Source: an uncultured Lachnospiraceae bacterium | GTDB taxonomy: Bacteria; Bacillota; Clostridia; Lachnospirales; Lachnospiraceae | Length of the DNA stretch: 64,000 nt | Direction: 5' to 3' | Assembly: GCA_944383265.1 (NCBI GenBank) | Contig: CALWOX010000009.1 | Location: forward strand, 1-64,000 | Part shown: positions 1 through 64,000 of the stretch, in pieces | Layout of the letters: every line of letters begins with the position of its first letter | How positions within the stretch are numbered: position 1 is the first letter of the stretch | Translations under genes and position numbers: made by a program | The notes under the pieces: generated by a model | Database searches by the model: none | Seen by the model: only the letters and a program-made list of their open reading frames with translations | What the model was told of the DNA's origin: nothing

Positions 1-570
1 GTGAGAGCAAAGGCCAAGGCGGCTGCCGGATCTGATGCAAGAATGTCAGGCTGCGAGCTTCCCGTAGTTATAAACTCAGGCTCAGGAAACCAGGGAATCA
101 CCGCATCGGTGCCTGTAATAGAGTATGCAAAGGAGCTCGGAAGCAGCGAGGAGGAGCTGTACAGAGCACTGGTTCTGTCAAATCTTCTCGGACTTCATCA
201 GAAGGCGGGTATAGGAAGGCTTTCGGCATACTGCGGAGCGGTAAGCGCCGGATGTGCTGCGGGAGCAGGAATAGCGTTCCTCATGCATGAGAGCGACGAG
301 GTTATAGAGGACACAGTAATCAACTGCCTTGCCACAACCTCCGGAATCATCTGCGACGGAGCAAAGCCCTCATGTGCGTCAAAGATAGCAGAGTCTATAG
401 ACTGTGCATTCCTTGCCCTTGCCATGGCTAAGGAAAATCAGAAGTTCAAAGGCGGAGACGGAATAGTAAAGGACGGAGTTGAGAACACCATAGTAAGTGT
501 TGCGAGACTCGGAAGAGACGGAATGAGGGAGACCGATAAGGAGATCCTCAACATCATGCTTGACAAATAA
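1..570 (+). CDS. cyuA: L-cysteine desulfidase family protein (UPF0597/CyuA type), 3' part only
   Basis: This is the C-terminal 189 residues of a protein that starts upstream of the window; the GTG at base 1 is simply where the window cuts it. The family (serine dehydratase alpha-like, PF03313 fold) includes CyuA/YhaM of enterobacteria and the archaeal L-cysteine desulfidase, which use an oxygen-sensitive [4Fe-4S] cluster to break cysteine into pyruvate, ammonia and sulfide. Visible marks are the glycine-rich GSGNQG loop (residues 27-32) and cysteines at 78, 118 and 125, whose 40 and 7 residue spacing is that expected for the cluster ligands. Full members are about 430 residues. It is cytoplasmic. 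A terminator at 737-776 separates it from the next gene, so it ends its own transcript. The exact substrate (cysteine versus a related thiol amino acid) cannot be told from this part. Confidence 0.85.
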   Translation: MRAKAKAAAGSDARMSGCELPVVINSGSGNQGITASVPVIEYAKELGSSEEELYRALVLSNLLGLHQKAGIGRLSAYCGAVSAGCAAGAGIAFLMHESDEVIEDTVINCLATTSGIICDGAKPSCASKIAESIDCAFLALAMAKENQKFKGGDGIVKDGVENTIVSVARLGRDGMRETDKEILNIMLDK

Positions 571-736
571 ATTTGGAAGCATATTAAGATAATTGAAATT
601 TTAAATATGTCAGATTCTGTATAAATATCATAAAAACAAGTTATATTTAACAGGCAAAAATGTACAAGAAGGCCTTTTATCTGTCTGATATCTTTAAAAT
701 TTTTGGCAAGGGATATAAAATAATTGATATAGACAT

Positions 737-776
737 AAAACGCTGAACGGTACTTTTGTGATTCAGCGTTTTTGTT
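737..776 (+). terminator. Intrinsic terminator after the cysteine desulfidase gene
   Basis: An 11-base stem AAAACGCTGAA / TTCAGCGTTTT encloses a 14-base loop and is followed by a T-rich run. It lies just before the amidohydrolase ribosome binding site, so that gene either has its own promoter in 571-736 (none convincing seen) or depends on readthrough. The 571-736 stretch holds no open frame of note. Confidence 0.75.
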
Positions 777-791
777 TTAAGGGGGAAGACA

Positions 792-1982
792 ATGAATGAT
801 TTTTTAAAGAGAACATTAGAGCTTAAGGATGAAATGATCGCTGTAAGAAGGGAACTCCACAGACACCCGGAGCTTGGCTTTGATCTCGAATTTACAAAGC
901 CTTTCGTAAAGAAAAAGCTTGAGGATATGGGCTACAGCGTAAAGGAATCGGGAAAGGCGGGCCTTACCTGTATGGCCGGGGATCCCGCTAAGGGAAAGGT
1001 CATACTTGTGAGAGCGGACATGGATGCTCTTCCCTTAAATGAGGAAAGCGGACTTCCCTTTGCTTCCGAAAATCCGGGACAGGGACACTGCTGCGGACAT
1101 GACATGCATACAACTATGCTCCTTGCGGCGGCAAAAGTATTAAAGGAGAGGGAGGATGAGCTTTGCGGAGCTGTAAAGTTCATGTTCCAGCCCGCAGAGG
1201 AGACAGGCGCAGGTGCAAGAGATATGATAGCCTCAGGTATACTTGCAGACCCTAAGCCCGACGCTGTAATGGCTATGCATGTAAATGCGAAATCTCCCGC
1301 CTTCAGACTTAATTACGGAAAAGGCTGTACCTTTGCCTCAAACAACAGCATCGACATTCATATCAAGGGCAAGGGATGCCATGGCGCAAGGCCTCATGAA
1401 GGCATAGACCCCTTAAAGGTGGCTGTACACACATACATTGCACTGCAGAGCTACATCTCAAGCGAGGTAAACCCCATGGAGACAGTCATTATGTCAATAA
1501 CCTCCATAGAGGGAGGAGGGGGCTACAACTCCATCCCCGGAGAGGCACATATGAAGGGAACCCTCAGAGCTTACAAGGAGGAGCTGAGACTTAAGGCCAT
1601 AGACAGGATAAAGGATATATGCGAGAGTTGCGGAAAACTCTTCGGAGCCGAGGTGACAGTAGAGTTTTCGGAGGGATTAAAGCCTGTATTCTGCAGCCCC
1701 TCATTCACAGACGAAATATTGGGCTATGCGGCCGAGGTAATAGGAAAAGAGAATATTTCGGATGAGCCCGAGGTAAAGATGGGCTCGGAGGACTTTGCGG
1801 AAGTTACCAATGAGTATCCTGACACCTCAGCATATCTCTTTATAGGCGCGGGACCGGACAAGGATACAGCTTACGAGGTAGGACAGCATAATTCCAAGGT
1901 CGTATTCAATGAGGATATACTTCCCTACGGTGCGGCTGTAAGCGCAAATTGTGCATTCGAGTATTTAAAGAATAATAAGTAA
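792..1982 (+). CDS. M20-family amidohydrolase (N-acyl-amino acid or hippurate hydrolase type)
   Basis: A 396-residue cytoplasmic metallohydrolase of peptidase family M20D, which removes acyl groups from N-acylated amino acids or opens related amides. The N-terminal HRHPELGF signature is at 23-30. Metal and catalytic residues are recognisable: C101-G-H103 and H106 in the CCGHDMH motif, E136/E137 in QPAEE, H163 in MHVN, and a late histidine near the C-terminus (GQHNSKVVFNED). Length is normal. The ATG at 792 follows a strong GGGGGA site (781-786). The next gene is a broken YfcC-type carrier; such carriers often accompany M20 enzymes, which suggests the pair once imported and cleaved the same amide. 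Substrate is not assignable from sequence. Confidence 0.9.
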   Translation: MNDFLKRTLELKDEMIAVRRELHRHPELGFDLEFTKPFVKKKLEDMGYSVKESGKAGLTCMAGDPAKGKVILVRADMDALPLNEESGLPFASENPGQGHCCGHDMHTTMLLAAAKVLKEREDELCGAVKFMFQPAEETGAGARDMIASGILADPKPDAVMAMHVNAKSPAFRLNYGKGCTFASNNSIDIHIKGKGCHGARPHEGIDPLKVAVHTYIALQSYISSEVNPMETVIMSITSIEGGGGYNSIPGEAHMKGTLRAYKEELRLKAIDRIKDICESCGKLFGAEVTVEFSEGLKPVFCSPSFTDEILGYAAEVIGKENISDEPEVKMGSEDFAEVTNEYPDTSAYLFIGAGPDKDTAYEVGQHNSKVVFNEDILPYGAAVSANCAFEYLKNNK

Positions 1983-2017
1983 CTTATTAATAAAAGGAAA
2001 TGCTCTAAAGACATTGA

Positions 2018-2089
2018 GAAAGGCTTTCGTATAAGGGATGAGCAAGCACCACAGAGATATTAAGCTTATTCTTTAGCGAAAGCCTTTTT
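2018..2089 (+). terminator. Terminator hairpin after the amidohydrolase
   Basis: GAAAGGCTTTCG (2018-2029) pairs with CGAAAGCCTTTT (2077-2088), followed directly by T residues. The loop of about 47 bases is long. The hairpin abuts the first codon of the truncated carrier, which is therefore cut off from upstream transcription. Confidence 0.65.
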
Positions 2090-3187
2090 ATGTGTCATGA
2101 GAAATATATTTTAAGAAAGGGTGGAGATATTTGGGCTATCCCCTTTATAGTATTCCTTTTCTCAATAGTCCCTACACTTATGGGAACCCTTGAGGCTTAC
2201 CTTGCCTTCGTTCCCCTTGGTATCATGGTTGCAAGGTCCATGGGCCTTGACGCGCTTGTGGGTATCGCCATTACCGTATGTGCGGGAGGCGAGGGACTTG
2301 CATCAGGAATAACAAACACCTCAATAGCCATAGCTCAGGGACTTGTGGGACTGCCCGCATTCTCGGGAATGTGGATAAGGATCGCGGCCTATATTTGCTT
2401 TAACATTTCGGTTTCCTTCTGGACAATGAAGTATGCGCTGATGATAAAGAAGGATCCCGAAAAGAGCTGGTGCAGAGATATTGAGCTTAAGGCAAAGCTT
2501 GCCGATAAGGAGGACGACCTTCCCATAGGAGGAGAATTCACAATAAAGCACGGTCTTATACTTCTCACTGTAATATGCGGACTTGCGTTTATCATCTATA
2601 CAGCGCTTTCAGGGGGAGACTATCAGAACGGTATTCCCGCTACCTTCCTCATGATGCTTGTTGTAGTGGGAATAATCATGCGTTATTCTCCTAACGAGCT
2701 CATGGCAAAGTTCGGAAAGGGAGCGCAGGGCGTTGTCAGCGGAGTTCTTGTAGTCGGATTTGCAAAGGCCATCGCTATCGTACTTGACAACTCGGGAACC
2801 ATAGATACAATAATTTATGCGGCCTGCCGTATGCTTGACGGAGCTTCAGGAGTACTTACGGCAGAGATAATGTATCTCATAGCCCACATAGGAAACTTCT
2901 TCATAATTTCCGACAGCGGACTTGCTACAGTCCTTGTACCCATCCTCTCTCCTATAGGACAGGTGGCAGGAATCACACAGCAGTCCGTAGCTCATGCGGC
3001 TATCCTCGGAGGAGCCCTCGGAAACATGCTTATGCCTACCTCACCCCTTACATCGGGAGCTATAGCTATAGCGGAGATAGACTACAGAGTGTACTTTAAG
3101 TTTGCGGTAAGGATATTCCTTACAAACTCAGTGGTATCTGCAATACTTGTGGCGATATTTACACTTGTAAATGTGGGACCGTTCTAA
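2090..3187 (+). pseudogene. 5'-truncated YfcC/DcuC-family carrier
   Basis: The 365-residue open frame matches the YfcC branch of the C4-dicarboxylate anaerobic carrier superfamily (PF03606), but only from the middle of the family onward. From W15 it corresponds to E. coli YfcC at roughly residue 150; the first three or four membrane segments are missing. The first 14 residues have no plausible ribosome site and the frame opens at the tail of a terminator, so a deletion probably joined the terminator to the inside of the gene. The rest is intact with no internal stop: repeated hydrophobic segments, the SDSGLATVLVPILSPIG motif and a normal C-terminus. It is probably non-functional, or at best a recently inactivated gene; use of a later in-frame start cannot be excluded. 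Confidence 0.75.
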
Positions 3188-3228
3188 AGCTCGGGTGAGT
3201 ATTTAAGAATTAATAAAGAAATGACATA

Positions 3229-3277
3229 AAACCCCTCAGGTGGAGATTGGGATGATCTGCCGGAGGGGTTTTCTTTC
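3229..3277 (+). terminator. Terminator after the truncated carrier
   Basis: AAACCCCTC pairs with GAGGGGTTT across a loop of about 23 bases, followed by TTCTTTCC. It separates the carrier remnant from the two-component genes. Confidence 0.7.
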
Positions 3278-3334
3278 CTCTTACTTTTACCTTAAAAAAC
3301 TCCTGCCCATAGTGCTTTTAAAGAAACTAAAGGA

Positions 3335-3340
3335 TATAAT
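3335..3340 (+). promoter_or_regulatory. Likely -10 element of the two-component operon
   Basis: TATAAT at 3335-3340 lies 59 bases before the response regulator start. No good -35 hexamer sits 16-18 bases upstream, so a weak or activator-dependent promoter is possible. Confidence 0.4.
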
Positions 3341-3399
3341 AAATACATTCACGAAATTTGTTGAAAATCAGCTCTGTTGCAAAATGGCGAGGATCGGAT

Positions 3400-4125
3400 A
3401 TGAAAAGGGATATACATGATTACAGGATACTTATAGTTGACGACAATGAGGAGCTCAGAAATATGGTGACAGGCTTCCTTAAAAAGGAGGGCTACAGCGA
3501 GATATATAATGCGGCGGACTGCAGGGAGGCAAAGGCTGTCCTTTACAGCTCAAAGCCTGAGTTTATAATACTTGACATAAATCTGCCTGACGGAGACGGC
3601 TTTACCCTTATGAAGGAAATAAAGGAGGACAAGAGCCTTTCCGATATTCCCGTGCTCTTTCTCTCCGCAAGGGACAAGGACGCGGACAGGCTTTTCGGAT
3701 TGGGCCTGGGAGCGGATGACTATATGGTAAAGCCCTTCCTTATGAAGGAGCTTTCCTTAAGGCTTTCGGGAATATTAAAGAGGACCTACGGAAACTCGGG
3801 AAATGATAAAGGGGATGAGGAGCTTCGTATATTAAAGCTCGGTTCTCATACAGTGGACTTTGAGGCGGGAACTGTCACCTCGGACAAGGGAACAGAGACC
3901 CTTACCGTAAAGGAGCTGGGGATACTTAAAAAGCTTGCCGAAAACAGGGGAAAGATAGTTACCTTCGATAATCTGTGCATGGCTGTATGGGGAGACAATT
4001 ATTATACATATGAAAATACTGTGATGGTGCATATGAGAAGGCTCAGGGAGAAGGTGGAGGACGAGCCTTCAAAGCCTAAGTATATCGTGACAAAAAGAGG
4101 AATAGGCTACAAGATGAATGCATAG
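3400..4125 (+). CDS. OmpR/PhoB-type response regulator
   Basis: A 241-residue DNA-binding response regulator. The receiver domain (about 9-125) has the acidic pair D14-D15, phospho-acceptor D59 (IILDINLPDGDG), the SARD segment and the MVKPF lysine. The C-terminal winged helix (about 145-240) has the usual LTVKELGIL, HMRRLREK and TKRGIGYKM motifs. The frame is open from a TTG at 3358, but the ATG at 3400 is preferred because it begins right before the receiver fold; its site (GAGGAT) is weak. It pairs with the kinase at 4204 and is followed by an efflux pump, so it probably controls that pump in response to an envelope stress or antimicrobial peptide; that role is inferred from position. Confidence 0.92.
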   Translation: MKRDIHDYRILIVDDNEELRNMVTGFLKKEGYSEIYNAADCREAKAVLYSSKPEFIILDINLPDGDGFTLMKEIKEDKSLSDIPVLFLSARDKDADRLFGLGLGADDYMVKPFLMKELSLRLSGILKRTYGNSGNDKGDEELRILKLGSHTVDFEAGTVTSDKGTETLTVKELGILKKLAENRGKIVTFDNLCMAVWGDNYYTYENTVMVHMRRLREKVEDEPSKPKYIVTKRGIGYKMNA

Positions 4126-4134
4126 AAACCCCGA

Positions 4135-4203
4135 AATCTGAAACGAGAGAACACAAGAATCTGAAATGAGGGAACACAAGAATCTGAAACGAAGGAACAT
4201 AAA
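4135..4203 (+). repeat. Three tandem copies of a 23-base unit
   Basis: Copies at 4135-4157, 4158-4180 and 4181-4203 begin AATCTGAAA(C/T)GA and carry a purine-rich core (GAGAGAAC, GAGGGAAC, GAAGGAAC). The last core serves as the ribosome binding site of the kinase gene. The unit fills almost the whole gap between the regulator and kinase genes. Confidence 0.9.
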
Positions 4204-5340
4204 ATGACAGAGGATGTTAAAGAACACAAGAAAAAACCGAAAAAGCGGGACGGGATATTTAGGGTATACAAGCTGTTTCTCACCTATGTTGCCATAGCTG
4301 TCGTAATACAGACGGCGATACAGCTTTTGCTCATATCCGGCATTCAGTATAAGGATGAATTTTGGCAAAATATTATTTATAATATCGTAAACATAGGAGT
4401 GCTGTTGGCTTTGGTTGCGGCCTTCGGGTACATGTATTATAAGAAGAGCAAGGCGGTGACCGAGGCAATAGATATGCTGGCGGAGGGAAGAGAGGTAAAT
4501 ATTCCCGAGAAGGGAGTCACCTCAGATCTTGCCGAAAGCATAAATCTGACGTCCGACATACTGAAAAGACAAAGAGAGATAATAGAAAGGCGTGACAACG
4601 CAAGATCCGAGTGGATAAGAGGTGTATCTCACGACATAAGGACGCCGCTTTCAATAGTCATGGGCTATGCGGAGGTGCTTGCTGACGACGATCAGCTGAG
4701 TGAAGGAAACAGGAAATACGCAGAGACCATAAAAGAGCAGAGTATAAAGATAAGGGACCTTGTGGAGGACCTGAATCTTGCCATGAAGCTTGAGTACAAT
4801 AAGCAGCCCTTAAGGCTTTCGGATTTTTCTCCTGCGGCGCTTTTGAGAGAGTCCGTAGGCGGAATAATGGATACATATGAAAACTCCGACAGATTCGATG
4901 TGGAACTTATCATACTCCCGGAGTTTGAGAAGCTTAAGCTCACTGCCGACAGGCTGCTCATAAAGCGCGTGCTTGACAATATATTGGGTAATGCCTTAAG
5001 GCATAATGCTGCAGGCTGCAGCGTGCTGTGCTTTGCCTACAAGTCGGCAGATATGGCAATAGTTGAGATAACGGATGACGGAAAGGGAATACCCGAGGAT
5101 ATTGCCTCAGCAATAAACTCCTTCCAAAGCGAACTGGGGAGAGGTTTTAAAACGGGGAGAGAATCTGATACCGAAGCAGAGGCCGGAGCCATCGGGGAGC
5201 TTTATGAAAACGAGGATGAGGAGAGGCTTGCCGGAAAGCATATCATGGGCTTAAGGATAGCAAAGCAGATAATGCTTGCCCATGGCGGAAACCTCATAAT
5301 AAAGCCTGACAGGCATACGGTGCAGCTTATACTTGTATAA
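4204..5340 (+). CDS. Membrane sensor histidine kinase
   Basis: A 378-residue kinase with two N-terminal membrane segments (about 22-46 and 55-79) separated by only about 10 residues outside the cell, so signals are probably sensed within the membrane or through a partner. A HAMP-like linker follows, then the HisKA domain with phospho-acceptor H143 (GVSHDIRTP), and an HATPase_c domain with N box (DNILGNALRHN), G1 box (DDGKGIPED) and G2 region (HIMGLRIAK). It phosphorylates the regulator encoded just upstream. A short-loop kinase next to a MacB-type pump resembles peptide-antibiotic sensing modules of Gram-positive bacteria; the stimulus itself is not shown. The start follows GAAGGA in the third 23-base repeat. 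Confidence 0.92.
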   Translation: MTEDVKEHKKKPKKRDGIFRVYKLFLTYVAIAVVIQTAIQLLLISGIQYKDEFWQNIIYNIVNIGVLLALVAAFGYMYYKKSKAVTEAIDMLAEGREVNIPEKGVTSDLAESINLTSDILKRQREIIERRDNARSEWIRGVSHDIRTPLSIVMGYAEVLADDDQLSEGNRKYAETIKEQSIKIRDLVEDLNLAMKLEYNKQPLRLSDFSPAALLRESVGGIMDTYENSDRFDVELIILPEFEKLKLTADRLLIKRVLDNILGNALRHNAAGCSVLCFAYKSADMAIVEITDDGKGIPEDIASAINSFQSELGRGFKTGRESDTEAEAGAIGELYENEDEERLAGKHIMGLRIAKQIMLAHGGNLIIKPDRHTVQLILV

Positions 5341-5445
5341 AGGTCAGGCCATTTAATTCCGGATATAAAAAATTCGGAAGTTTTAAGATAATAGAGTATA
5401 TTTAAGTATTATATTTCAGCATATATTTCAGACAGGAGCCAAAAC

Positions 5446-6876
5446 ATGAAATTGGGGTTAAAGGTCAAGGACAGAGAAAATAAGGAAGAAAAGAACAATA
5501 CCGAGGAGGAGATAGATAAAAAAATAGCAGAGCTTCTTTCGGGTGGAGATGAGAAAAACAGTGAGAATACAAGTGAAAACAGATTTAAATTTATTAAAAG
5601 ACCTAAAAAAATAAGAAAAATCATTATAATAGCTATTATAATCGTAATATTTTTTATAATTTCCAAGGCAATGTTCGGAGGAAAGGCCGCAGTCATGCCT
5701 GCCGTATCAAAGCTTTCCAAGGGAGAGATAGTTTCATCCCTTACCATAACAGGGCCCATAGAGGGAACAGACAGCGTGGACGTGACCTCCAATCTTCATG
5801 CCAAGGTGACGGAGCTTAATGTTAAGGAAGGCGACAGTGTTATCGAGGGAGAAACTGTGCTTGCAAGGCTTGACACTTCCGATATAGAGGAGGAGATAGA
5901 AAACGCCGAGGGAAACCTTGACCTTTTGAAGGCTCAGCGTGAAGAGAAGATAAAGGACGAGCAGGCTCAGTATGAAAAGGCTCTTCAGGATCTCAACAGC
6001 GCCAACGAGGATTTTTCACGTAAGCAGGCTCTGCATCAGACAGGGGATATTTCTCAGGTGGATTATGAGACCTCGCTGAATGCATTAAACGATGCAAGGA
6101 GAGCGGTTGAGGCATTTAACGTAAAGGACGGAAGGGTAGCTGCCGATGAGAGCACGGATATCGAGATAGCAAACTCCGAGAGAAATCTTCAGCAGGTAAA
6201 GGACAAACTTCAGGACGCGGTGATAAAGGCACCTATATCAGGAACTGTTACAAGAGTGTACACAAAGGTCGGACAATTTGCCGACAAGACTGACGACAGC
6301 AACAATCCGATGATAGTCGTTGAAAATCTTGACGAGCTTCAGATGAAGGTGAAGATCAGCGAGTACAGCATAGGCAGCTTAAAGCTCGGGCAGCCTGTGG
6401 AGATAAGCGCGGATATTTTGGGGGACGAGACAGTCAGCGGAGAAATTGTAAATATCTCTCCCACAGGTGAGGAGAAGGGAGGCGGCTCCACAGAGAGAGT
6501 CATCCCCACAACTATAAGCATAAAGGACAATTCAAAGCTCATAGCAGGAATAACCGCAAAGGCGGAGATAGTTCTTGACAAGGCGGAGGACACATTTTCC
6601 GTGCCTATATCTGCAATTTCGGACGACGGAAACGGAACTGTTATGATGCAGTTTGTAGTAACCGACGTGAGCACAAGGACTGAAGGTGAAGGCATAAGCT
6701 CTGTATCAGGCACAGTAAAGTCAGTGCCCGTGGAGACAGGAATAGAGGGAGATATAAATATAGAGATAAAGGACATACTTTCTGATGAGGATAAGTCTCT
6801 CCTGAAGGAGGGAGCACTCTACCTTACCACCTATGATCCCGCATATGAAGGCGTTTCCGGAACATTCAGCTATTAA
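5446..6876 (+). CDS. Efflux periplasmic-adaptor-like subunit (MacA/HlyD type)
   Basis: A 476-residue membrane-anchored adaptor. The first about 60 residues are cytoplasmic and charged, followed by a single membrane segment (about 62-85). Then come the first half of a biotinyl-lipoyl-like domain (TSNLHAKVTELNVKEGD), a helical hairpin of about 80 residues (125-215, rich in E, K and Q), the second lipoyl half (VIKAPISGTVTRV) and a beta-barrel domain. In Gram-positive bacteria such proteins couple MacB-type transporters to export across the wall. It is first of a three-gene set with the ATPase (6930) and permease (7693). The start follows CAGGAGCCAAAAC. The cytoplasmic N-tail is longer than usual. 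Confidence 0.88.
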   Translation: MKLGLKVKDRENKEEKNNTEEEIDKKIAELLSGGDEKNSENTSENRFKFIKRPKKIRKIIIIAIIIVIFFIISKAMFGGKAAVMPAVSKLSKGEIVSSLTITGPIEGTDSVDVTSNLHAKVTELNVKEGDSVIEGETVLARLDTSDIEEEIENAEGNLDLLKAQREEKIKDEQAQYEKALQDLNSANEDFSRKQALHQTGDISQVDYETSLNALNDARRAVEAFNVKDGRVAADESTDIEIANSERNLQQVKDKLQDAVIKAPISGTVTRVYTKVGQFADKTDDSNNPMIVVENLDELQMKVKISEYSIGSLKLGQPVEISADILGDETVSGEIVNISPTGEEKGGGSTERVIPTTISIKDNSKLIAGITAKAEIVLDKAEDTFSVPISAISDDGNGTVMMQFVVTDVSTRTEGEGISSVSGTVKSVPVETGIEGDINIEIKDILSDEDKSLLKEGALYLTTYDPAYEGVSGTFSY

Positions 6877-6929
6877 TTCGGAAAAATAATAAATGACAAG
6901 AATGTTAAATCGAATATTAAGGACGACTT

Positions 6930-7667
6930 ATGGCAGAAGATATAATCAGACTTGAAAATCTTGTAAAGATATATGATACAGGGGCGCTGAGGGTCCTTGG
7001 CCTTGACAAGATAAATCTCAGCATAAAAAAGGGGGAGTTCGTCTCCATAATGGGACACTCCGGCTCCGGAAAATCGACGCTTATGAATATACTGGGTTGT
7101 CTTGACAGGCCCACTCTCGGGAAATATTATCTGGACGGGATAGGTGTTGACGAGATGGAGAGCAATGAGCTCTCAAGAGTGAGGAATCAAAAGATAGGCT
7201 TTGTGTTTCAGTCCTTCAACCTTATAAGCAGGATGTCTATAGAAAAGAATGTGGAGATCCCCATGATATATGCAAGGATGAAGCCCTCTGAAAGAAGAAA
7301 AAGAGCCATAGAGCTTCTCACGAAGGTGGGCCTTAAGGAGAGACTTTGGCATCAGCCTAACGAGCTTTCAGGCGGTCAGAGACAGAGGGTTGCCATAGCA
7401 AGGGCTCTCGCAAACGATCCTCCACTGATACTTGCGGATGAACCCACCGGAAATCTTGACTCAAGGGCTTCGATAGAGATCATGGAGCTTTTTGCGGGAC
7501 TTCACAGGGAAGGAGCTACAGTAGTCGTAGTCACACATGAGGAGAATATCGCCGCATACACCCACAGGATAATAACCTTCAGCGACGGAAGGATAATCTC
7601 CGACAGGATAAACGAAAATCCCACTCCCGTATCCGAGGATTCGGACCTTTCGGAGAGGATATCATAG
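6930..7667 (+). CDS. MacB/LolD-type ABC transporter ATPase
   Basis: A 245-residue ATPase with Walker A GHSGSGKST (about 42-50), Q-loop FVFQSFNL, signature [15 protein letters not shown], Walker B LILADEPTGNLD and the H-loop VVTHE. The family powers mechanotransmission transporters that do not move substrate through the membrane directly but drive extrusion of peptides, macrolides or lipids. It pairs with the permease 25 bases downstream and the adaptor 53 bases upstream. Confidence 0.95.
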   Translation: MAEDIIRLENLVKIYDTGALRVLGLDKINLSIKKGEFVSIMGHSGSGKSTLMNILGCLDRPTLGKYYLDGIGVDEMESNELSRVRNQKIGFVFQSFNLISRMSIEKNVEIPMIYARMKPSERRKRAIELLTKVGLKERLWHQPNELSGGQRQRVAIARALANDPPLILADEPTGNLDSRASIEIMELFAGLHREGATVVVVTHEENIAAYTHRIITFSDGRIISDRINENPTPVSEDSDLSERIS

Positions 7668-7692
7668 ATAAGGTTGAAAGGAGCCTTAAAAG

Positions 7693-8913
7693 ATGCTCTT
7701 GGAAAATATGAAAATGGCGTTTGCCGCTCTCAGGGCGAACAAGATGAGATCATTTCTCACAATGCTGGGAATCATAATAGGAATAGGCTCGGTTATAGCA
7801 ATAGTATCCATAGGAGATACCATGCGAAAGATGTTTACCGATCTTTATAAGGATGTGGGTATAACACAGGCAATAGTGCAGCCCGGATACTGGCTTGAGG
7901 ATGTCAGGCAGAGCGATTATTTTACCATGGACGATATAGAAAAGCTCAAGGAGGTATTCGGAGAAAATATAGAGTACATTGACAGCCAGCCCTACGTTTC
8001 GGGGGATGTCACCATAGGAAGGAGAAAGAAAAACTTTAATTTAAACGGAGTTGATTATAATTATATAGATGTACAGCCTGTAAATATAGTATACGGAAGA
8101 TACTTGAATGAGGGAGACATAAAGGGAAGAAAGCAGAATGCGGTAATGGAGATAGAAGCCGCAAAGGAAATGTTCGGAACGGAGGATGCCATCGGAAAGA
8201 CCTTCAGAATGACAGTATACGGAAATGTCCTTGAATTTAATATAGTGGGAGTATACGAAAAGGAGATGTCGCCCTTCCAAAAGCTTATGATGGGCGCAGG
8301 AAACGGAACAGGTGAGGCGTTTATCCCCTGGACCATACTCACATGGCCGAACGACTATTTTTACAGTCTCAGGTATTTTGCCGATACCGAGCTTTCAGAT
8401 GCGGAGCTCAAACGGGTAAATGATGAGATTGTCTCCTACATAGCAAGGAGCAAGGGAAGGACAGCGGACGATTTCTATTTCACTACGGCCGCAAATGAGA
8501 TGGGAGCAGTGGACTCTGTGCTTGGTGGAGTCTCTGCGGCTGTCGGAGGCATAGCCGCCATATCCCTTCTTGTGGGAGGAATAGGAATAATGAATATCAT
8601 GCTTGTGTCTGTGACAGAAAGAACAAGGGAGATAGGAACCAGAAAGGCTCTCGGAGCCACTACAACAGATATAATGATACAGTTTTTGACGGAGTCGGCA
8701 GTGCTCTCTGCTGTGGGAGGCCTGATAGGAGTCCTTCTTGCAGTAGGGATCGTGAGCCTCGGGGGCCTGATATTTTCTCTGCCCGTGGTGGTAAAGCCGG
8801 GAGTTGTGCTTATGGCTGTGGGATTTTCCGCCATGGTAGGAATATTTTTCGGAATGTACCCCGCAAAGAAGGCGGCGGCAAACGATCCTATCATAGCTTT
8901 GAGATATGAATAG
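7693..8913 (+). CDS. MacB/FtsX-type ABC transporter permease
   Basis: A 406-residue permease with the classic plan: one N-terminal membrane helix (about 18-42, starting [17 protein letters not shown]), a large extracellular MacB_PCD domain (about 45-275), then three helices in the FtsX domain (about 283-400) including the [12 protein letters not shown] coupling motif. It ends with a normal MacB-type tail ([10 protein letters not shown]). The start follows AAAGGAG (7679-7685). It is the last gene of the pump operon; a bidirectional terminator follows at 8983-9015. The cargo is unknown. Confidence 0.95.
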
Positions 8914-8982
8914 AATATCAGAGAGGAAACGTAGGACAGGGCAAGCAAGTAATAATAAAGAGACAGATAAAGCTATTAAAGA

Positions 8983-9015
8983 AAAAGAGCTTTGCACATA
9001 TCGCAAAGCTCTTTT
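8983..9015. terminator. Bidirectional terminator between the pump operon and csp
   Basis: A perfect 13-base stem AAAAGAGCTTTGC / GCAAAGCTCTTTT with a 7-base loop, giving T runs on both strands. It serves the pump operon on the plus strand and csp on the minus strand. Confidence 0.9.
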
Positions 9016-9120
9016 AATCACTCTTTAGTTCCGGTAACACAAATTCAAATATCTAAAAATATATTCAATTAAGAACAGATCTATATATAAATAAAAAAGG
9101 TAGCCGGGATTATGGACTGA

Positions 9121-9318
9121 TTATAATTTGGTTACGTTTGTAGCTTGAGGTCCCTTAGCTCCGTCAACTACGTCAAACTCAACCTCCTGGCCCTCGTCGA
9201 GAGACTTGAAGCCTTCCATGTTAAGTCCGGAGTAGTGAACGAATACGTCCTTTCCGTTTTCATCAGAGATGAAACCGTAACCCTTCTGGTTGTTGAACCA
9301 CTTAACTTTACCTTTCAT
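9121..9318 (-). CDS. csp: Cold-shock domain protein (CspA family)
   Basis: A 65-residue single-stranded nucleic acid binding protein, the full length usual for bacterial Csp. Both RNA-binding motifs are present: KGYGFIS (RNP1) and VFVHYS (RNP2). It melts RNA structure as a chaperone during cold and in normal growth. The start is the ATG at 9318, six bases after a consensus GGAGGT; a longer open frame upstream is not used. Its promoter (9369-9397) gives a leader of about 45 bases, much shorter than the leader of E. coli cspA, so the long thermosensor of that gene is absent. Confidence 0.97.
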
Positions 9319-9368
9319 ATATACCTCCGAAAATAAATAAGAGTAGTCGCCTTTAAGCAACTAAGGCT

Positions 9369-9397
9369 ACAATAGCATGCTTTATCTGCATTGTCAA
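9369..9397 (-). promoter_or_regulatory. Promoter of csp
   Basis: Reading the minus strand, TTGACA (9397-9392), 17-base spacer, TATTGT (9374-9369). Transcription should start near 9362. Confidence 0.75.
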
Positions 9398-9410
9398 ATG
9401 ATTTTAAAAC

Positions 9411-9439
9411 ATTGACCGCAAAAAAGACAGGCGGTCAAA
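9411..9439 (-). terminator. Terminator of the NusG-II domain gene
   Basis: On the minus strand TTGACCGC and GCGGTCAA form an 8-base stem with an 11-base loop, followed by TGTTTTAAAAT. Confidence 0.65.
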
Positions 9440-9451
9440 TCCGACACAAAA

Positions 9452-9973
9452 TCAGTAAGGCTCCACACTGACTATAAGTCTGTGGGGAAGGCATACAATT
9501 GTCTCTGTATCATATGATATAAGGCCCTCATTCATGCAGACGCGATCGGGACAGTCGGCCTTTATACAGCTTATACCACCGCCTGAAACAAGGAAGCTGT
9601 TTGAGCCCAGGGAGGAGGAAAGCTCAAAGGAAAAGCCCCGGTCATCGCACTCCTCATTTTTTAGCTCTGTATCAGAGGGGGCGGATATGAGTTCAAGGGA
9701 ATTTCGGGCATATTCCGGATCATCCGAAAGAGCCACGGAGAGCACATCCTCACCGTCAACGCTTATTACAGCCCTTAATTCGGCACTTTGGCCTGAGGCC
9801 GCGTTCTCATAGGCCGCATTTTCAAAAAATATGCCTTTAAAGCCGCCTTTTGTAATAAAAATAAGACATGCCGCCACAACGAGAAGAACTGCTGTAAGAA
9901 GGATATCATTTTTTTTAAAGATCCCGATCTTTGCAATATCTTTCTTAAAAAGATCATCCTTATTTTTTTCCAT
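9452..9973 (-). CDS. NusG domain II-containing membrane-anchored protein
   Basis: A 173-residue protein with a short basic cytoplasmic N-terminus, one membrane segment (about 24-44) and an external NusG-II domain (PF07009). The diagnostic C-terminal pattern is ADCPDRVC ... ISYDTETIVCLPHRL, where two cysteines (in CPDRVC) and a third near the end are conserved. Members commonly sit beside Gx-type transporters and are thought to act in electron transfer or cofactor supply, without a proven function. Here it lies divergently from the Gx gene at 10166 instead of in the same operon. Confidence 0.85.
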   Translation of the reverse strand: MEKNKDDLFKKDIAKIGIFKKNDILLTAVLLVVAACLIFITKGGFKGIFFENAAYENAASGQSAELRAVISVDGEDVLSVALSDDPEYARNSLELISAPSDTELKNEECDDRGFSFELSSSLGSNSFLVSGGGISCIKADCPDRVCMNEGLISYDTETIVCLPHRLIVSVEPY

Positions 9974-10041
9974 GTATCTGAATCATCCTTTCCATGCGCT
10001 GTCAAAAAATAATACCCTGTATCGGAATGAACAAAAAGTCT

Positions 10042-10069
10042 TTGATATAAGACTGTCAGATGCTATAAT
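10042..10069 (+). promoter_or_regulatory. Promoter of the Gx transporter gene
   Basis: TTGATA (10042-10047), 16-base spacer, TATAAT (10064-10069) with an extended TGC before it. The start point should fall near 10076, giving a leader of about 90 bases that carries a short open frame. Confidence 0.8.
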
Positions 10070-10118
10070 ATTATCGGCATCATAAAGCATTATAATTTTA
10101 AAACAGCGAGGAAGAAAG

Positions 10119-10166
10119 ATGTTTTTAATAAAAGCCGGTATTTTTCCTTTTAAGGGTGAGCTGTGA
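10119..10166 (+). CDS. Small upstream frame coupled to the Gx transporter (15 codons)
   Basis: A candidate leader peptide of 15 residues (MFLIKAGIFPFKGEL). It has its own ribosome site GAGGAAG (10108-10114, five bases before the ATG), and its stop codon overlaps the ATG of the transporter as TGATG. The arrangement suggests translational coupling. No homology can be claimed for so short a peptide, and it may be a regulatory frame and not a working product. Confidence 0.4.
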   Translation: MFLIKAGIFPFKGEL

Positions 10167-10672
10167 TGGACATAAGACACAGGGCATACCGCCCCGCTTT
10201 TTACGGGCTCATGACGGCTCTTGCCATGGTCCTTTCATATCTTGAGAGCCTGCTCCCACCCTTGGGGATCCCCGGAGCAAAGATAGGGCTTCCAAATATA
10301 GTCACCGTAGTAGGACTTTATACAGTGGGATACAAGGCCACGGCAGCCATAAGCCTTTTGAGAATAGTTCTTACAGGTCTTACCTTCGGAAATCCGTCAA
10401 TGATGATATACTCATTCTTCGGGTGGGTCCTCAGCATGGCTGTCATGCTTATCACAAAAAGGACGGGACTTTTTTCGCCTGTGGGCGTCAGCATTTGCGG
10501 AGGTATAACCCACAATATCGGCCAGCTTATATGTGCGTCTCTTGTCATGGAGAGCACTGCAGTATTTGCGTACTTTCCGGCGCTGCTTCCTGCGGGCATA
10601 ATAGCGGGAGCCCTGATAGGGATAGCGGGAGGCATATTAGCCGAGAGATCAAAATATTATTTCAGACCGTAA
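10166..10672 (+). CDS. Gx transporter family protein (Hpre_diP_synt_I type)
   Basis: A 168-residue membrane protein with about five segments. The family (PF07456) was once labelled heptaprenyl diphosphate synthase component I but is an S-component-like ECF transporter. The family signature is the N-terminal ALAMVLSYLESLLPP, followed by PGAKIGLPNIVTV. It probably imports a small precursor across the membrane; substrate unknown. GTG 10163 is possible, but ATG 10166 is preferred for its spacing from AAGGGTGAG. galT begins 30 bases after its stop, which suggests co-transcription. Confidence 0.85.
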   Translation: MDIRHRAYRPAFYGLMTALAMVLSYLESLLPPLGIPGAKIGLPNIVTVVGLYTVGYKATAAISLLRIVLTGLTFGNPSMMIYSFFGWVLSMAVMLITKRTGLFSPVGVSICGGITHNIGQLICASLVMESTAVFAYFPALLPAGIIAGALIGIAGGILAERSKYYFRP

Positions 10673-10701
10673 TAACAGAAAACAGGTCAGGGGAGATGTC
10701 T

Positions 10702-12291
10702 ATGAGAGAGATCGATATACTTATTGAAAAGCTTATTGAGTATGGAAGGCTTACAGGCCTCATAAGTGAGGAGGATGAGATATATTCAAGAAACCGCCTC
10801 CTGGAAAAGCTTCACGAGGATGAGTTTAACGAGCCTGAGGAGAGACCTTGTGTAAGCGTTGAGGAGCTTCCGGATATACTGGGTGGGCTCTGCGATATTG
10901 CCTGTGAGCGCGGGCTTATAGCAGACAACACAGTTACAATGAGAGACCTTTTTGATACAGAGCTCATGAACTGTCTTATGCCCAGACCCTCTGAGGTCAT
11001 AAGGGAGTTTAAGGAAAGGTACGAGGTATCACCCAAGGAAGCTACAGACTTTTTCTACAAGCTTTCTCAGGATTCCGATTATATAAGAAGATACAGGATA
11101 AAAAAGGATCTCAGATGGAAGACGGAGACAGAGTATGGGGAGCTTGATATCACCATTAATCTCTCAAAGCCTGAGAAGGATCCCAAGGACATAGCCGCGG
11201 CAAAGAAGATGAAGCAGTCCGGATATCCCAAGTGTCTTTTATGCAAGGACAATGAGGGCTATGCGGGACGCGCAAACCATCCCGCCAGAGCAAATCACCG
11301 GATAATACCTCTTGAGCTCTGCGAGAGCAAGTGGGGATTTCAGTATTCACCTTATGTATACTATAACGAGCACTGCATAGTGTTCAATTATGAGCATGTG
11401 CCTATGAAGATAAGCGGAGACACCATGAGGAGGCTTTTTGAGTTTGTAAAGCTTTTCCCTCACTATTTCCTCGGCTCAAACGCGGATCTTCCCATAGTAG
11501 GAGGCTCTATCTTAACTCACGACCACTTCCAGGGAGGAAACTACGAGTTTGCCATGGCAAAGGCGGGCTTTGAAAAGCTCTATGCCACTCCCGCCGGATT
11601 TTCAGGTGAGACAGAGGCGGGAATAGTTCATTGGCCTATGTCCGTATTGAGGCTTCGGTCAAAGGACAGCGACGAGCTCTGCAGACTCGGAGAGCATGTG
11701 CTCTCAAAGTGGAGAGAATATACTGATGAGGCGGCTATGGTATATGCATATACAGACGGTGAGCCTCACAATACAATAACGCCTATCGCAAGGTTCAAGG
11801 ACGGCTATTATGAGCTGGACCTTGTTTTGAGAAACAATCTCACCACCAAGGAGCATCCTTTGGGACTTTATCATCCCCATGAAAAGCTTCACCATATTAA
11901 GAAGGAGAATATAGGACTTATAGAGGTAATGGGACTTGCCGTTCTTCCCGCAAGACTGAAAAAAGAGATGGCAGAGCTCGGAGAGACAGCGGTAAATGAG
12001 CTTAAAAAGTCGGAGGGATTATCTTCGTCTGAGAGAGCGGCGGCAGTGAGAAGTGCCCTTTCAGGAAACGAGGAGCTTAAAAAGCATGCCGAGTGGGCTG
12101 AGGAGATCATAAAGGAAAGGCTCGATAAGGGAGAGAACATAGATACTGAAACTATAGACAGTATACTCCATGAGGAGATAGGAAAGACCTTCAAGGAGGT
12201 GCTTGAGGATGCGGGCGTCTACAAGTGTACTCCCGAGGGCAGAGAGGCCTTTGACAGGTTCCTTACAGCATGCGGATTCGGAAAAATGTGA
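10702..12291 (+). CDS. galT: UDP-glucose--hexose-1-phosphate uridylyltransferase, type 2
   Basis: A 529-residue cytoplasmic enzyme of the Leloir pathway, moving UMP from UDP-glucose to galactose 1-phosphate. It belongs to the Firmicutes type-2 family (Bacillus GalT is about 510 residues), which lacks the classic HPH motif. The conserved core ILTHDHFQGG (about 272-281) holds the nucleophile region. Of two nearby ATGs, 10702 is chosen because AGGGGAG (10689-10695) lies six bases before it but touches the one at 10696. No galK or galE is near, so the rest of the pathway lies elsewhere. Confidence 0.95.
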   Translation: MREIDILIEKLIEYGRLTGLISEEDEIYSRNRLLEKLHEDEFNEPEERPCVSVEELPDILGGLCDIACERGLIADNTVTMRDLFDTELMNCLMPRPSEVIREFKERYEVSPKEATDFFYKLSQDSDYIRRYRIKKDLRWKTETEYGELDITINLSKPEKDPKDIAAAKKMKQSGYPKCLLCKDNEGYAGRANHPARANHRIIPLELCESKWGFQYSPYVYYNEHCIVFNYEHVPMKISGDTMRRLFEFVKLFPHYFLGSNADLPIVGGSILTHDHFQGGNYEFAMAKAGFEKLYATPAGFSGETEAGIVHWPMSVLRLRSKDSDELCRLGEHVLSKWREYTDEAAMVYAYTDGEPHNTITPIARFKDGYYELDLVLRNNLTTKEHPLGLYHPHEKLHHIKKENIGLIEVMGLAVLPARLKKEMAELGETAVNELKKSEGLSSSERAAAVRSALSGNEELKKHAEWAEEIIKERLDKGENIDTETIDSILHEEIGKTFKEVLEDAGVYKCTPEGREAFDRFLTACGFGKM

Positions 12292-12357
12292 TTTTTAAGG
12301 CTTGATTTATTGGAAAAATGTGTTTTAAACTGACCTGAAACATTGAAAAAATTTGTC

Positions 12358-12405
12358 ATACAAAGAGCTTCGCGGGATATTTATCCTTTGCGAAGCTCTT
12401 TGTAT
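12358..12405. terminator. Hairpin terminator between galT and the PsiE-like gene
   Basis: ATACAAAGAGCTTCGC pairs with GCGAAGCTCTTTGTAT, a stem of up to 16 bases. The flanking T runs are modest on both strands. It sits between convergent genes and can serve both. Confidence 0.75.
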
Positions 12406-12470
12406 ATGCTTGTTTATATACTTATATGTTGCTTGATCGGACTGCCGTCATCGGCATGAAGCTCCGGGCA

Positions 12471-12986
12471 TTACTTTGCATCGCTCTTTTCTTTTTCGGG
12501 TTTGGAATCGGACTTTTTTGAATGAAATTCAAGCCTGTTGTCCTTATCAAGCTGTGATACAAAAAGGTACTTCCTTATGACAAAGAGCACAGCCACAGCC
12601 AGTATTCCCAGAAGCATCTCCATCTGGGACATATGCTCGATTATGAGCTCTCTCGTTATGGCTATGAGGAGTATCTCCACAATAGTATCAAGAGTCTGAT
12701 TGCACAGCACTCGTATGAGCTCCACAGCGATTATGATATTTATGGTGTATTTAAGAAATTCTATAAGGCTGTCGGAGTCGATATCCGTGAGCTGAGAAAG
12801 CTGGATAGGTGTGCTCCAGAGAGTTATAATTATGCCTATTATTATCATGAACGCTACAAAATATTGTATGCAGACAGACAGTATATATATGATGTGTCTG
12901 AGCTTTGCAAGCCGTCTGCTCTCGGACTCAGTAAGTCCGCCTGAGGTCTCATTAAAATCCTTTTTTTGCTGATTTCTGCCAAACAT
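12471..12986 (-). CDS. PsiE-like four-helix membrane protein
   Basis: A 171-residue protein with four predicted membrane helices between about 30 and 145 and charged ends; the C-terminal 25 residues are rich in K, S, D and E. The pattern fits the phosphate-starvation-inducible PsiE family (PF06146), whose molecular function is not known. The ATG at 12986 follows a strong GGGAGGT; the frame upstream of it is not used. It is a monocistronic gene with a -10 element TATAAT on the minus strand at 13019-13014. Confidence 0.65.
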   Translation of the reverse strand: MFGRNQQKKDFNETSGGLTESESRRLAKLRHIIYILSVCIQYFVAFMIIIGIIITLWSTPIQLSQLTDIDSDSLIEFLKYTINIIIAVELIRVLCNQTLDTIVEILLIAITRELIIEHMSQMEMLLGILAVAVLFVIRKYLFVSQLDKDNRLEFHSKKSDSKPEKEKSDAK

Positions 12987-13013
12987 AACTACCTCCCGAA
13001 AATCATTGAAAAT

Positions 13014-13019
13014 ATTATA
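13014..13019 (-). promoter_or_regulatory. -10 element of the PsiE-like gene
   Basis: Minus-strand TATAAT with an extended TGC, and TTGTGC 18 bases upstream as a possible -35. Confidence 0.5.
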
Positions 13020-13055
13020 GCATAGGAATTTGAGGGCGCACAAGGAAAAACCCGC

Positions 13056-13085
13056 TTGCCTTAGGACAAAAAGGGGTTATATAAT
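13056..13085 (+). promoter_or_regulatory. Promoter of the prmA-nnr-rsmE operon
   Basis: TTGCCT (13056-13061), 18-base spacer, TATAAT (13080-13085). The start point would lie about 27 bases before the prmA start. Confidence 0.6.
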
Positions 13086-13118
13086 ATTCCAAAAGCAAAG
13101 AACCGGGAGAGACAGATC

Positions 13119-14186
13119 ATGAAATGGAAAAAGTTTACTATATATACAACTACAGAGGCGGAGGACATCATAAGCAGCATGCTCTGTGACCTTGGAGTGG
13201 AGGGCGTCCAGATAGAGGACAATATCCCCCTCACCGAGGCCGACACAAAGGGCATGTTCATAGACATACTTCCCGAGCTTCCTCCTGATAACGGAAGCTC
13301 AAGGCTGAGCTTCTTTTTGCATGAGACTGAGGACGGAACTGAGAGTTCTTCACATGACAAAGACAATGCATTTGAAGGCGGAAGGGATGATTCATACACT
13401 GTAAATGACAGGATATGGAGCCCTGAGGAGACTGAAAAGCTCATTGAGGATATAAAATCCGAGCTTGAAGCGATGCGTGCTTACACAGACATAGGCGAGG
13501 GCAGGATAGAGGTGAGCGAGACTGAGGACACCGACTGGATGAACAACTGGAAGAAGTTTTTCAAGCCCTTCACTGTAGGTGATATCCTCATAAAGCCAAC
13601 CTGGGAGGAAATTCCCGAGGAATACAGGGGAAGAGACGACATTACAGTAATAGAGATGGACCCCGGAACAGCCTTCGGAACCGGAAGCCACGAGACGACT
13701 CAGCTCTGCATAAGACAGCTTAAAAAGCACGTAAAGTCGGAGATGGAGGTCCTTGATATAGGCACAGGCAGCGGAATACTCGGAATAGCCGCCTTAAAGC
13801 TCGGCGCAGGCAGGGTCACGGCCACAGACCTTGACGACAACTGTACAGACGCGGTATGTGAGAACCTTATAGCGAACCTAATCCCTGCGGACAGATTCAA
13901 GCTCTATATAGGGAATGTCATAGGGGACAAGGAGACCGAGGACAAGGTAGGCTATGATAAATATGATCTCGCTGTGGCCAATATCCTTGCGCCCGTGATA
14001 GTAATGCTTGCGGCGGAGGGTTGCGTGGACAGGTTTGTGAAAAAGGGAGGAATATTTATAACCTCGGGAATCATAGACCTTAAGGCAAAGGATGTAAGAG
14101 AGGCCTTCATGAAAAATCCCGCATGGGAGATAATAGAAGAGACAAATCAGGGAGAGTGGGTAAGTATAACTGCAAAGAGGCGGTAA
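13119..14186 (+). CDS. prmA: Ribosomal protein L11 methyltransferase
   Basis: A 355-residue SAM-dependent enzyme that trimethylates ribosomal protein L11. The N-terminal substrate-recognition domain ends near TDWMNNWKKFFKPF, and the methyltransferase core has motif I LDIGTGSGILGIAALKLGA (about 208-226), preceded by the family mark MDPGTAFGTGSHETT. It is about 40 residues longer than usual; the extra sequence is an acidic, serine-rich stretch around residues 65-95 in the N-terminal domain. nnr starts two bases after its stop. Confidence 0.95.
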   Translation: MKWKKFTIYTTTEAEDIISSMLCDLGVEGVQIEDNIPLTEADTKGMFIDILPELPPDNGSSRLSFFLHETEDGTESSSHDKDNAFEGGRDDSYTVNDRIWSPEETEKLIEDIKSELEAMRAYTDIGEGRIEVSETEDTDWMNNWKKFFKPFTVGDILIKPTWEEIPEEYRGRDDITVIEMDPGTAFGTGSHETTQLCIRQLKKHVKSEMEVLDIGTGSGILGIAALKLGAGRVTATDLDDNCTDAVCENLIANLIPADRFKLYIGNVIGDKETEDKVGYDKYDLAVANILAPVIVMLAAEGCVDRFVKKGGIFITSGIIDLKAKDVREAFMKNPAWEIIEETNQGEWVSITAKRR

Positions 14187-14187
14187 A

Positions 14188-15984
14188 ATGAAAGAGATAA
14201 TCACAGGAAGACTGGCAAAGAGGATCGACGGGATAGCTATAAATGAGTTGGGGATACCATCCCTTAAGCTCATGGACAGTGCCGCAGAAGCGGTGGCGGA
14301 CACAGCCAAAGAGGCGGCAGTACGTATAATGACTACCGGGAAGATCATAAATGGAGGGCTGAAGGAGGACTCGGATAAATCCGATATAAGCATCCGCGTG
14401 TTTGCGGGAGCAGGCAACAACGGAGCCGACGGAGTTCTCTGCGCAGTAAAGCTCATAAAGGCGGGGTATACCGATACAGAGGTTTATTTTTGCGGAAAAG
14501 AGGAGAAAGAGAGCCCTGAGTTTAAGATACAGAAGGCGGAGCTCCTCTCTCTCGGAAAGAGTCTTCACGATTTCAGAAAAGTTCTCGGAGAAAAAGAGAC
14601 TTTACCGGAAGCGGATGATAACAGGGACCAAACGGGAAGCCCTGAGTGCGGAGAGAAAAATGCTGATATTATCATAGACGCGCTTTTCGGCATAGGCCTT
14701 ACAAGAGAGGTAAAAGGCGATTTTTCGGAGTGCATAGATATAATGAACCGCGCAAAGGGCGGCGGAGCGTTCATAATATCCGTTGATGTTCCCTCCGGAC
14801 TAAACTCTGACACAGGGGAAAATATGTGTAAAAGGCCTGTTGCGGCGGATATTACAGTCACCTTCGGGTATGCAAAGACCGGCTTTTATATGGGATACGG
14901 CTACGGAAATTGCGGAGAGATAAGAGTTAAGGATATAGGCTACCCCGAGGGCATACTTCCCGAGGATGAGGAATCCCGTCAGGACGTACTTTATATGCAG
15001 GAAGACTCGGACATACAGGCCATGAGGCTTTCGGAAAGAGACATACGAGCCAATAAATCAGACTATGGAAAGCTTGTGATAGCGGCAGGCTCCGAGGGCA
15101 TGGCGGGAGCGGCATTTTTCAGCGGCCTTGCGGCCTTCAAAACAGGCGTGGGTATGGTGAAATACCTTGGGCCTGAGGAAAACAGAGGCATATTGCAGAT
15201 CTTGCTTCCCGAAGCTATGTATGATTCGGCCGGAGAGGATTTGGAGGAGCTTTCATGTGATAACAAGGGTTCAGATGAGCTTTCATGCGATAACGAAGCT
15301 TACGCGAAGCATAATAGAAGAATTACGGATGAGAAGATTCGAAATTCCATAGCATGGGCCGGAAGAAGAGGCTGTGTAGTCCTGGGCCCGGGGCTCGGAC
15401 GTACCGAGTATGCAAGATACATGACGGAGACTGTCATAAGGCTGCTTTACGAGTACAATAATTCAGTCCATGAGGGCTCGGCGGAGAACAAAAAGCCTGC
15501 AGTATATCTCGTTGCAGACGGAGATGCTCTAAATATGATCTCAGAGAAAAAAGAGCTTCTTGACCTGCTTAAGGGCTATGCAGTGCTGACTCCCCATGTG
15601 GGAGAAATGTCGAGGCTTACAGGAAAAAGCACAGAAGAGATAAAACATGATCCTGTAGGGATTTCCCGAAAATTTTTCAATGATACCGGAATAAATATTA
15701 TATTGAAGGATAGTGTTTCTGTGATACCGGGAAAAAATAGCAAAACCTATATAAATACTTCAGGGAATGCCGCCCTTGCAAAGGCTGGTTCAGGAGACGT
15801 ACTTACAGGCATACTGGGGGCCCTTATAATGAGAGAGGGCTTCAGTGAGGAGACTATAGCTTCGGCCGCATATATACACGGAAGAGCGGGAGTCATGGCA
15901 GCCGAAAGATACGGCCTTAACGGAACACTTGCAAGGGATATAGCCGAGGCTGTTCCCGAGGCGGTAGAAGATATCAACAGATAA
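14188..15984 (+). CDS. nnr: Bifunctional NAD(P)H-hydrate epimerase / dehydratase
   Basis: A 598-residue fusion that repairs damaged NADH and NADPH hydrates. The N-terminal epimerase (YjeF_N, about 1-250) has the VFAGAGNNGADG loop and IIDALFGIGL. The C-terminal ADP-dependent dehydratase (about 280-595) has VLGPGLGR, LTPHVGEM and NAALAKAGSGDVLTGI. Typical length is about 500; the surplus sits in low-complexity insertions near 135-155, 353-385 and 425-440. One of these contains a 10-residue in-frame duplication beginning ELSCDN. The gene lies between prmA and rsmE with tight spacing. Confidence 0.95.
   Translation: MKEIITGRLAKRIDGIAINELGIPSLKLMDSAAEAVADTAKEAAVRIMTTGKIINGGLKEDSDKSDISIRVFAGAGNNGADGVLCAVKLIKAGYTDTEVYFCGKEEKESPEFKIQKAELLSLGKSLHDFRKVLGEKETLPEADDNRDQTGSPECGEKNADIIIDALFGIGLTREVKGDFSECIDIMNRAKGGGAFIISVDVPSGLNSDTGENMCKRPVAADITVTFGYAKTGFYMGYGYGNCGEIRVKDIGYPEGILPEDEESRQDVLYMQEDSDIQAMRLSERDIRANKSDYGKLVIAAGSEGMAGAAFFSGLAAFKTGVGMVKYLGPEENRGILQILLPEAMYDSAGEDLEELSCDNKGSDELSCDNEAYAKHNRRITDEKIRNSIAWAGRRGCVVLGPGLGRTEYARYMTETVIRLLYEYNNSVHEGSAENKKPAVYLVADGDALNMISEKKELLDLLKGYAVLTPHVGEMSRLTGKSTEEIKHDPVGISRKFFNDTGINIILKDSVSVIPGKNSKTYINTSGNAALAKAGSGDVLTGILGALIMREGFSEETIASAAYIHGRAGVMAAERYGLNGTLARDIAEAVPEAVEDINR
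15247..15306 (+). repeat. In-frame 30-base duplication inside nnr
   Basis: GAGCTTTCATGTGATAAC at 15247-15264 recurs with one change at 15277-15294. The unit is 30 bases and duplicates ten codons within a linker of the dehydratase half. Confidence 0.8.
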
Positions 15985-16005
15985 CAGTGAAACGGAAAGG
16001 TAAAA

Positions 16006-16776
16006 ATGCATCATTTTTTTGTAAAAAACGGGCAGATAACAGAAAAGAAAATATTTGTGGAGGGCGAGGATTATAATCACGCTGTAAATGTATTAAGACT
16101 CAGGCTCGGCGAGGAGATAATGATAAGCGACGAGGACGGAAACGATTATATCTGTGCTGTACTTGAGACCGACAGAGATAATTGCAGGCTGAACCTTGAG
16201 ATAAAGGAGAAAAAAGAGGAAAATCATGAGCTTCCATCAAGGATATATCTATTTCAGGGGCTTCCGAAATCAGATAAGATGGAGCTTATTATACAGAAGG
16301 CAACGGAGCTGGGCGTGAGCGATATCATTCCCGTAAATATGAAAAACTGCGTTGCAAAGCTTGACCCGAAAAAGGAGGAGAGCAAGCTGAGGCGCTGGAG
16401 AGCTGTTGCGGAGAGCGCGGCAAAGCAGTCAAAGAGAAGCATCGTCCCCAATATAGGCAGAGTCATGAACTTTACCGAGGCTGTAAAGCTTGCAGAAAGC
16501 TTTGATGTGAAGATACTTCCTTATGAGAGTGAGGACGGTATGGCCGGAATGGTTGAGGCTATAGTGAGCTTTTTGCCGGAGAGGGACATCGCCGTATTTA
16601 TAGGCCCTGAAGGAGGCTTCGACCCAATGGAGGTGAAATTTGCCGAAAATCACGGAGTCCTTCCCGTATCCCTGGGAAGGAGGATACTTCGCACTGAGAC
16701 CGCGGCCATAGCTGTGCTTTCAATGATAATGATAAGACTTGAGATAGCGGAAAGCATGGGATTTATGGAGGAATAG
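16006..16776 (+). CDS. rsmE: 16S rRNA (uracil1498-N3)-methyltransferase
   Basis: A 256-residue SPOUT-class methyltransferase that modifies U1498 of 16S rRNA. It has an N-terminal PUA-like domain (HHFFV ... DYNHAVNVLRLRLGEE) and the C-terminal knot with IGPEGGFDPMEV and LGRRILRTETA, which bind SAM. Length is normal. The start follows GAAAGG. Position after prmA and nnr is usual in Firmicutes. Confidence 0.96.
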   Translation: MHHFFVKNGQITEKKIFVEGEDYNHAVNVLRLRLGEEIMISDEDGNDYICAVLETDRDNCRLNLEIKEKKEENHELPSRIYLFQGLPKSDKMELIIQKATELGVSDIIPVNMKNCVAKLDPKKEESKLRRWRAVAESAAKQSKRSIVPNIGRVMNFTEAVKLAESFDVKILPYESEDGMAGMVEAIVSFLPERDIAVFIGPEGGFDPMEVKFAENHGVLPVSLGRRILRTETAAIAVLSMIMIRLEIAESMGFMEE

Positions 16777-16839
16777 GAAAAAATATAGGCGAAATCGGCA
16801 CAAAATCCCCCGTTTTTGCGAAAATAACCCGAAAAAAGG

Positions 16840-16868
16840 TTGACAGGTAAAAATTCGGGTGCTATAAA
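16840..16868 (+). promoter_or_regulatory. Promoter of the lysine riboswitch transcript
   Basis: TTGACA (16840-16845), 17-base spacer, TATAAA (16863-16868). The start point lies near 16875, about 22 bases before the aptamer. Confidence 0.85.
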
Positions 16869-16895
16869 GGTATACAAAATTCATAAAGCAGAAAC

Positions 16896-17062
16896 AGATA
16901 GAGGAGCGGATTGCTATCAGTAATCGGATCATCAAGGCAGGCTTTAGCCGATCCGATGAAAGGAGACAGCCGCCGAAACCTTATCCTTCAAAGCCGGAGG
17001 ATATGAGTTGGGCCGCAGAAATAATATTTTGCGGACTGTCACGTCTTAGTGAAGCGCTATCA
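16896..17062 (+). promoter_or_regulatory. Lysine riboswitch aptamer (L box)
   Basis: The order of conserved blocks matches the L box: GATAGAGGAGCG (16897-16908), AGTAA (16919-16923), then GAAAGGAGACAGCCGCCGAA (16958-16977), then TTGGGCC and CTGTCACG, closing with GCGCTATC. Helices can be drawn: P1 GATAG (16897-16901) with CTATC (17057-17061), P2 CGGATC (16925-16930) with GATCCG (16950-16955), and a P4-like CCGCA/TGCGG pair. A strong terminator follows at 17102-17144 as expression platform. Lysine binding should favour the terminator and shut off the ABC importer downstream. Confidence 0.92.
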
Positions 17063-17101
17063 AGGGTAAAACGAATTCAATTTCATCATTTAAGAATCTG
17101 T

Positions 17102-17144
17102 ACCGCGAAGTGTTTCAAAGACGCTTTGTGGTTTTTTTATTTTA
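17102..17144 (+). terminator. Terminator of the lysine riboswitch expression platform
   Basis: A 13-base stem starting CCGCGAAG and ending CTTTGTGG (four G-U pairs, three-base loop) is followed by TTTTTTTATTTT. It lies between the aptamer and the first transporter gene. Confidence 0.88.
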
Positions 17145-17194
17145 ATCGGAGGCTCCCGACACACTTCGGGAGACCGGAGAATGAGGAGGAAAAA

Positions 17195-18121
17195 ATGATG
17201 AAAAAGAGAACTATTGCAGGATTTATGGCAGCCGCTATGGTGATGGGACTTACAGCATGCGGATCATCCGCCGACACTCAGGAGACCACAGCCGCTCAGG
17301 GCGCTGAGACAGGAGAGAGCGCAGCCGAGGGAGAGGCTGAGGCCGAGGCATCAGGACAGTCAGGACTTGAGGACGGGGTTTTAAGCGTTGCCATGGAGTG
17401 CAGCTATGCGCCTTATAACTGGACACAGCAGGACGACTCAAACGGAGCTGTTCAGATAAAGGGAAGCAGCGACTATGCTTACGGCTATGACGTTATGATG
17501 GCAAAGCACATTGCGGAGGAACTCGGCGTAGACCTTGAGATAGTAAAATCAGACTGGGATTCACTGGTTCCCGCTGTACAGTCAGGAACAGTTGACTGCG
17601 TTATAGCAGGACAGTCCATAACCTCGGAGAGACTTCAGTCAGTAGACTTCAGCGAGCCTTACTACTATGCTTCGGTAGTAGCTGTCACAAAGAAGGATTC
17701 ACCCTACGCATCTGCACAGGGAGTGGCAGATCTCGCAGGCGCAACAGTTACAAGCCAGCAGAACACCATATGGTATGACAGCTGCCTTCCTCAGATAGCG
17801 GATGCAAACATACTTGCAGCTCAGGAATCGGCTCCTGCTATGCTTGTGGCACTTGAGGCAGGAAGAGTTGACCTTGTAGTTACGGATATGCCCACAGCTC
17901 AGGCCGCATGTGTCGCTTATCCCGACATGGTTCTCCTTGACTTCACAGGCTCGGATGACGACTTTGAGGTTTCAGAGGAGGATATAAACATCGGTATCTC
18001 CATGAGAAAGGGCAACACAGCATTAAAGGATCAGATCGATTCAGTGCTTTCAGAGCTCACTGTTGACGATTTCAATGAGATGATGGATGAGGCCATAAGC
18101 GTACAGCCTCTTTCAAATTAA
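17195..18121 (+). CDS. Amino-acid ABC transporter substrate-binding lipoprotein, probably lysine
   Basis: A 308-residue secreted lipoprotein. The signal peptide ends in the lipobox LTAC with C22 as the lipid-carrying residue, followed by a disordered Ala/Glu/Gly linker to about 55. The SBP_bac_3 domain includes the ligand-binding region VSVAMECSYAPYNW-like start and SDWDSLVPAVQSGTVDCVIAG. The frame is open from 17003, but the ATG at 17195 after GAGGAGG is the real start; the earlier part overlaps the riboswitch. The lysine riboswitch upstream makes lysine the likely substrate, which the sequence alone would not reveal. Confidence 0.93.
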   Translation: MMKKRTIAGFMAAAMVMGLTACGSSADTQETTAAQGAETGESAAEGEAEAEASGQSGLEDGVLSVAMECSYAPYNWTQQDDSNGAVQIKGSSDYAYGYDVMMAKHIAEELGVDLEIVKSDWDSLVPAVQSGTVDCVIAGQSITSERLQSVDFSEPYYYASVVAVTKKDSPYASAQGVADLAGATVTSQQNTIWYDSCLPQIADANILAAQESAPAMLVALEAGRVDLVVTDMPTAQAACVAYPDMVLLDFTGSDDDFEVSEEDINIGISMRKGNTALKDQIDSVLSELTVDDFNEMMDEAISVQPLSN

Positions 18122-18142
18122 TTAATATAAGGGGAAAATAAG

Positions 18143-19000
18143 ATGTTGCCTTCAGATTTTTGGGGAAGAATAGTATTTATACTTGAGGAGTACGGAAGCT
18201 CCTTCTTAAGAGGAATAGGGACCACGATGCTTATAGCAGTGGTATCCACAGCCATAGGCTGTATCATAGGCTTTGCCGTGGGAATAGTTCAGACCATTCC
18301 CTGTGACAAGGAGGAAAATCCCGTAAAGTGGGGCTTGCTTTCGGTCATAAAGTTTATACTTACAGCTTATGTGGAGATATTCAGAGGAACTCCCATGATG
18401 GTTCAGGCCATGTTCATATATTATGGAACAGCGATGGTGTTTAACATAAACATGGGCATGTGGACTGCCGCATTCTTCATAGTTTCCATAAACACAGGAG
18501 CATACATGGCTGAGACCGTCAGAGGCGGAATCCTTTCAATAGATCCGGGACAGACAGAGGGAGCCATGGCCATAGGAATGAACCATTTTCAGACTATGAT
18601 AAATGTAATACTTCCTCAGGCTTTGAGAAATATTATGCCCCAGATAGGCAACAACCTCATAATAAATATCAAGGACACCTCAGTCCTTTCCGTAATAGGA
18701 GTAATGGAGCTCTTCTACACCACAAAGGGAATAGCGGGAGCCTACTACACCTACTTTGAGGCCTTCAGCATCGCCATGGTATTCTACTTTATCATGACCT
18801 TCATCTGCTCGAGGATATTAAGAGTACTGGAGTCAAGGATGGACGGCCCCGACAACTATGAGCTGGTTCAGACAGACGCCCTTGTTTTGGGAGAGGGAAT
18901 GCACAGATACAACCCCAAGGACAAAAACGTATCCACAAACGGAGATTACAGAGCTCAGAGGGCAGGAAACTTCAATGAGAATCAGAGGGAGGGCATGTAA
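18143..19000 (+). CDS. Amino-acid ABC transporter permease
   Basis: A 285-residue HisM/GlnP-type permease with about five membrane segments (residues 18-235). The EAA-like coupling loop is seen as ETVRGGILSIDPGQTEGAMAIG. The tail of about 40 residues after the last helix is longer than usual and hydrophilic. It forms the membrane pore of the riboswitch-controlled importer; the start follows AAGGGGAAAATAAG and the stop abuts the ATPase start. Confidence 0.94.
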   Translation: MLPSDFWGRIVFILEEYGSSFLRGIGTTMLIAVVSTAIGCIIGFAVGIVQTIPCDKEENPVKWGLLSVIKFILTAYVEIFRGTPMMVQAMFIYYGTAMVFNINMGMWTAAFFIVSINTGAYMAETVRGGILSIDPGQTEGAMAIGMNHFQTMINVILPQALRNIMPQIGNNLIINIKDTSVLSVIGVMELFYTTKGIAGAYYTYFEAFSIAMVFYFIMTFICSRILRVLESRMDGPDNYELVQTDALVLGEGMHRYNPKDKNVSTNGDYRAQRAGNFNENQREGM

Positions 19001-19741
19001 ATGGACAACAATATAATTAAGGTAAGCCACCTCCAAAAATTCTTCGGAAAGAATCAGGTCTTAAAGGACGTGGATTTTAATGTAAATGAGGGTGACGTAA
19101 CCACCATAATAGGAGCGTCAGGTTCAGGCAAGTCCACACTTTTAAGATGCATCAATCTCCTTGAAAAGCCCTCAGGCGGAGAGATATTGTTCCACGGAAA
19201 GCCCATAACCGGTAAGGGCTTTGACCCTTGCTCCTACAGGGCAAAGGTCGGAATGTGCTTCCAGAGCTTCAATCTTTTCAACAACATGACAGTTATTGAA
19301 AACTGTATGGTAGGCCCTGTAAAGGTGCTTAAAAGACCGAAGGCGGAGGCTGAGGAGAAGGCCCTCTTTTATCTGAAAAAGGTTGGTATGGATCCATATA
19401 TAAAAGCAAAGCCCAGACAGCTTTCCGGAGGTCAGAAGCAGAGGGTAGCCATAGCGAGAGCCCTTGCCATGGAGCCCGAGGTATTGCTCTTTGACGAGCC
19501 TACATCAGCCCTTGACCCTCAGATGGTTGGAGAAGTACTCTCCGTAATGAGACAGCTTGCAAAGGAAGGACTCACTATGATAATCGTTACTCATGAGATG
19601 GCCTTTGCAAGGGACGTGTCCACTCATGTGGTATATATGGCGGACGGAGTAATATGCGAGGAGGGAAGCCCCGAGAAGATATTCGAGCATCCTGAAAATG
19701 AGAGGACGGCAGAGTTCTTAAAGAGATTTAACGAGAGATAG
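19001..19741 (+). CDS. Amino-acid ABC transporter ATPase
   Basis: A 246-residue GlnQ/HisP-type ATPase with Walker [10 protein letters not shown] (about 38-46), signature [15 protein letters not shown], Walker [14 protein letters not shown] and H-loop VTHEMAFA. It energises the importer encoded with it; start codon directly follows the permease stop. The operon ends at the terminator 19749-19803. Confidence 0.96.
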
Positions 19742-19748
19742 ATATAGT

Positions 19749-19803
19749 AAAGCTTTTGCTTATCAGGCAGGAAAGATTCGGTCGGGTAGGCAAAAGCTTT
19801 TTG
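19749..19803 (+). terminator. Terminator of the lysine-type ABC operon
   Basis: AAAGCTTTTGC (19749-19759) pairs perfectly with GCAAAAGCTTT (19790-19800), followed by TTG. The loop is about 30 bases. Confidence 0.75.
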
Positions 19804-19856
19804 AAAATTACAGAGATACAGCGAGGGAATAAAAGGAATATACAGATAGTGGATTT

Positions 19857-20327
19857 ATGGAAATAACAGAGCTGAGAGACAATAAAAAGCAATATCTTGA
19901 GCTTTTGCTCCTTGCGGACGAGCAGGAGGATATGATAGACAGGTACCTGGAAAAGGGAAAAATGTATATCCTGACAGAGGAGAACGCAGTAAAGGCGGAA
20001 TGTGTCGTCACGGATGAGGGCGGCGGCGTGCTTGAAATAAAAAATATTGCGGTAAAGCCCGAGTTTCAGGGGAAGGGCTACGGAAAGGCTATGATAAGTT
20101 TCATAGAAGAAAAGTATCGTGAAAACTTTTCCATATTGCAGGCAGGCACCGGAGACAGTCCCCTTACTATCCCCTTTTATGAGAACTGCGGATTTTCACG
20201 TTCTCACATTATAAAGGATTTTTTTGTTGATAATTATGAAAAACCGATATTCGAATGTGGAGTCAGGCTTAGGGATATGGTTTATCTGAGGAAGAAACTT
20301 AGAGTAGAGATTCATTCGGTTGAATAA
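19857..20327 (+). CDS. GNAT-family N-acetyltransferase
   Basis: A 156-residue acetyl-CoA-dependent acyltransferase. The acetyl-CoA loop is VKPEFQGKGYGKAMISFIEEK (around 65-85) and the late FYENCGF motif (about 102-108) is normal. Substrate unknown. The ribosome site is weak (AAGGAA, distant). Its last codons are included in a 23-base tandem duplication that runs into the spacer. Confidence 0.85.
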   Translation: MEITELRDNKKQYLELLLLADEQEDMIDRYLEKGKMYILTEENAVKAECVVTDEGGGVLEIKNIAVKPEFQGKGYGKAMISFIEEKYRENFSILQAGTGDSPLTIPFYENCGFSRSHIIKDFFVDNYEKPIFECGVRLRDMVYLRKKLRVEIHSVE

Positions 20328-20358
20328 TAAATAAATAGTCGGTTGAATAATAAATAAA
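20317..20358 (+). repeat. 23-base duplication at the end of the acetyltransferase gene
   Basis: CGGTTGAATAATAAATAAA occurs at 20317-20335 and again at 20340-20358 (period 23). The first copy includes the stop codon. Confidence 0.9.
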
Positions 20359-20364
20359 AGCGGA

Positions 20365-20393
20365 TTGTGGATAAGTATAAAATATCTTATAAT
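20365..20393 (+). promoter_or_regulatory. Promoter of the Rpn-type nuclease gene
   Basis: TTGTGG (20365-20370), 17-base spacer, TATAAT (20388-20393), about 39 bases before the start codon. Confidence 0.7.
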
Positions 20394-20431
20394 TATAATG
20401 TTATCAAAATTAAATATGAAAGGGCATCGGA

Positions 20432-21238
20432 GTGGACATCAGGTTTAACGAGAAATGGGAAAACATAGGACTTGCAAACGATTTTCTTTTCGGAAAGGTA
20501 ATGAGCAATCCTAAATTGTGCAAGAAATTATTGGAACTTATAATCCCGGAAATGAGGATAGAAAGGATCGAATATCCCGAACTTCAAAAGAGTATAAAGG
20601 AAGATGCGGATGCAAGGAGCGTAAGGCTTGACGTGTATGTGAAGGACGATAAAGAAACAGTTTATAACATAGAAATGCAGACCACATCCGCAGGTGAACT
20701 TCCGAAGAGAAGCAGATATTATCAGGGGATGATAGACCTGCAGCTTTTGGATAAGAATGAATCCTACAAGAAGCTGAATAAAAGCTATATTATTTTTATA
20801 TGCATGAACGATATATTCGGATACGGGAGGCATAAATACACATTTGAGAATCAATGTAAAGAAGAAAGAAATCTTCTGCTTGGAGATGAAACAACAAAGA
20901 TATTTCTTAATGCCAACGGAATAAAGAATGATGTAGGACCAAAGCTGAAAGCGGTGCTTGACTATATAGCAGGAAGAGAAAATGACGACAGCTTTGTCCT
21001 CGAACTTAAAAGAGCTGTGACGGAAGCCAAAAGGAACAGGGAATGGAGGCGAGAATATATGACGCTTTTTATGAGAGATCAGGAAAATATAGAATTGGGA
21101 ATGAAAAAAGGGATGGATATTGGCATTAAGGGAATGGTTTCAGCTCTGAGAAAGCTCAAGCAGTCTGATGATATTATTTTGCAGAATATTAAAGACGAGT
21201 ATGGGCTTAATGAAGAGGAGGCTAAAAAGTATCTGTAG
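20432..21238 (+). CDS. Rpn/PD-(D/E)XK nuclease family protein (transposase-like)
   Basis: A 268-residue protein of the PDDEXK_2 family (PF12784), related to recombination-promoting nucleases RpnA-E. The nuclease core shows NDFLFGKVM at the start, the acidic residue in RLDVYV (about 70) and the E-x-Q pair in NIEMQ (about 84). C-terminally come a charged helical region and an LNEEEAKKYL end typical of the group. These proteins cleave DNA and promote recA-independent recombination, and some take part in phage defence. The GTG start at 20432 has only a poor site (GAAAGGG, ten bases away). It stands alone with its own promoter and no inverted repeats, so it is not an insertion sequence. Confidence 0.85.
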   Translation: MDIRFNEKWENIGLANDFLFGKVMSNPKLCKKLLELIIPEMRIERIEYPELQKSIKEDADARSVRLDVYVKDDKETVYNIEMQTTSAGELPKRSRYYQGMIDLQLLDKNESYKKLNKSYIIFICMNDIFGYGRHKYTFENQCKEERNLLLGDETTKIFLNANGIKNDVGPKLKAVLDYIAGRENDDSFVLELKRAVTEAKRNREWRREYMTLFMRDQENIELGMKKGMDIGIKGMVSALRKLKQSDDIILQNIKDEYGLNEEEAKKYL

Positions 21239-21341
21239 GAGGGATCCGAATTCGATACAGTGATCAAAAATAAAGCAAAAACTGAGGTATTTGCAAAAAA
21301 TTACATACCAAAGAAGATTATATATAGAAGGAAGAAAAAAT

Positions 21342-22496
21342 ATGACAGTTTATTTTGATAATGCCGCCACCACCCGTGTTGCCCCTGAGGTCACGGAGCT
21401 TATGGTAAAAATAATGGATGAGGACTACGGCAATCCCTCCTCAAAGCATGTAATGGGAATGAGAGCCGAAAACTATATAAAAGAGGCGAAGGAGAGAATA
21501 GCCTCAAGCCTTAAGGTAAAACCCTCGGAGATAATATTTACCTCGGGCGGTACCGAGTCCGACAACATGGCCCTTATAGGCACGGCCATGGCAAGAAAAA
21601 AGAGAGGAAAGCATATCATAAGCTGCAATATAGAGCACGCCGCGATATATAAGACTCTCGAATTCCTTGAGAAAAACGGCTTTGAGATAAGCTTTATAAG
21701 CGTTGATAAGGACGGACATATAGACCTTGAGGAGCTTAAAAGGACGGTGAGGCCCGACACCATACTTGTGTCTGTAATGTATGTGAACAACGAGATAGGA
21801 GCTATAGAGCCCATCGCCGAGGCGTCAAGGATAGTAAAGAGCATTAATCCCGACTGTTATTTCCATACAGATGCGATACAGGCCTACGGAAAGCTCAACA
21901 TCAGGCCCAAGAGCGAGGGCATAGATATGCTCTCTGTAAGCGGACATAAGATACACGGCCCCAAGGGCGTAGGCTTCATATATATTAATGAAAAGATAAG
22001 GATAGAGCCTGTGATCTTCGGAGGAGGACAGCAGAAGGACATGCGATCAGGCACGGAGAACGTTCCCGGAATAGCGGGGCTGGGGCTTGCGGCAGAGCTT
22101 TATTATAGGAATCATGAGAAATATACAGAAAAGCTCCTTGCGGTAAAAAACAGGCTTATGGACAGGCTCGAAAAGATAGAGGGAGTTACCTTAAATTCGG
22201 GAAAAGGGGAGGAGAGCGCTCCCCAGATAGTCAGTGCATCCTTTGAAGGAGTAAGGGCTGAGGTGCTTCTCCATGCTCTCGAGGAAAAAGGAGTCTATGT
22301 ATCTTCGGGTTCCGCATGCTCCTCAAATCACCCTGCAATATCGGGAACACTTAAGGCTATAGGAGTAAAGAAGGAGCTTTTGGACAGCACCCTCAGATTT
22401 TCCTTCGGAATATTCAACGAGCCCTTAGAGGCGGATTACTGTGCTGACTGCATAGAAGAGCTGCTTCCTGTATTGAGACGTTATACAAGAAGGTAA
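21342..22496 (+). CDS. iscS: Cysteine desulfurase (NifS/IscS class)
   Basis: A 384-residue PLP enzyme that takes sulfur from cysteine and holds it as a persulfide. PLP lysine is K203 in SVSGHKIHGPKG, and the persulfide cysteine is C326 in SSGSACSSNHP. The ATG at 21342 follows AAGGAAG and starts the canonical TVYFDNAATT; the longer open frame upstream is not used. The next gene is thiI, so its sulfur probably goes to 4-thiouridine in tRNA, as with NifZ-ThiI of Bacillus. Confidence 0.94.
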   Translation: MTVYFDNAATTRVAPEVTELMVKIMDEDYGNPSSKHVMGMRAENYIKEAKERIASSLKVKPSEIIFTSGGTESDNMALIGTAMARKKRGKHIISCNIEHAAIYKTLEFLEKNGFEISFISVDKDGHIDLEELKRTVRPDTILVSVMYVNNEIGAIEPIAEASRIVKSINPDCYFHTDAIQAYGKLNIRPKSEGIDMLSVSGHKIHGPKGVGFIYINEKIRIEPVIFGGGQQKDMRSGTENVPGIAGLGLAAELYYRNHEKYTEKLLAVKNRLMDRLEKIEGVTLNSGKGEESAPQIVSASFEGVRAEVLLHALEEKGVYVSSGSACSSNHPAISGTLKAIGVKKELLDSTLRFSFGIFNEPLEADYCADCIEELLPVLRRYTRR

Positions 22497-22558
22497 TGCA
22501 AATATAATTGTATAAAGCTATTATAAATAAAGGCTTTATTTAATAGGATAAAAACAAA

Positions 22559-22587
22559 TTGACATTTTAAGGCTATAAGCATATAGT
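22559..22587 (+). promoter_or_regulatory. Promoter of thiI
   Basis: TTGACA (22559-22564), 17-base spacer, TATAGT (22582-22587). It would allow thiI to be transcribed apart from the desulfurase. A weak hairpin ATAAAGC/GCTTTAT at 22511-22542 may end the upstream message. Confidence 0.75.
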
Positions 22588-22620
22588 TATACAATGCGAA
22601 AAAATTTCGAGAGGGATGCT

Positions 22621-23802
22621 ATGCGTTATCACAGCTTTTTAGTAAAGTATGCCGAGATAGGCACAAAGGGAAAGAACAGATATATATTTGAGGACGCCCT
22701 CATCCGCCAGATAAAGCTGCATCTTAAAAAGGTGGAGGGCGAGTTTGCCGTAGTCAAGGAGCAGGGAAGGATATATGTAAACGCCAAGTCCGACTATGAC
22801 TATGACGAGGTTATCGGAGCCTTAAAGAAGGTTTTCGGGATAGTGGGCATATGCCCCATGACTCAGCTTGCGGACGAAGGCTATGAGAAGCTGAGAAAAG
22901 AGATAGTAAAATTCATAGATGAGGAGTATCCTGACAAGCATTTTACCTTCAAGGTAAGGGCAAAGAGGACGAACAAGCACTATCCCGTGACCTCCGATGA
23001 GATAAACGCCGATGTAGGATATGATATACTTACGGCGTTTCCCGAGACAAAGGTGGATGTGCGTAATCCCGAGGTCATGATACATATTGAGGTGAGACAG
23101 CAGATAAATGTCTACTCCAAGGTCATAAAGGGAGCAGGCGGAATGCCCATAGGTACCAACGGAAAGGCGATGCTTCTCCTTTCGGGAGGCATAGACAGCC
23201 CCGTGGCAGGCTACATGATAGCAAAGCGCGGAGTTATGATAGAGGCGGTTTATTTCCATGCGCCGCCCTATACCTCGGAAAGGGCAAAGCAGAAGGTCGT
23301 CGATCTTGCAAAGATAGTTGCGGGATACGCAGGCCCCATAAAGCTCCATGTCATAAACTTCACGGAGATACAGCTTTACATATATGAGCAGTGTCCTCAT
23401 GATGAGCTTACCATTATAATGAGAAGATATATGATGAGGATAGCGGAGAGGATAGCGGAGGAGACAGGCTGCATAGGCCTCATAACAGGAGAGTCCATAG
23501 GGCAGGTGGCTTCTCAGACCATGTTCTCCCTTCAGGTCACAAACGAGGTGTGCAATCTCCCTGTATACAGGCCTGTGATAGGCTTCGACAAGCAGGAGAT
23601 AATTGATCTCTCAGAGGAGATAGGGACCTTCGAGACCAGCATCCTCCCCTACGAGGACTGCTGCACTATATTTGTGGCAAAGCACCCTGTCACAAAGCCT
23701 AATATAAATGTTATAAAGAAGTCTGAGACAAAGCTTTCCGAAAAGATAGACGAGATGGTGGAGACAGCCATAAGAACAAGAGAAGAAATAATCTGCCATT
23801 AG
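22621..23802 (+). CDS. thiI: tRNA 4-thiouridine synthase
   Basis: A 393-residue protein with ferredoxin-like and THUMP domains (about 1-165) and a PP-loop ATPase with SGGIDS at 188-193. It adenylates U8 of tRNA and inserts sulfur. The rhodanese domain of the E. coli enzyme is absent, the normal Gram-positive form; sulfur then comes directly from the neighbouring desulfurase. The ATG at 22621 follows GAGGG (22611-22615); a small frame extension upstream is not used. Confidence 0.95.
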   Translation: MRYHSFLVKYAEIGTKGKNRYIFEDALIRQIKLHLKKVEGEFAVVKEQGRIYVNAKSDYDYDEVIGALKKVFGIVGICPMTQLADEGYEKLRKEIVKFIDEEYPDKHFTFKVRAKRTNKHYPVTSDEINADVGYDILTAFPETKVDVRNPEVMIHIEVRQQINVYSKVIKGAGGMPIGTNGKAMLLLSGGIDSPVAGYMIAKRGVMIEAVYFHAPPYTSERAKQKVVDLAKIVAGYAGPIKLHVINFTEIQLYIYEQCPHDELTIIMRRYMMRIAERIAEETGCIGLITGESIGQVASQTMFSLQVTNEVCNLPVYRPVIGFDKQEIIDLSEEIGTFETSILPYEDCCTIFVAKHPVTKPNINVIKKSETKLSEKIDEMVETAIRTREEIICH

Positions 23803-23818
23803 TCATAAGCATAAAAAG

Positions 23819-23866
23819 ACATACCCTGCAAGACATATATTAATATATCCGGAAGGGTATGTTTTT
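23819..23866. terminator. Terminator between thiI and the HPr-like gene
   Basis: ACATACCC (23819-23826) pairs with GGGTATGT (23855-23862), followed by a T run. An inner palindrome ATATATTAATATAT extends the structure. It lies between convergent genes. Confidence 0.75.
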
Positions 23867-23962
23867 GATTTAGCTGATATCGGATTTTAATTTAAATTTT
23901 AATAATATTACATTAAAACCTGAAAATATAGTTTTATATTGTAATTTTAAATCGAAACCGAA

Positions 23963-24199
23963 TTATTCCTCTATAATATAGGGCTTTAAAGTATTGAGTA
24001 TATCATCAAGATTATTGTCGGCATGTATGTTTAATGTGATGGGCTTTGAAAGATCAAGGGAGAATATACCCATTATAGACTTTGCGTCTATGATGTATCT
24101 TCCTGATACAAGGTCAAAATCCACGTCATACCTGTTCAAGTCATTAACAAATGACTTTACTTTATCGATAGTATTTAACGAAATACGAACTTCCTTCAT
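23963..24199 (-). CDS. HPr-family protein lacking the catalytic histidine (Crh-like)
   Basis: A 78-residue protein with the HPr fold. In place of the GLHARPA segment that carries the phosphorylatable histidine of sugar phosphotransferase HPr, the sequence has SLNTIDKVKSF with no histidine. The second regulatory site is kept as DAKSIMGIFSLDL, with S41 matching the HPr kinase target. It cannot relay phosphate to sugars but could act as a signal protein after serine phosphorylation, as Crh does in Bacillus. The ATG at 24199 lies 11 bases after GGAGG. It has its own promoter and runs opposite to mtaB. Confidence 0.85.
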   Translation of the reverse strand: MKEVRISLNTIDKVKSFVNDLNRYDVDFDLVSGRYIIDAKSIMGIFSLDLSKPITLNIHADNNLDDILNTLKPYIIEE

Positions 24200-24242
24200 A
24201 ATAAAAGCAACCTCCTGAATTCTATGTTTCTTTATAGAATAA

Positions 24243-24270
24243 ATTCTACCATGAAGCGCCCTAAAGTCAA
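24243..24270 (-). promoter_or_regulatory. Promoter of the HPr-like gene
   Basis: Minus strand TTGACT (24270-24265), 16-base spacer, TAGAAT (24248-24243) with extended TGG. A six-base stem TTCTAT/ATAGAA (24220-24239) falls at the very 5' end of the message, just before the ribosome site. Confidence 0.7.
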
Positions 24271-24299
24271 GCAATTACAAGTAAAACGGGAGTAAAAAA

Positions 24300-25712
24300 A
24301 TGACATTTGCTATACACAATTTGGGATGTAAAGTTAATACCTATGAAACTGATGCAATGATATGCAGTCTTAAGGAAGCGGGCTTTGAGGAAAGAGCCTT
24401 TGACGAGACGGCTGATATTTATATCATCAATACCTGTACAGTCACAAATGTGGCGGATAAAAAGTCCAGGCAGATGCTCCACAGGGCGAGAAAGATGAAT
24501 GAAAAAGCGATAGTGGTAGCTGTGGGTTGCTATGTGGACGCGGCCTTAAGAAATAAAGAGATGAGCGCCCTTCTTTCCGATTCGTCTGTTGATATTTTCC
24601 TTCCTAATAAAGATAAGGGAAGGATAGTTGAGAAAATCAGAGAGTTCATGGAGAACAGAGATAAAACTGCAGAAAACTCGGATAAATCCGAAAAGTCCGA
24701 GCCGTCGCCCTTCGGCTGCAAGGAAGAAGCTTTCTCCATGAATGTGACGGAGATCGTAAATCATACCAGGGCATTCATAAAGGTTCAGGACGGCTGCAAC
24801 CAGTTTTGCTCATACTGCATAATACCATATGCAAGGGGCAGGATAGTTTCAAGGCCCATAGAAGAATGCGTAAGAGAGATAAGAGGGCTTGCCGAAAAGG
24901 GAGTGAGGGAGGTGGTGCTTACAGGCATACACCTGAGCTCCTACGGAAAGGACTGGCTGCCTGAGGGCGGAAAGGGTCCCGTAAGCGACGATGATTTCAA
25001 GGACAGGATATACCTTCTCGAGCTCATAAAGGCGATCCATGAAATCGAAGGGATAGAGCGCATAAGAATAGGCTCTCTGGAGCCCCACATAGTGACGGAG
25101 ACTTTTGCGAGAGAACTCGCAGGGCTAAAAAAATTCTGTCCTCATTTCCATCTCTCTTTACAAAGCGGTTCAGATACTGTCCTTAAGCGCATGAACAGAC
25201 ATTACACCGCTGAGGACTACATGCGGAGATGTGAGATATTAAGGAAATATTTTGAGCATCCCGCCATAACCACGGACGTTATCGTGGGATTTCCGGGAGA
25301 GACAGAGGAGGAATTTAAGGAGAGCCTGGAGTTTGCCCGCAAGGTAAGATTCTACGAAATGCATGTGTTTAAGTACTCAAGGAGAGCGGGAACTCTTGCC
25401 GACAGGATGGAGGGACAGCTTACGGAGGCTTTAAAGTCCGAAAGGAGCGAGGAACTCATAAAGCTCTCAGAGGAGATGTCCGACGAGTTCAGAAGATACT
25501 ACTTGGGAAGAGATCTTGAGATGCTACCCGAGGAGATAATAGAGGCGGAGGACTGCAACGGTGTGAAAAAGCGCTATGTCACAGGCTATACGAAGGAATA
25601 TGTAAGGACTGTGAAGGAGGCGGAGACTTTTGAGAAAGGAGCTGTTATAAGGGGAAAAGCGTCAGATATTTGTAAGGAAAAAGCTATTTACGAAAGTATC
25701 CTTTTGCGTTAG
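24300..25712 (+). CDS. mtaB: tRNA t6A37 methylthiotransferase
   Basis: A 470-residue radical-SAM enzyme that adds a methylthio group to t6A37 of ANN-decoding tRNAs. The N-terminal MTTase domain has three conserved cysteines (LGCKVN, NTCTVT, VGCYVD). The radical-SAM motif is CNQFCSYC (about 165-172). A C-terminal TRAM-like domain ends the protein. Length is a little above usual because of an acidic linker near 115-145. The gene heads a run towards ireB. Confidence 0.94.
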   Translation: MTFAIHNLGCKVNTYETDAMICSLKEAGFEERAFDETADIYIINTCTVTNVADKKSRQMLHRARKMNEKAIVVAVGCYVDAALRNKEMSALLSDSSVDIFLPNKDKGRIVEKIREFMENRDKTAENSDKSEKSEPSPFGCKEEAFSMNVTEIVNHTRAFIKVQDGCNQFCSYCIIPYARGRIVSRPIEECVREIRGLAEKGVREVVLTGIHLSSYGKDWLPEGGKGPVSDDDFKDRIYLLELIKAIHEIEGIERIRIGSLEPHIVTETFARELAGLKKFCPHFHLSLQSGSDTVLKRMNRHYTAEDYMRRCEILRKYFEHPAITTDVIVGFPGETEEEFKESLEFARKVRFYEMHVFKYSRRAGTLADRMEGQLTEALKSERSEELIKLSEEMSDEFRRYYLGRDLEMLPEEIIEAEDCNGVKKRYVTGYTKEYVRTVKEAETFEKGAVIRGKASDICKEKAIYESILLR

Positions 25713-25745
25713 AATAAATTATAGTGATAAAAAGGACGTGATAAG

Positions 25746-26009
25746 ATGAGCGATTTACAGAACACACAGATAATAGGACAGGTAAAGGGAATGAAGCCCG
25801 ACGTCAGCGACGTTTTGAGAGACGTATATTTTGCTCTCGTGGAGAAGGGATATAACCCCATAAACCAGATAGTCGGATACATTATGTCGGGAGACCCCAC
25901 ATATATTACAAGCCATAAGAATGCCAGGAGCCTTATTATGAAGGTTGAGCGTGACGAGATACTGGAGGAGCTTATGGCGTCCTACATCAAATCCGAGCTT
26001 AACGGTTAA
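25746..26009 (+). CDS. ireB: IreB-family regulatory phosphoprotein (UPF0297)
   Basis: An 87-residue cytoplasmic protein of a strictly conserved Firmicutes family. Marks are [29 protein letters not shown] and the downstream RSLI motif. In Enterococcus it is a target of the PASTA kinase IreK and lowers cephalosporin resistance. The order ireB-ruvX-DUF1292 is standard in Clostridia. Confidence 0.95.
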
Positions 26010-26026
26010 TGATTATTGTGTTCGAT

Positions 26027-26048
26027 CGGCAGTACTCTCATACTGCCG
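26027..26048 (+). terminator. Hairpin between ireB and ruvX (attenuator or weak terminator)
   Basis: CGGCAGTA / TACTGCCG, an 8-base perfect stem with a 6-base loop, followed by GTTGATTTTG. The T run is broken, so partial termination is more likely than full. Confidence 0.5.
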
Positions 26049-26083
26049 GTTGATTTTGTGACGGCTTTTCTTAAAAAGCATAT

Positions 26084-26542
26084 ATGAGATTACTTGGATT
26101 AGATTACGGAAGCAAGACAGTCGGGGTGGCCCTGACTGATGAGATGGGAATCATTGCGTCTCCATTGGAGACCATAGAGCGTGATATAGAAAGTAAAATA
26201 AGGCCTACACTTAGGCGCATAGAGGAACTCGTACGTCAGTATGAGGTTTCTTTTGTTGTTCTCGGATATCCTGTAAAAATGAGCGGAGAGAGAGGAGAGA
26301 GAGCGATAAAGACGGAGGAATTCAAAACCTTACTTGAAAAGCGCCTTGGAGAAGGCGTGACCGTGTGCCTCTGGGACGAGAGACTGAGCACGGCTGACGC
26401 CAGAGATATCCTTGATGAGAGCGGAGTTAAAAGGAGCGAGCAGAAGAAATATATAGACAAGATCGCCGCTGCTCTCATTCTTGAAGACTTTATGAAAAAC
26501 AGCAAAGATTTCGAACAAAATATAAAAATAAAGCAATATTGA
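26084..26542 (+). CDS. ruvX: Putative pre-16S rRNA nuclease / Holliday junction resolvase-like
   Basis: A 152-residue YqgF-family protein with an RNase H-like fold. The first acidic residue is in LGLDYGSKTVGVAL (D7), the second strand in VVLGYPVKMSGERG, and the last in DERLSTADA. It matures the 5' end of 16S rRNA in E. coli; a role in recombination was proposed earlier. The C-terminal ten residues are AT-rich and merge into the repetitive spacer. Confidence 0.94.
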   Translation: MRLLGLDYGSKTVGVALTDEMGIIASPLETIERDIESKIRPTLRRIEELVRQYEVSFVVLGYPVKMSGERGERAIKTEEFKTLLEKRLGEGVTVCLWDERLSTADARDILDESGVKRSEQKKYIDKIAAALILEDFMKNSKDFEQNIKIKQY

Positions 26543-26544
26543 AC

Positions 26545-26630
26545 AATAAAACTATCATAATAAAATATAAAGCAATAAATTGCGTTATAATAAAATTTAA
26601 ATCGGATAATAAAACGATCACAATAAAATA
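26545..26630 (+). repeat. Degenerate AT-rich 23-base direct repeats
   Basis: AATAAAAC(T/G)ATCA(T/C)AATAAAATA occurs at 26545-26567 and 26608-26630 with two differences, with further AATAAAA pieces between. The tract fills the ruvX-DUF1292 gap. Confidence 0.7.
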
Positions 26631-26652
26631 AATACAGAAAAGGAAATCAAAC

Positions 26653-26919
26653 ATGGAAGAAAAAATAACTATGATAATGGATGACGGCTCCGAGGTGGAG
26701 TTCACAATACTTGAGCAGACAGTTCTGGGAGGTGTGAGCTACATCCTTGTTACGGACGCTCCCGACGATGAGGACGGGGAGTGTTATGTAATGAAGGACG
26801 TATCCACAGAGGAGGATGCTGAGTCCGTATATGAGTCTGTGGACGATGAGAAGGAGCTTGACGCTGTGTTCAAGATCTTTGAGGAGATGCTCAAGGACGA
26901 GATGGACATAGAGAGATAA
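26653..26919 (+). CDS. DUF1292-family protein
   Basis: An 88-residue acidic protein (PF06949). The family pattern is seen in ITMIMDDGSEVEFTILEQTVLGGVSYILV followed by an acidic helix. Function is unknown; it is found next to ruvX or RNase J across Firmicutes. The start follows AAAAGGAAATCAAAC. Cytoplasmic, no membrane segment. Confidence 0.88.
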   Translation: MEEKITMIMDDGSEVEFTILEQTVLGGVSYILVTDAPDDEDGECYVMKDVSTEEDAESVYESVDDEKELDAVFKIFEEMLKDEMDIER

Positions 26920-27009
26920 GGTAAATATATTTTTATATATTTAGTATTATTGGGGTGCGGCAAATGTATATGATACGAACGTGAAAAAAGAACAGGAGGA
27001 AAATATCAG

Positions 27010-29181
27010 TTGGATAAAATAGACGGCTTTCTCAGTGCCAAGATAAACGGCAAGAGCGAGGAGAAGGCTGAAAACGAAGTAAAGGTGACAAGGAGGAGGA
27101 CAGCGCAGAGAAAGACTGCGGCAAGAAAGTCTCCCCTTAAAAATGAAAAAGCGCCTTTGGCGGATGAGAATGAAAATACTGCAGAAAAGTTAAAGGATAC
27201 CGCAAAGGCCACAAAGAAAAGGACGGCGGGAAAGCTCGCCGCGGCAAAGACAAAAACCGCAAAGGCGGATAAAACAGCCAAGACAGTCAAGGAAAAGCCG
27301 GCAAAGACCGCAAAGACATTAAAGGCTGAAAAGACTGTGAAGGAAAAAACAACTAAGGAAAAGGCTGAAAAGGAAAGCGGCGAGAAGGAAAAAAAGACTG
27401 CCGGAAAGAATCCCTTGCAGAGAAAAAAGAGAGAAAAGACCTCATCAAAGAAGAGCTCGGAGAAGAAGCAGGGAGCGTCAAATATAATAGAAGCTGCGAG
27501 AAATCTTTTCAGAGCTCCCGAAAAGACAGGGAATGAGCATATAAGGATAATACCTCTCGGAGGCCTTGAGCAGATCGGAATGAATATTACGGCCTTTGAA
27601 GATGACGACAGTATCGTGGTAGTGGACTGCGGACTGGCATTCCCGGGAGACGATATGTTGGGCGTGGATCTCGTTATTCCCGATGTTACCTATCTGAAGC
27701 AGAACATAGAAAAGGTAAAGGGCTTTGTAATAACCCACGGTCACGAGGACCACATAGGAGCGCTACCCTATATCCTCAGAGATATAAATGTGCCCGTATA
27801 TTCCACAAGGCTTACCATAGCCCTCATCGAAAACAAGTTGAGGGAGGTTCAGCTCCTTGACAGCGCGAAGCTTAACGTGGTAAAGCACGGCGACGTGGTA
27901 AGGCTCGGAAGCTTTGATATAGAATTCATAAAGACAAACCACTCCATACAGGACGCCAGCGCACTGGCTATCCACTCTCCCGCGGGAACTATACTTCATA
28001 CAGGCGACTTCAAGGTGGATTACACTCCCGTATTCGGAGACGCTATAGATCTTCAGAGATTTGCAGAGCTCGGAAGAGACGGAGTCCTTGCCCTTATGGC
28101 TGACTCCACGAATGCACTGAGACAGGGATTTACAATGTCCGAGAGAACAGTGGGAAGGACCTTTGACGCTATATTTGCGGAGCACCCCAAGAACCGTATA
28201 ATAGTGGCTACCTTCGCATCAAATGTGGACAGAGTTCAGCAGGTCATAAACGATGCATACAAGTACGACAGGAAGGTCGTAGTAGAAGGCCGCTCCATGG
28301 TAAATGTAATCGGCACAGCGTCGGAGCTCGGCTACATCAGCATCCCCGAGGGAACACTCATAGACATCGACAATCTCAAGGATTATCCTGAGGAAAAGAC
28401 AGTAATAGTAACGACAGGAAGCCAGGGAGAATCCATGGCGGCCCTCTCAAGGATGGCCTCCTCACAGCACAGGAAGGTCTCAATAGGGCCTAATGATGTG
28501 GTAGTACTCAGCTCGACCCCCATACCCGGAAACGAGAAGGCTGTGGCGAGAGTTATAAACGAGCTCTCCCAGAAGCACGCGGAGGTCATCTATCAGGATA
28601 CACACGTATCCGGACATGCATGTCAGGAGGAGCTGAAGCTCATATACTCTCTGGTGCATCCCAAATACGCCATACCCGTTCACGGCGAGTACAGGCACCG
28701 CCTTGGCCAGACACGCATAGCTCAGGCCGTAGGAATACCCAAGGAAAATATCATAATGGCATCCACAGGAGACGTTATCGATATCGGCTATGACTCCTGC
28801 AAGATAGTGGATCATGTCCAGTCCGGCGGTCTCATGGTAGACGGCCTGGGAGTAGGAGACGTCGGAAACATCGTCCTCAGAGACAGACAGAACCTTGCAC
28901 AGAACGGAATAATAGTAGTAGTCCTTACCCTTGAGAAGTACTCGGGACATGTGCTTTCGGGCCCCGATATCGTCACAAGAGGCTTTGTCTATGTCAGAGA
29001 GTCCGAGACTCTTATAGAGGAGGCAAGAGGCGTTGTAAGAGACGCGGTTGACGACTGCCTTGTAAAGCATGTCAGTGACTGGGGCAAGATAAAGAATGTC
29101 ATAAAGGACAGCCTTTCGGATTACTTCTGGAAGAAGCTTAAGAGAAATCCTATGATACTTCCTATAATTATGGAAGTGTAG
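27010..29181 (+). CDS. rnjA: Ribonuclease J with a long basic N-terminal tail
   Basis: A 723-residue beta-CASP metallo-beta-lactamase enzyme, both 5' exonuclease and endonuclease, central to mRNA decay and rRNA maturation. The conserved body starts near residue 177 (HIRIIPLGGLEQIGMN) and carries the zinc motif HGHEDH at 243-248, and later HTGDFKVD and SSTPIPGNE. Usual length is about 555. The first 175 residues are an added low-complexity tail of Lys, Ala, Thr and Glu with repeats such as TAKTVKEK and KTLKAEK, resembling histone H1 tails and probably disordered and RNA-binding. The start is TTG at 27010, supported by AGGAGGA (26994-27000); no ATG exists in the tail. Confidence 0.95.
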   Translation: MDKIDGFLSAKINGKSEEKAENEVKVTRRRTAQRKTAARKSPLKNEKAPLADENENTAEKLKDTAKATKKRTAGKLAAAKTKTAKADKTAKTVKEKPAKTAKTLKAEKTVKEKTTKEKAEKESGEKEKKTAGKNPLQRKKREKTSSKKSSEKKQGASNIIEAARNLFRAPEKTGNEHIRIIPLGGLEQIGMNITAFEDDDSIVVVDCGLAFPGDDMLGVDLVIPDVTYLKQNIEKVKGFVITHGHEDHIGALPYILRDINVPVYSTRLTIALIENKLREVQLLDSAKLNVVKHGDVVRLGSFDIEFIKTNHSIQDASALAIHSPAGTILHTGDFKVDYTPVFGDAIDLQRFAELGRDGVLALMADSTNALRQGFTMSERTVGRTFDAIFAEHPKNRIIVATFASNVDRVQQVINDAYKYDRKVVVEGRSMVNVIGTASELGYISIPEGTLIDIDNLKDYPEEKTVIVTTGSQGESMAALSRMASSQHRKVSIGPNDVVVLSSTPIPGNEKAVARVINELSQKHAEVIYQDTHVSGHACQEELKLIYSLVHPKYAIPVHGEYRHRLGQTRIAQAVGIPKENIIMASTGDVIDIGYDSCKIVDHVQSGGLMVDGLGVGDVGNIVLRDRQNLAQNGIIVVVLTLEKYSGHVLSGPDIVTRGFVYVRESETLIEEARGVVRDAVDDCLVKHVSDWGKIKNVIKDSLSDYFWKKLKRNPMILPIIMEV

Positions 29182-29199
29182 AATCAGGGACAAATAAAG

Positions 29200-29233
29200 A
29201 CAGAGTCGGAGTTTATATCCGGCTCTGTTTTTG
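29200..29233 (+). terminator. Terminator of the RNase J gene
   Basis: ACAGAGTCGGA / TCCGGCTCTGT, an 11-base stem with one G-T pair and a 7-base loop, followed by TTTTTG. Confidence 0.9.
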
Positions 29234-29320
29234 TGTTCAAAAAAGGCTTTTAAAATCAGGTCAGAATGAAATTACAGGCGTGACAATACAAGGATTTCGA
29301 GGGTACAAAAAGAAATGAAA

Positions 29321-29730
29321 TTACTGCCGATAATTTCGTTTATCGGAAGTACCCTCCTTAAAACAAACAAAAGAGCCATACATATAAGCCTTAAAGCCCC
29401 TGCTTTGTCGCCTGATGTAATGCTCCGTGATGTAAAAAAGCCTTCCTTATGTCGGAAACCGTGCTTATATTTCCTTTCGGCCCCTCTTTTCCGATCGGCT
29501 GTTTCGAGGGGAGGTATGTGTATCCCGGAATCGGTTTACACATGTCCCGATATCAAAAGAAAACATAACAGGTATCTTTTTCACTAATATTACCATATTT
29601 AAAAGATAAATTCCATACCGGGAAGGTATTTTTAACAATTAAATTCACTTTTTTATCAGGGGTGGTCTGTGATTTTAAACGCTCTTTTTTCACACTTTTT
29701 TCTCCCTATAAACGAAATTATCGACAGTAA
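29321..29730. repeat. Inverted repeat pair bounding a 410-base segment
   Basis: TTACTGCCGATAATTTCGTT plus TAT (29321-29343) recurs inverted at 29708-29730 with one mismatch in 23 bases. The 364 bases between hold several hairpins. It could be the end pair of a miniature transposable element or the closing stem of a structured RNA. No target-site duplication is visible. Confidence 0.75.
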
Positions 29731-29988
29731 AAACTCAGCCTCAAAAGAGGGGGATGACCCCTTAAAAAGGGGCTTTTACATATGTGGAACTTGAAAAGGT
29801 TGTGGAAGCTGCGGTAAACACTACCGCGGAAAGACTTGAAACAATTAAAACCGAATAATGCTAATGCTATAGAGAGGGCGTGTCGGCGAAATGCCGGCAC
29901 TCCCCTTTATGTCCGGGAAAATCATGAAATTTATCAGAAGACCGTAAGTATTTATTAATCAAATAAGATTTGTATGTTTCCCTAATTA

Positions 29989-29997
29989 TGGTATAAT
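29989..29997 (+). promoter_or_regulatory. Extended -10 promoter of the MltG-like operon
   Basis: TGGTATAAT (29989-29997), an extended -10 element. A weak TTGTAT lies 16 bases upstream. The start codon of the next gene is 45 bases downstream. Confidence 0.6.
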
Positions 29998-30041
29998 TAA
30001 TTGATATTTTTAAAACCGGAAGGAAAAAGGTGGCACAGTAA

Positions 30042-30587
30042 ATGGACAATAATGAAAACGCATTACAGAAGATAACCGGATTTTTGACAGGCTTTGCGGG
30101 AAGGGTCATCCTTATTGCCCTTATCGTGCTGGTATGCGCTTACGGACTTAAGGCAAGCTTTGACTTCGGCCATGACATATTTTATCAGGAGCCTGTGGAG
30201 GCGGAGCCCGGACAGGACAAGGAGATAACTGTGGAGGAGGGCGCGACTCTCGACAGCATCGCGGATCTCCTTAAGGAGGAGGGCCTTATAAGGAATGAGA
30301 TAGCCTTCAAGGTACAGGGTATACTTTACGAGTCGAATATAGAGCCCGGTAAGTACATACTTAATACCTCCATGACCACAAAGGAGCTCCTTGAGGCCTT
30401 AAATACGGAGCCTGAGGAGACTGTTGCTGCGGAGACTCAGGCCTCTGATGTGATAGGCGGAGGAGACGAGAGCGTCGGCGAAGATCAGGTGGAGGCTGCG
30501 CAGAGAGAGGGAATAGACATCGAGGCCGAAACCGCAGGAAGCTCGGAAACATCCGCAACAGAAACACAGGCTGAGGATCAGCAGTAA
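30042..30587 (+). CDS. MltG/YceG-like membrane protein without the catalytic domain
   Basis: A 181-residue protein with one membrane segment (about 20-42) and the LysM-like N-terminal part of the YceG family (ITVEEGATLDSIADLLKEEGLI ... ESNIEPGKYILNTSMTTKELL, about 65-125). Full MltG, which cuts nascent glycan strands, is about 340 residues or more and has a catalytic glutamate in its C-terminal half. That half is absent; a Glu/Ala/Thr-rich tail ends the protein. Short forms like this are found in Lachnospiraceae. Its place before a TrmR-like and a U32 gene is the same as that of mltG in Bacillus. Probably a wall-associated accessory protein; not an active transglycosylase. Confidence 0.8.
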   Translation: MDNNENALQKITGFLTGFAGRVILIALIVLVCAYGLKASFDFGHDIFYQEPVEAEPGQDKEITVEEGATLDSIADLLKEEGLIRNEIAFKVQGILYESNIEPGKYILNTSMTTKELLEALNTEPEETVAAETQASDVIGGGDESVGEDQVEAAQREGIDIEAETAGSSETSATETQAEDQQ

Positions 30588-30624
30588 TTATAAGCCGGAC
30601 AAAACAATACAAAGGAGCCTTAAA

Positions 30625-31296
30625 TTGGATTACACAAGGATAAAGGATTATCTCCTGTCTCTTGAGGGGGAGGAGGACAGCTTGCTCTCTGAGTTGAGAG
30701 ACAGGGCGGAGCTTGCAAATGTCCCTATAATAAGGAGAGAGACAGAGAGCTTGCTCAGGACTCTTACAGTATTAAAAAGGCCGAGGAAGATCCTTGAGAT
30801 CGGTACGGCTGTGGGTTACAGTGCCATAGTCATGGAGAAGGCTATGGGCGGCTTTTGCCCCATTATAACTGTGGAGAGCTATGAAAAGCGCATACCGGAG
30901 GCCCTTGGAAATATAAGAAATGCAGGCTTTCAGGGAGTCATAAGCCTTCTTTTTGAGGATGCGGGAGAGGCCCTTAAGGCTCTTATGGAGTCGGGTATAC
31001 ATACGCCGGAGATAAATGCGGGCTTTGACCTTGTATTTATGGACGCGGCAAAGGGCCAGTACTTAAACTGGCTGCCTATGGTCCTTGAGCTTATGAATAC
31101 AGGCGGGCTCCTTATATGTGATAATGTCCTTCAGGACCTTACGGTCATGGAATCACGCTTTACGGTCGAGAGGAGAGACAGGACCATACACGAGAGGATG
31201 CGTGCCTTTTTAAGGGAGATAAAGACCTGCGACAGGCTTGAGAGCTCTGTCATAAGCATGGGGGACGGAGTCAGCATATCGGTGAAGCTGAAATAG
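30625..31296 (+). CDS. trmR: O-methyltransferase, TrmR/YrrM-like
   Basis: A 223-residue class I SAM-dependent O-methyltransferase (PF01596 type). The SAM motif is ILEIGTAVGYSAIVM (about 52-66), followed by the acidic VESYEKR and metal-binding VFMDAAKGQY. In Bacillus the orthologue in this position (YrrM, TrmR) methylates 5-hydroxyuridine at tRNA position 34. The U32 gene next door would supply the hydroxyl group, so the pair probably makes methoxyuridine. The start is TTG at 30625, seven bases after AAAGGAG. Confidence 0.87.
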   Translation: MDYTRIKDYLLSLEGEEDSLLSELRDRAELANVPIIRRETESLLRTLTVLKRPRKILEIGTAVGYSAIVMEKAMGGFCPIITVESYEKRIPEALGNIRNAGFQGVISLLFEDAGEALKALMESGIHTPEINAGFDLVFMDAAKGQYLNWLPMVLELMNTGGLLICDNVLQDLTVMESRFTVERRDRTIHERMRAFLREIKTCDRLESSVISMGDGVSISVKLK

Positions 31297-31325
31297 ATTT
31301 TTGATAAACGGAGAATCTTATACAA

Positions 31326-32561
31326 ATGGATAATATAAAGAAACCTGAATTATTGATACCTGCGGGTAATCTTGAGACACTTAAGACCGCCATAATATAC
31401 GGTGCGGATGCGGTGTATATAGGAGGGGAGGCCTTCGGCCTGAGGGCAAAGGCGGACAATTTTTCTATTGAAGATATGAAGGCGGGCATAGATTTTGCTC
31501 ACGAGAGAGGAAGGAAGGTCTATGTGACCGCAAACATCCTTGCACACAACAGAGATATAGCTGAGGCTGAGGACTATTTCAGAGAGCTTTCCCATACAGG
31601 CGCGGATGCGGTCATTATCTCCGACCCGGGGCTTTTTGAGATCTCCAAGGAAATAAACCCTGACATGGAGATACATATATCAACTCAGGCAAATAATACG
31701 AATTACCGCACATTTCTTTTCTGGTACAAGCTCGGAGCAAAGAGAGTAGTCAGCGCAAGGGAGCTCTCCCTTGAGGAGATTAAGGAGATAAGGAGAAATA
31801 TTCCTGACGACCTTGAGATAGAGAGCTTTGTACACGGTGCTATGTGCATATCTTATTCCGGAAGATGCCTCCTTTCTTCGTTTATGGCGGGAAGGGATGC
31901 TAATCAGGGAGCCTGCACCCACCCCTGCAGGTGGAAGTACAGTCTTATGGAGGAGAAGAGGCCGGGGGAGTATTTCCCTGTAACGGAGAACGAGAGAGGG
32001 ACATATATATTTAACTCCAAGGACCTCTGCATGATCGAGCACATTCCCGAGCTTTTGGGTGCGGGTATAGACAGTCTTAAGATAGAAGGAAGGATGAAGA
32101 CGGCTCTCTATGTGGCTACTGTGGCAAGGACCTACAGGAGGGCGATAGATGATTTCTTCGAGTCCCCTGAGCTTTACAGGGAAAGACTTGAGCTTTATAA
32201 GGAAGAGATCGGAAAGTGTACCACAAGGGACTTTACCACAGGCTTTTATTTCGGAAAGCCACAGTCTGATTCCCAGATATATGACAGCAATACCTACCAC
32301 AAAAATTATATATATCTCGGAACCGTCGCGGGAGTGGAGGACGGCTATGCCCTTATTGAGCAGAAGAACAAGTTTTCCGTAGGGGATGAGATCGAGATAA
32401 TGAAGCCTGATTTTGAGAATGTAAGGACAAAAGTCCTTGAGATAAGGGATGCGGATAGCATGGAGTCTATGGAATCTTGCCCTCACCCCAAGCAAAAGCT
32501 TAAGCTAAGGCTTTCCGTTATGCCTGAGGCTTTTGATATACTCAGAGTCAAAGCGGAGTAG
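31326..32561 (+). CDS. Peptidase U32 family protein (tRNA uridine hydroxylation, TrhP-like)
   Basis: A 411-residue protein of the U32 family. It starts with the conserved PELLIPAGNLETLKTAIIYGADAVYIGG and carries the cysteine-rich block HGAMCISYSGRCLLSS ... GACTHPCRW, where four cysteines probably hold an iron-sulfur cluster. Relatives TrhP/RlhA hydroxylate tRNA or rRNA using prephenate; protease activity is doubtful. Bacillus has two genes (yrrN, yrrO) in this place, here only one. Confidence 0.92.
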   Translation: MDNIKKPELLIPAGNLETLKTAIIYGADAVYIGGEAFGLRAKADNFSIEDMKAGIDFAHERGRKVYVTANILAHNRDIAEAEDYFRELSHTGADAVIISDPGLFEISKEINPDMEIHISTQANNTNYRTFLFWYKLGAKRVVSARELSLEEIKEIRRNIPDDLEIESFVHGAMCISYSGRCLLSSFMAGRDANQGACTHPCRWKYSLMEEKRPGEYFPVTENERGTYIFNSKDLCMIEHIPELLGAGIDSLKIEGRMKTALYVATVARTYRRAIDDFFESPELYRERLELYKEEIGKCTTRDFTTGFYFGKPQSDSQIYDSNTYHKNYIYLGTVAGVEDGYALIEQKNKFSVGDEIEIMKPDFENVRTKVLEIRDADSMESMESCPHPKQKLKLRLSVMPEAFDILRVKAE

Positions 32562-32576
32562 TCGGTGGAGGAATAA

Positions 32577-33533
32577 ATGGAAGTTCTCTTTATTTTTGCG
32601 GCGGCAATATGTGTGCTGTATTTTGTGCTTATCGTTGCCTACTCGGGAATAGGGACGTCGTTTTGTTTCATATGGCTGTTTTTTGCGGCCTTATGCGGGG
32701 CCATGTCCTGCTTTTCCGTATACCTGAGGGCCCACAGACATTGCCTCCCGAAGCGAGGGATAGTTTTCATAAGCACCAGTCTTATCCTCGGCATAGTCGT
32801 GATGGCGGTCATCATGGGACTTATGGCTCATACAGCCGCTGTGCCCGAGAAAAAGAAGCTTGACTATGTCATAGTTCTCGGTGCGAGGGTATATCCCGAC
32901 AAGATGAGCGTAAGCCTTAAGAACAGGCTTGATAAGGCTTATGAGTATCATGTTGAGAATCCTGAGACGAAATTTGTACTTTCGGGAGGTCAGGGGGACA
33001 ATGAATATCTGCCTGAGGCTGTGGCGATGTACAATTATCTTCATCTTAAGGGGATGCCTGAGGAGAACATGATATTAGAGATGTTTTCTACGAGTACGAC
33101 CGAAAATATTGCTTTTTCGATGATAGCTATAGATGAGGATATAAAAAAGACCGAGAGAGATGTGATAGAGGACATTAAGGACTCGGCGCAGATGAAGCTT
33201 AGAGAGAGGATAGAATTCGGAATATACCCTGTGGAGAGGGGCGTGGAATTCATAGAGGACAGCATCCTCGGCGATAATGAGGGCCTTTCACTTAAGGAGG
33301 CGGCGGAAGCCGCGGAGGAAGTGAGAAGGACACAGGTGGCTGCCGATAAGGGGCCCTCTGTGGGAGTTCTTACCAATGATTTTCATGTAATGAGAGCGGT
33401 CCTCATAGCAAAAAAGAGGGGCTTTGAAAATGTTTCGGGAATATCGGCGCCCTCGGATCCGATACTTTTGCCGCACTTTTTCGTGAGGGAGTGCGCGGCC
33501 ATAATTAAGGACAGGATCATGGGAAATATGTAA
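32577..33533 (+). CDS. YdcF-family (DUF218) membrane protein with an insertion
   Basis: A 318-residue protein with three N-terminal membrane segments (about 1-24, 28-50, 62-86) and a DUF218 domain with the usual DYVIVLGARV, FVLSGGQGDNE, EAVAMYNYL and TSTTENIAFSM motifs. The family acts in envelope biology (ElyC, SanA) with unknown chemistry. After the STTEN motif about 85 charged residues are inserted before the closing VLTNDFHVMRA. The start follows GGTGGAGG. Confidence 0.88.
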   Translation: MEVLFIFAAAICVLYFVLIVAYSGIGTSFCFIWLFFAALCGAMSCFSVYLRAHRHCLPKRGIVFISTSLILGIVVMAVIMGLMAHTAAVPEKKKLDYVIVLGARVYPDKMSVSLKNRLDKAYEYHVENPETKFVLSGGQGDNEYLPEAVAMYNYLHLKGMPEENMILEMFSTSTTENIAFSMIAIDEDIKKTERDVIEDIKDSAQMKLRERIEFGIYPVERGVEFIEDSILGDNEGLSLKEAAEAAEEVRRTQVAADKGPSVGVLTNDFHVMRAVLIAKKRGFENVSGISAPSDPILLPHFFVRECAAIIKDRIMGNM

Positions 33534-33633
33534 ATGTAAAAGTGTATAAGAAATAAATCGATATGCGACAAGTATTTCAATATGCTATGTGGATTTAAGA
33601 TATATGATTGAGAAAAAGGAGACTGAAAATAAG

Positions 33634-36588
33634 ATGCAGCACAAGGATTATGAGCTTATAGAAAAGAGATACATACCTGAGCTTTCGTCTGAGGGAACTG
33701 TTCTCATGCACAAAAAGAGCGGAGCAAGGGTGTTTTTGATGGAAAACGACGATGTAAATAAGGTGTTTATGATAGGCTTTCGCACCACACCCGATAATTC
33801 AAAGGGAACGCCTCATATCATGGAGCATTCCGTGCTCTGCGGCTCGGAGAAATTCCCCATAAAGGATCCCTTTGTTGAGCTTGCGAAAGGTTCCCTTAAC
33901 ACCTTTCTCAATGCCATGACCTATCCTGATAAGACCGTGTATCCTGTGGCTTCATGCAATGACAAGGACTTTAAAAACCTTATGGGTGTATATATGGATG
34001 CGGTGCTTTTCCCGAATATTTACAAGGAAAAGAAAATATTCGAGCAGGAGGGCTGGCATTATGAGCTTGAGGATAAGGACGGAGAGCTCAAATATAACGG
34101 AGTGGTCTATAATGAAATGAAGGGAGCTTTCTCATCTCCCGAGTCGGTGTTAGAGAGATACACCATGAATTCTCTATTCCCTGACACAACCTACGGAAAC
34201 GAGTCCGGCGGAGACCCCGACTGTATCCCCGAGCTTGACTTTGAGGAGTTTAAGGAATTTCACAGAAGATATTATCATCCTTCAAATTCATATATATGGC
34301 TTTACGGAAAGATGGATATGGAGGAGAGACTTGACTGGCTTTCGGAGAATTACTTAAACCGCTTTGATAAGGAGGAGATAAACTCTGAGATAGGATATCA
34401 GAAGCCATTTGATAAAACGAGAGAACTCAGTATCAGCTATCCCATAGGGGAAAATGAGCCCTCGGAGAAGCACTGCTATCTTTCAAAGAGCTTTGTCACA
34501 GAGGACGATCTTGACCCGAAGCTTTACATTGCCTTTCAGATATTGGAGTATGCGCTTTTGGATGCGCCGGGAGCGCCCTTAAAGGAGGCTCTCCTTGAGG
34601 CGGGAATAGGCGAGGATATCTTTGGAGGATATACTTCAGGCATAAAGCAGCCTTATTTTTCCGTGACAGCGAAAAATACAGATGAGGAGCTGAGGGAAAG
34701 CTTCCTCAACATCATTACCGAAAAGCTCAGAGAGCTTTCGGAGGGAGGTCTTGACAGAAAGGCCATACTTGCGGGACTTAATTTCTGCGAGTTCAAATAC
34801 AGAGAGGCGGATTACGGACGACTTCCCAAGGGACTTATGTATGGACTTATTGCCTTGGATTCATGGCTTTATGACGGATCGCCTTACACTCATCTTTTCT
34901 TTGATGAAAGCTTCAGTTACCTGAAAAAAAAGGTGGATGAGGGTTATTTTGAGGAGCTTATTAAAAAATACCTTGTGGACAACAGCTTCAGCTGTGTCAT
35001 AACTGTAAAGCCCGAGAGAGGCCTTACAAAAAAGAGAGATGAGGAGCTTTCCGAAAAGCTCAGGAAGATCAAGGAGTCCATGAGCGATGAGGAGCTTTCA
35101 GAAATAATCAGGGAGACAAAGGAGCTTAAGGAATATCAGGACGCACCCGACAGTCCCGAAGACATTAAAAAGCTTCCTGTGTTGAGTATTAAGGACATTG
35201 AGAAGAAGGCCTCAGGAGTAAATTACAGGGTCGTCGGAGCGGATAACGGATCGTATAACGGGCCTGACATAATTTTTACAGAGGAAAATACTAACGGAAT
35301 AGCATATATAAAGGCATTGTTTGACCTTTCGGGGCTTAGTACGGAGGAGCTTTGCTATGCTTCCTTCCTTAAATCAGTTCTTGCATATACGGATACAAAG
35401 AGCCACAGCTACAAGGATCTCGCCAGCGAGATACTCTTAAACTCAGGCGGACTCGATTTTGACATAAGCGCGTATCCCTGCCACAGGGAGGGCGACAGCG
35501 CCATAAAGGAAGTGTTCTCTGCAGAGATAAGAGTCCTTTTTGAGAAGCTTGATTTCGGATTTGACATTATTTCCGAGGTGCTTACAGAGACTGTATATAC
35601 GGATGAAAAGAGGATCTCTGACATACTTGCGGAGACGAGGTCAAGAGTGAGGATGAGGCTTGAGGGAGCTTCCCACAGCGTGGCGGCCACAAGGGCGGGC
35701 TCATATTTCTCGGAGATTTCAAGGTTTTCAGACCTTACTGACGGCATAGCCTACTATGAATTCCTCGACAAGGCAATGGCGGACTTCAAGGAAGGAAAGG
35801 GCGCAAAATTCTGTGGAAAACTTGAGGATACGGCAAAGAAGGTATTTGCGAAGGATAATCTTAAGCTTTCGCTGTGCTCTGCCGCGGAGCTCTTGACATA
35901 CTTTGAGGAAAAGGCGGGGGAACTTAAGGACAGTCTTTTCGAGCCTGCCAAGGCGGGTAATGAGGCAACGGAGGGAGAGGCAAGAACATCAAATGTGTCT
36001 CCTATCGGAAAACTTAACGAGGGCTTTAAGACAGCCTCTCAGGTAAGCTATGTTGCTGTAAGCGGAAGCTTCGGAGAAAAGGGCCTTCTCTATACAGGAG
36101 CGCTGCAGGTATTAAGGATACTTCTTAATTACGATTATCTCTGGCAGAACCTCAGGGTTAAGGGCGGAGCATACGGCTGCATGTCGGGCTTTGCGAGGAG
36201 CGGAAAGGCGTACCTCGTTTCTTACAGAGACCCCAATGTAAAGGAGACCTTGGATGTGTACAGGGCTCTTCCGGCGTATCTCAGAGAAACCGAATTTGAC
36301 GATGAGACTATTGCAAAGTACATTATAGGTGCTATATCCGACCTTGATATGCCTCTTACTATGTCCTCAAAGGCTCAGCGCGGAGTGAACGCTTATCTCT
36401 CCGGCATCACGGATGAAATGCTTCAAAGGGAGAGAGACGAGGTGCTTTCTGCGGACAAGGCTGTCATAAAAGGACTTGCGGATTATATAGATGCCATGAT
36501 CTCCGAGGATGCAATCTGTGCCATAGGAAATTCCGGAAAGCTTGAGGAGAGCAGAGATGAGTTTAAGACAGTAAAGGATCTGTTTTAG
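33634..36588 (+). CDS. M16C zinc metalloprotease (PreP-like insulinase family)
   Basis: A 984-residue peptidase with two halves of two M16 domains each. The inverted zinc motif is HIMEH (61-65), and the third ligand lies in VVYNEMKGAFSSPES (around 155-170). PreP enzymes clear unstructured peptides inside a closed chamber; no signal peptide is seen, so it is cytoplasmic. The frame is open from a GTG at 33589, and an ATG at 33604 is also possible; 33634 is favoured because it starts the conserved YELIEKRYIPEL and follows AAAGGAG, though at 12 bases. The gene stands just before era. Confidence 0.93.
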   Translation: MQHKDYELIEKRYIPELSSEGTVLMHKKSGARVFLMENDDVNKVFMIGFRTTPDNSKGTPHIMEHSVLCGSEKFPIKDPFVELAKGSLNTFLNAMTYPDKTVYPVASCNDKDFKNLMGVYMDAVLFPNIYKEKKIFEQEGWHYELEDKDGELKYNGVVYNEMKGAFSSPESVLERYTMNSLFPDTTYGNESGGDPDCIPELDFEEFKEFHRRYYHPSNSYIWLYGKMDMEERLDWLSENYLNRFDKEEINSEIGYQKPFDKTRELSISYPIGENEPSEKHCYLSKSFVTEDDLDPKLYIAFQILEYALLDAPGAPLKEALLEAGIGEDIFGGYTSGIKQPYFSVTAKNTDEELRESFLNIITEKLRELSEGGLDRKAILAGLNFCEFKYREADYGRLPKGLMYGLIALDSWLYDGSPYTHLFFDESFSYLKKKVDEGYFEELIKKYLVDNSFSCVITVKPERGLTKKRDEELSEKLRKIKESMSDEELSEIIRETKELKEYQDAPDSPEDIKKLPVLSIKDIEKKASGVNYRVVGADNGSYNGPDIIFTEENTNGIAYIKALFDLSGLSTEELCYASFLKSVLAYTDTKSHSYKDLASEILLNSGGLDFDISAYPCHREGDSAIKEVFSAEIRVLFEKLDFGFDIISEVLTETVYTDEKRISDILAETRSRVRMRLEGASHSVAATRAGSYFSEISRFSDLTDGIAYYEFLDKAMADFKEGKGAKFCGKLEDTAKKVFAKDNLKLSLCSAAELLTYFEEKAGELKDSLFEPAKAGNEATEGEARTSNVSPIGKLNEGFKTASQVSYVAVSGSFGEKGLLYTGALQVLRILLNYDYLWQNLRVKGGAYGCMSGFARSGKAYLVSYRDPNVKETLDVYRALPAYLRETEFDDETIAKYIIGAISDLDMPLTMSSKAQRGVNAYLSGITDEMLQRERDEVLSADKAVIKGLADYIDAMISEDAICAIGNSGKLEESRDEFKTVKDLF

Positions 36589-36666
36589 GGGATATATTCA
36601 GAATTTTCCGGTATATATTCAGCTATAATTGAGAAAGGTAAAGGAAATATTTCAGGAACAGAAAAT

Positions 36667-37581
36667 ATGAAATCAGGATTTACAGCTATTATCGGAAGGC
36701 CTAATGTTGGGAAATCCACATTGATGAACAGGCTCATAGGACAAAAGATCGCGATCACCTCGCCGAAGCCACAGACCACAAGGGAGCGCATACAGACTGT
36801 GTATACGGATGAGAGAGGTCAGATAATATTTCTGGACACTCCGGGAATCCACAAGGCTAAAAACAAGCTTGGAGAGTACATGGACAAGGTGGCGGAAAAG
36901 ACCTTTGCGGACGCCGACGTTATAATGTGGATAGTGGAGCCTGTTACCTTTATAGGTGCGGGAGAGGAGCGGATAGCCGAGCTCTTAAGAAAGCTGAACC
37001 CAAGGGAATTGAGGTGCAGGAAGCCTGTGGTCCTTGTAATAAACAAGGTGGACAAGCTTGCCTCAAAGGAGGATATTCTCTCTGTAATAAAGGCTTACAA
37101 GGAAAAATATGACTTTGACGAGATAATCCCTGTCTCGGCAAAAGACGGGACCAATGTTGATACAGTGACAGATACTCTTTATAAGCTTTTGCCCGAGGGC
37201 CCCATGTACTATGATGAGGAGACTGTCACCACCATACCCATGCTAGAGATCGCGGCGGAGCTTATAAGGGAGCAGGCCTTAAGACTCTTAAAGGACGAGA
37301 TACCTCACGGAATAGCAGTCATGACAGACAAATTCAAGGAGCGGGAGGACGGGCTGTTTGACATCGAGGCCACTATAGTATGCGAGAGAGATTCTCACAA
37401 GGGGATCATCATCGGAAAGGGCGGAACGATGCTGAAAAAGATAGGCACGAATGCAAGGCATTCCATAGAGGATATGCTTTCCGCCCGCGTGAACCTGAGG
37501 CTTTTTGTGAAGGTAAGGAGAGACTGGAGAGACAGCGAGCTTTATATGAGGAGCTACGGCTATGATTCAAAGAAGCTGTAA
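36667..37581 (+). CDS. era: GTPase Era
   Basis: A 304-residue GTPase needed for 16S rRNA maturation and 30S assembly. G1 GRPNVGKST (about 9-17), G2 region PQTTRERI, G3 DTPG (56-59), G4 NKVD (near 125) and G5 SAKDG are all present. The C-terminal KH domain with GIIIGKGGTMLKKIG binds the 3' end of 16S rRNA. Length is standard. Confidence 0.98.
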   Translation: MKSGFTAIIGRPNVGKSTLMNRLIGQKIAITSPKPQTTRERIQTVYTDERGQIIFLDTPGIHKAKNKLGEYMDKVAEKTFADADVIMWIVEPVTFIGAGEERIAELLRKLNPRELRCRKPVVLVINKVDKLASKEDILSVIKAYKEKYDFDEIIPVSAKDGTNVDTVTDTLYKLLPEGPMYYDEETVTTIPMLEIAAELIREQALRLLKDEIPHGIAVMTDKFKEREDGLFDIEATIVCERDSHKGIIIGKGGTMLKKIGTNARHSIEDMLSARVNLRLFVKVRRDWRDSELYMRSYGYDSKKL

Positions 37582-37680
37582 GTCAGAAGCATATCAGAGA
37601 AACAGTCATATTACAGAAATCGGACAAAGCTCAAATTTTTAAGGTACTGCGGAAATTTGGGCTGTAAAGCGGAAAACAAA

Positions 37681-38328
37681 ATGGCGGATGAAATAAAGGT
37701 TACAGGCATGGTGATAAATACCATGCCTGTAGGTGAATATAACAAAAGACTTATACTTATTACAAGGGAGCTGGGCAAGATAACAGTATTTGCAACCGGG
37801 GCGGCAAAGCCTACCTCGGCCTTTCTTGGGGCATCCTTTCCGTTTTCCTTCGGGGATTTTTACATAAGCAAGGGGAGGAATGCCTACAACCTTCATGCGG
37901 CCTCTGTAAAGCGCAGATTTGAGGAGCTTAGCAATGACATAGAGAAGATGTGCAGAGGCTCTTACTTTTTGGAATTTGCGGATTATTATGCCCATGAGGG
38001 GATGGACGGCGAGGAGCTTTTAAAGCTTCTCTATCTTTCTCTCACAGCTCTTATAAATGAGAACATTCCGGACAGGCTTGTGACAGCTGTATTTGAGCTG
38101 AGATGTATGGTCACGGAGGGCGAATATACGGAGTATCCTCCCGTAAAGGTCTCACCTGCCTGCATGAAAGCATGGGAGACTGCGGTCACAGCTCCCTTAA
38201 ACAAGCTTTATACCTTTGTCCTTTCAGACGATGTGCTTTTGGAGTTTGAAGGGGCGGTCGGGCTTTTGAAAAGACGCTTTGTGGGAAAGCGATTTAAGAC
38301 CTTGGATATATTGAAAGAGTTGAAATAA
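37681..38328 (+). CDS. recO: DNA repair protein RecO, short form without zinc ribbon
   Basis: A 215-residue RecO with an N-terminal OB fold (KVTGMVINTMPVGEYNKRLILITRELGKITVFATGAAK) and a helical C-terminal part (ELRCMVTEGEYTEYPP). It loads RecA and anneals DNA in the RecFOR pathway. Most RecO are about 245 residues and carry a four-cysteine zinc ribbon; here the region after ELRCM has no CxxC pairs and is about 30 residues shorter. The ATG at 37681 is preferred to TTG 37657. Position after era is conserved in Firmicutes. Confidence 0.88.
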   Translation: MADEIKVTGMVINTMPVGEYNKRLILITRELGKITVFATGAAKPTSAFLGASFPFSFGDFYISKGRNAYNLHAASVKRRFEELSNDIEKMCRGSYFLEFADYYAHEGMDGEELLKLLYLSLTALINENIPDRLVTAVFELRCMVTEGEYTEYPPVKVSPACMKAWETAVTAPLNKLYTFVLSDDVLLEFEGAVGLLKRRFVGKRFKTLDILKELK

Positions 38329-38374
38329 TATAGAGGTTCTTCTGCCACTCAAAGCTTATAGTCCTTTAGAAGCA

Positions 38375-38899
38375 CTATTTAGTATCCATCAGCTGTCTCA
38401 TGACATATGAATATATCTTCTGGCTTTTTTCCTTCCAATTTCCTACCATATCCACCGCCTCTTTCTCATCGGGGACAGATATGTCGAGGCTGATGAGGAT
38501 GGTCTTTCCCTCACGTACCTCGCAGTGCACCACATAGCTGTGACTGTCGGTCTTGTAGTAATCCGCCGTAGTTCCGACTTCGGATCTCAGGCGGAATTTG
38601 TTTTCCTTAAGGAAATTGTCCATATCAAGCTTTACGGCCTGAGATATGTCCTTACCGAAAAAACCCAAGGTCTCCTCGCCGTCGGAGGTGATCTCGTAGC
38701 GCGTGGAATTTCCCATATGCCTGTCTGTTATAAGCTTTGAATCTATGAGCTCCGACAGTACCTGCTGCAGTGTAAAGTAGGTGGTGTATTCGTTGTCAAG
38801 GAAAAAACCTGTGAGCTGGCTGTTCGTAAGAGGAAAATTGACCTCGTTCAGCATATATAATATCATCAGTTTGTACAGTGTAATAGGTTCGGAAATCAT
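38375..38899 (-). CDS. DUF4364-family protein
   Basis: A 174-residue cytoplasmic protein (PF14277 type) that begins with a winged-helix-like segment: LYKLMILYMLNEVNFPLTNSQLTGF and the wing around SDGEETLGFF. Such a fold suggests DNA or RNA binding, but no function is proven. The start at ATG 38899 follows GAGAGG; TTG 38905 is less likely. It is divergent from the DUF5717 operon, 102 bases away. Confidence 0.82.
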   Translation of the reverse strand: MISEPITLYKLMILYMLNEVNFPLTNSQLTGFFLDNEYTTYFTLQQVLSELIDSKLITDRHMGNSTRYEITSDGEETLGFFGKDISQAVKLDMDNFLKENKFRLRSEVGTTADYYKTDSHSYVVHCEVREGKTILISLDISVPDEKEAVDMVGNWKEKSQKIYSYVMRQLMDTK

Positions 38900-38944
38900 A
38901 AGCAAAGCCTCTCTTTATAATATTTAAATCATACCATAAGATAC

Positions 38945-38973
38945 TTTAAAAGGAAATATAAATGTGATAGAAT
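38945..38973 (+). promoter_or_regulatory. Promoter of the DUF5717-DUF5716 operon
   Basis: TTTAAA (38945-38950), 17-base spacer, TAGAAT (38968-38973) with an extended TGA. Start point near 38980, about 22 bases before the first codon. Confidence 0.6.
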
Positions 38974-39001
38974 ATCCTCTGACGGAGCGGGCGGAAATAA
39001 T

Positions 39002-41632
39002 ATGAAGGAAAAAATAAATCGTCTCGCAAGAGGCATTTTCGAAAACGAAATACCGGAGCTTGAATATCCGGAGAGAATAGATGAGCTACTCGCCAAGAGA
39101 GGGATCTCGAGGGGAGAATTTTATGTGCGCTGCAAAGGAAGCGAGCACATAAAGGGGCTTTGCTATTCCGACAATATGAGAGTAGTCCCCGAGATAAAGA
39201 GCTACATAGGCTCGACGAACCGCATATTTTATACGGTTGACGCCTCCTTTGCTCCTGAGAATTCCCTGATAGAGGGAAATTTTTTCCTTGTGACAAGTGC
39301 AGGGGAATTTACCATCCCCTATTCCTTCAGGACACCTGCCTCGACGGCGGATAAGAATGTGTCGGGACTCCTTAAAAAGGAGGACATGAGGGCCTTATAT
39401 AATAAGGATGCTGAAAAGCTCCTTTTGCTTTTTGAGTGCGATGATTTTGTGAAGGCTCCCTTTATGGACAACGAGAGGCTCAGATGTCTCTATGACGGGC
39501 TCAGAGGCAGGGGCGACAGGATGCATGCCATGCGCCAGTTTATGTATGCCGCGGGGATCATAGCGGATACAGGGGAGGACAGAAGCTTAACTCTCGGAGA
39601 TGACAGGGAACTTACACATGAGCAGGAATTTCTCATAAACAATATACCTGATGACGAGGAGCTTCTTACGGAGCTCTGCAGGATAATGATAAGGGGGCGA
39701 GTGACGGAGCCCTTTGCCTATCATATATATGAAAAGGCCATAAGGCTTGACATAAAGCTTACGCAGCTCTATGAGTATTATCTGTATTCCTATCCGGAAG
39801 GCTGCAAGGACAGGATGCCGAAGGAAGTCCTCATGTACTTTTCCTATGACAGCGGCATAGACAAAAGAGTAAAGGCTCCTGTATACAAGAACATCCTTAC
39901 ATATATGAATCCGGATACGGATATATACAGAAGATACGAGGATGAAATGAGGGATTATGCCCTTGAATCCGTTTTTAAAAACAGGATAGATGAAAATCTT
40001 GCCGTGATATATGACAGGATGATATACAGAGACATGATAGATAGGAAGGTGGCGGCCGTATTCCCCTCCATACTTAAGACCTGCCTTATTGAATGCAGGG
40101 AGGGGATAATGCGACAGGTCACAGTCAGGTATCCTCAGCTCATGGAGGAGGAGGTATACAGGCTTAACCACGGAAGAGCTTATGTGCCTGTGTACTTTGA
40201 GGATGCGGTAATACTGTTTACGGATGTCTACGGCAACAGATATGCCGATGTGAAATTTACGAAGACCCCTGTGCTCACAAAGCCGGACCTTTTGAGGCGT
40301 TGCTTCGACGTCTACTCGGAGCATCCCATGCTTAAGATATCCGCTGCAAAAAAGATCGTGTCAGAAGGAATAAAGGATATGAACGGGAAGGCCATACTTG
40401 AGGATGTTATGAAGAGCTTTGACCTTAATCCCGTCTTCAGAAAAAAGCTTGTATCAAGGCTTATTCATTATAAGGGAAATACAGGCTTCCTCTCAAAGGT
40501 AAGGCAGGAGGAGCTCTCCGACGATGAAAGGCGGGCTGTGTTCTCCGACCTGGTATCCGACTCAAGGTACAGGGAAGCATACATAATGCTCAGAAAATAC
40601 GGAACAGCCTGTGCCGAGGCCTCGGATCTGTGTGAGGCTGTGAACAAGCTTGTGGCCATAAGCAGCGTGCCCGACGAGGAGAGAGAATTCTTTCTTGGAC
40701 TATGCTTTGAGGCCTTTAAACTTGGAGCAAGGGGCCCGGAACTTCTGGACTTTTTGTGCAGGGAGTACGAGGGCCCTACAGAGAGCATGTATCTTATTTT
40801 GACGGAGGCTGTGAGGCTTGACGCATATACTCACGACCTGTGCGAAAGACTTCTTGCAGCGCAGCTTTTCAGCGGAAGCGACGCCCACATAGACGAGGTT
40901 TTCAAGTATTATCTTGAGGAGGGAGACGCCAAGGAAAATCTTATAAAGGCATATCTCACTGCAAGAAGCAGCGCATACTTTGTGGATGAAAAGAGAGTCT
41001 CGGAGGGAGTCTTTGATTTTCTTGAGTCGATACTTTCGGATCTCAGAAACTACGAGAAGGCGCCTACTATATATCTGCTTGCTCTGACAAAGCATTACTC
41101 GGAGAAAAAGAGACTAAATCAGAAGCAGAGGAAGCTGTGCTCGGAGCTCATGGAGGTGCTGATATCGGAGGATTATATCTTCTATTACACTAAGCGCCTC
41201 GGAAAGCTCATAGATATACCTGTTGAGATAAAGAATAAATATTATATAGAGTATCACGGCAGCAAATACATAAGGCCTGTGCTCTATGTCAGAATAAAGC
41301 CTGAGGACACGGACTTCAGAAAAGAAGAGATGAGGCGGGTCTATCAGGGAATATATGTAAAGGATATGGTACTGTTCTCGGATGATGAGCTTAATTATAT
41401 GATCTATGACAGTGCCGTATCGGACGAGCCTGTGGAGAAGGGTATGATATCAGGAAAGCAGGGAAAGGGAGAGAAGACCGAGTCCAGAGCATCAAAGCTT
41501 GACGAGATAACAGCACTCTCGGAAAATGATGAAAAGACGGACGAGCTCAGAGAGAGCATGCTCTCCTATGCCATAAAGAACAGCATGAATGAGGAGCTGT
41601 TCAAGATCAAGGATTACGAAACTATACAGTAG
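39002..41632 (+). CDS. DUF5717-family protein (large helical-repeat protein)
   Basis: An 876-residue protein of a family known mainly from Lachnospiraceae, without assigned function. The N-terminal part (about 50-140) has beta-rich character (GNFFLVTSAGEFTIPYSFRTPAS), and most of the rest looks like helical repeats (short paired helices of 30-40 residues, e.g. around 150-400 and 480-730). No enzyme motif, signal peptide or membrane segment was found. It is first of three genes in one operon, followed by an Hsp70-like protein, and may act as its partner or scaffold. The start is ATG 39002. Confidence 0.8.
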   Translation: MKEKINRLARGIFENEIPELEYPERIDELLAKRGISRGEFYVRCKGSEHIKGLCYSDNMRVVPEIKSYIGSTNRIFYTVDASFAPENSLIEGNFFLVTSAGEFTIPYSFRTPASTADKNVSGLLKKEDMRALYNKDAEKLLLLFECDDFVKAPFMDNERLRCLYDGLRGRGDRMHAMRQFMYAAGIIADTGEDRSLTLGDDRELTHEQEFLINNIPDDEELLTELCRIMIRGRVTEPFAYHIYEKAIRLDIKLTQLYEYYLYSYPEGCKDRMPKEVLMYFSYDSGIDKRVKAPVYKNILTYMNPDTDIYRRYEDEMRDYALESVFKNRIDENLAVIYDRMIYRDMIDRKVAAVFPSILKTCLIECREGIMRQVTVRYPQLMEEEVYRLNHGRAYVPVYFEDAVILFTDVYGNRYADVKFTKTPVLTKPDLLRRCFDVYSEHPMLKISAAKKIVSEGIKDMNGKAILEDVMKSFDLNPVFRKKLVSRLIHYKGNTGFLSKVRQEELSDDERRAVFSDLVSDSRYREAYIMLRKYGTACAEASDLCEAVNKLVAISSVPDEEREFFLGLCFEAFKLGARGPELLDFLCREYEGPTESMYLILTEAVRLDAYTHDLCERLLAAQLFSGSDAHIDEVFKYYLEEGDAKENLIKAYLTARSSAYFVDEKRVSEGVFDFLESILSDLRNYEKAPTIYLLALTKHYSEKKRLNQKQRKLCSELMEVLISEDYIFYYTKRLGKLIDIPVEIKNKYYIEYHGSKYIRPVLYVRIKPEDTDFRKEEMRRVYQGIYVKDMVLFSDDELNYMIYDSAVSDEPVEKGMISGKQGKGEKTESRASKLDEITALSENDEKTDELRESMLSYAIKNSMNEELFKIKDYETIQ

Positions 41633-41646
41633 AGTTGGATAACAAA

Positions 41647-42876
41647 ATGAGTATTGCTTTAGGAATAGACCTCTGCAACGACTATACAGCCTGCAGGGTC
41701 TTCGGAACGGAAGATGACGAGGCCATATCCTTTCCCACGGTGGTATGCAAGAACAAAAAGACCGGAGAATGGGAGATAGGCGAGGAAGCTTACCGAATGG
41801 CGCTCTCGGGGGAGGGTGTCATAGTCGATAAGCTTCTTAAGCTTGCAAAAAAGGACGGCACTGCCACCATAGACGATATAAAATATGAGGCCTCTGAGCT
41901 TTTAAAGATATATCTCGGAAAGCTGATAGGAGTATGTCTGAAAAAATACGGAGATGACGAGATATCCCGACTTGTGGTCACCATAAAGGAGCTGAACAAA
42001 AAGCTTATGGATACCATAAAGGATGCGGGGACAGCTGTAGGTCTTTCAGGGGGAAGGATACATATAATAAGCCATACCGAGAGCTTTGTTTACTATGTGC
42101 TGAGCAGACCCAAGGAGCTCTACAATAACCAGGTGGCACTTTTTGACTGTTCCTCCTACAACCTCAGATATTATGAGATGAAGGTCATAAGAGGCGTCAA
42201 AAATGTGAGCGTCATGGCGGAGGGAAAATCCCTTGAGGAGGCCTTCAACACAGATATATTGAAAAATGAGGCGGGCAGAAGGCTTGCCGACCACATCCTT
42301 CGCTCCTGTGCGGAAAAGCTCATGTCGAAGAAAATATATTCGTCGGTTTTCCTTACGGGAGAGGCATTCAACACAGGTGAATGGGGAGAAGAGTTCTTCA
42401 AATTCATATGCAGCAGGAGGAGAGTCGGTATAGAACCGGGGCTTTTTGCTCTTGGAGCTGCGGTGAGAGCTGACGATTTCAACCATGGAGGGGTCAATTT
42501 CCCCTATGCTGTCATATGTGAGGGAAATCTTCCTGTAAATATCAGCATGAGCGTTACGGCAAGGGAGCAGGATACGAGGCTCCTTTTGGCGAGAGCGGGA
42601 GATCCATGGTATGAGACTACAGGGCATGTGGAGCTCATTCCCGCAGGACAGGATTATGTGGATATACACATTGAGGCCATTGATAAGGAACACAGGACGA
42701 GACTCATAAGGATACCCCTTGAGGGCTTTCCCGAGAGGCCGGACAGGACTACAAGGATAGGCCTTGACATAAGCTTTCCCGATGCGGGAAAAATGGAGAT
42801 CACAATAAATGACATGGGCTTCGGTGAGCTTTATCCCAAATCGGGGGCCATGATTCACGAGGAGATAGATTTATAA
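41647..42876 (+). CDS. DUF5716-family Hsp70/actin-fold protein
   Basis: A 409-residue protein with the plan of a small Hsp70. The N-terminal lobe starts with the phosphate-1-like loop LGIDLCNDYTACRVFG. A strand followed by VTIKELNKKLMDTIKDAGTAVGL matches the Hsp70 helix region, then HTESFVYYVL, a phosphate-2-like VALFDCSSYNLRYY and an adenosine-site SSVFLTGEAF. From about 300 a beta domain with EGFPERPDRTTRIGLDI and MEITINDMGFGELYP resembles the Hsp70 substrate-binding beta sandwich. The last helical lid is missing. The start at 41635 (TTG) or 41647 (ATG) is uncertain, since neither has a strong site. Chaperone-like ATPase activity is inferred. Confidence 0.8.
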   Translation: MSIALGIDLCNDYTACRVFGTEDDEAISFPTVVCKNKKTGEWEIGEEAYRMALSGEGVIVDKLLKLAKKDGTATIDDIKYEASELLKIYLGKLIGVCLKKYGDDEISRLVVTIKELNKKLMDTIKDAGTAVGLSGGRIHIISHTESFVYYVLSRPKELYNNQVALFDCSSYNLRYYEMKVIRGVKNVSVMAEGKSLEEAFNTDILKNEAGRRLADHILRSCAEKLMSKKIYSSVFLTGEAFNTGEWGEEFFKFICSRRRVGIEPGLFALGAAVRADDFNHGGVNFPYAVICEGNLPVNISMSVTAREQDTRLLLARAGDPWYETTGHVELIPAGQDYVDIHIEAIDKEHRTRLIRIPLEGFPERPDRTTRIGLDISFPDAGKMEITINDMGFGELYPKSGAMIHEEIDL

Positions 42877-43688
42877 TGTCGTTGCTTTTATGCAGGAACA
42901 GTGCAAGGCTTCCCTACTATATCGAGAAGGCTGATACAAGGATACATTCGATTCAGGAGCTTTGCTGGTTTATATATAATTATCCGCTTATCCTGACAGA
43001 GTCGCCCCTTGACAATGAGCTCATTGCATGGATAAAAAATGAGCTTTCCATGGGAATACTTGCAGAGAGGCTTGAAAGGCTTTCGGAGGCCGGAGAATCT
43101 GCGGAAAACATGATCTGCCTGATACTAAGAGAGGGAAATTATTACAATATAGACGAGATAAATTCCTTTAAGCAAAAGATGTCAGACCTGAAGAAGCTTG
43201 ACACTGAAAGACATCTTTTGGCGGAGGCCTCCACATATTTCAGGCTCGGGAGATTCGCAGAGGCGGGAGACCTCTTCTGCGAGGCGGAGAGATATCTGAG
43301 AAATAAAATAAAGAAAAATGTCACAGAGGACAGAAATGAGCTTTCCGAGAGACTCTCGGATGTGATTTGTGATGAGGCGGTCTGCAGACTCAGACTCTTT
43401 GATGACGACAGAGCAAAGGCCCTCCTTTTGGAGGGGGCCGAGATGGCGGAAAACTCAAGATGTGCCGAGTATCTTTACCTCATGGATGAGGAAAAAGGAG
43501 CTAAGTACATAACAGAAGAGAAAAAAGCGGAGCTCTCGGAGAGAAGAGAAGAGGCCAGACAAAAGGCAATGCTCGGTAAGAACTGCAGAGAGGTCGCCGA
43601 GATATTTGAGAAGGATTCCGTAAAAAGAAATGAAGAGATAAGGAAGCTTATCTCCGAATGGAAAAGTGTTTATAGGAAAATGGTATAA
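42876..43688 (+). CDS. Helical-repeat protein of the DUF5717/DUF5716 operon
   Basis: A 270-residue soluble protein, not recognised as a named family. It begins with a basic-aromatic segment (SLLLCRNSARLPYYIEKADTRIHSIQELCWFIYNYPLIL), and from about 110 to 200 has TPR-like pairs (AEASTYFRLGRFAEAGDLFCEAERYL). The end is a charged helix. Its ATG overlaps the stop of the upstream gene as TAATG, so translation is coupled. It probably works with the two upstream proteins. Confidence 0.75.
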   Translation: MSLLLCRNSARLPYYIEKADTRIHSIQELCWFIYNYPLILTESPLDNELIAWIKNELSMGILAERLERLSEAGESAENMICLILREGNYYNIDEINSFKQKMSDLKKLDTERHLLAEASTYFRLGRFAEAGDLFCEAERYLRNKIKKNVTEDRNELSERLSDVICDEAVCRLRLFDDDRAKALLLEGAEMAENSRCAEYLYLMDEEKGAKYITEEKKAELSERREEARQKAMLGKNCREVAEIFEKDSVKRNEEIRKLISEWKSVYRKMV

Positions 43689-43708
43689 GATTTACGAAGC
43701 GCTTATTC

Positions 43709-43875
43709 GATATGAATATCAAAGCTTTTTTACAAAAGCCACTGCGTAAGCGTTCGCCTTTTCAAAACTCGGAAACCGAAGGTTTCCTCAGACAATTGAA
43801 AAAGCTCGAAGTTAATAAGACTCGTGCTTACTCCGTGAACGGCTTAATCAGTAAAAAATCTTTGATATTCATATC
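43709..43875. repeat. Fold-back element with 25-base inverted ends before valS
   Basis: The ends 43709-43733 (starting GATATGAATATCAAAG) and 43851-43875 are inverted copies with one mismatch in 25. The 117-base middle holds a perfect hairpin GGAAACC-GAA-GGTTTCC (43771-43787) and further pairing of CACTGCGTAAGCG with CGTGCTTACTCCGTG. The whole could fold into one long arm. It lies 38 bases upstream of valS. No transposase frame and no T-box core (GGTGGNACC) is present. Confidence 0.85.
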
Positions 43876-43913
43876 ACAAAGCGCAGCAGCAATTCATACG
43901 AGGAGAACAGATT

Positions 43914-46571
43914 ATGAAAGAACTTGCAAAGACCTACGATCCTCAGGAGATGGAACCGAGGATATATGAGAATTGGCTTAAAAAGGGTTATTTTCATGCG
44001 AATGTAAATTCAGACAAAAAGCCCTTTTCGGTTATGATGCCCCCGCCTAACGTAACAGGACAGCTTCATATGGGACATGCTTTGGACAATACGCTTCAGG
44101 ACAGCATATGCCGCTTTAAAAGGATGCAGGGCTATGAGGTGCTTTGGCAGCCGGGAACAGATCATGCGGCTATTGCCACCGAGGTCAAGGTCATCAACAA
44201 GCTGAAGTCCGAGGGAAAGGACAAGCATGAGCTCGGCAGAGAAGGCTTCCTCAAGGAGGCATGGGCCTGGAAGGAAGAGTACGAGAGCCGAATACTTAAG
44301 CAGATGTATAAGATGGGAGCAGGCGCGGATTGGGAAAGGAAGCGCTTTACCATGGATGAGGGTTGCTCCGAGGCTGTAAAGAAGGTATTTATAGATCTCT
44401 ACAACAAGGGCTACATATATAAAGGAAATCGAATCATAAACTGGTGTCCTGTCTGCAAGACCTCTATTTCCGATGCTGAGGTCATCCATGAAGATCAGGA
44501 CGGATTTTTCTGGCATATAAATTATCCTATAGTGGGAGAGGAGGGCAGATTTGTTGAGATAGCCACCACTCGCCCCGAGACTATGCTCGGAGATACTGCT
44601 GTTGCGGTAAATCCCGATGATGACAGGTACAAGGATCTTGTGGGAAAGATGCTTAAGCTTCCTCTTACGGACAGAGTCATTCCCGTGGTTGCCGACGAAT
44701 ATGTGGACAAGGAGTTCGGAACAGGCTGCGTAAAGATAACTCCCGCCCATGACCCTAACGACTTTGAGGTGGGAAAGAGGCATGATCTTCCCGAGATATG
44801 CATAATGAACGATGATGCCACCATAAACTGCCCCGGTTCAAAGTATGACGGACTTGACAGATATGAGGCGAGAAAGCTGATAGTTGAGGACCTTAAGGCT
44901 GAGGGACTTTTGGTAAAGGTGGTTCCCCATTGCCACAGCGTAGGGACTCACGACCGATGCGGCACCACAGTGGAGCCTATGGTAAAGCCTCAGTGGTTCG
45001 TAAAGATGGATAAATTTGCAAAGGACTGCAAGGATGCTCTTAGCTCGGGCGAGTTGAGATTTGTTCCCGAGAACTATGCAAAGACTTATATTCACTGGCT
45101 CGACAATATAAAAGACTGGTGCATAAGCAGACAGCTTTGGTGGGGACACAGGATACCCGCCTACTACTGCAAAAAGTGCGGAAAGCTTATTGTTGCGGAG
45201 GATATGCCTGATAAGTGCCCTGACTGCGGCGGAACTGAATTTGCTCAGGATGAGGATACCCTTGATACATGGTTTTCATCAGCCCTCTGGCCCTTCAGCA
45301 CACTGGGATGGCCAAAGGAGACTCCCGAGTTTAAGAAGTTTTACCCCACAAATGTGCTTGTGACAGGATATGACATCATCTTCTTCTGGGTAATAAGGAT
45401 GGTATTTTCAGGTATTGAGCATACCGGAAAGTGCCCGTTTAATACAGTGCTCATGCACGGACTTGTGAGAGACTCTCAGGGAAGAAAGATGAGCAAGTCC
45501 TTAGGAAACGGAATAGATCCTCTTGAGGTCGTAGACAAGTATGGCGCCGACGCTCTCCGCGCCGCTCTACTTACAGGAAATGCTCCCGGAAACGATATGC
45601 GTTTCTATTGGGAGAAGGTGGAGAATGAGAGAAACTTCGCAAACAAGGTATGGAACGCCACAAGGTTTATAATGATGAACCTTGACAAGGCAAAGGATCC
45701 CTCCTGTTTAAAGGGAGACGGCAGCGGACTTAAATTTACTATTGAGGACAAGTGGATACTTTCAAAGCTTAATTCTCTGGTTCAGAAGGTCACAGCAAAT
45801 ATGGAGGCCTTTGACCTCGGAATAGCTCTTGATAATGTTACGGACTTTATTTGGGATGAATTCTGTGACTGGTATATAGAGATGGTAAAGCCCAGACTTT
45901 ATTCTGATGAGGATGAGACAAAGGATGCGGCTCTTTGGACACTTAAGACTGTGCTTACAGACGCCTTAAAGCTTCTTCATCCTTTCATGCCCTTTATCAC
46001 AGAGGAAATATTTACGAATATTCAGGATGAAGAGGAATCCATCGTCATCTCCGCATACCCTGTATATAAGGCCGAGCGCGAGTTCAAGAAGGAAGAATCT
46101 GAGATAGAGAGCATAAAGGAAGCTGTGAGGGCAATAAGGACTGTTCGCACAGACATGAATGTTCCTCCCTCAAGAAAGGCAAAAGTATATATCGTATCAG
46201 AAAAAGATGAACTTCTTGATACATTTAAGAATACATCCAAAGTATTCGCGGTTTTGTGCGGCGCATCAGAGGTTATCTGTCAAAAGACAAAGGACGGAAT
46301 AGACGATAATGCGGTATCAGCAGTCATAGCAAATGCCTCAATATACATGCCTCTTTCCGAACTCGTTGACATAGAAAAGGAGCTTGAGAGACTTAAAAAG
46401 GAGGAAAAGCGCCTTGAGGGAGAGCTGAAGCGCTCCAAAGGAATGCTTTCAAATGAGAAATTCATATCAAAGGCTCCTGCCGCAAAAATAGAAGAGGAAA
46501 AGGCAAAGCTTGAAAAGTATGAGCAGATGATGAAGGAGGTCAAGGACAGGATAGAAAGCCTTGGCAGGTAA
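43914..46571 (+). CDS. valS: Valyl-tRNA synthetase
   Basis: An 885-residue class Ia synthetase that charges tRNA-Val. HIGH-type motif is HMGH (52-55) in PPPNVTGQLHMGHALDN, and KMSKS lies near residue 525. The editing CP1 domain (TTRPETMLGDTAVAVNP) removes mis-charged threonine. A C-terminal coiled coil (about 810-880, LVDIEKELERLKKEEKRLEG) is typical. The start follows GAGGAG. No T-box leader was found; a fold-back element lies upstream instead. Confidence 0.98.
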   Translation: MKELAKTYDPQEMEPRIYENWLKKGYFHANVNSDKKPFSVMMPPPNVTGQLHMGHALDNTLQDSICRFKRMQGYEVLWQPGTDHAAIATEVKVINKLKSEGKDKHELGREGFLKEAWAWKEEYESRILKQMYKMGAGADWERKRFTMDEGCSEAVKKVFIDLYNKGYIYKGNRIINWCPVCKTSISDAEVIHEDQDGFFWHINYPIVGEEGRFVEIATTRPETMLGDTAVAVNPDDDRYKDLVGKMLKLPLTDRVIPVVADEYVDKEFGTGCVKITPAHDPNDFEVGKRHDLPEICIMNDDATINCPGSKYDGLDRYEARKLIVEDLKAEGLLVKVVPHCHSVGTHDRCGTTVEPMVKPQWFVKMDKFAKDCKDALSSGELRFVPENYAKTYIHWLDNIKDWCISRQLWWGHRIPAYYCKKCGKLIVAEDMPDKCPDCGGTEFAQDEDTLDTWFSSALWPFSTLGWPKETPEFKKFYPTNVLVTGYDIIFFWVIRMVFSGIEHTGKCPFNTVLMHGLVRDSQGRKMSKSLGNGIDPLEVVDKYGADALRAALLTGNAPGNDMRFYWEKVENERNFANKVWNATRFIMMNLDKAKDPSCLKGDGSGLKFTIEDKWILSKLNSLVQKVTANMEAFDLGIALDNVTDFIWDEFCDWYIEMVKPRLYSDEDETKDAALWTLKTVLTDALKLLHPFMPFITEEIFTNIQDEEESIVISAYPVYKAEREFKKEESEIESIKEAVRAIRTVRTDMNVPPSRKAKVYIVSEKDELLDTFKNTSKVFAVLCGASEVICQKTKDGIDDNAVSAVIANASIYMPLSELVDIEKELERLKKEEKRLEGELKRSKGMLSNEKFISKAPAAKIEEEKAKLEKYEQMMKEVKDRIESLGR

Positions 46572-46630
46572 ATCCGGTAAAAAGCAAATAGAATTGTATC
46601 GGAAGGATCAAAAGGACGATAAGATTACAT

Positions 46631-46670
46631 ACAGCGTCTCTCGAATATTTTGGAGGGACGCTGTTTTTAT
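46631..46670 (+). terminator. Terminator of valS
   Basis: ACAGCGTCTCTC (46631-46642) pairs with GAGGGACGCTGT (46653-46664), loop 10 bases, followed by TTTTTA. Confidence 0.9.
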
Positions 46671-46694
46671 ATCCGTTTTGTATAAACAATTGTA

Positions 46695-46724
46695 TTGGAA
46701 GGTATATAGGGAAAATGATATAAT
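46695..46724 (+). promoter_or_regulatory. Promoter of the GNAT-GNAT-arginase-like operon
   Basis: TTGGAA (46695-46700), 18-base spacer, TATAAT (46719-46724) with an extended TGA, 33 bases before the start codon. Confidence 0.7.
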
Positions 46725-46756
46725 TATCCTAATAAAATTTGGGGAGGAGCATCGGA

Positions 46757-47284
46757 ATGAGAATAAAATTGGTAAAGGGCGGATATGAATACAAAGAGCA
46801 GATAGATGACATGCTTGAGGAATGGACAGCTTATAACAATGAGAATCCTGATGCAAATTCCTCACCATGGTCTATTTTTAAAAACGATTATAAGGACTTC
46901 GATTACTATTTGGATAATCTTGAGTATAAGGAAGCAAAGGACGGCTTCGTCCCGGACTCCACATTCTTCTGCCTTGATGAGGAAAGAAATATCCTTGTGG
47001 GAGCCGTAAATATCAGACATTATATGAACGACTATCTCCTTATGTACGGAGGCCATATCGGAGACGGCATAAGGCCTTCCGAGAGAAGGAAGGGCTATGG
47101 CACGGCAATGATAGCTCTTGCCCTTGAGGAGTGTAAAAAGCTTGGAATAGAAAAGGTCCTTATGGTATGCGATAAAACTAACACAGGCTCGGCAAAAACT
47201 ATTTTAAATAATGGCGGAGTTTTGGAAAATGAAGTCATAGAGGAAGGAAAGTTTAAGCAGAGGTATTGGATAGATGTCAGATAA
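46757..47284 (+). CDS. GNAT-family N-acetyltransferase
   Basis: A 175-residue acetyltransferase. The acetyl-CoA loop is RPSERRKGYGTAMIALALEECKKLG-like (around 110-130), followed by LMVCDKTNTGSAKTILNNGG. Relatives are loosely labelled as acting on small molecules; the substrate is unknown. The ATG 46757 follows a strong GGGGAGGAG; the frame before it is not used. It overlaps the next gene by 11 bases. Confidence 0.87.
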   Translation: MRIKLVKGGYEYKEQIDDMLEEWTAYNNENPDANSSPWSIFKNDYKDFDYYLDNLEYKEAKDGFVPDSTFFCLDEERNILVGAVNIRHYMNDYLLMYGGHIGDGIRPSERRKGYGTAMIALALEECKKLGIEKVLMVCDKTNTGSAKTILNNGGVLENEVIEEGKFKQRYWIDVR

Positions 47285-47804
47285 GATAATAGAAACAGAC
47301 AGGCTTATATTGAGAAAAATAGAGGAGTCTGACATTGATGATCTCTATGAGCTTTTAAGTGAAGAGGAGACGAATACATTTTTGCCCTTTTTTATTATAA
47401 AGAATGTCGAGGAATCGAAGAAGTTTTACGAGAAGAGGATAGCAGGGAGAAAATATTATTTTGCCATATGTCCGAAGGAATCGAAAAAACTTGTGGGATA
47501 TATTAAAGTCGATATGAATGACAGCTATGAGTTCGGTTATGTCCTGAAAAAGAAGTACTGGCACAGGGGAATAATGACGGAGGCCGCAAAGGCCTTGGTG
47601 GAGATTTTAAGGAGTGATGATATTCCCTATATTACTGCAACCCATGACAGGAATAATCCGAGAAGCGGCGGAGTTATGAGAAATGTTTTTAGTGTAACAG
47701 CACAGAAACAGGCATATAAGATTAAGAGTGCTTTTCAGTTGAAAAACATAAGAAATAAAAAAATACGACAAATGCAAAATCAAATGACAGGAGAAAACCG
47801 ATGA
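47274..47804 (+). CDS. GNAT-family N-acetyltransferase (RimJ/RimL type)
   Basis: A 176-residue acetyltransferase with the family start IIETDRLILRKIEESDIDDLYELL and the acetyl-CoA region YVLKKKYWHRGIMTEAAKAL (about 88-107). The motif THDRNNPRSGGVMRN is followed by a divergent, Lys/Gln-rich last 45 residues that fit the family only loosely (FQLKNIRNKKIR). Its stop overlaps the start of the arginase-like gene (ATGA), so the three genes are coupled. Confidence 0.85.
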   Translation: MSDKIIETDRLILRKIEESDIDDLYELLSEEETNTFLPFFIIKNVEESKKFYEKRIAGRKYYFAICPKESKKLVGYIKVDMNDSYEFGYVLKKKYWHRGIMTEAAKALVEILRSDDIPYITATHDRNNPRSGGVMRNVFSVTAQKQAYKIKSAFQLKNIRNKKIRQMQNQMTGENR

Positions 47805-48655
47805 AAACCATAAGATTATTATATCCCGACTATGTAAGCGGAGGATTGGAGGAATATTATTTTGGTGCAAACCTTATGACACATATCCTTCCTGAAAACA
47901 AAAACCAGCCTGTTGTAAAGGTGGAGATAACACCTCCTGATGGCAGTGAGAAGAAAATAAAGGATGGAATTTATGCAAAGGACGAGGTCATCTCAGGTAT
48001 AAAGGACGCTATGTCAAAGCTTGAGGCTGAGGAGCCTGACAGGGTAATAACCATAGGAGGAAACTGCATAGTTTCACAGGCATCTTTTGATTATCTCCAC
48101 GGAAAATATAAGAATACAGGCATCATATGGATAGACGCACATCCCGACGTGTCCATGGTAAAGGACGGATATCCCAATGCTCATGCTATGGTTCTCGGCT
48201 CTCTCATGGGCTATGGGGCTAAGTCTCTCACAGAGCTTATGAGGAATGAAAAATTCAAGGCCTCTGATATACTCTATGTAGGGCTTCAAGGACTGCATGA
48301 CTATCAGAAGGAATTTCTTGATGATATGGGAGTAAGGTATAAGGTACAGACGGAGGAATTTTTGCCTGATGCGGAGATAATTGAATTTACAAAGAGATTT
48401 GAACATATATTAGTGCATTTTGACATTGATGTGCTGGACGAAAAAAGATTTCATTCTACATATTTTGCAAATCCCGAGCTCTCAGGGGACGGCTCGGGCG
48501 GTGGAAGGATGACTATAGAAAAGCTCTCGGATATACTGGGACTTATATGCACAAATTCGGATGTTGTGGGATTTACTATAGCGGAATATCTGCCTTTTGA
48601 TGAGTATAGGCTGCATATGATGTTTTCGGGATTGGATATTTTCATGGACAAATGA
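47801..48655 (+). CDS. Arginase-fold protein of uncertain activity
   Basis: A 284-residue protein of the ureohydrolase superfamily. Two metal motifs remain: DAHPDVS (about 110-116) and DIDVLDEKRF (about 208-217). The first motif, normally GGDHS, reads GGNCIVS, so one manganese ligand is changed. Either the metal site is altered or the enzyme acts on another guanidino or amide compound; arginase or agmatinase activity should not be assumed. It is the last gene of a three-gene coupled operon with two acetyltransferases. Confidence 0.82.
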   Translation: MKTIRLLYPDYVSGGLEEYYFGANLMTHILPENKNQPVVKVEITPPDGSEKKIKDGIYAKDEVISGIKDAMSKLEAEEPDRVITIGGNCIVSQASFDYLHGKYKNTGIIWIDAHPDVSMVKDGYPNAHAMVLGSLMGYGAKSLTELMRNEKFKASDILYVGLQGLHDYQKEFLDDMGVRYKVQTEEFLPDAEIIEFTKRFEHILVHFDIDVLDEKRFHSTYFANPELSGDGSGGGRMTIEKLSDILGLICTNSDVVGFTIAEYLPFDEYRLHMMFSGLDIFMDK

Positions 48656-48729
48656 TAAATCTGCAATGATAGTAATCAACTCCAAGAACGGAATATGAAA
48701 AAGTCGAAATATAATAAAAGGTGAAAGCT

Positions 48730-49197
48730 ATGACAAGAGAAGAACTGAGAACGTATATTTCGGATGTTTACGGCGTGGAGCCCGACATGCCTTGGGCTGA
48801 TGAGCCCTCTTATGAGGTTTTCAGGCATGAAAACAACAGGAAATGGTTTGCGGTAATAATGGATATTCCGAAAAACAGACTGGGGCTTTCAGGAGATGCG
48901 ACCATAGACATTGTAAATATGAAATGCGATCCTGTGCTGCTCGGGTCTTTACTTTCGGAACCGGGATTTTTCAGGGCTTACCATATGAATAAGGAGAAGT
49001 GGATCACGGCGGCCCTTGACGGCAGCGCGGACGATGAGAAGGTAAAACTCATCCTTGACATGAGCTTTGAGGCGACAGATGTAAAGCTTAAAAGCCGGAA
49101 AAAAGCGAAAGCAGTTAAGAATAATAAAACAGAAGAAACAAAAACGGAAAGTGACTATGATAACGGGAGGCCGGAAGGAGATTTAGAAAGGTTTTAA
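48730..49197 (+). CDS. MmcQ/YjbR-family protein
   Basis: A 155-residue protein with the CyaY-like fold of the MmcQ/YjbR family (PF04237), marked by the FRHENNRKWFAVIM and DPVLLGSLLSEPGFFRAYHMNKEKWITAAL blocks, where YHMNK..W is diagnostic. DNA binding has been proposed. A basic C-terminal tail of about 35 residues extends it. The ATG 48730 lies six bases after AAAGGTG; the GTG at 48721 is less likely. Confidence 0.88.
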   Translation: MTREELRTYISDVYGVEPDMPWADEPSYEVFRHENNRKWFAVIMDIPKNRLGLSGDATIDIVNMKCDPVLLGSLLSEPGFFRAYHMNKEKWITAALDGSADDEKVKLILDMSFEATDVKLKSRKKAKAVKNNKTEETKTESDYDNGRPEGDLERF

Positions 49198-49701
49198 ATG
49201 ATAAGAAGAGCAACTGATACGGATACAGACAGACTGTGTGAAATATGGCTTTACTCAAACCTTGACGCTCATAATTTTATTCCTGAGAAATATTGGAGGG
49301 ACAATCTCCCGCTTGTAAGAGAAAGCCTTAAGGAAGCGGAGATATATGTTTTTGAGGATGAAGATATAAGTGGCTTTATAGGGCTTACGGAGCTTATCGG
49401 AGTTGATTTTGAGCCTAAGGACGATCCGAGGCTTAGGAAAGATGATCCTGTGATTCCGAGAAAATCGGGAGTGAAATATATCGCAGGCCTTTTTGTTGAC
49501 GCTTCAAAGAGAAGCAAGGGCACAGGAAAGGCGCTTCTTGACTTTGCAAAGAGGAAAAATGACTGTCTTTACCTTTCTGTATATGAAAAAAATCCAAGGG
49601 CTGTAAACTTTTACCTGAGGGAAGGCTTTGAGATAATAAAGGAAAATATCGACGAGGCCACAGGAGAGAAGGAGCTTCAGATGTGCTTTATAAAAAGTTA
49701 A
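49198..49701 (+). CDS. GNAT-family N-acetyltransferase (YjaB/PhnO-like)
   Basis: A 167-residue acetyltransferase. It starts with MIRRATDTDTDRLCEIW and has the acetyl-CoA region YIAGLFVDASKRSKGTGKAL (about 97-116) and the late motif YEKNPRAVNFYLREGFEII. The start codon immediately follows the MmcQ stop, so the two are co-translated. Substrate unknown. Confidence 0.88.
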   Translation: MIRRATDTDTDRLCEIWLYSNLDAHNFIPEKYWRDNLPLVRESLKEAEIYVFEDEDISGFIGLTELIGVDFEPKDDPRLRKDDPVIPRKSGVKYIAGLFVDASKRSKGTGKALLDFAKRKNDCLYLSVYEKNPRAVNFYLREGFEIIKENIDEATGEKELQMCFIKS

Positions 49702-49761
49702 TATTCTCACATATTGAATAAATCCTTTGAATTTACTATTATTTAAGAGACAAAAATGATA

Positions 49762-49783
49762 CCCTCTCAAAGCCTTGGGAGGG
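49762..49783 (+). promoter_or_regulatory. Hairpin that covers the comEA ribosome binding site
   Basis: CCCTCTCAA (49762-49770) pairs with TTGGGAGGG (49775-49783), nine pairs with one T-G and a four-base loop. The right arm is the ribosome binding site, eight bases before the start codon. No T run follows, so it is not a terminator. Confidence 0.6.
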
Positions 49784-49790
49784 CTGATAT

Positions 49791-50324
49791 ATGAAAAAAA
49801 TAAAAATTATCATTATTGCTGCAGGTTTTATTGCCGCGGCAATACTCTACAGCTTTTCGGGAAAGGACAGCGAGGCTGTGCTTTTAAAGAACGGTACGGA
49901 AGCGGAAGCCTTTGATTCGGATGAAGGACAGGACAGTACCGATTCCGGTGAAGCCGCAAACTGTGATTCAGCTTTAAAGGAAGATATCGAAAGCCTAAAG
50001 ACAGAGATATCAGGGCTTAAGGAAAGTATAGAGCTTCTTAAAAAAGACGGTATAAACATAGTGCTTTCCGATACTTCCGCACAAAGTGTGGAGGCGGTAT
50101 ATTTTCCTGAAAGCGGGCAGCAGGAGGACAGCGGACTCGTAAATATAAATACGGCCGATAAGGACGAGCTCATGGAGCTCCCCGGCATAGGGGAATCCAA
50201 GGCCGACAGTATTATCTCCTACAGAGAGGATTATGGAGCTTTTGAGAGCATAGAGGAGATAATGAACATAAGCGGTATAAAGGAGGCGGCCTTTGAAAAG
50301 CTGAAGGATAAGATAACAGTATAA
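49791..50324 (+). CDS. comEA: ComEA-like helix-hairpin-helix DNA-binding protein
   Basis: A 177-residue membrane-anchored protein. It has one N-terminal membrane segment (2-23), an acidic linker, a predicted short coiled coil (about 63-90, LKEDIESLKTEISGLKESIELL), and a C-terminal pair of HhH motifs (VNINTADKDELMELPGIGESKADSIISYRE ... INISGIKEAAFEKL). ComEA captures external DNA for uptake. The SLBB domain common between anchor and HhH in Bacillus is replaced by the coiled coil. The ribosome site is buried in a hairpin. Confidence 0.88.
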   Translation: MKKIKIIIIAAGFIAAAILYSFSGKDSEAVLLKNGTEAEAFDSDEGQDSTDSGEAANCDSALKEDIESLKTEISGLKESIELLKKDGINIVLSDTSAQSVEAVYFPESGQQEDSGLVNINTADKDELMELPGIGESKADSIISYREDYGAFESIEEIMNISGIKEAAFEKLKDKITV

Positions 50325-50367
50325 GCATTTAAGCTTTATGAGTGAAGCTCAGAGTAAAGTTAGCTTC

Positions 50368-50396
50368 TTTACTATGGCCTTTTCAGATGATATAAT
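50368..50396 (+). promoter_or_regulatory. Promoter of the Asp23-nusB cluster
   Basis: TTTACT (50368-50373), 17-base spacer, TATAAT (50391-50396) with extended TGA. A small stem AGTAAAG/CTTTACT (50353-50373) overlaps the -35 region. Confidence 0.6.
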
Positions 50397-50440
50397 GAAT
50401 AAAATTATGCATATTTATATAAATATTCAGGAGGTATATT

Positions 50441-50827
50441 ATGGCTGATACAGAAAGAGCTGATGGCCGATTTCTCTGTCAGGACGGAACTATGGGACAG
50501 ATAAAGATAGCTGATGATGTTATCGCTGTTATAGCAGCCCTTGCCGCCACAGAGGTGGAGGGTGTGGATTCCATGGCGGGAAATATCACCCATGAGCTTA
50601 TCAGAAAGCTCGGTATGAAGAATCTCCAAAAGGGAGTGAGGATAGAGCTTGCAGGTGAGGATGTGAGCTGCGCTCTTTCTTTGAATGTGGCCTACGGCTA
50701 CAGCATACCCGAGATATCCGAGAGGGTTCAGGAAAAGGTAAAGACTACTATAGAAAGCATGACGGGACTCCATGTGACAGATGTAAATGTCAATATAGCA
50801 GGAGTAAATACTAACGTTAACAGGTAA
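50441..50827 (+). CDS. Asp23/Gls24-family protein
   Basis: A 128-residue cytoplasmic protein of the alkaline shock family (PF03780). The motifs IKIADDVIAVIAALAATEVEGVDSMAGN and VNVAYGYSIPEI-like strands are typical. Homologues form membrane-attached assemblies or take part in envelope stress and fatty acid control. Placement just before nusB is standard in Firmicutes (yqhY in Bacillus). Start follows AGGAGG. Confidence 0.93.
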   Translation: MADTERADGRFLCQDGTMGQIKIADDVIAVIAALAATEVEGVDSMAGNITHELIRKLGMKNLQKGVRIELAGEDVSCALSLNVAYGYSIPEISERVQEKVKTTIESMTGLHVTDVNVNIAGVNTNVNR

Positions 50828-50831
50828 AGAT

Positions 50832-51266
50832 ATGAGTATGAGCAGACATGAACTTAGAGAGCAGACCTTCAAGATGCTTTTCGGAGCCGAGTTTCACGAC
50901 GGAGAGGACAAGAGAGAGGCCCTCGAAAACTATATAGATGTGACCATAGAGCGTGAGCTGACTCCCGAGGAGCGCGAGGAGATAATACAGCGAGTCCTTG
51001 CAGTGGATTCAAAGAGGGCTGTCCTTGACGAGGCTATCAATAAGATATCCAAGGGATGGAGGACATCGAGGATGGGAAGAGCGGAGCTTAACCTTATCCG
51101 TCTTGCACTGTATGAGATGAAATTTGATGATTCCGTCCCCGTAAAGGTAGCCATAAATGAGGCTGTAGAGCTGGGCAAGGAGTATGGAGACGACGATGCT
51201 CCTTCCTTTATAAACGGAATTTTGGCAAGGCTTATAGATGTGGATGTAGAGGAGTTTTCCGAATAG
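50832..51266 (+). CDS. nusB: Transcription antitermination factor NusB
   Basis: A 144-residue all-helical RNA-binding protein that works with NusE on boxA RNA in rRNA operons. Marks are SRHELREQTFKMLF at the start and the conserved RMGRAELNLIRLALYEM and VAINEAVELGKEYGDDDAPSFINGIL. A second ATG six bases downstream is also possible. Confidence 0.97.
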   Translation: MSMSRHELREQTFKMLFGAEFHDGEDKREALENYIDVTIERELTPEEREEIIQRVLAVDSKRAVLDEAINKISKGWRTSRMGRAELNLIRLALYEMKFDDSVPVKVAINEAVELGKEYGDDDAPSFINGILARLIDVDVEEFSE

Positions 51267-51323
51267 GAAAACTCTTTTAGTCACATAGCATAAAGTCTCA
51301 TAAAGCATACGGCGGGAAGAAAT

Positions 51324-52604
51324 ATGGCGGGAGTATACAGTGTCACAGAGATAAATTCTTACATAAAAAATATGTTCATAAGAGACTTTGCCCTCTCAAA
51401 CATATGTATAAAGGGCGAGGTCAGTAATCTCAAATACCACAGCTCGGGACATATATATTTCACCCTGAAGGATGAGAACTCCGCCATAAATGCCGTGATG
51501 TTCGCCTCAAAAAGGCAGGGCCTTACCTTTCGCATGCAGGAGGGGCAAAGCGTGGAGGCGAGAGGACAGGTCACTGTATATGAAAAAACAGGTACCTATC
51601 AGCTCTATGCAAGGGAGATAAGGCTTTCCGGAAGAGGAGAGCTTTATGAGCGCTTTGAGAGGCTGAAAAAAGAGCTCCTTGAGATGGGCATGTTTGATGA
51701 GAGCTACAAAAAGCCTATACCGAGATATGCCCTCAGGATAGGCATCGTGACTTCCCCTACAGGAGCGGCCATAAGAGATATCATGAATATCGCCTTCAGA
51801 AGGAATCCCTATGTGGAGCTTATCCTTTATCCCGCTCCGGTTCAGGGAGATGAGGCGAAGTACAGCATAGTAAGAGGCATAGAGAAGCTTGATAAAATGG
51901 GCCTTGATGTTCTTATAGTAGGAAGAGGCGGAGGTTCCATAGAGGATCTTTGGGCCTTTAATGAGGAGTCGGTCGCTCGGGCGATATTTGACGCCGACAC
52001 GCCTGTTATATCGGCTGTGGGACATGAGGTGGACACGACTATCTCGGATTTTGCGGCGGATATGAGAGCCCCGACTCCCTCAGCTGCTGCGGAGCTTGCC
52101 GTATTTGATTACGAGGATTTTCTGGCGGAGCTTGATTCCTATAAGGTCGAGCTTTTAAGGTTGATCACAGGAAAGCTTGAGAAAAAAAGAGCAAGGCTGA
52201 GAGAAAAAAGCCTTGAGCTTTCTTTAAAGAGCCCGAGAAGCATTATCACAGAAAAAAAGAGCAGGCTTTCCGATGCGAAAAAAGAAATGACAAGGCTTAT
52301 CAGAGAGCGCATAGAGGACAGGAGATATATGCTTGAGTCGGCCGTGTACGAAATGAGGCTCAGTATGGACAGGGAAGTAAAGGATGCGAGAAACAGGCTT
52401 AAGCTCTCCGCCGGCAGACTTGAGCTTTTGTCGCCTCTTTCAAGGATTGCGGGAGGCTACGGCTACCTTATGGGAGAGGACAAAAAGGGAATACTCTCCG
52501 TGGAACAGGTGTCCGAGGGAGATATTATAAGGGCTTACATGAAGGACGGAGTGATAGCCGCAAAGGTAGAAAGCAAAGAAGGATGGGATCATTATGGCTT
52601 CTGA
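51324..52604 (+). CDS. xseA: Exodeoxyribonuclease VII large subunit
   Basis: A 426-residue nuclease subunit with an N-terminal OB fold (ICIKGEVSNLKYHSSGHIYFTLKDE), catalytic core including VGRGGGSIEDLWAFNEE and VGHEVDTTISDFAADMRAPTPSAAAEL, and a C-terminal coiled coil that binds XseB. It degrades single-stranded DNA. The 3' end overlaps xseB by 11 bases. Confidence 0.98.
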   Translation: MAGVYSVTEINSYIKNMFIRDFALSNICIKGEVSNLKYHSSGHIYFTLKDENSAINAVMFASKRQGLTFRMQEGQSVEARGQVTVYEKTGTYQLYAREIRLSGRGELYERFERLKKELLEMGMFDESYKKPIPRYALRIGIVTSPTGAAIRDIMNIAFRRNPYVELILYPAPVQGDEAKYSIVRGIEKLDKMGLDVLIVGRGGGSIEDLWAFNEESVARAIFDADTPVISAVGHEVDTTISDFAADMRAPTPSAAAELAVFDYEDFLAELDSYKVELLRLITGKLEKKRARLREKSLELSLKSPRSIITEKKSRLSDAKKEMTRLIRERIEDRRYMLESAVYEMRLSMDREVKDARNRLKLSAGRLELLSPLSRIAGGYGYLMGEDKKGILSVEQVSEGDIIRAYMKDGVIAAKVESKEGWDHYGF

Positions 52605-52821
52605 GAAAGAAAAGAAACCCACAATAGAGGAGAGCTTTGATGAGCTCGATGCTATAGTTGCCCGCCTGGAGGACGAAAAATGTCCCCTTGAGGAGAGTTT
52701 TGCCCTCTATGAGAAGGGAATGAAGCTGGTAAAGCAGCTTAATGAAAGCATAGACAAGGTGGAAAATCGCCTTAAGATAATAACCGGTGAGTCTGATGAA
52801 GGCTCATCAGGTGATGAATAG
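52594..52821 (+). CDS. xseB: Exodeoxyribonuclease VII small subunit
   Basis: A 75-residue helical-hairpin protein (IEESFDELDAIVARLEDEKCPLEESFALYEKGMKLVKQLNESI) that coats the XseA coiled coil. The overlap with xseA suggests coupled translation for subunit stoichiometry. Length is normal. Confidence 0.97.
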   Translation: MASEKEKKPTIEESFDELDAIVARLEDEKCPLEESFALYEKGMKLVKQLNESIDKVENRLKIITGESDEGSSGDE

Positions 52822-52839
52822 CAGATATTGGAGAAAATT

Positions 52840-53808
52840 ATGTCTGATATGTCAAAGGATTTTAATGAAGAGCTTTATAAAAGGATAGCATATATAAATA
52901 ATGCCCTTGGGAAATATCTCCCTGAGGAGACGGGAAAGCAAAAGACGATATTTGAGGCATGCAACTACAGCATACTTAACGGCGGAAAGAGGATAAGGCC
53001 AATACTTATGCAGTCGGCATATATACTGTGCCTCGGGGATGAGCTCGGAGCTGAAAGCTTTGAGAGGATAACAGCCTCTGAAAAATATAAGGAGAGCGTC
53101 ATTATGCCCTTTGCGGCGGCAATAGAGATGATACACTCCTCATCCCTTGTCCATGACGACCTTCCCTGTATGGATAATGACAGGCTGAGAAGAGGAAAGC
53201 TCTCTACCTGGGCAAAGTATGGAGAGGATATGGGAACTCTCGCGGGAGACGGGCTTATGATCTACGCCTTTGAGACGGCTGTAAAGGCTGCAAAGGCGGC
53301 GAATGCCAAGAATAAAGAGGAGCTTTTATCCTCCGTCATAAGGGCTACAGAGATACTTGCGGAAAAGACAGGTATATACGGAATGATAGGAGGCCAGACT
53401 GTAGACGTTGAGCTTACGGGAAAAAGGCCTGACATGGAGAGTCTTGAATTTATATACAGGCTTAAAACAGGCGCCCTTTTGGAGGCTTCATTTATGATAG
53501 GAGCCGTACTTGCGGGGGCTGACGATACTGTGGTGAAAAAGCTCGAAAAGGCTGCGGGAAAGCTCGGAATGGCCTTTCAGATACAGGACGATATACTTGA
53601 TGAGACCTCAAGCGAGGAGGAACTCGGAAAGCCGATACATTCGGATGAGAGAAACGAGAAATATACTTATGTCAGCTTAAACGGGATAGAAAACTCCAAG
53701 GCTCAGGTGGAAAGCCTTACAAAAGAGGCAAAAGAGCTTATAGGCAGCGTGGGCAAATATGAGTTTTTGGACATGCTGTGCGACTATCTTATAAGCAGAA
53801 AAAGCTGA
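52840..53808 (+). CDS. ispA: Polyprenyl synthetase (farnesyl diphosphate synthase type)
   Basis: A 322-residue prenyltransferase. The first aspartate-rich motif is DDLPCMDND in SLVHDDLPCMDNDRLRRGK, and the second is QDDILDETSS. It condenses isopentenyl diphosphate units to C15 (or C20) products for quinones and undecaprenyl synthesis. The TTG at 52828 opens the frame, but its TTGGAG is the ribosome site of the ATG at 52840. Standard order xseB-ispA-dxs. Confidence 0.94.
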   Translation: MSDMSKDFNEELYKRIAYINNALGKYLPEETGKQKTIFEACNYSILNGGKRIRPILMQSAYILCLGDELGAESFERITASEKYKESVIMPFAAAIEMIHSSSLVHDDLPCMDNDRLRRGKLSTWAKYGEDMGTLAGDGLMIYAFETAVKAAKAANAKNKEELLSSVIRATEILAEKTGIYGMIGGQTVDVELTGKRPDMESLEFIYRLKTGALLEASFMIGAVLAGADDTVVKKLEKAAGKLGMAFQIQDDILDETSSEEELGKPIHSDERNEKYTYVSLNGIENSKAQVESLTKEAKELIGSVGKYEFLDMLCDYLISRKS

Positions 53809-53822
53809 GGCAGGCAGAGGAA

Positions 53823-55691
53823 ATGATTCTTGAAAAAATAAAGGAGCCGAAGGATCTCAGGAGGCTCTCCAAAAAGGAATTGGATATACTTGCGGGAGAG
53901 ATCAGAAAATTCATAATTGAAAAAACATCAAGGACAGGCGGACATCTCGCCTCAAATCTCGGAGTCGTGGAGCTCACCATAGCTCTATATCTGGCTCTCG
54001 ATCTTCCCAAGGATAAGATCATATGGGATGTGGGGCATCAATCATATACTCACAAGATCCTTTCGGGAAGAAAGGACGGCTTTGACGGGCTGAGACAGCT
54101 TGGAGGGTTGAGCGGCTTCCCGAAGGTTACGGAGAGCCCCTACGACTGCTTTGACACGGGACACTCCTCCACATCTGTTTCAGCGGGCCTTGGTATCGCT
54201 CTCGGAAGAGATATAAAGGGAGAGGATTATAAGGTGGTCTCTGTAATAGGGGACGGAGCCCTTACGGGCGGAATGGCCTATGAGGCATTAAACAACGCCT
54301 CTCATATAAAGAAGAATTTCATAATAATATTAAACGACAACAACATGTCCATATCGGAAAATGTGGGCGGAATGTCAAGCTACCTGAACGGCATAAGGAC
54401 AGGCAAGGGGTATAATGAGCTTAAGAAAAATGTGGAGCAGTCCCTGAGATCTGTTCCTGCTGTGGGAGACCGCATTGCCGACAGGGTAAAGCGCATGAAA
54501 AACGGCATAAAGCAGCTGATAATCCCCGGAATGCTCTTTGAAAATATGGGGATCACATATCTGGGACCTGTGGACGGCCATGACATATCAGCCGTAAGGA
54601 GAGCTGTGGAGGATGCGAAAAAGCTTGACCATGCGGTAATAATTCATGTCCTTACAAAGAAGGGAAAGGGCTACAGGCCGGCCGAAGAGCACCCTGAAAA
54701 ATTCCACGGTGTGGAGCCCTTTAATATAAGGACAGGAAGGAGCCTCAGCGAGAAAAAGGCACCGAGCTATACTGATGTATTTTCAAAGAAGCTGTGTGAG
54801 CTTGCGGAGGAAAATAAAGACATTGTCGGAATAACGGCGGCAATGCCGGACGGAACAGGCCTGTCGGAATTCAAGAGACATTTCCCCGACAGATTTTTTG
54901 ATGTTGGTATAGCCGAGGCTCACGCTGTTACCTGTGCCGCGGGAATGGCGGTCGCGGGATTAAGGCCCGTGGTGGCTGTGTATTCCTCATTCCTTCAAAG
55001 AGCCTTTGACCAGATAGTTCATGATGTGTGCCTTCAGAACCTGCCGGTGGTATTTGCTGTGGACAGGGCGGGGCTTGTAGGAGCTGACGGAGAGACTCAT
55101 CAGGGCATATTCGATCTTTCCTATCTGTGTCAGATACCGAACATGACTGTAATGGCCCCCAAAAACAGCAGGGAGCTCTGCGCCATGCTTGAGTGGGCAT
55201 TTAAAAATCCCGGGCCTGTGGCTGTGCGCTATCCGAGAGGAACCGCATACGAGGGACTTTCCGATTTCTGTGACGAGATAGTGAAAGGAAAAGGGGAGCT
55301 GTTGCACGAGGGAAAGGATATCGCTCTTTTTGCGCTGGGCTCTATGGTGAGCACGGCGGAGCACATATCGGAAAAGCTCTCGGAGAGAGGATATGACCTT
55401 ACTCTTGCAAACGCAAGATTTGCAAAGCCCATAGATACTGAGCTTTTGGACAGGCTCTGCAGGACTCACAGGACCATCGTTACACTTGAGGAAAATGTGG
55501 AGCGGGGAGGCATAGGTCTCAGCGCTGACGCTTACATACACAAAAACTATCCTGAGGTAAAGATACTTAATATAACCATACCGGATGCCTATGTGGAGCA
55601 CGGAGACGTGACAGCCTTAAGGCATATATTAAGGATAGACTCAGACTCCGTCATAGAGAGGATGGAGGAGGAAGGCATAATAGAAAAATAA
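53823..55691 (+). CDS. dxs: 1-deoxy-D-xylulose-5-phosphate synthase
   Basis: A 622-residue thiamine diphosphate enzyme that makes DXP from pyruvate and glyceraldehyde 3-phosphate, the first step of the MEP isoprenoid pathway. TPP-binding GDGALTGGMAYEALNN is near residue 145, and the transketolase central domain has GIAEAHAVTCAAGMA and AVDRAGLVGADGETHQG. The ATG at 53823 follows AGAGGAA; the open frame from 53778 overlaps ispA and is not used. Confidence 0.98.
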   Translation: MILEKIKEPKDLRRLSKKELDILAGEIRKFIIEKTSRTGGHLASNLGVVELTIALYLALDLPKDKIIWDVGHQSYTHKILSGRKDGFDGLRQLGGLSGFPKVTESPYDCFDTGHSSTSVSAGLGIALGRDIKGEDYKVVSVIGDGALTGGMAYEALNNASHIKKNFIIILNDNNMSISENVGGMSSYLNGIRTGKGYNELKKNVEQSLRSVPAVGDRIADRVKRMKNGIKQLIIPGMLFENMGITYLGPVDGHDISAVRRAVEDAKKLDHAVIIHVLTKKGKGYRPAEEHPEKFHGVEPFNIRTGRSLSEKKAPSYTDVFSKKLCELAEENKDIVGITAAMPDGTGLSEFKRHFPDRFFDVGIAEAHAVTCAAGMAVAGLRPVVAVYSSFLQRAFDQIVHDVCLQNLPVVFAVDRAGLVGADGETHQGIFDLSYLCQIPNMTVMAPKNSRELCAMLEWAFKNPGPVAVRYPRGTAYEGLSDFCDEIVKGKGELLHEGKDIALFALGSMVSTAEHISEKLSERGYDLTLANARFAKPIDTELLDRLCRTHRTIVTLEENVERGGIGLSADAYIHKNYPEVKILNITIPDAYVEHGDVTALRHILRIDSDSVIERMEEEGIIEK

Positions 55692-55707
55692 CTCGGAGAA
55701 CAGCTTT

Positions 55708-56526
55708 ATGAAAAAAAGACTGGATATACTCTTAACTGAAAAGGGACTTGCGGCAAGCCGTGAGAAGGCAAAGACCGTCATAATGAGCGGAATAGTCTAT
55801 GTGGACGGGCAGAAGGAGGACAAGGCGGGCTCGATGTTTCCTGAGGACGCACTTATAGAGGTCAGAGGGAATACCTTGAGATATGTGAGCCGCGGGGGCC
55901 TGAAGCTTGAAAAGGCTGTGAACGAATTCGGGCTCGATCTGAAAGGGCTTATCTGCATGGATATAGGGGCATCCACAGGAGGCTTTACTGATTGCATGCT
56001 GCAAAACGGTGCCTCAAAAGTATATGCTGTGGATGTGGGCCACGGTCAGCTTGACTGGAAGCTGAGAAATGATGAGCGTGTTGTATGCATGGAAAAGACA
56101 AATATACGCTATGTGACAAGGGATGATATAGCGGATGACCTTGATTTTGCATCTGTGGACGTATCATTTATATCATTGGATAAGGTCCTTCCCCCCGCAA
56201 GAGAGCTGCTTAAGGAAGCGGGAAGGATGGTATGCCTTATAAAGCCCCAGTTTGAAGCGGGGCGGGAGCAGGTGGGAAAGCACGGAGTCGTAAGAGACAA
56301 GAAGGTTCACGAGGCGGTAATAAAAAAGATAACAGATCTGTGCAGTGAGATCGGATTTCTTATATTGGGACTTACGTATTCACCCATAAAGGGACCCGAG
56401 GGAAATATAGAGTATCTTATATATATCGAGAAGACCCGGGAGGGGGAGGCCTCCTATGAGGCAAACGCAAAATTTGTTGATAAAATCGGCGATACAGTCG
56501 AAGATGCACATGGGGAATTGGCATGA
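55708..56526 (+). CDS. tlyA: TlyA-family rRNA 2'-O-methyltransferase
   Basis: A 272-residue protein with an N-terminal S4 RNA-binding domain (RLDILLTEKGLAASREKAKTVIMSGIVYVDGQ) and an FtsJ-like methyltransferase fold (CMDIGASTGGFTDCMLQNGASKVYAVDVG). TlyA methylates cytidines in 16S and 23S rRNA in mycobacteria; Firmicutes forms (YqxC) are thought to do the same. Its stop overlaps the nadK start by four bases. Confidence 0.95.
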   Translation: MKKRLDILLTEKGLAASREKAKTVIMSGIVYVDGQKEDKAGSMFPEDALIEVRGNTLRYVSRGGLKLEKAVNEFGLDLKGLICMDIGASTGGFTDCMLQNGASKVYAVDVGHGQLDWKLRNDERVVCMEKTNIRYVTRDDIADDLDFASVDVSFISLDKVLPPARELLKEAGRMVCLIKPQFEAGREQVGKHGVVRDKKVHEAVIKKITDLCSEIGFLILGLTYSPIKGPEGNIEYLIYIEKTREGEASYEANAKFVDKIGDTVEDAHGELA

Positions 56527-57350
56527 AAAAATTTTTCATAATAGTAAATATGGACAAGGAGCTTGCTGTGGAGACAAAGAATTCCATAGTGAGCTTTTTG
56601 TCGTCTTACGGTAATGATGTGAGCTGCAGCGTCTGGGAGGGAGAGCCTCAGAGAAAATATGAGCTTCCAGAGGGCACAGACTGCATAATCACCATAGGCG
56701 GAGACGGAACGCTGATACAGGCTGCAAGAGCTACGGTCAGCACAGGCATACCTGTCATAGGGATAAACAGAGGACATATGGGATATCTTACCCAGCTTAC
56801 AGGGGAGGAGGATATTGAGCCTGCGATATTAAGACTTATAAATGATGACTTTATGACAGACGAGAGGATGATGCTCAAGGCTTCGATATTTCAGCAGGGC
56901 AAGCGCAGCTACAAGGATGTGGCGTTAAACGAGGTACTTTTGACGAGGCATGATTCCATAAGGACTATGCATTTTTCAGTCTATGTAAATGATGTATTCC
57001 TCAATTCCTACAGCGCCGACGGCCTTATAATATCAACTCCTACAGGTTCCACCGCCTACAGCCTTTCGGCAGGCGGGCCCATTGCGGAGCCGAAGGCGAA
57101 GCTTATGATAATGACTCCCATATGCTCACATACCATAAACGGAAGGAGCCTTGTACTCTCTCCGGAGGACAAGATAAAGGTGGTCGTGGGCTCACAAAAG
57201 CAGCTTGTCGCATGCGACGGAGATTCTGTTTTTTATCTCAATGACGGAGATGAGATACATGTCTCAAGGTCAAAGTATGTGACAAGGCTTGTAAAGCTCA
57301 AGGAAGAATCCTTCCTTGAGACTCTGAGAGACAAAATGAATTTCGTATAG
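56523..57350 (+). CDS. nadK: NAD kinase
   Basis: A 275-residue cytoplasmic kinase converting NAD to NADP. The GGDGT motif lies in TIGGDGTLIQAAR (around 58-70) and the NE/D region in DVALNEVLLTRHDS, and the C-terminal STPTGSTAYSLSAGGPI loop is intact. Length is normal. Confidence 0.98.
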   Translation: MKKFFIIVNMDKELAVETKNSIVSFLSSYGNDVSCSVWEGEPQRKYELPEGTDCIITIGGDGTLIQAARATVSTGIPVIGINRGHMGYLTQLTGEEDIEPAILRLINDDFMTDERMMLKASIFQQGKRSYKDVALNEVLLTRHDSIRTMHFSVYVNDVFLNSYSADGLIISTPTGSTAYSLSAGGPIAEPKAKLMIMTPICSHTINGRSLVLSPEDKIKVVVGSQKQLVACDGDSVFYLNDGDEIHVSRSKYVTRLVKLKEESFLETLRDKMNFV

Positions 57351-57383
57351 AAAAGTTCAGAGATACATAAGGAGAAGCTTTTT

Positions 57384-57833
57384 ATGAAGGTTGGAAGACA
57401 CGCAAAGATCGTGGAGCTTATAGGAAGGTACGATATAGAGACCCAGGAGGAATTAGCCTCCCTTCTCAATACCGAGGGCTATAATGTCACTCAGGCTACG
57501 GTATCGAGGGATATAAGGGAGCTTAAGCTCACAAAGGTGACAAATGCCGACGGAAAGCAGTGTTACAGAGTGCTGCAGGACAAGACCGGCTTTACACAAA
57601 AATATATAAATATTTTAAGGGACGGCTTTGTCTCCATGGATATGGCTCAGAACATACTTGTTGTAAAGACGGTTTCAGGAATGGCCATGGCGGTGGCTGC
57701 GTCCATAGACGCTCTCGATTACCATGAGATAGTGGGTTCCATAGCGGGAGACGATACCATAATGCTTGCCATAAGGACTGTGGACGACTGCCTTAAGGTA
57801 ATGGAGAGAATAAGAGATATAGTAAACGGATAG
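57384..57833 (+). CDS. argR: Arginine repressor
   Basis: A 149-residue regulator with an N-terminal winged helix (EELASLLNTEGYNVTQATVSRDIRELKL) and a C-terminal arginine-binding hexamerisation domain ending in VGSIAGDDTIMLAIRTVDDCLKVMERI. It controls arginine synthesis and use. The position between nadK and recN is conserved in Firmicutes and does not mean that arginine genes are adjacent. Confidence 0.97.
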   Translation: MKVGRHAKIVELIGRYDIETQEELASLLNTEGYNVTQATVSRDIRELKLTKVTNADGKQCYRVLQDKTGFTQKYINILRDGFVSMDMAQNILVVKTVSGMAMAVAASIDALDYHEIVGSIAGDDTIMLAIRTVDDCLKVMERIRDIVNG

Positions 57834-57843
57834 AGGAGAATAA

Positions 57844-59517
57844 ATGCTTGTCGGACTTACTGTAAAGGATCTGGCTCTCATAAAATATGCCGAGGTGGAG
57901 TTCGGAGAGGGCCTGAATATACTCACTGGCGAGACCGGAGCCGGAAAATCCATAATTATCGGCTCTATAGGCTTGGCCCTGGGAGCCAAGGCAAAAAGCG
58001 ATATTATCAGAAAAGGAGCTGAATCAGCATATGTAGAGCTTGTTTTTTCTGTTAAAGACGAAAAAAAGTTAAAAGATATAGAAGATGCAGGCATAATTCC
58101 TGATGAGGACGGACTCATAATAGTCTCAAGGCGTATCAGCCCGTCAAGAAGCATAAGCAGGATAAACGGAGAGACTGTCACCCTTGCAAGGCTGAAAGCC
58201 ATAACCTCTTTTTTGATAGACATTCACGGACAGCATGAGCATCAATCTCTCTTAAATCCGCAGAGACATCTTGAGATACTTGACGAGTACATAAGGGAAG
58301 AGACGGCTCCCCTTAAAAGGGAGCTGAAGGAGGCTTGGGAAAAATATCAGAGGGACACAAGACGCTTAAAGGACTTTGACATGGACGAGGACAAGCTCTT
58401 AAGGGAATGTGATTTCCTTAAGTTTGAGATAGACGAGATCGAAAACGCCTCCGTAAAGGAAGGTGAGGAGGAAGAGCTTTCCGAAAAATACAGAAAGTAT
58501 TCCCACAGGAAGGATGTGGTCGAATATGTCTCCGAGGCCTATGAAATATTGAACGAGGCGGGGATATCAGGAGCTCTTGCAAAAATAGAGGACGCATGCA
58601 GGTATGATGACGGATTAAATCCCGTAAGAGACCAGCTGTTTGACGCTGAGAGCATAGTCGGCGATTCCTTGAGGGAGCTCTCCACCTATGCTGACAACAT
58701 GGAATTTGACGAGGAGGAATTTGCCGCCATAGAGGAGAGACTTGATCTCATAAGGGGAATACAGGCAAAGTACGGAAACACAGCGAAAAAAATAGAGGAG
58801 GCCCTTTGCGAGAAAAAACGGAGACTTGCGGAGCTCTCAGACTATGATGAAAACAAAAAACGCTATGAAAGAGAGCGCAGGGAGAGCCTTGAAAGACTCA
58901 TGGAGCTCTCGGAAATGCTCAGTGAAAAGAGAAAAAGTGGAGCAAAGATACTGACGGAAAAAATAGCTCGCCATCTCTCGGACCTCGGCTTTAACTCCGT
59001 ATTTACGGATATGAGCTTTGAAAAAAAGGATATGCCTGATGCGAACGGCTTTGACAAGGCGGTGTTTATAGTTTCCTTAAATCCCGGGGAGACTCCCAAG
59101 CCCTTAAACGAGGTTGCCTCGGGAGGAGAGCTTTCGAGAGTCATGCTTGCCATAAAGACCGTACTTGCGGATACTGACGACATCCCCACGCTGATATTTG
59201 ACGAGATAGACACAGGAATAAGCGGAAGGACTGCACAGAAGGTATCGGAAAAGCTGTCGGTCATATCCCGAAGCCATCAGGTCATTTGTATAACTCATCT
59301 TCCCCAGATAGCGGCAATGGCCGATGTGCATTTCGTCATAAAAAAGACCGAGACAGAGGGAAGGAATGTGACCGCAATAGAAAGGCTTACCGAGGATGAG
59401 AGCATGGATGAGCTGGCAAGGCTTTTGGGCGGAGCAAGGATAACCGAGGCCGTAAGAACAAATGCCGGGGAGATGAAGAAACTTGCCAAAGAGGTAAAGG
59501 ATAGGGTATACTTATAG
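57844..59517 (+). CDS. recN: DNA repair protein RecN
   Basis: A 557-residue SMC-like ATPase in double-strand-break repair. Walker A GETGAGKSIIIGSIGLALG (around 30-48), long central coiled coils (about 160-345), signature VASGGELSRVMLAIKT and Walker B TLIFDEIDTGISG are all present. It closes the nusB-recN cluster. Confidence 0.98.
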   Translation: MLVGLTVKDLALIKYAEVEFGEGLNILTGETGAGKSIIIGSIGLALGAKAKSDIIRKGAESAYVELVFSVKDEKKLKDIEDAGIIPDEDGLIIVSRRISPSRSISRINGETVTLARLKAITSFLIDIHGQHEHQSLLNPQRHLEILDEYIREETAPLKRELKEAWEKYQRDTRRLKDFDMDEDKLLRECDFLKFEIDEIENASVKEGEEEELSEKYRKYSHRKDVVEYVSEAYEILNEAGISGALAKIEDACRYDDGLNPVRDQLFDAESIVGDSLRELSTYADNMEFDEEEFAAIEERLDLIRGIQAKYGNTAKKIEEALCEKKRRLAELSDYDENKKRYERERRESLERLMELSEMLSEKRKSGAKILTEKIARHLSDLGFNSVFTDMSFEKKDMPDANGFDKAVFIVSLNPGETPKPLNEVASGGELSRVMLAIKTVLADTDDIPTLIFDEIDTGISGRTAQKVSEKLSVISRSHQVICITHLPQIAAMADVHFVIKKTETEGRNVTAIERLTEDESMDELARLLGGARITEAVRTNAGEMKKLAKEVKDRVYL

Positions 59518-59579
59518 AATAAAACAGAAGGAATTCTGTGGGGTAAGGCTCCTTCGGAGTCTACAGTAAGGGGGTCAAA

Positions 59580-61025
59580 ATGAAAAATATATTACTTATA
59601 GCAAGTGAGGCTGTACCTTTCATAAAGACGGGAGGACTTGCCGATGTAGTGGGAAGCCTTCCGAAGAATCTCAATAAAGAGGAGTTCGACTGCAGGGTAA
59701 TAATACCGAAGTATCTCTGCATGAAACCTGAGCTTGCAGGGAAGCTTGAGTATGTAACGCACTTTTATATGAATTATCTCGGGGTAAGCAGATACGCGGG
59801 AGTACTTAAGGCGGAGCATGAGGGGATCACCTTCTACTTTATTGACAACGAATATTACTTCGGCGGGCCTTCACCCTATGGGGACTGGCTCTGGGACCTT
59901 CAGAAATTCTGCTTTTTCCAGAAGGCGGCGTTAAACGCATTGCCATTGATAGGCTTTAAGCCGGACCTTGTTCACTGTCATGACTGGCAGACCGGTCTCA
60001 TACCCGTATATCTCAAGGATTCTTATCACGGAGGAGACTTCTACAGAGATATAAAGACCGTATTCACCATCCATAATCTGAAATTTCAGGGCGTATGGGA
60101 CTTAAAGACTGTAAAGTGGCTGTCGGAGCTTCCTGATTATTATTTCACTCCGGACAAGCTTGAGGCCTACAAGAACGGAAATATGCTCAAGGGAGGAATA
60201 GTCTATGCGGATGCTGTGACTACGGTTTCCGATACCTATTCTCAGGAGATAAAAACTCCTTTTTACGGGGAGGGCCTTGACGGCCTTTTAAGGGCTCGCT
60301 CCGGAGATCTGAGAGGAATAGTAAACGGTATAGATTATGTGGAATTCGACCCGGATACGGATAAATATATTCCCGTTCACTATAACGCCAAAAACTTCAG
60401 AAAGCTTAAGGTAAAGAACAAGACCTTCCTTCAGGAGAGGCTGGGGCTTCCCAAGGATGAAGGGAAGTTTATGATAGGTATAGTTTCAAGGCTTACAGAC
60501 CAAAAGGGCCTTGACCTTGTGCAGTGCGTCATGGAGGAGCTATGCAACGACGATCTGCAGTTTGTGGTACTGGGAACAGGCGATGAGAAATATGAGAACA
60601 TGTTCAGGCACTTTGACTGGAAGTATCATGACAGAGTATCGGCTCAGATATACTACTCGGATGAGGTAGCCCATTATATTTATGCGGGCTGCGATGCTTA
60701 CCTTATGCCGTCGCTCTTTGAGCCCTGCGGACTTTCACAGCTCATTGCCCTGAGATACGGAACTATCCCTATAGTCAGAGAGACCGGAGGACTTAAGGAT
60801 ACTGTAGAACCCTACAATGAATTTGCGGGGACAGGAACAGGCTTCTCCTTTGCGAACTATAACGCTCATGAGATGCTTTCAATAATCAACTATGCAAAGG
60901 ATGTATATTACAATAAAAAGCGAGAGTGGAACAAGATAATAGACAGAGCCATGGCAAAGGATTTCTCATGGAGAGCTTCCGCAAAGAAGTATGAGGAGCT
61001 CTATTCATGGCTTACATCATTCTGA
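59580..61025 (+). CDS. glgA: Glycogen synthase (ADP-glucose type)
   Basis: A 481-residue GT5-family enzyme extending alpha-1,4-glucan from ADP-glucose. The N-terminal KTGGLADVVGSLPK (17-30) binds ADP-glucose, and the GT-B second lobe has GIVSRLTDQKGLDLV and PSLFEPCGLSQLIALRYGTIPIV. No glgB or glgC is adjacent. A small hairpin GGCTCC/GGAGTC (near 59548-59562) lies before its ribosome site AAGGGGG. Confidence 0.97.
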   Translation: MKNILLIASEAVPFIKTGGLADVVGSLPKNLNKEEFDCRVIIPKYLCMKPELAGKLEYVTHFYMNYLGVSRYAGVLKAEHEGITFYFIDNEYYFGGPSPYGDWLWDLQKFCFFQKAALNALPLIGFKPDLVHCHDWQTGLIPVYLKDSYHGGDFYRDIKTVFTIHNLKFQGVWDLKTVKWLSELPDYYFTPDKLEAYKNGNMLKGGIVYADAVTTVSDTYSQEIKTPFYGEGLDGLLRARSGDLRGIVNGIDYVEFDPDTDKYIPVHYNAKNFRKLKVKNKTFLQERLGLPKDEGKFMIGIVSRLTDQKGLDLVQCVMEELCNDDLQFVVLGTGDEKYENMFRHFDWKYHDRVSAQIYYSDEVAHYIYAGCDAYLMPSLFEPCGLSQLIALRYGTIPIVRETGGLKDTVEPYNEFAGTGTGFSFANYNAHEMLSIINYAKDVYYNKKREWNKIIDRAMAKDFSWRASAKKYEELYSWLTSF

Positions 61026-61049
61026 TCTCAAAACACCGGGGAATAAAAG

Positions 61050-61511
61050 ATGACAGTTTTTCAGGAGATATTAGCTAATCATACTTTGATAAGCGCTGTG
61101 GCCGCATGGGTTATAGCGCAGGTTTTAAAGACAATAATTGACTTCAGAGTATACAGGACCTTTCACCCTGACAGACTGACGGGATCGGGAGGAATGCCGA
61201 GCTCCCACTCGGCCTTTGTATGCGCTCTCGCCACCACGGCCCTCATGGAGTACGGGATTTCATCTTTTCAGTTTTCCGTGACCTTCGCCCTTGCGGCTAT
61301 CGTCATGTACGATGCCACGGGTGTGAGATGGGAGACCGGAAAGCAGGCCAAGATATTAAACAGGATACTCCATGAAAATATCTTTGAGTGGAAGGGACAG
61401 ATACTTGAGGAGAAGCTCAAGGAATATGTGGGGCATACTCCTCTGCAGGTATTTGCGGGAGCGCTGCTCGGAATAATCGTTGCCGCGGTTATAAACACCT
61501 TTCTCTATTAA
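61050..61511 (+). CDS. Divergent PAP2-family (DUF212) membrane protein
   Basis: A 153-residue membrane protein with about four segments. It keeps the PAP2-like signature GSGGMPSSHSAFVCALATT (about 49-67) and the DATGVRWETGKQAKILN block. Members (YuiD in Bacillus) are predicted phosphatases, but the full PAP2 catalytic triad is not obvious. It lies 24 bases after glgA. Confidence 0.93.
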   Translation: MTVFQEILANHTLISAVAAWVIAQVLKTIIDFRVYRTFHPDRLTGSGGMPSSHSAFVCALATTALMEYGISSFQFSVTFALAAIVMYDATGVRWETGKQAKILNRILHENIFEWKGQILEEKLKEYVGHTPLQVFAGALLGIIVAAVINTFLY

Positions 61512-61541
61512 ATATCGGGAGGTTTGAGGAAAGCTTTATTG

Positions 61542-62540
61542 ATGACTGAAACAAAAGGGAAAAAGACAAAAAAGAAAAAACGCTTAATAAGTATTTCAGG
61601 GCTTGTCCTGCTTTCTTTAATATCCGTGCTTTTGCTCAGTTCCTGCAAGGGAATAGAGCTTGAAAATAAGACGGTAGAGGTGGAGGGCTACACCGAAGCC
61701 CAGGCCATGATCATTGTAGCCAACGAGAGAAACCGATATCAAAATACTTATACGGATCAGATCTGGAATATAAAGGTGGACGGAGACGTAAGCTTTGACA
61801 AGTATCTTATAAGCTCCGTAAAAAGCTTCATGGAGCAGATAAAGCTCATAGACATGATGGCCGAGGAGAGGGGAGTGACCGTAACCAGCAAGGAGAGGGA
61901 TCAGATAAGACAGCTTTCCGAAAGATACATGGAAGGCCTTACGGAAGCGGACAGAGATTATATAGGAGCGGACTTGGACGATGTCAACAAGGTATATACG
62001 GACTATTACCTTGCAAATAAGATGGCGGCTCTTTTGACCTCTTCGGCAGACTCCGAGATAAGCGATTCCGAGGCAAAGATAATACATGTTCAGCAGATAG
62101 TTACCGTCTCAGAGAAAAAGGCCATGGCCCTCTTAAAGAAGATCAAGATAGACGGCGAGGACTTCGGCACTATGGCGGCCAGGTACTCGGAGGACGATAC
62201 TATAGATGTCACTCTTATGAGAGACAAGGAGGACGACCTGTACGAAAAGACAGCCTTTTCTCTTGAAGAAGGAGAGATTTCCAATATAGTCGAGCTTGAC
62301 GGAAAGTACTATATAATAAAGTGCGTAGACGGATATGACGAGCAGGCGACGCTCATGAGAAAGGACAAGATCAGAAAGGCCATACTCAACAGGGAATTCC
62401 AGAAGACCTACAGCAGCTTTAAGGCTGAAAACAATATCAGGTTCGGTGAGAAATTTTGGAATAAAATTGATTTTTCCGAGGGAACGGACTCTCATGTTAT
62501 GAATTTCTTCGACCTTTATGACGAGACCTTTCCCGAATAG
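61542..62540 (+). CDS. prsA: PrsA-like peptidylprolyl isomerase lipoprotein
   Basis: A 332-residue extracytoplasmic foldase. The signal peptide has a KKKKR start, a hydrophobic core and the lipobox LSSC with C35 as the attachment site. A helical chaperone domain (about 50-185) and a PpiC-type parvulin domain (about 190-285, IHVQQIVTVSEKKAMALL ... SLEEGEISNIVELDGKYYIIK) follow. It helps secreted proteins fold at the membrane. The ATG 61542 follows GAGGAAAG; the earlier TTG at 61524 is one base from GGAGG and less likely. Confidence 0.88.
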   Translation: MTETKGKKTKKKKRLISISGLVLLSLISVLLLSSCKGIELENKTVEVEGYTEAQAMIIVANERNRYQNTYTDQIWNIKVDGDVSFDKYLISSVKSFMEQIKLIDMMAEERGVTVTSKERDQIRQLSERYMEGLTEADRDYIGADLDDVNKVYTDYYLANKMAALLTSSADSEISDSEAKIIHVQQIVTVSEKKAMALLKKIKIDGEDFGTMAARYSEDDTIDVTLMRDKEDDLYEKTAFSLEEGEISNIVELDGKYYIIKCVDGYDEQATLMRKDKIRKAILNREFQKTYSSFKAENNIRFGEKFWNKIDFSEGTDSHVMNFFDLYDETFPE

Positions 62541-62560
62541 CCGGACATTTGCTTCCGGCT
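62539..62560 (+). terminator. Hairpin after the PrsA-like gene
   Basis: AGCCGG / CCGGCT, a six-base stem, with no clear T run; a second small stem AAGTC-TGA-GACTT follows (62571-62583) before AT-rich sequence. Termination is plausible but weak. Confidence 0.4.
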
Positions 62561-62622
62561 GTTCCTCAAGAAGTCTGAGACTTTAAATTAGATTTTAAAA
62601 GTTTATAAAAGTTTTATTATTG

Positions 62623-62649
62623 TTAGCACTCTTTTAATAAGAGTGCTAT
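62623..62649 (+). promoter_or_regulatory. CIRCE operator (HrcA binding site)
   Basis: TTAGCACTC (62623-62631), exactly nine bases, GAGTGCTAT (62641-62649). This matches the CIRCE consensus TTAGCACTC-N9-GAGTGCTAA with one change at the last base. It ends on the -35 region of the htpG promoter, a place where HrcA would block transcription. Confidence 0.93.
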
Positions 62650-62677
62650 TGACATTATAAAGGAGGCTTTTTATAAT
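62649..62677 (+). promoter_or_regulatory. Promoter of htpG
   Basis: TTGACA (62649-62654), 17-base spacer, TATAAT (62672-62677), both perfect. The start point lies near 62684. Confidence 0.9.
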
Positions 62678-62718
62678 TATTGACTGAAGACTTTGGAATA
62701 TCGAAGGGAGTGATACTT

Positions 62719-64000
62719 ATGGCAAATGAAGAGTTCAAGGAGATGAGAGGAAGCCTCACCATAAACAGTGAGAACATATTTCCCATCATAAAAAAATGGC
62801 TTTATCAGGACCATGATATTTTTTACAGAGAGCTTATTTCAAACGGCTGCGACGCCGTAACAAAGCTTAAAAAGCTGGCTCTTATAGGAGAATATGACAA
62901 AAAAGATGAAAAATACAGGATAGACGTATATGTTGATCCTGATGAAAAGACTATAACAGTATGTGATAACGGACTCGGAATGACAGCCGAGGAGGTAGAT
63001 CAGTATATAAATCAGGTTGCATTTTCGGGGGCTGCCGACTTTCTTAAAAAATATAAGGATAAGGCAAACAGTGACCAGATAATCGGACATTTCGGACTTG
63101 GCTTTTACTCTGCCTTTATGGTGGCGGACAAGGTCACTATAGACAGCCTTTCCTATAAGGCGGATGCTGTACCTGTACACTGGGAGTCCGACGGCGGAAC
63201 AGAGTACACCATGACCGAAGGAAAGAGAGAGGGACACGGAACTACTGTAAAGCTCTATTTAAATGAAGACAGCCTTGAATTCTGCAACAGATATAAGGCC
63301 TATGAGGTAATAGACAAGTACTGCGGCTTTATGCCTGTGGAGATCTATCTCCATGATGTGAAGGAGGAGGCCGAGAAGGCTAAAAAGGTCATGGAGGATG
63401 CGGGAAAGGATAATAAAGATACGGCAGAAAAGACCGAGCCCGAGGAGCCCAAGCCTGTAAATGACACCAATCCTTTGTGGAATGAGAATCCCTCAAAGGT
63501 AACGAAGGAGCAGTACACAGAGTTTTACCGCAAGGTATTTCATGACTACAGAGAGCCTCTTTTCCAGATACATCTTAACATGGACTATCCCTTTAACTTA
63601 AAGGGAATACTGTATTTCCCCAAGATAAACACAAAATACGACAATCTCGAGGGAACAATAAAACTCTACAATACTCAGGTATTTATCGCAGACAATATTA
63701 AAGAGGTCATCCCGGAGTACCTTATGCTTTTAAAAGGTGTCATAGACTGCCCTGACCTGCCTCTTAACGTGTCCCGTTCCGCTCTTCAGAACGACGGCTT
63801 TGTAAAGAAGATATCCGATTACATTACCAAAAAGGTGGCGGAAAAGCTCTCAGGAATGTTCAAGGTGGACAGAGAAGAGTACGAGAAATACTGGGATGAC
63901 ATAAGCCCATTCATCAAGTACGGCTGCATAAAGGACAGCAAGTTCGGAGACAAGATGAAGGACGCCATCATATTTAAGGACCTTTCAGGAAAATATGTGA
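62719..64000 (+). CDS. htpG: Chaperone HtpG (Hsp90), 5' part
   Basis: The first 427 residues of Hsp90, open to the window end. The ATP-binding lobe has RELISNGCDAVTKL (normally ISNASDA, here with GC in place of AS), DNGLGMTAEEV and GHFGLGFYSAFMVAD. The middle domain has NPLWNENPSKVTKEQYTEFY and LPLNVSRSALQND, which carries the conserved arginine that acts on ATP. An acidic insert (about 215-250) lies between N and middle domains. The start follows AGGGAG. It is under CIRCE control. Confidence 0.97.
   Translation, partial: MANEEFKEMRGSLTINSENIFPIIKKWLYQDHDIFYRELISNGCDAVTKLKKLALIGEYDKKDEKYRIDVYVDPDEKTITVCDNGLGMTAEEVDQYINQVAFSGAADFLKKYKDKANSDQIIGHFGLGFYSAFMVADKVTIDSLSYKADAVPVHWESDGGTEYTMTEGKREGHGTTVKLYLNEDSLEFCNRYKAYEVIDKYCGFMPVEIYLHDVKEEAEKAKKVMEDAGKDNKDTAEKTEPEEPKPVNDTNPLWNENPSKVTKEQYTEFYRKVFHDYREPLFQIHLNMDYPFNLKGILYFPKINTKYDNLEGTIKLYNTQVFIADNIKEVIPEYLMLLKGVIDCPDLPLNVSRSALQNDGFVKKISDYITKKVAEKLSGMFKVDREEYEKYWDDISPFIKYGCIKDSKFGDKMKDAIIFKDLSGKYV

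Follow-up and report, generated by a model that had tools for sequence, protein, structure and literature searches.

Within a window of 64,000 nucleotides from the genome of an uncultured Lachnospiraceae bacterium (contig CALWOX010000009.1 of assembly GCA_944383265.1), our analysis confirmed three closely spaced ORFs on the forward strand, as the initial annotation had delimited them. Gene 1 (39002..41632) encodes an 876 amino acid protein with DUF5717_N and DUF5717 domains, a probable scaffold; gene 2 (41647..42876) encodes a 409 amino acid DUF5716 protein that appears to be a lidless, degenerate Hsp70; and gene 3 (42876..43688) encodes a 270 amino acid relative of TPR proteins. The start codon of gene 3 lies within the stop codon of gene 2 (TAATG, 42874..42878, forward strand), and 17 of the 33 relatives examined have a start codon that overlaps the gene 2 stop in this way. 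An in-frame TTG at 41635 is a possible alternative start for gene 2, giving a protein of 413 amino acids; the ATG at 41647 is preferred because the closest relatives (L041 and L042) start at the codon matching it. The order gene 1, gene 2, gene 3 recurs wherever a relative's locus from the same family extends far enough, and valS lies downstream of gene 3 in most of these loci. A single promoter ahead of the operon, as proposed, is at most tentative: a weak promoter-like site is present (TTTAAA and TAGAAT separated by 17 nt, with a TG before the second hexamer; 38945..38973, forward strand), but the scan returned 14 promoter-like sites against 9.2 +/- 3.4 in shuffled sequences, which is not a clear excess. 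An RNA element was rejected as well, the single Rfam match being below threshold and located within recO.

Gene 2 scores 297.6 bits against the DUF5716 model (DUF5716_C, PF18980; curated cut-off 34.7) and is a member of this family. A DUF5716 profile built from 41 rows matches residues 1-461 of DnaK (2v7y; E = 2.1e-17), spanning both the nucleotide-binding domain and the beta-sandwich, and gene 2 alone aligns with the DnaK of its own genome at 30% identity over residues 32-161 (E = 3e-5). As judged from these comparisons, gene 2 is an Hsp70 by descent, with a homologous nucleotide-binding domain and SBD-beta, in agreement with the actin/Hsp70 class first proposed for it. The proposed absence of a lid also agrees with the short C-terminal end of the family, in which a median of 16 residues follows the last SBD-beta motif (37 of 38 rows with the motif), leaving no alpha-helical lid. 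A weak Pfam match of gene 2 to ATLF (E = 0.21) was taken as chance.

The nucleotide site of the family is altered. Across 37 DUF5716 rows, at most four of the 12 nucleotide-site residues survive in a single protein; the phosphate loops and the Lys and Glu positions are gone, and the IIA-IIB stretch has about half the length found in DnaK. On the forward strand of the window, the alignment places GIDLCNDYT (41662..41688) where Hsp70 has the phosphate-1 loop GIDLGTTNS, SHTESF (42070..42087) in place of NEPTAA, with loss of the Glu, ALFDCSSYNL (42136..42165) in place of the phosphate-2 loop DLGGGTFD, just ahead of the shortened stretch, and FLTGEAF (42349..42369) in place of the adenosine loop VGGSTR. 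The beta-sandwich region, located approximately by profile at 42505..42837, ends in the family motif D-x-G-F-G-E. Gene 2 thus shares its two domains with DnaK/Hsp70 (PF00012) but differs in its site residues, its IIA-IIB length and its missing lid. By the standard of site residues and lid, gene 2 is not a working ATPase Hsp70, and since the residues for ATP binding and hydrolysis are lost, ATPase activity should be absent.

The two flanking proteins had both been described as helical repeats, a description that fits gene 3 through its relatives and gene 1 only in part. The window copy of gene 3 has no Pfam match at 0.05, and TPR_2 is matched by 22 of the 38 rows of its family, the window copy not among them; in profile-profile comparison, the gene 3 family matches the TPR relatives at 99.6%. 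Gene 1 scores 403.7 and 224.5 bits against the two DUF5717 models (PF18984 and PF18983; curated cut-off 25), and is thereby a member; the Pfam descriptions of DUF5717_N, DUF5717 and DUF5716_C state no function. In other families, gene 1 is homologous to two separate proteins of about 400 and 900 amino acids. Compared with longer relatives of 1174-1227 amino acids, the window copy lacks some 300 residues at a site aligned to approximately 39554..39622 (forward strand). TPR_19 is matched by two of 36 gene 1 rows, and the gene 1 profile matches a TPR structure (E = 0.0011), but in a region absent from the window copy. Its N-terminus is probably a different, beta-rich domain, as suggested by the sequence pattern. 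We rejected a gene 1 composed of TPR throughout: in profile comparison it reached 1.4% with gene 3, and when the longer TPR relatives were the target, the gene 1 family alone gave 10.9% and the long proteins of other families 88.7% near their N-terminus. Two further weak Pfam hits, DUF483 for gene 1 (E = 0.063) and DUF5069 for gene 3 (E = 0.071), were regarded as chance matches.

Among 196 genomes of the order, 88 encode both DUF5717 and DUF5716, five and one encode one of the two alone, and 102 encode neither, a distribution that does not fit free occurrence of one family without the other. The DUF5716 model additionally picks up Hsp70-C, a paralogue described below, and one genome (G222) is counted on that match alone. 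In 24 of the 88 two-family genomes the genes are not closely linked, lying on different contigs or 44 kb apart. The six single-family exceptions comprise two contig ends, two divergent copies, one unrecognised gene in place and one case without explanation; in G177, DUF5717 is present and DUF5716 was undetected. Both families are present in 57 of the 58 listed genomes of the window's own family, and in the samples searched all matches were confined to the order Lachnospirales, as the suggested restriction to Lachnospiraceae-like bacteria would have it. The genes are under purifying selection (pN 0.11-0.20 against pS 0.70-0.86, with synonymous sites near saturation), and the distances among the operon proteins track those of valS (Mantel r 0.82-0.85).

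In other Lachnospirales families, our analysis identified a longer operon that encodes DUF5717, Hsp70-A, a GrpE fusion, Hsp70-B, Hsp70-C, an Hsp70-VWA protein (D) and a TPR protein, so that in the short form as in the long the outer positions are taken by relatives of genes 1 and 3. Of 80 named loci, 36 have the complete run A-GrpE-B-C-D in a single order. All 12 nucleotide-site residues are kept in every row of A (42 rows), C (63) and D (80), whereas Hsp70-B, with at most six of the 12 in 49 rows, is intermediate in decay. In a phylogenetic tree, the DUF5716 proteins (14 rows) form one group (support 100/98), the sister of which is the B protein of G039, a genome with the full extended operon (99/99). 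According to the tree, gene 2 is a descendant of Hsp70-B, with the qualifications that the B rows do not form one group, the long branches L130 and L135 falling apart with weak support, and that the tree program flagged the letter make-up of several B rows, including that of G039. Loci of Planctomycetes and Chloroflexi were rejected as the same system, the VWA part alone being in common and their neighbours matching no Hsp70, GrpE or TPR model. The membrane protein M1 was likewise rejected as a constant part, its strong matches being limited to the four genomes used to build the alignment, with weak partial matches in four of 20 others.

The initial annotation was therefore right about the Hsp70 class and missing lid of the middle protein, the co-occurrence and the lineage restriction; it missed the loss of the ATP site, the longer operon, in which a GrpE and three additional Hsp70s are encoded, and the existing Pfam names. 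Those names were already known for genes 1 and 2; what this analysis adds is the derivation from Hsp70 and the longer operon. In the literature searched we found no published account of an operon of this composition and no mention of DUF5717, and DUF5716 turned up only in one article on cancer and curcuma (PMC8115291).

Taking into account that the tree derives gene 2 from B and that the longer operon is present elsewhere, the short operon can be read as a pared-down machine from which the ATPases were lost while the pseudo-Hsp70 stayed, together with two partners. We put forward, with confidence and doubt in about equal measure, that it encodes the non-catalytic core of a dedicated Hsp70 machine that was formerly larger; the chances seem similarly balanced that its product is an ATP-independent scaffold or client-holding complex. 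The three proteins would join in one complex, in which the DUF5717 protein would be the scaffold and the TPR relative the subunit used for docking. The pseudo-Hsp70 would act without an ATP cycle, its beta-sandwich binding a client or subunit in a fixed manner; alternatively, it may be a structural copy of an Hsp70 that keeps the complex together. In the other families, A, C and D would provide ATP-driven cycling and the GrpE fusion would be the exchange factor.

The strongest alternative, which we regard as rather unlikely, is a co-chaperone module for the housekeeping DnaK, in which gene 2 would pair with DnaK in the manner of Hsp110, genes 1 and 3 would bring clients, and DnaK would stand in for A, C and D. 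It fits with DnaK being the only full-length Hsp70 in 11 of 12 genomes of the window's family, and with the neighbours of B in the longer operon, which are a GrpE fusion and Hsp70s with intact motifs. Hsp110-type partners, however, bind ATP and have extended C-terminal parts; gene 2 resembles them as a divergent Hsp70 that possibly serves another Hsp70, but it should not bind ATP and has no such extension. Moreover, dnaK is on a different contig of the source genome, and no J-domain family was found among the ten proteins scanned, the HPD triplets seen in C (19/76 rows), gene 1 (3/41), B (1/58) and TPR (1/62) being taken as chance.

The loss of motif residues may leave nucleotide binding by another mode possible, and the remodelled cleft of gene 2 could still bind a nucleotide or other ligand and work as a switch. 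The remodelled loops are conserved, with Cys at G10 and Asp at T12 in 25 of 37 rows each and His at E171 in 30 of 37, and the D194 position is retained in 28 of 37. We nevertheless find this improbable, as the site has lost its phosphate loops along with the Lys and Glu positions, and the IIA-IIB stretch is shortened by about half.

A defence or biological-conflict system appears more doubtful still. The GTPase-centric GAP1-N2 systems with an Hsp70/GrpE theme unite Hsp70 and GrpE with a second Hsp70 that lacks the peptide-binding domain, with partners of TPR and beta-sandwich type and with membrane parts (Kaur et al., 2020; PMC7159879, section 29), much as the Lachnospirales operons do, but the degenerate Hsp70 described here retains its beta-sandwich. 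We rejected membership in these systems, as GAP1-M was found in none of 17 genomes (1 of 14 control genomes). CnuD of the CoCoNuTs, by its description in excerpts of PMC11090510, is thought to be a nearly inactive Hsp70 with degenerate nucleotide motifs and adjoining helical repeats, but it accompanies McrB/McrC-type proteins. A PADLOC search gave one partial match of gene 3 to GajB (14.4 bits, E = 0.0032) and none for genes 1 and 2. Near-universal presence in the family and distances that follow valS also argue against a defence role. A phage origin was rejected too, since 21 viral-contig stretches matched the one short motif used and none was confirmed as a relative. Finally, a decaying relic without present function is hardly credible: the loss of site residues does grow from B to DUF5716, but selection is purifying, the start/stop overlap is retained in about half of the relatives examined and nearly all listed genomes of the family keep both genes.

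In the boldest reading, which we consider about as likely as not, the Lachnospirales possess an undescribed, dedicated multi-Hsp70 machine. Its four lidless Hsp70s, one of them degenerate and three with intact motifs, would work with a GrpE fusion of their own, a VWA domain in the lid position, a scaffold of the DUF5717 family and a TPR subunit, joined in some genomes by membrane coiled-coil proteins; the Lachnospiraceae would have lost the ATPases and retained, as a core component of the cell, a pseudo-Hsp70 complex that is independent of ATP. Among kinases, pseudoenzymes are well known. If this reading is true, a near-universal pseudo-Hsp70 with ATP-competent companions in sister families would offer a natural experiment on the function of an Hsp70 in the absence of ATP. 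Two DUF families present in nearly all listed genomes of the window's family would thereby gain a first functional frame, and the four-Hsp70 operon is open to study in a named species, Defluviitalea phaphyphila.

Genes 1, 2 and 3 are co-directional and lie between a DUF4364 gene and valS. The divergent DUF4364 gene (38375-38905, minus strand) precedes gene 1 (39002-41632, plus strand), which encodes an 876 amino acid protein with DUF5717_N and DUF5717 domains. Gene 2 runs on the plus strand from ATG 41647 (or TTG 41635) to 42876 and encodes a DUF5716_C protein. It overlaps gene 3 (42876-43688, plus strand, 270 amino acids) in the motif TAATG, and a candidate start codon overlapping the gene 2 stop was present in 17 of 33 relatives examined. 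Gene 3 matched no Pfam or NCBIfam family, and a 14-bit match was its sole one in PADLOC. The valS gene (43914-46571) is a valyl-tRNA-synthetase-like ORF named from its sequence. The DUF4364 gene is a possible regulator; DUF4364-like sequence was also recognized by eye near gene 1 in L151, a locus from a more distant genome of the window's own family (f1), with one ORF between. Between gene 3 and valS lies a repeat (43695-43890) whose 25-nt inverted arms are separated by 117 nt and of which seven more partial copies (78-90% identity) occur elsewhere in the genome; an 85 amino acid ORF (43712-43969) mostly inside it is probably not a gene.

Gene 2, read in the initial annotation as Hsp70-like from motifs, is an Hsp70 by descent according to profile comparisons. 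As a single sequence it matched DnaK only weakly in a PDB set (E=0.043), and searches of whole genomes returned orthologues together with DnaK-sized frames, including that of its own genome, at ~30% identity over residues 32-161. A profile built from 41 relatives matched both domains of solved DnaK structures, the best being 2v7y (E=2.1e-17, profile positions 4-403 against DnaK 1-461). The protein stops ~16 residues past the last conserved beta-sandwich motif, indicating that it has no lid.

Other families of the order have loci with an extended operon, whose Pfam domains were determined in L036. There, a 907 amino acid DUF5717 protein is followed by Hsp70-A (559 amino acids), a 645 amino acid protein (L036:5376-7310) with a GrpE domain at its C-terminal end and a long N-terminal part without any Pfam match at E 0.1, Hsp70-B, Hsp70-C, Hsp70-D and a TPR protein. 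Hsp70-B matches DUF5716_C as well as HSP70. In all four proteins the HSP70 match stops between model positions 471 and 501 of 599, leaving the lid part unmatched, and Hsp70-D (L036:10599-12674 and relatives) has a C-terminal VWA domain where the lid would be. When named genomes were searched with the VWA part, 101 relatives were confirmed. The best 80 of these 101 were mostly from Defluviitaleaceae, the other hosts including Candidatus Epulonipiscium, Defluviitalea phaphyphila, a Vallitaleaceae and unplaced Clostridia; among these 80 loci, 36 had the complete A-GrpE-B-C-D series in this order, 40 had part of it (owing to contig ends or a split set) and four, from Planctomycetes and Chloroflexi, shared the VWA part alone. 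Upstream of some extended operons we observed a protein that combines three hydrophobic stretches with a long tail of coiled-coil-like sequence (L142:10195-11640, L143:2730-3947, L150:3831-5150 and, with two stretches, L154:5770-7152), a layout that we take to be reminiscent of proton-channel-type proteins with long tails.

To compare the nucleotide sites, 12 positions, numbered as in E. coli DnaK, were scored in one alignment of DUF5716, A, B, C and D. After removal of short and duplicate rows, the number counted was 37 of 38 for DUF5716, 49 of 58 for B, 42 of 53 for A, 63 of 76 for C and 80 of 96 for D. All 12 residues were present in every counted row of A, C and D; B retained at most six of the 12 and DUF5716 at most four, with neither Lys-70 nor Glu-171 kept in any of the 37 DUF5716 rows. 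The distance from the second phosphate loop to the adenosine loop is 143 residues in DnaK, with a median of 143 in B and of 71 (59-139) in DUF5716, the stretch absent from the latter corresponding, by the alignment gap, to much of subdomain IIB. By its sequence, gene 2 is thus predicted to be no Hsp70 ATPase.

Each gene of the short operon has a counterpart in the extended one. By hhalign probability, the gene 1 family matched the long DUF5717 proteins at 100%, the gene 3 family matched the TPR protein at 99.6-99.7%, and the gene 2 family matched B at 100%, C at 99.6%, D at 90.4% and A at 70.2%. In a maximum-likelihood tree of a sample of 62 Hsp70 rows, A, C and D (10 rows each) each formed one group (100/100 three times), as did the 14 DUF5716 rows (100/98), whose sister was the B protein of G039 (99/99), a genome with a full extended operon in which the D and TPR genes are each split into two frames. 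The B rows were not a single group: two on long branches separated from the rest, with weak support (59/43). Several B rows, including that of G039, were flagged for unusual letter make-up. Position also ties the two forms together, since they have neighbors in common, valS and M2, a protein whose coiled coils enclose two or three hydrophobic stretches. M2 is encoded directly past the TPR-gene position in five extended loci (more cases were seen), with valS beyond in four, and takes the place after gene 3 in three of 11 f1 genomes examined (read directly in G061); a search of the window's genome did not find it. In 11 of 12 f1 genomes examined, no full-length Hsp70 other than DnaK was present, the further frames being short (274-377 amino acids), and the exception (G216) had more; all 12 genomes examined with the extended form had additional Hsp70s. 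On the simplest interpretation, the short operon would be what remained when A, GrpE, C and D were lost. Gene 1 has a further counterpart, a separate ~400 amino acid protein encoded upstream in several genomes of other families, which matches the DUF5717 N-terminus (profile-profile 99.9%; model positions 37-276 in L038 and 1-289 in L144), suggesting that gene 1 fuses two proteins separate elsewhere, or that those were split. The N-terminus of gene 1 is probably beta-rich. In the window's genus, the middle of gene 1 is shorter by another ~300 residues.

A survey of 196 genomes of the order detected DUF5717 in 93 and DUF5716 in 89 (E<=0.001; 92 and 82 over Pfam cut-offs). Both were present in 88, DUF5717 only in five, DUF5716 only in one and neither in 102 (Fisher p=2e-48, uncorrected for relatedness). 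The DUF5716 model also picks up the paralogue Hsp70-C, which was the best match in G072, G134, G143, G159, G175, G222 and G226; with our own models, six of these seven proved to have a B gene at the B position, as did the weakly matching G091, and G222 showed only C and D on a short contig. Among the one-family exceptions, the operon is cut off by the end of the contig in G041 and G158, the B gene of G105 and G167 falls short of the threshold, G084 has a 433 amino acid gene of no recognized family in the B position, and G177 has DUF5717 with no such cause seen for the missing DUF5716. The two matches were on different contigs in 23 of the 88 genomes and 44 kb apart in one, so the association does not reflect linkage alone (24 of 88 pairs not closely linked), although many of these assemblies are fragmented. 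Within f1, gene 2 and DUF5717 were each present in 36 of 37 genomes, G010 having neither; 21 more f1 genomes had both among the matches listed, and further f1 genomes without them may exist. Wider samples, extending past the order, gave matches in f1 alone (DUF5717 in 10 of 291 genomes at class level, DUF5716 in four of 299 at phylum level), and 14 control genomes had no match to either. A short f1-type operon was also observed in L152, from a genome placed in another family (G203, f8); DUF5717 is absent from three other f8 genomes listed, and this case may be either misbinning or transfer.

Among 20 f1 genomes, the protein distances of the three operon genes were correlated with one another (Mantel r 0.88-0.91) and with those of valS (r 0.82-0.85), with none of 2000 permutations reaching the observed r; mean distances were greater for genes 1-3 (0.58-0.66) than for valS (0.27). 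Against two close relatives, pN was 0.11-0.20 and pS 0.70-0.86; the resulting pN/pS ratios (0.05-0.11), obtained for genes 1 and 2, are rough because synonymous sites are near saturation.

Our search of the open-licence literature found nothing on the DUF5716 and DUF5717 families or the extended operon. Among published systems, CnuD of CoCoNuTs (PMC11090510) is the closest precedent found for an Hsp70-like part that is nearly inactive, and the closest gene set is that of the GAP1-N2 systems, with their Hsp70/GrpE theme (PMC7159879); a full-text search found the DUF5716 and DUF5717 names in neither, and the GAP1-M domain of GAP1-N2 systems was in none of 17 genomes tested. The Hsp70 descent of gene 2, its lost ATP site and lid, and its constant partners are established at the sequence level. 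The three proteins may form one complex in which gene 2 would act without an ATP cycle, as a pseudo-Hsp70 sitting between a scaffold and a TPR-like subunit. Its retained beta-sandwich could bind a client or a subunit or, alternatively, the pseudo-Hsp70 may be a structural part.
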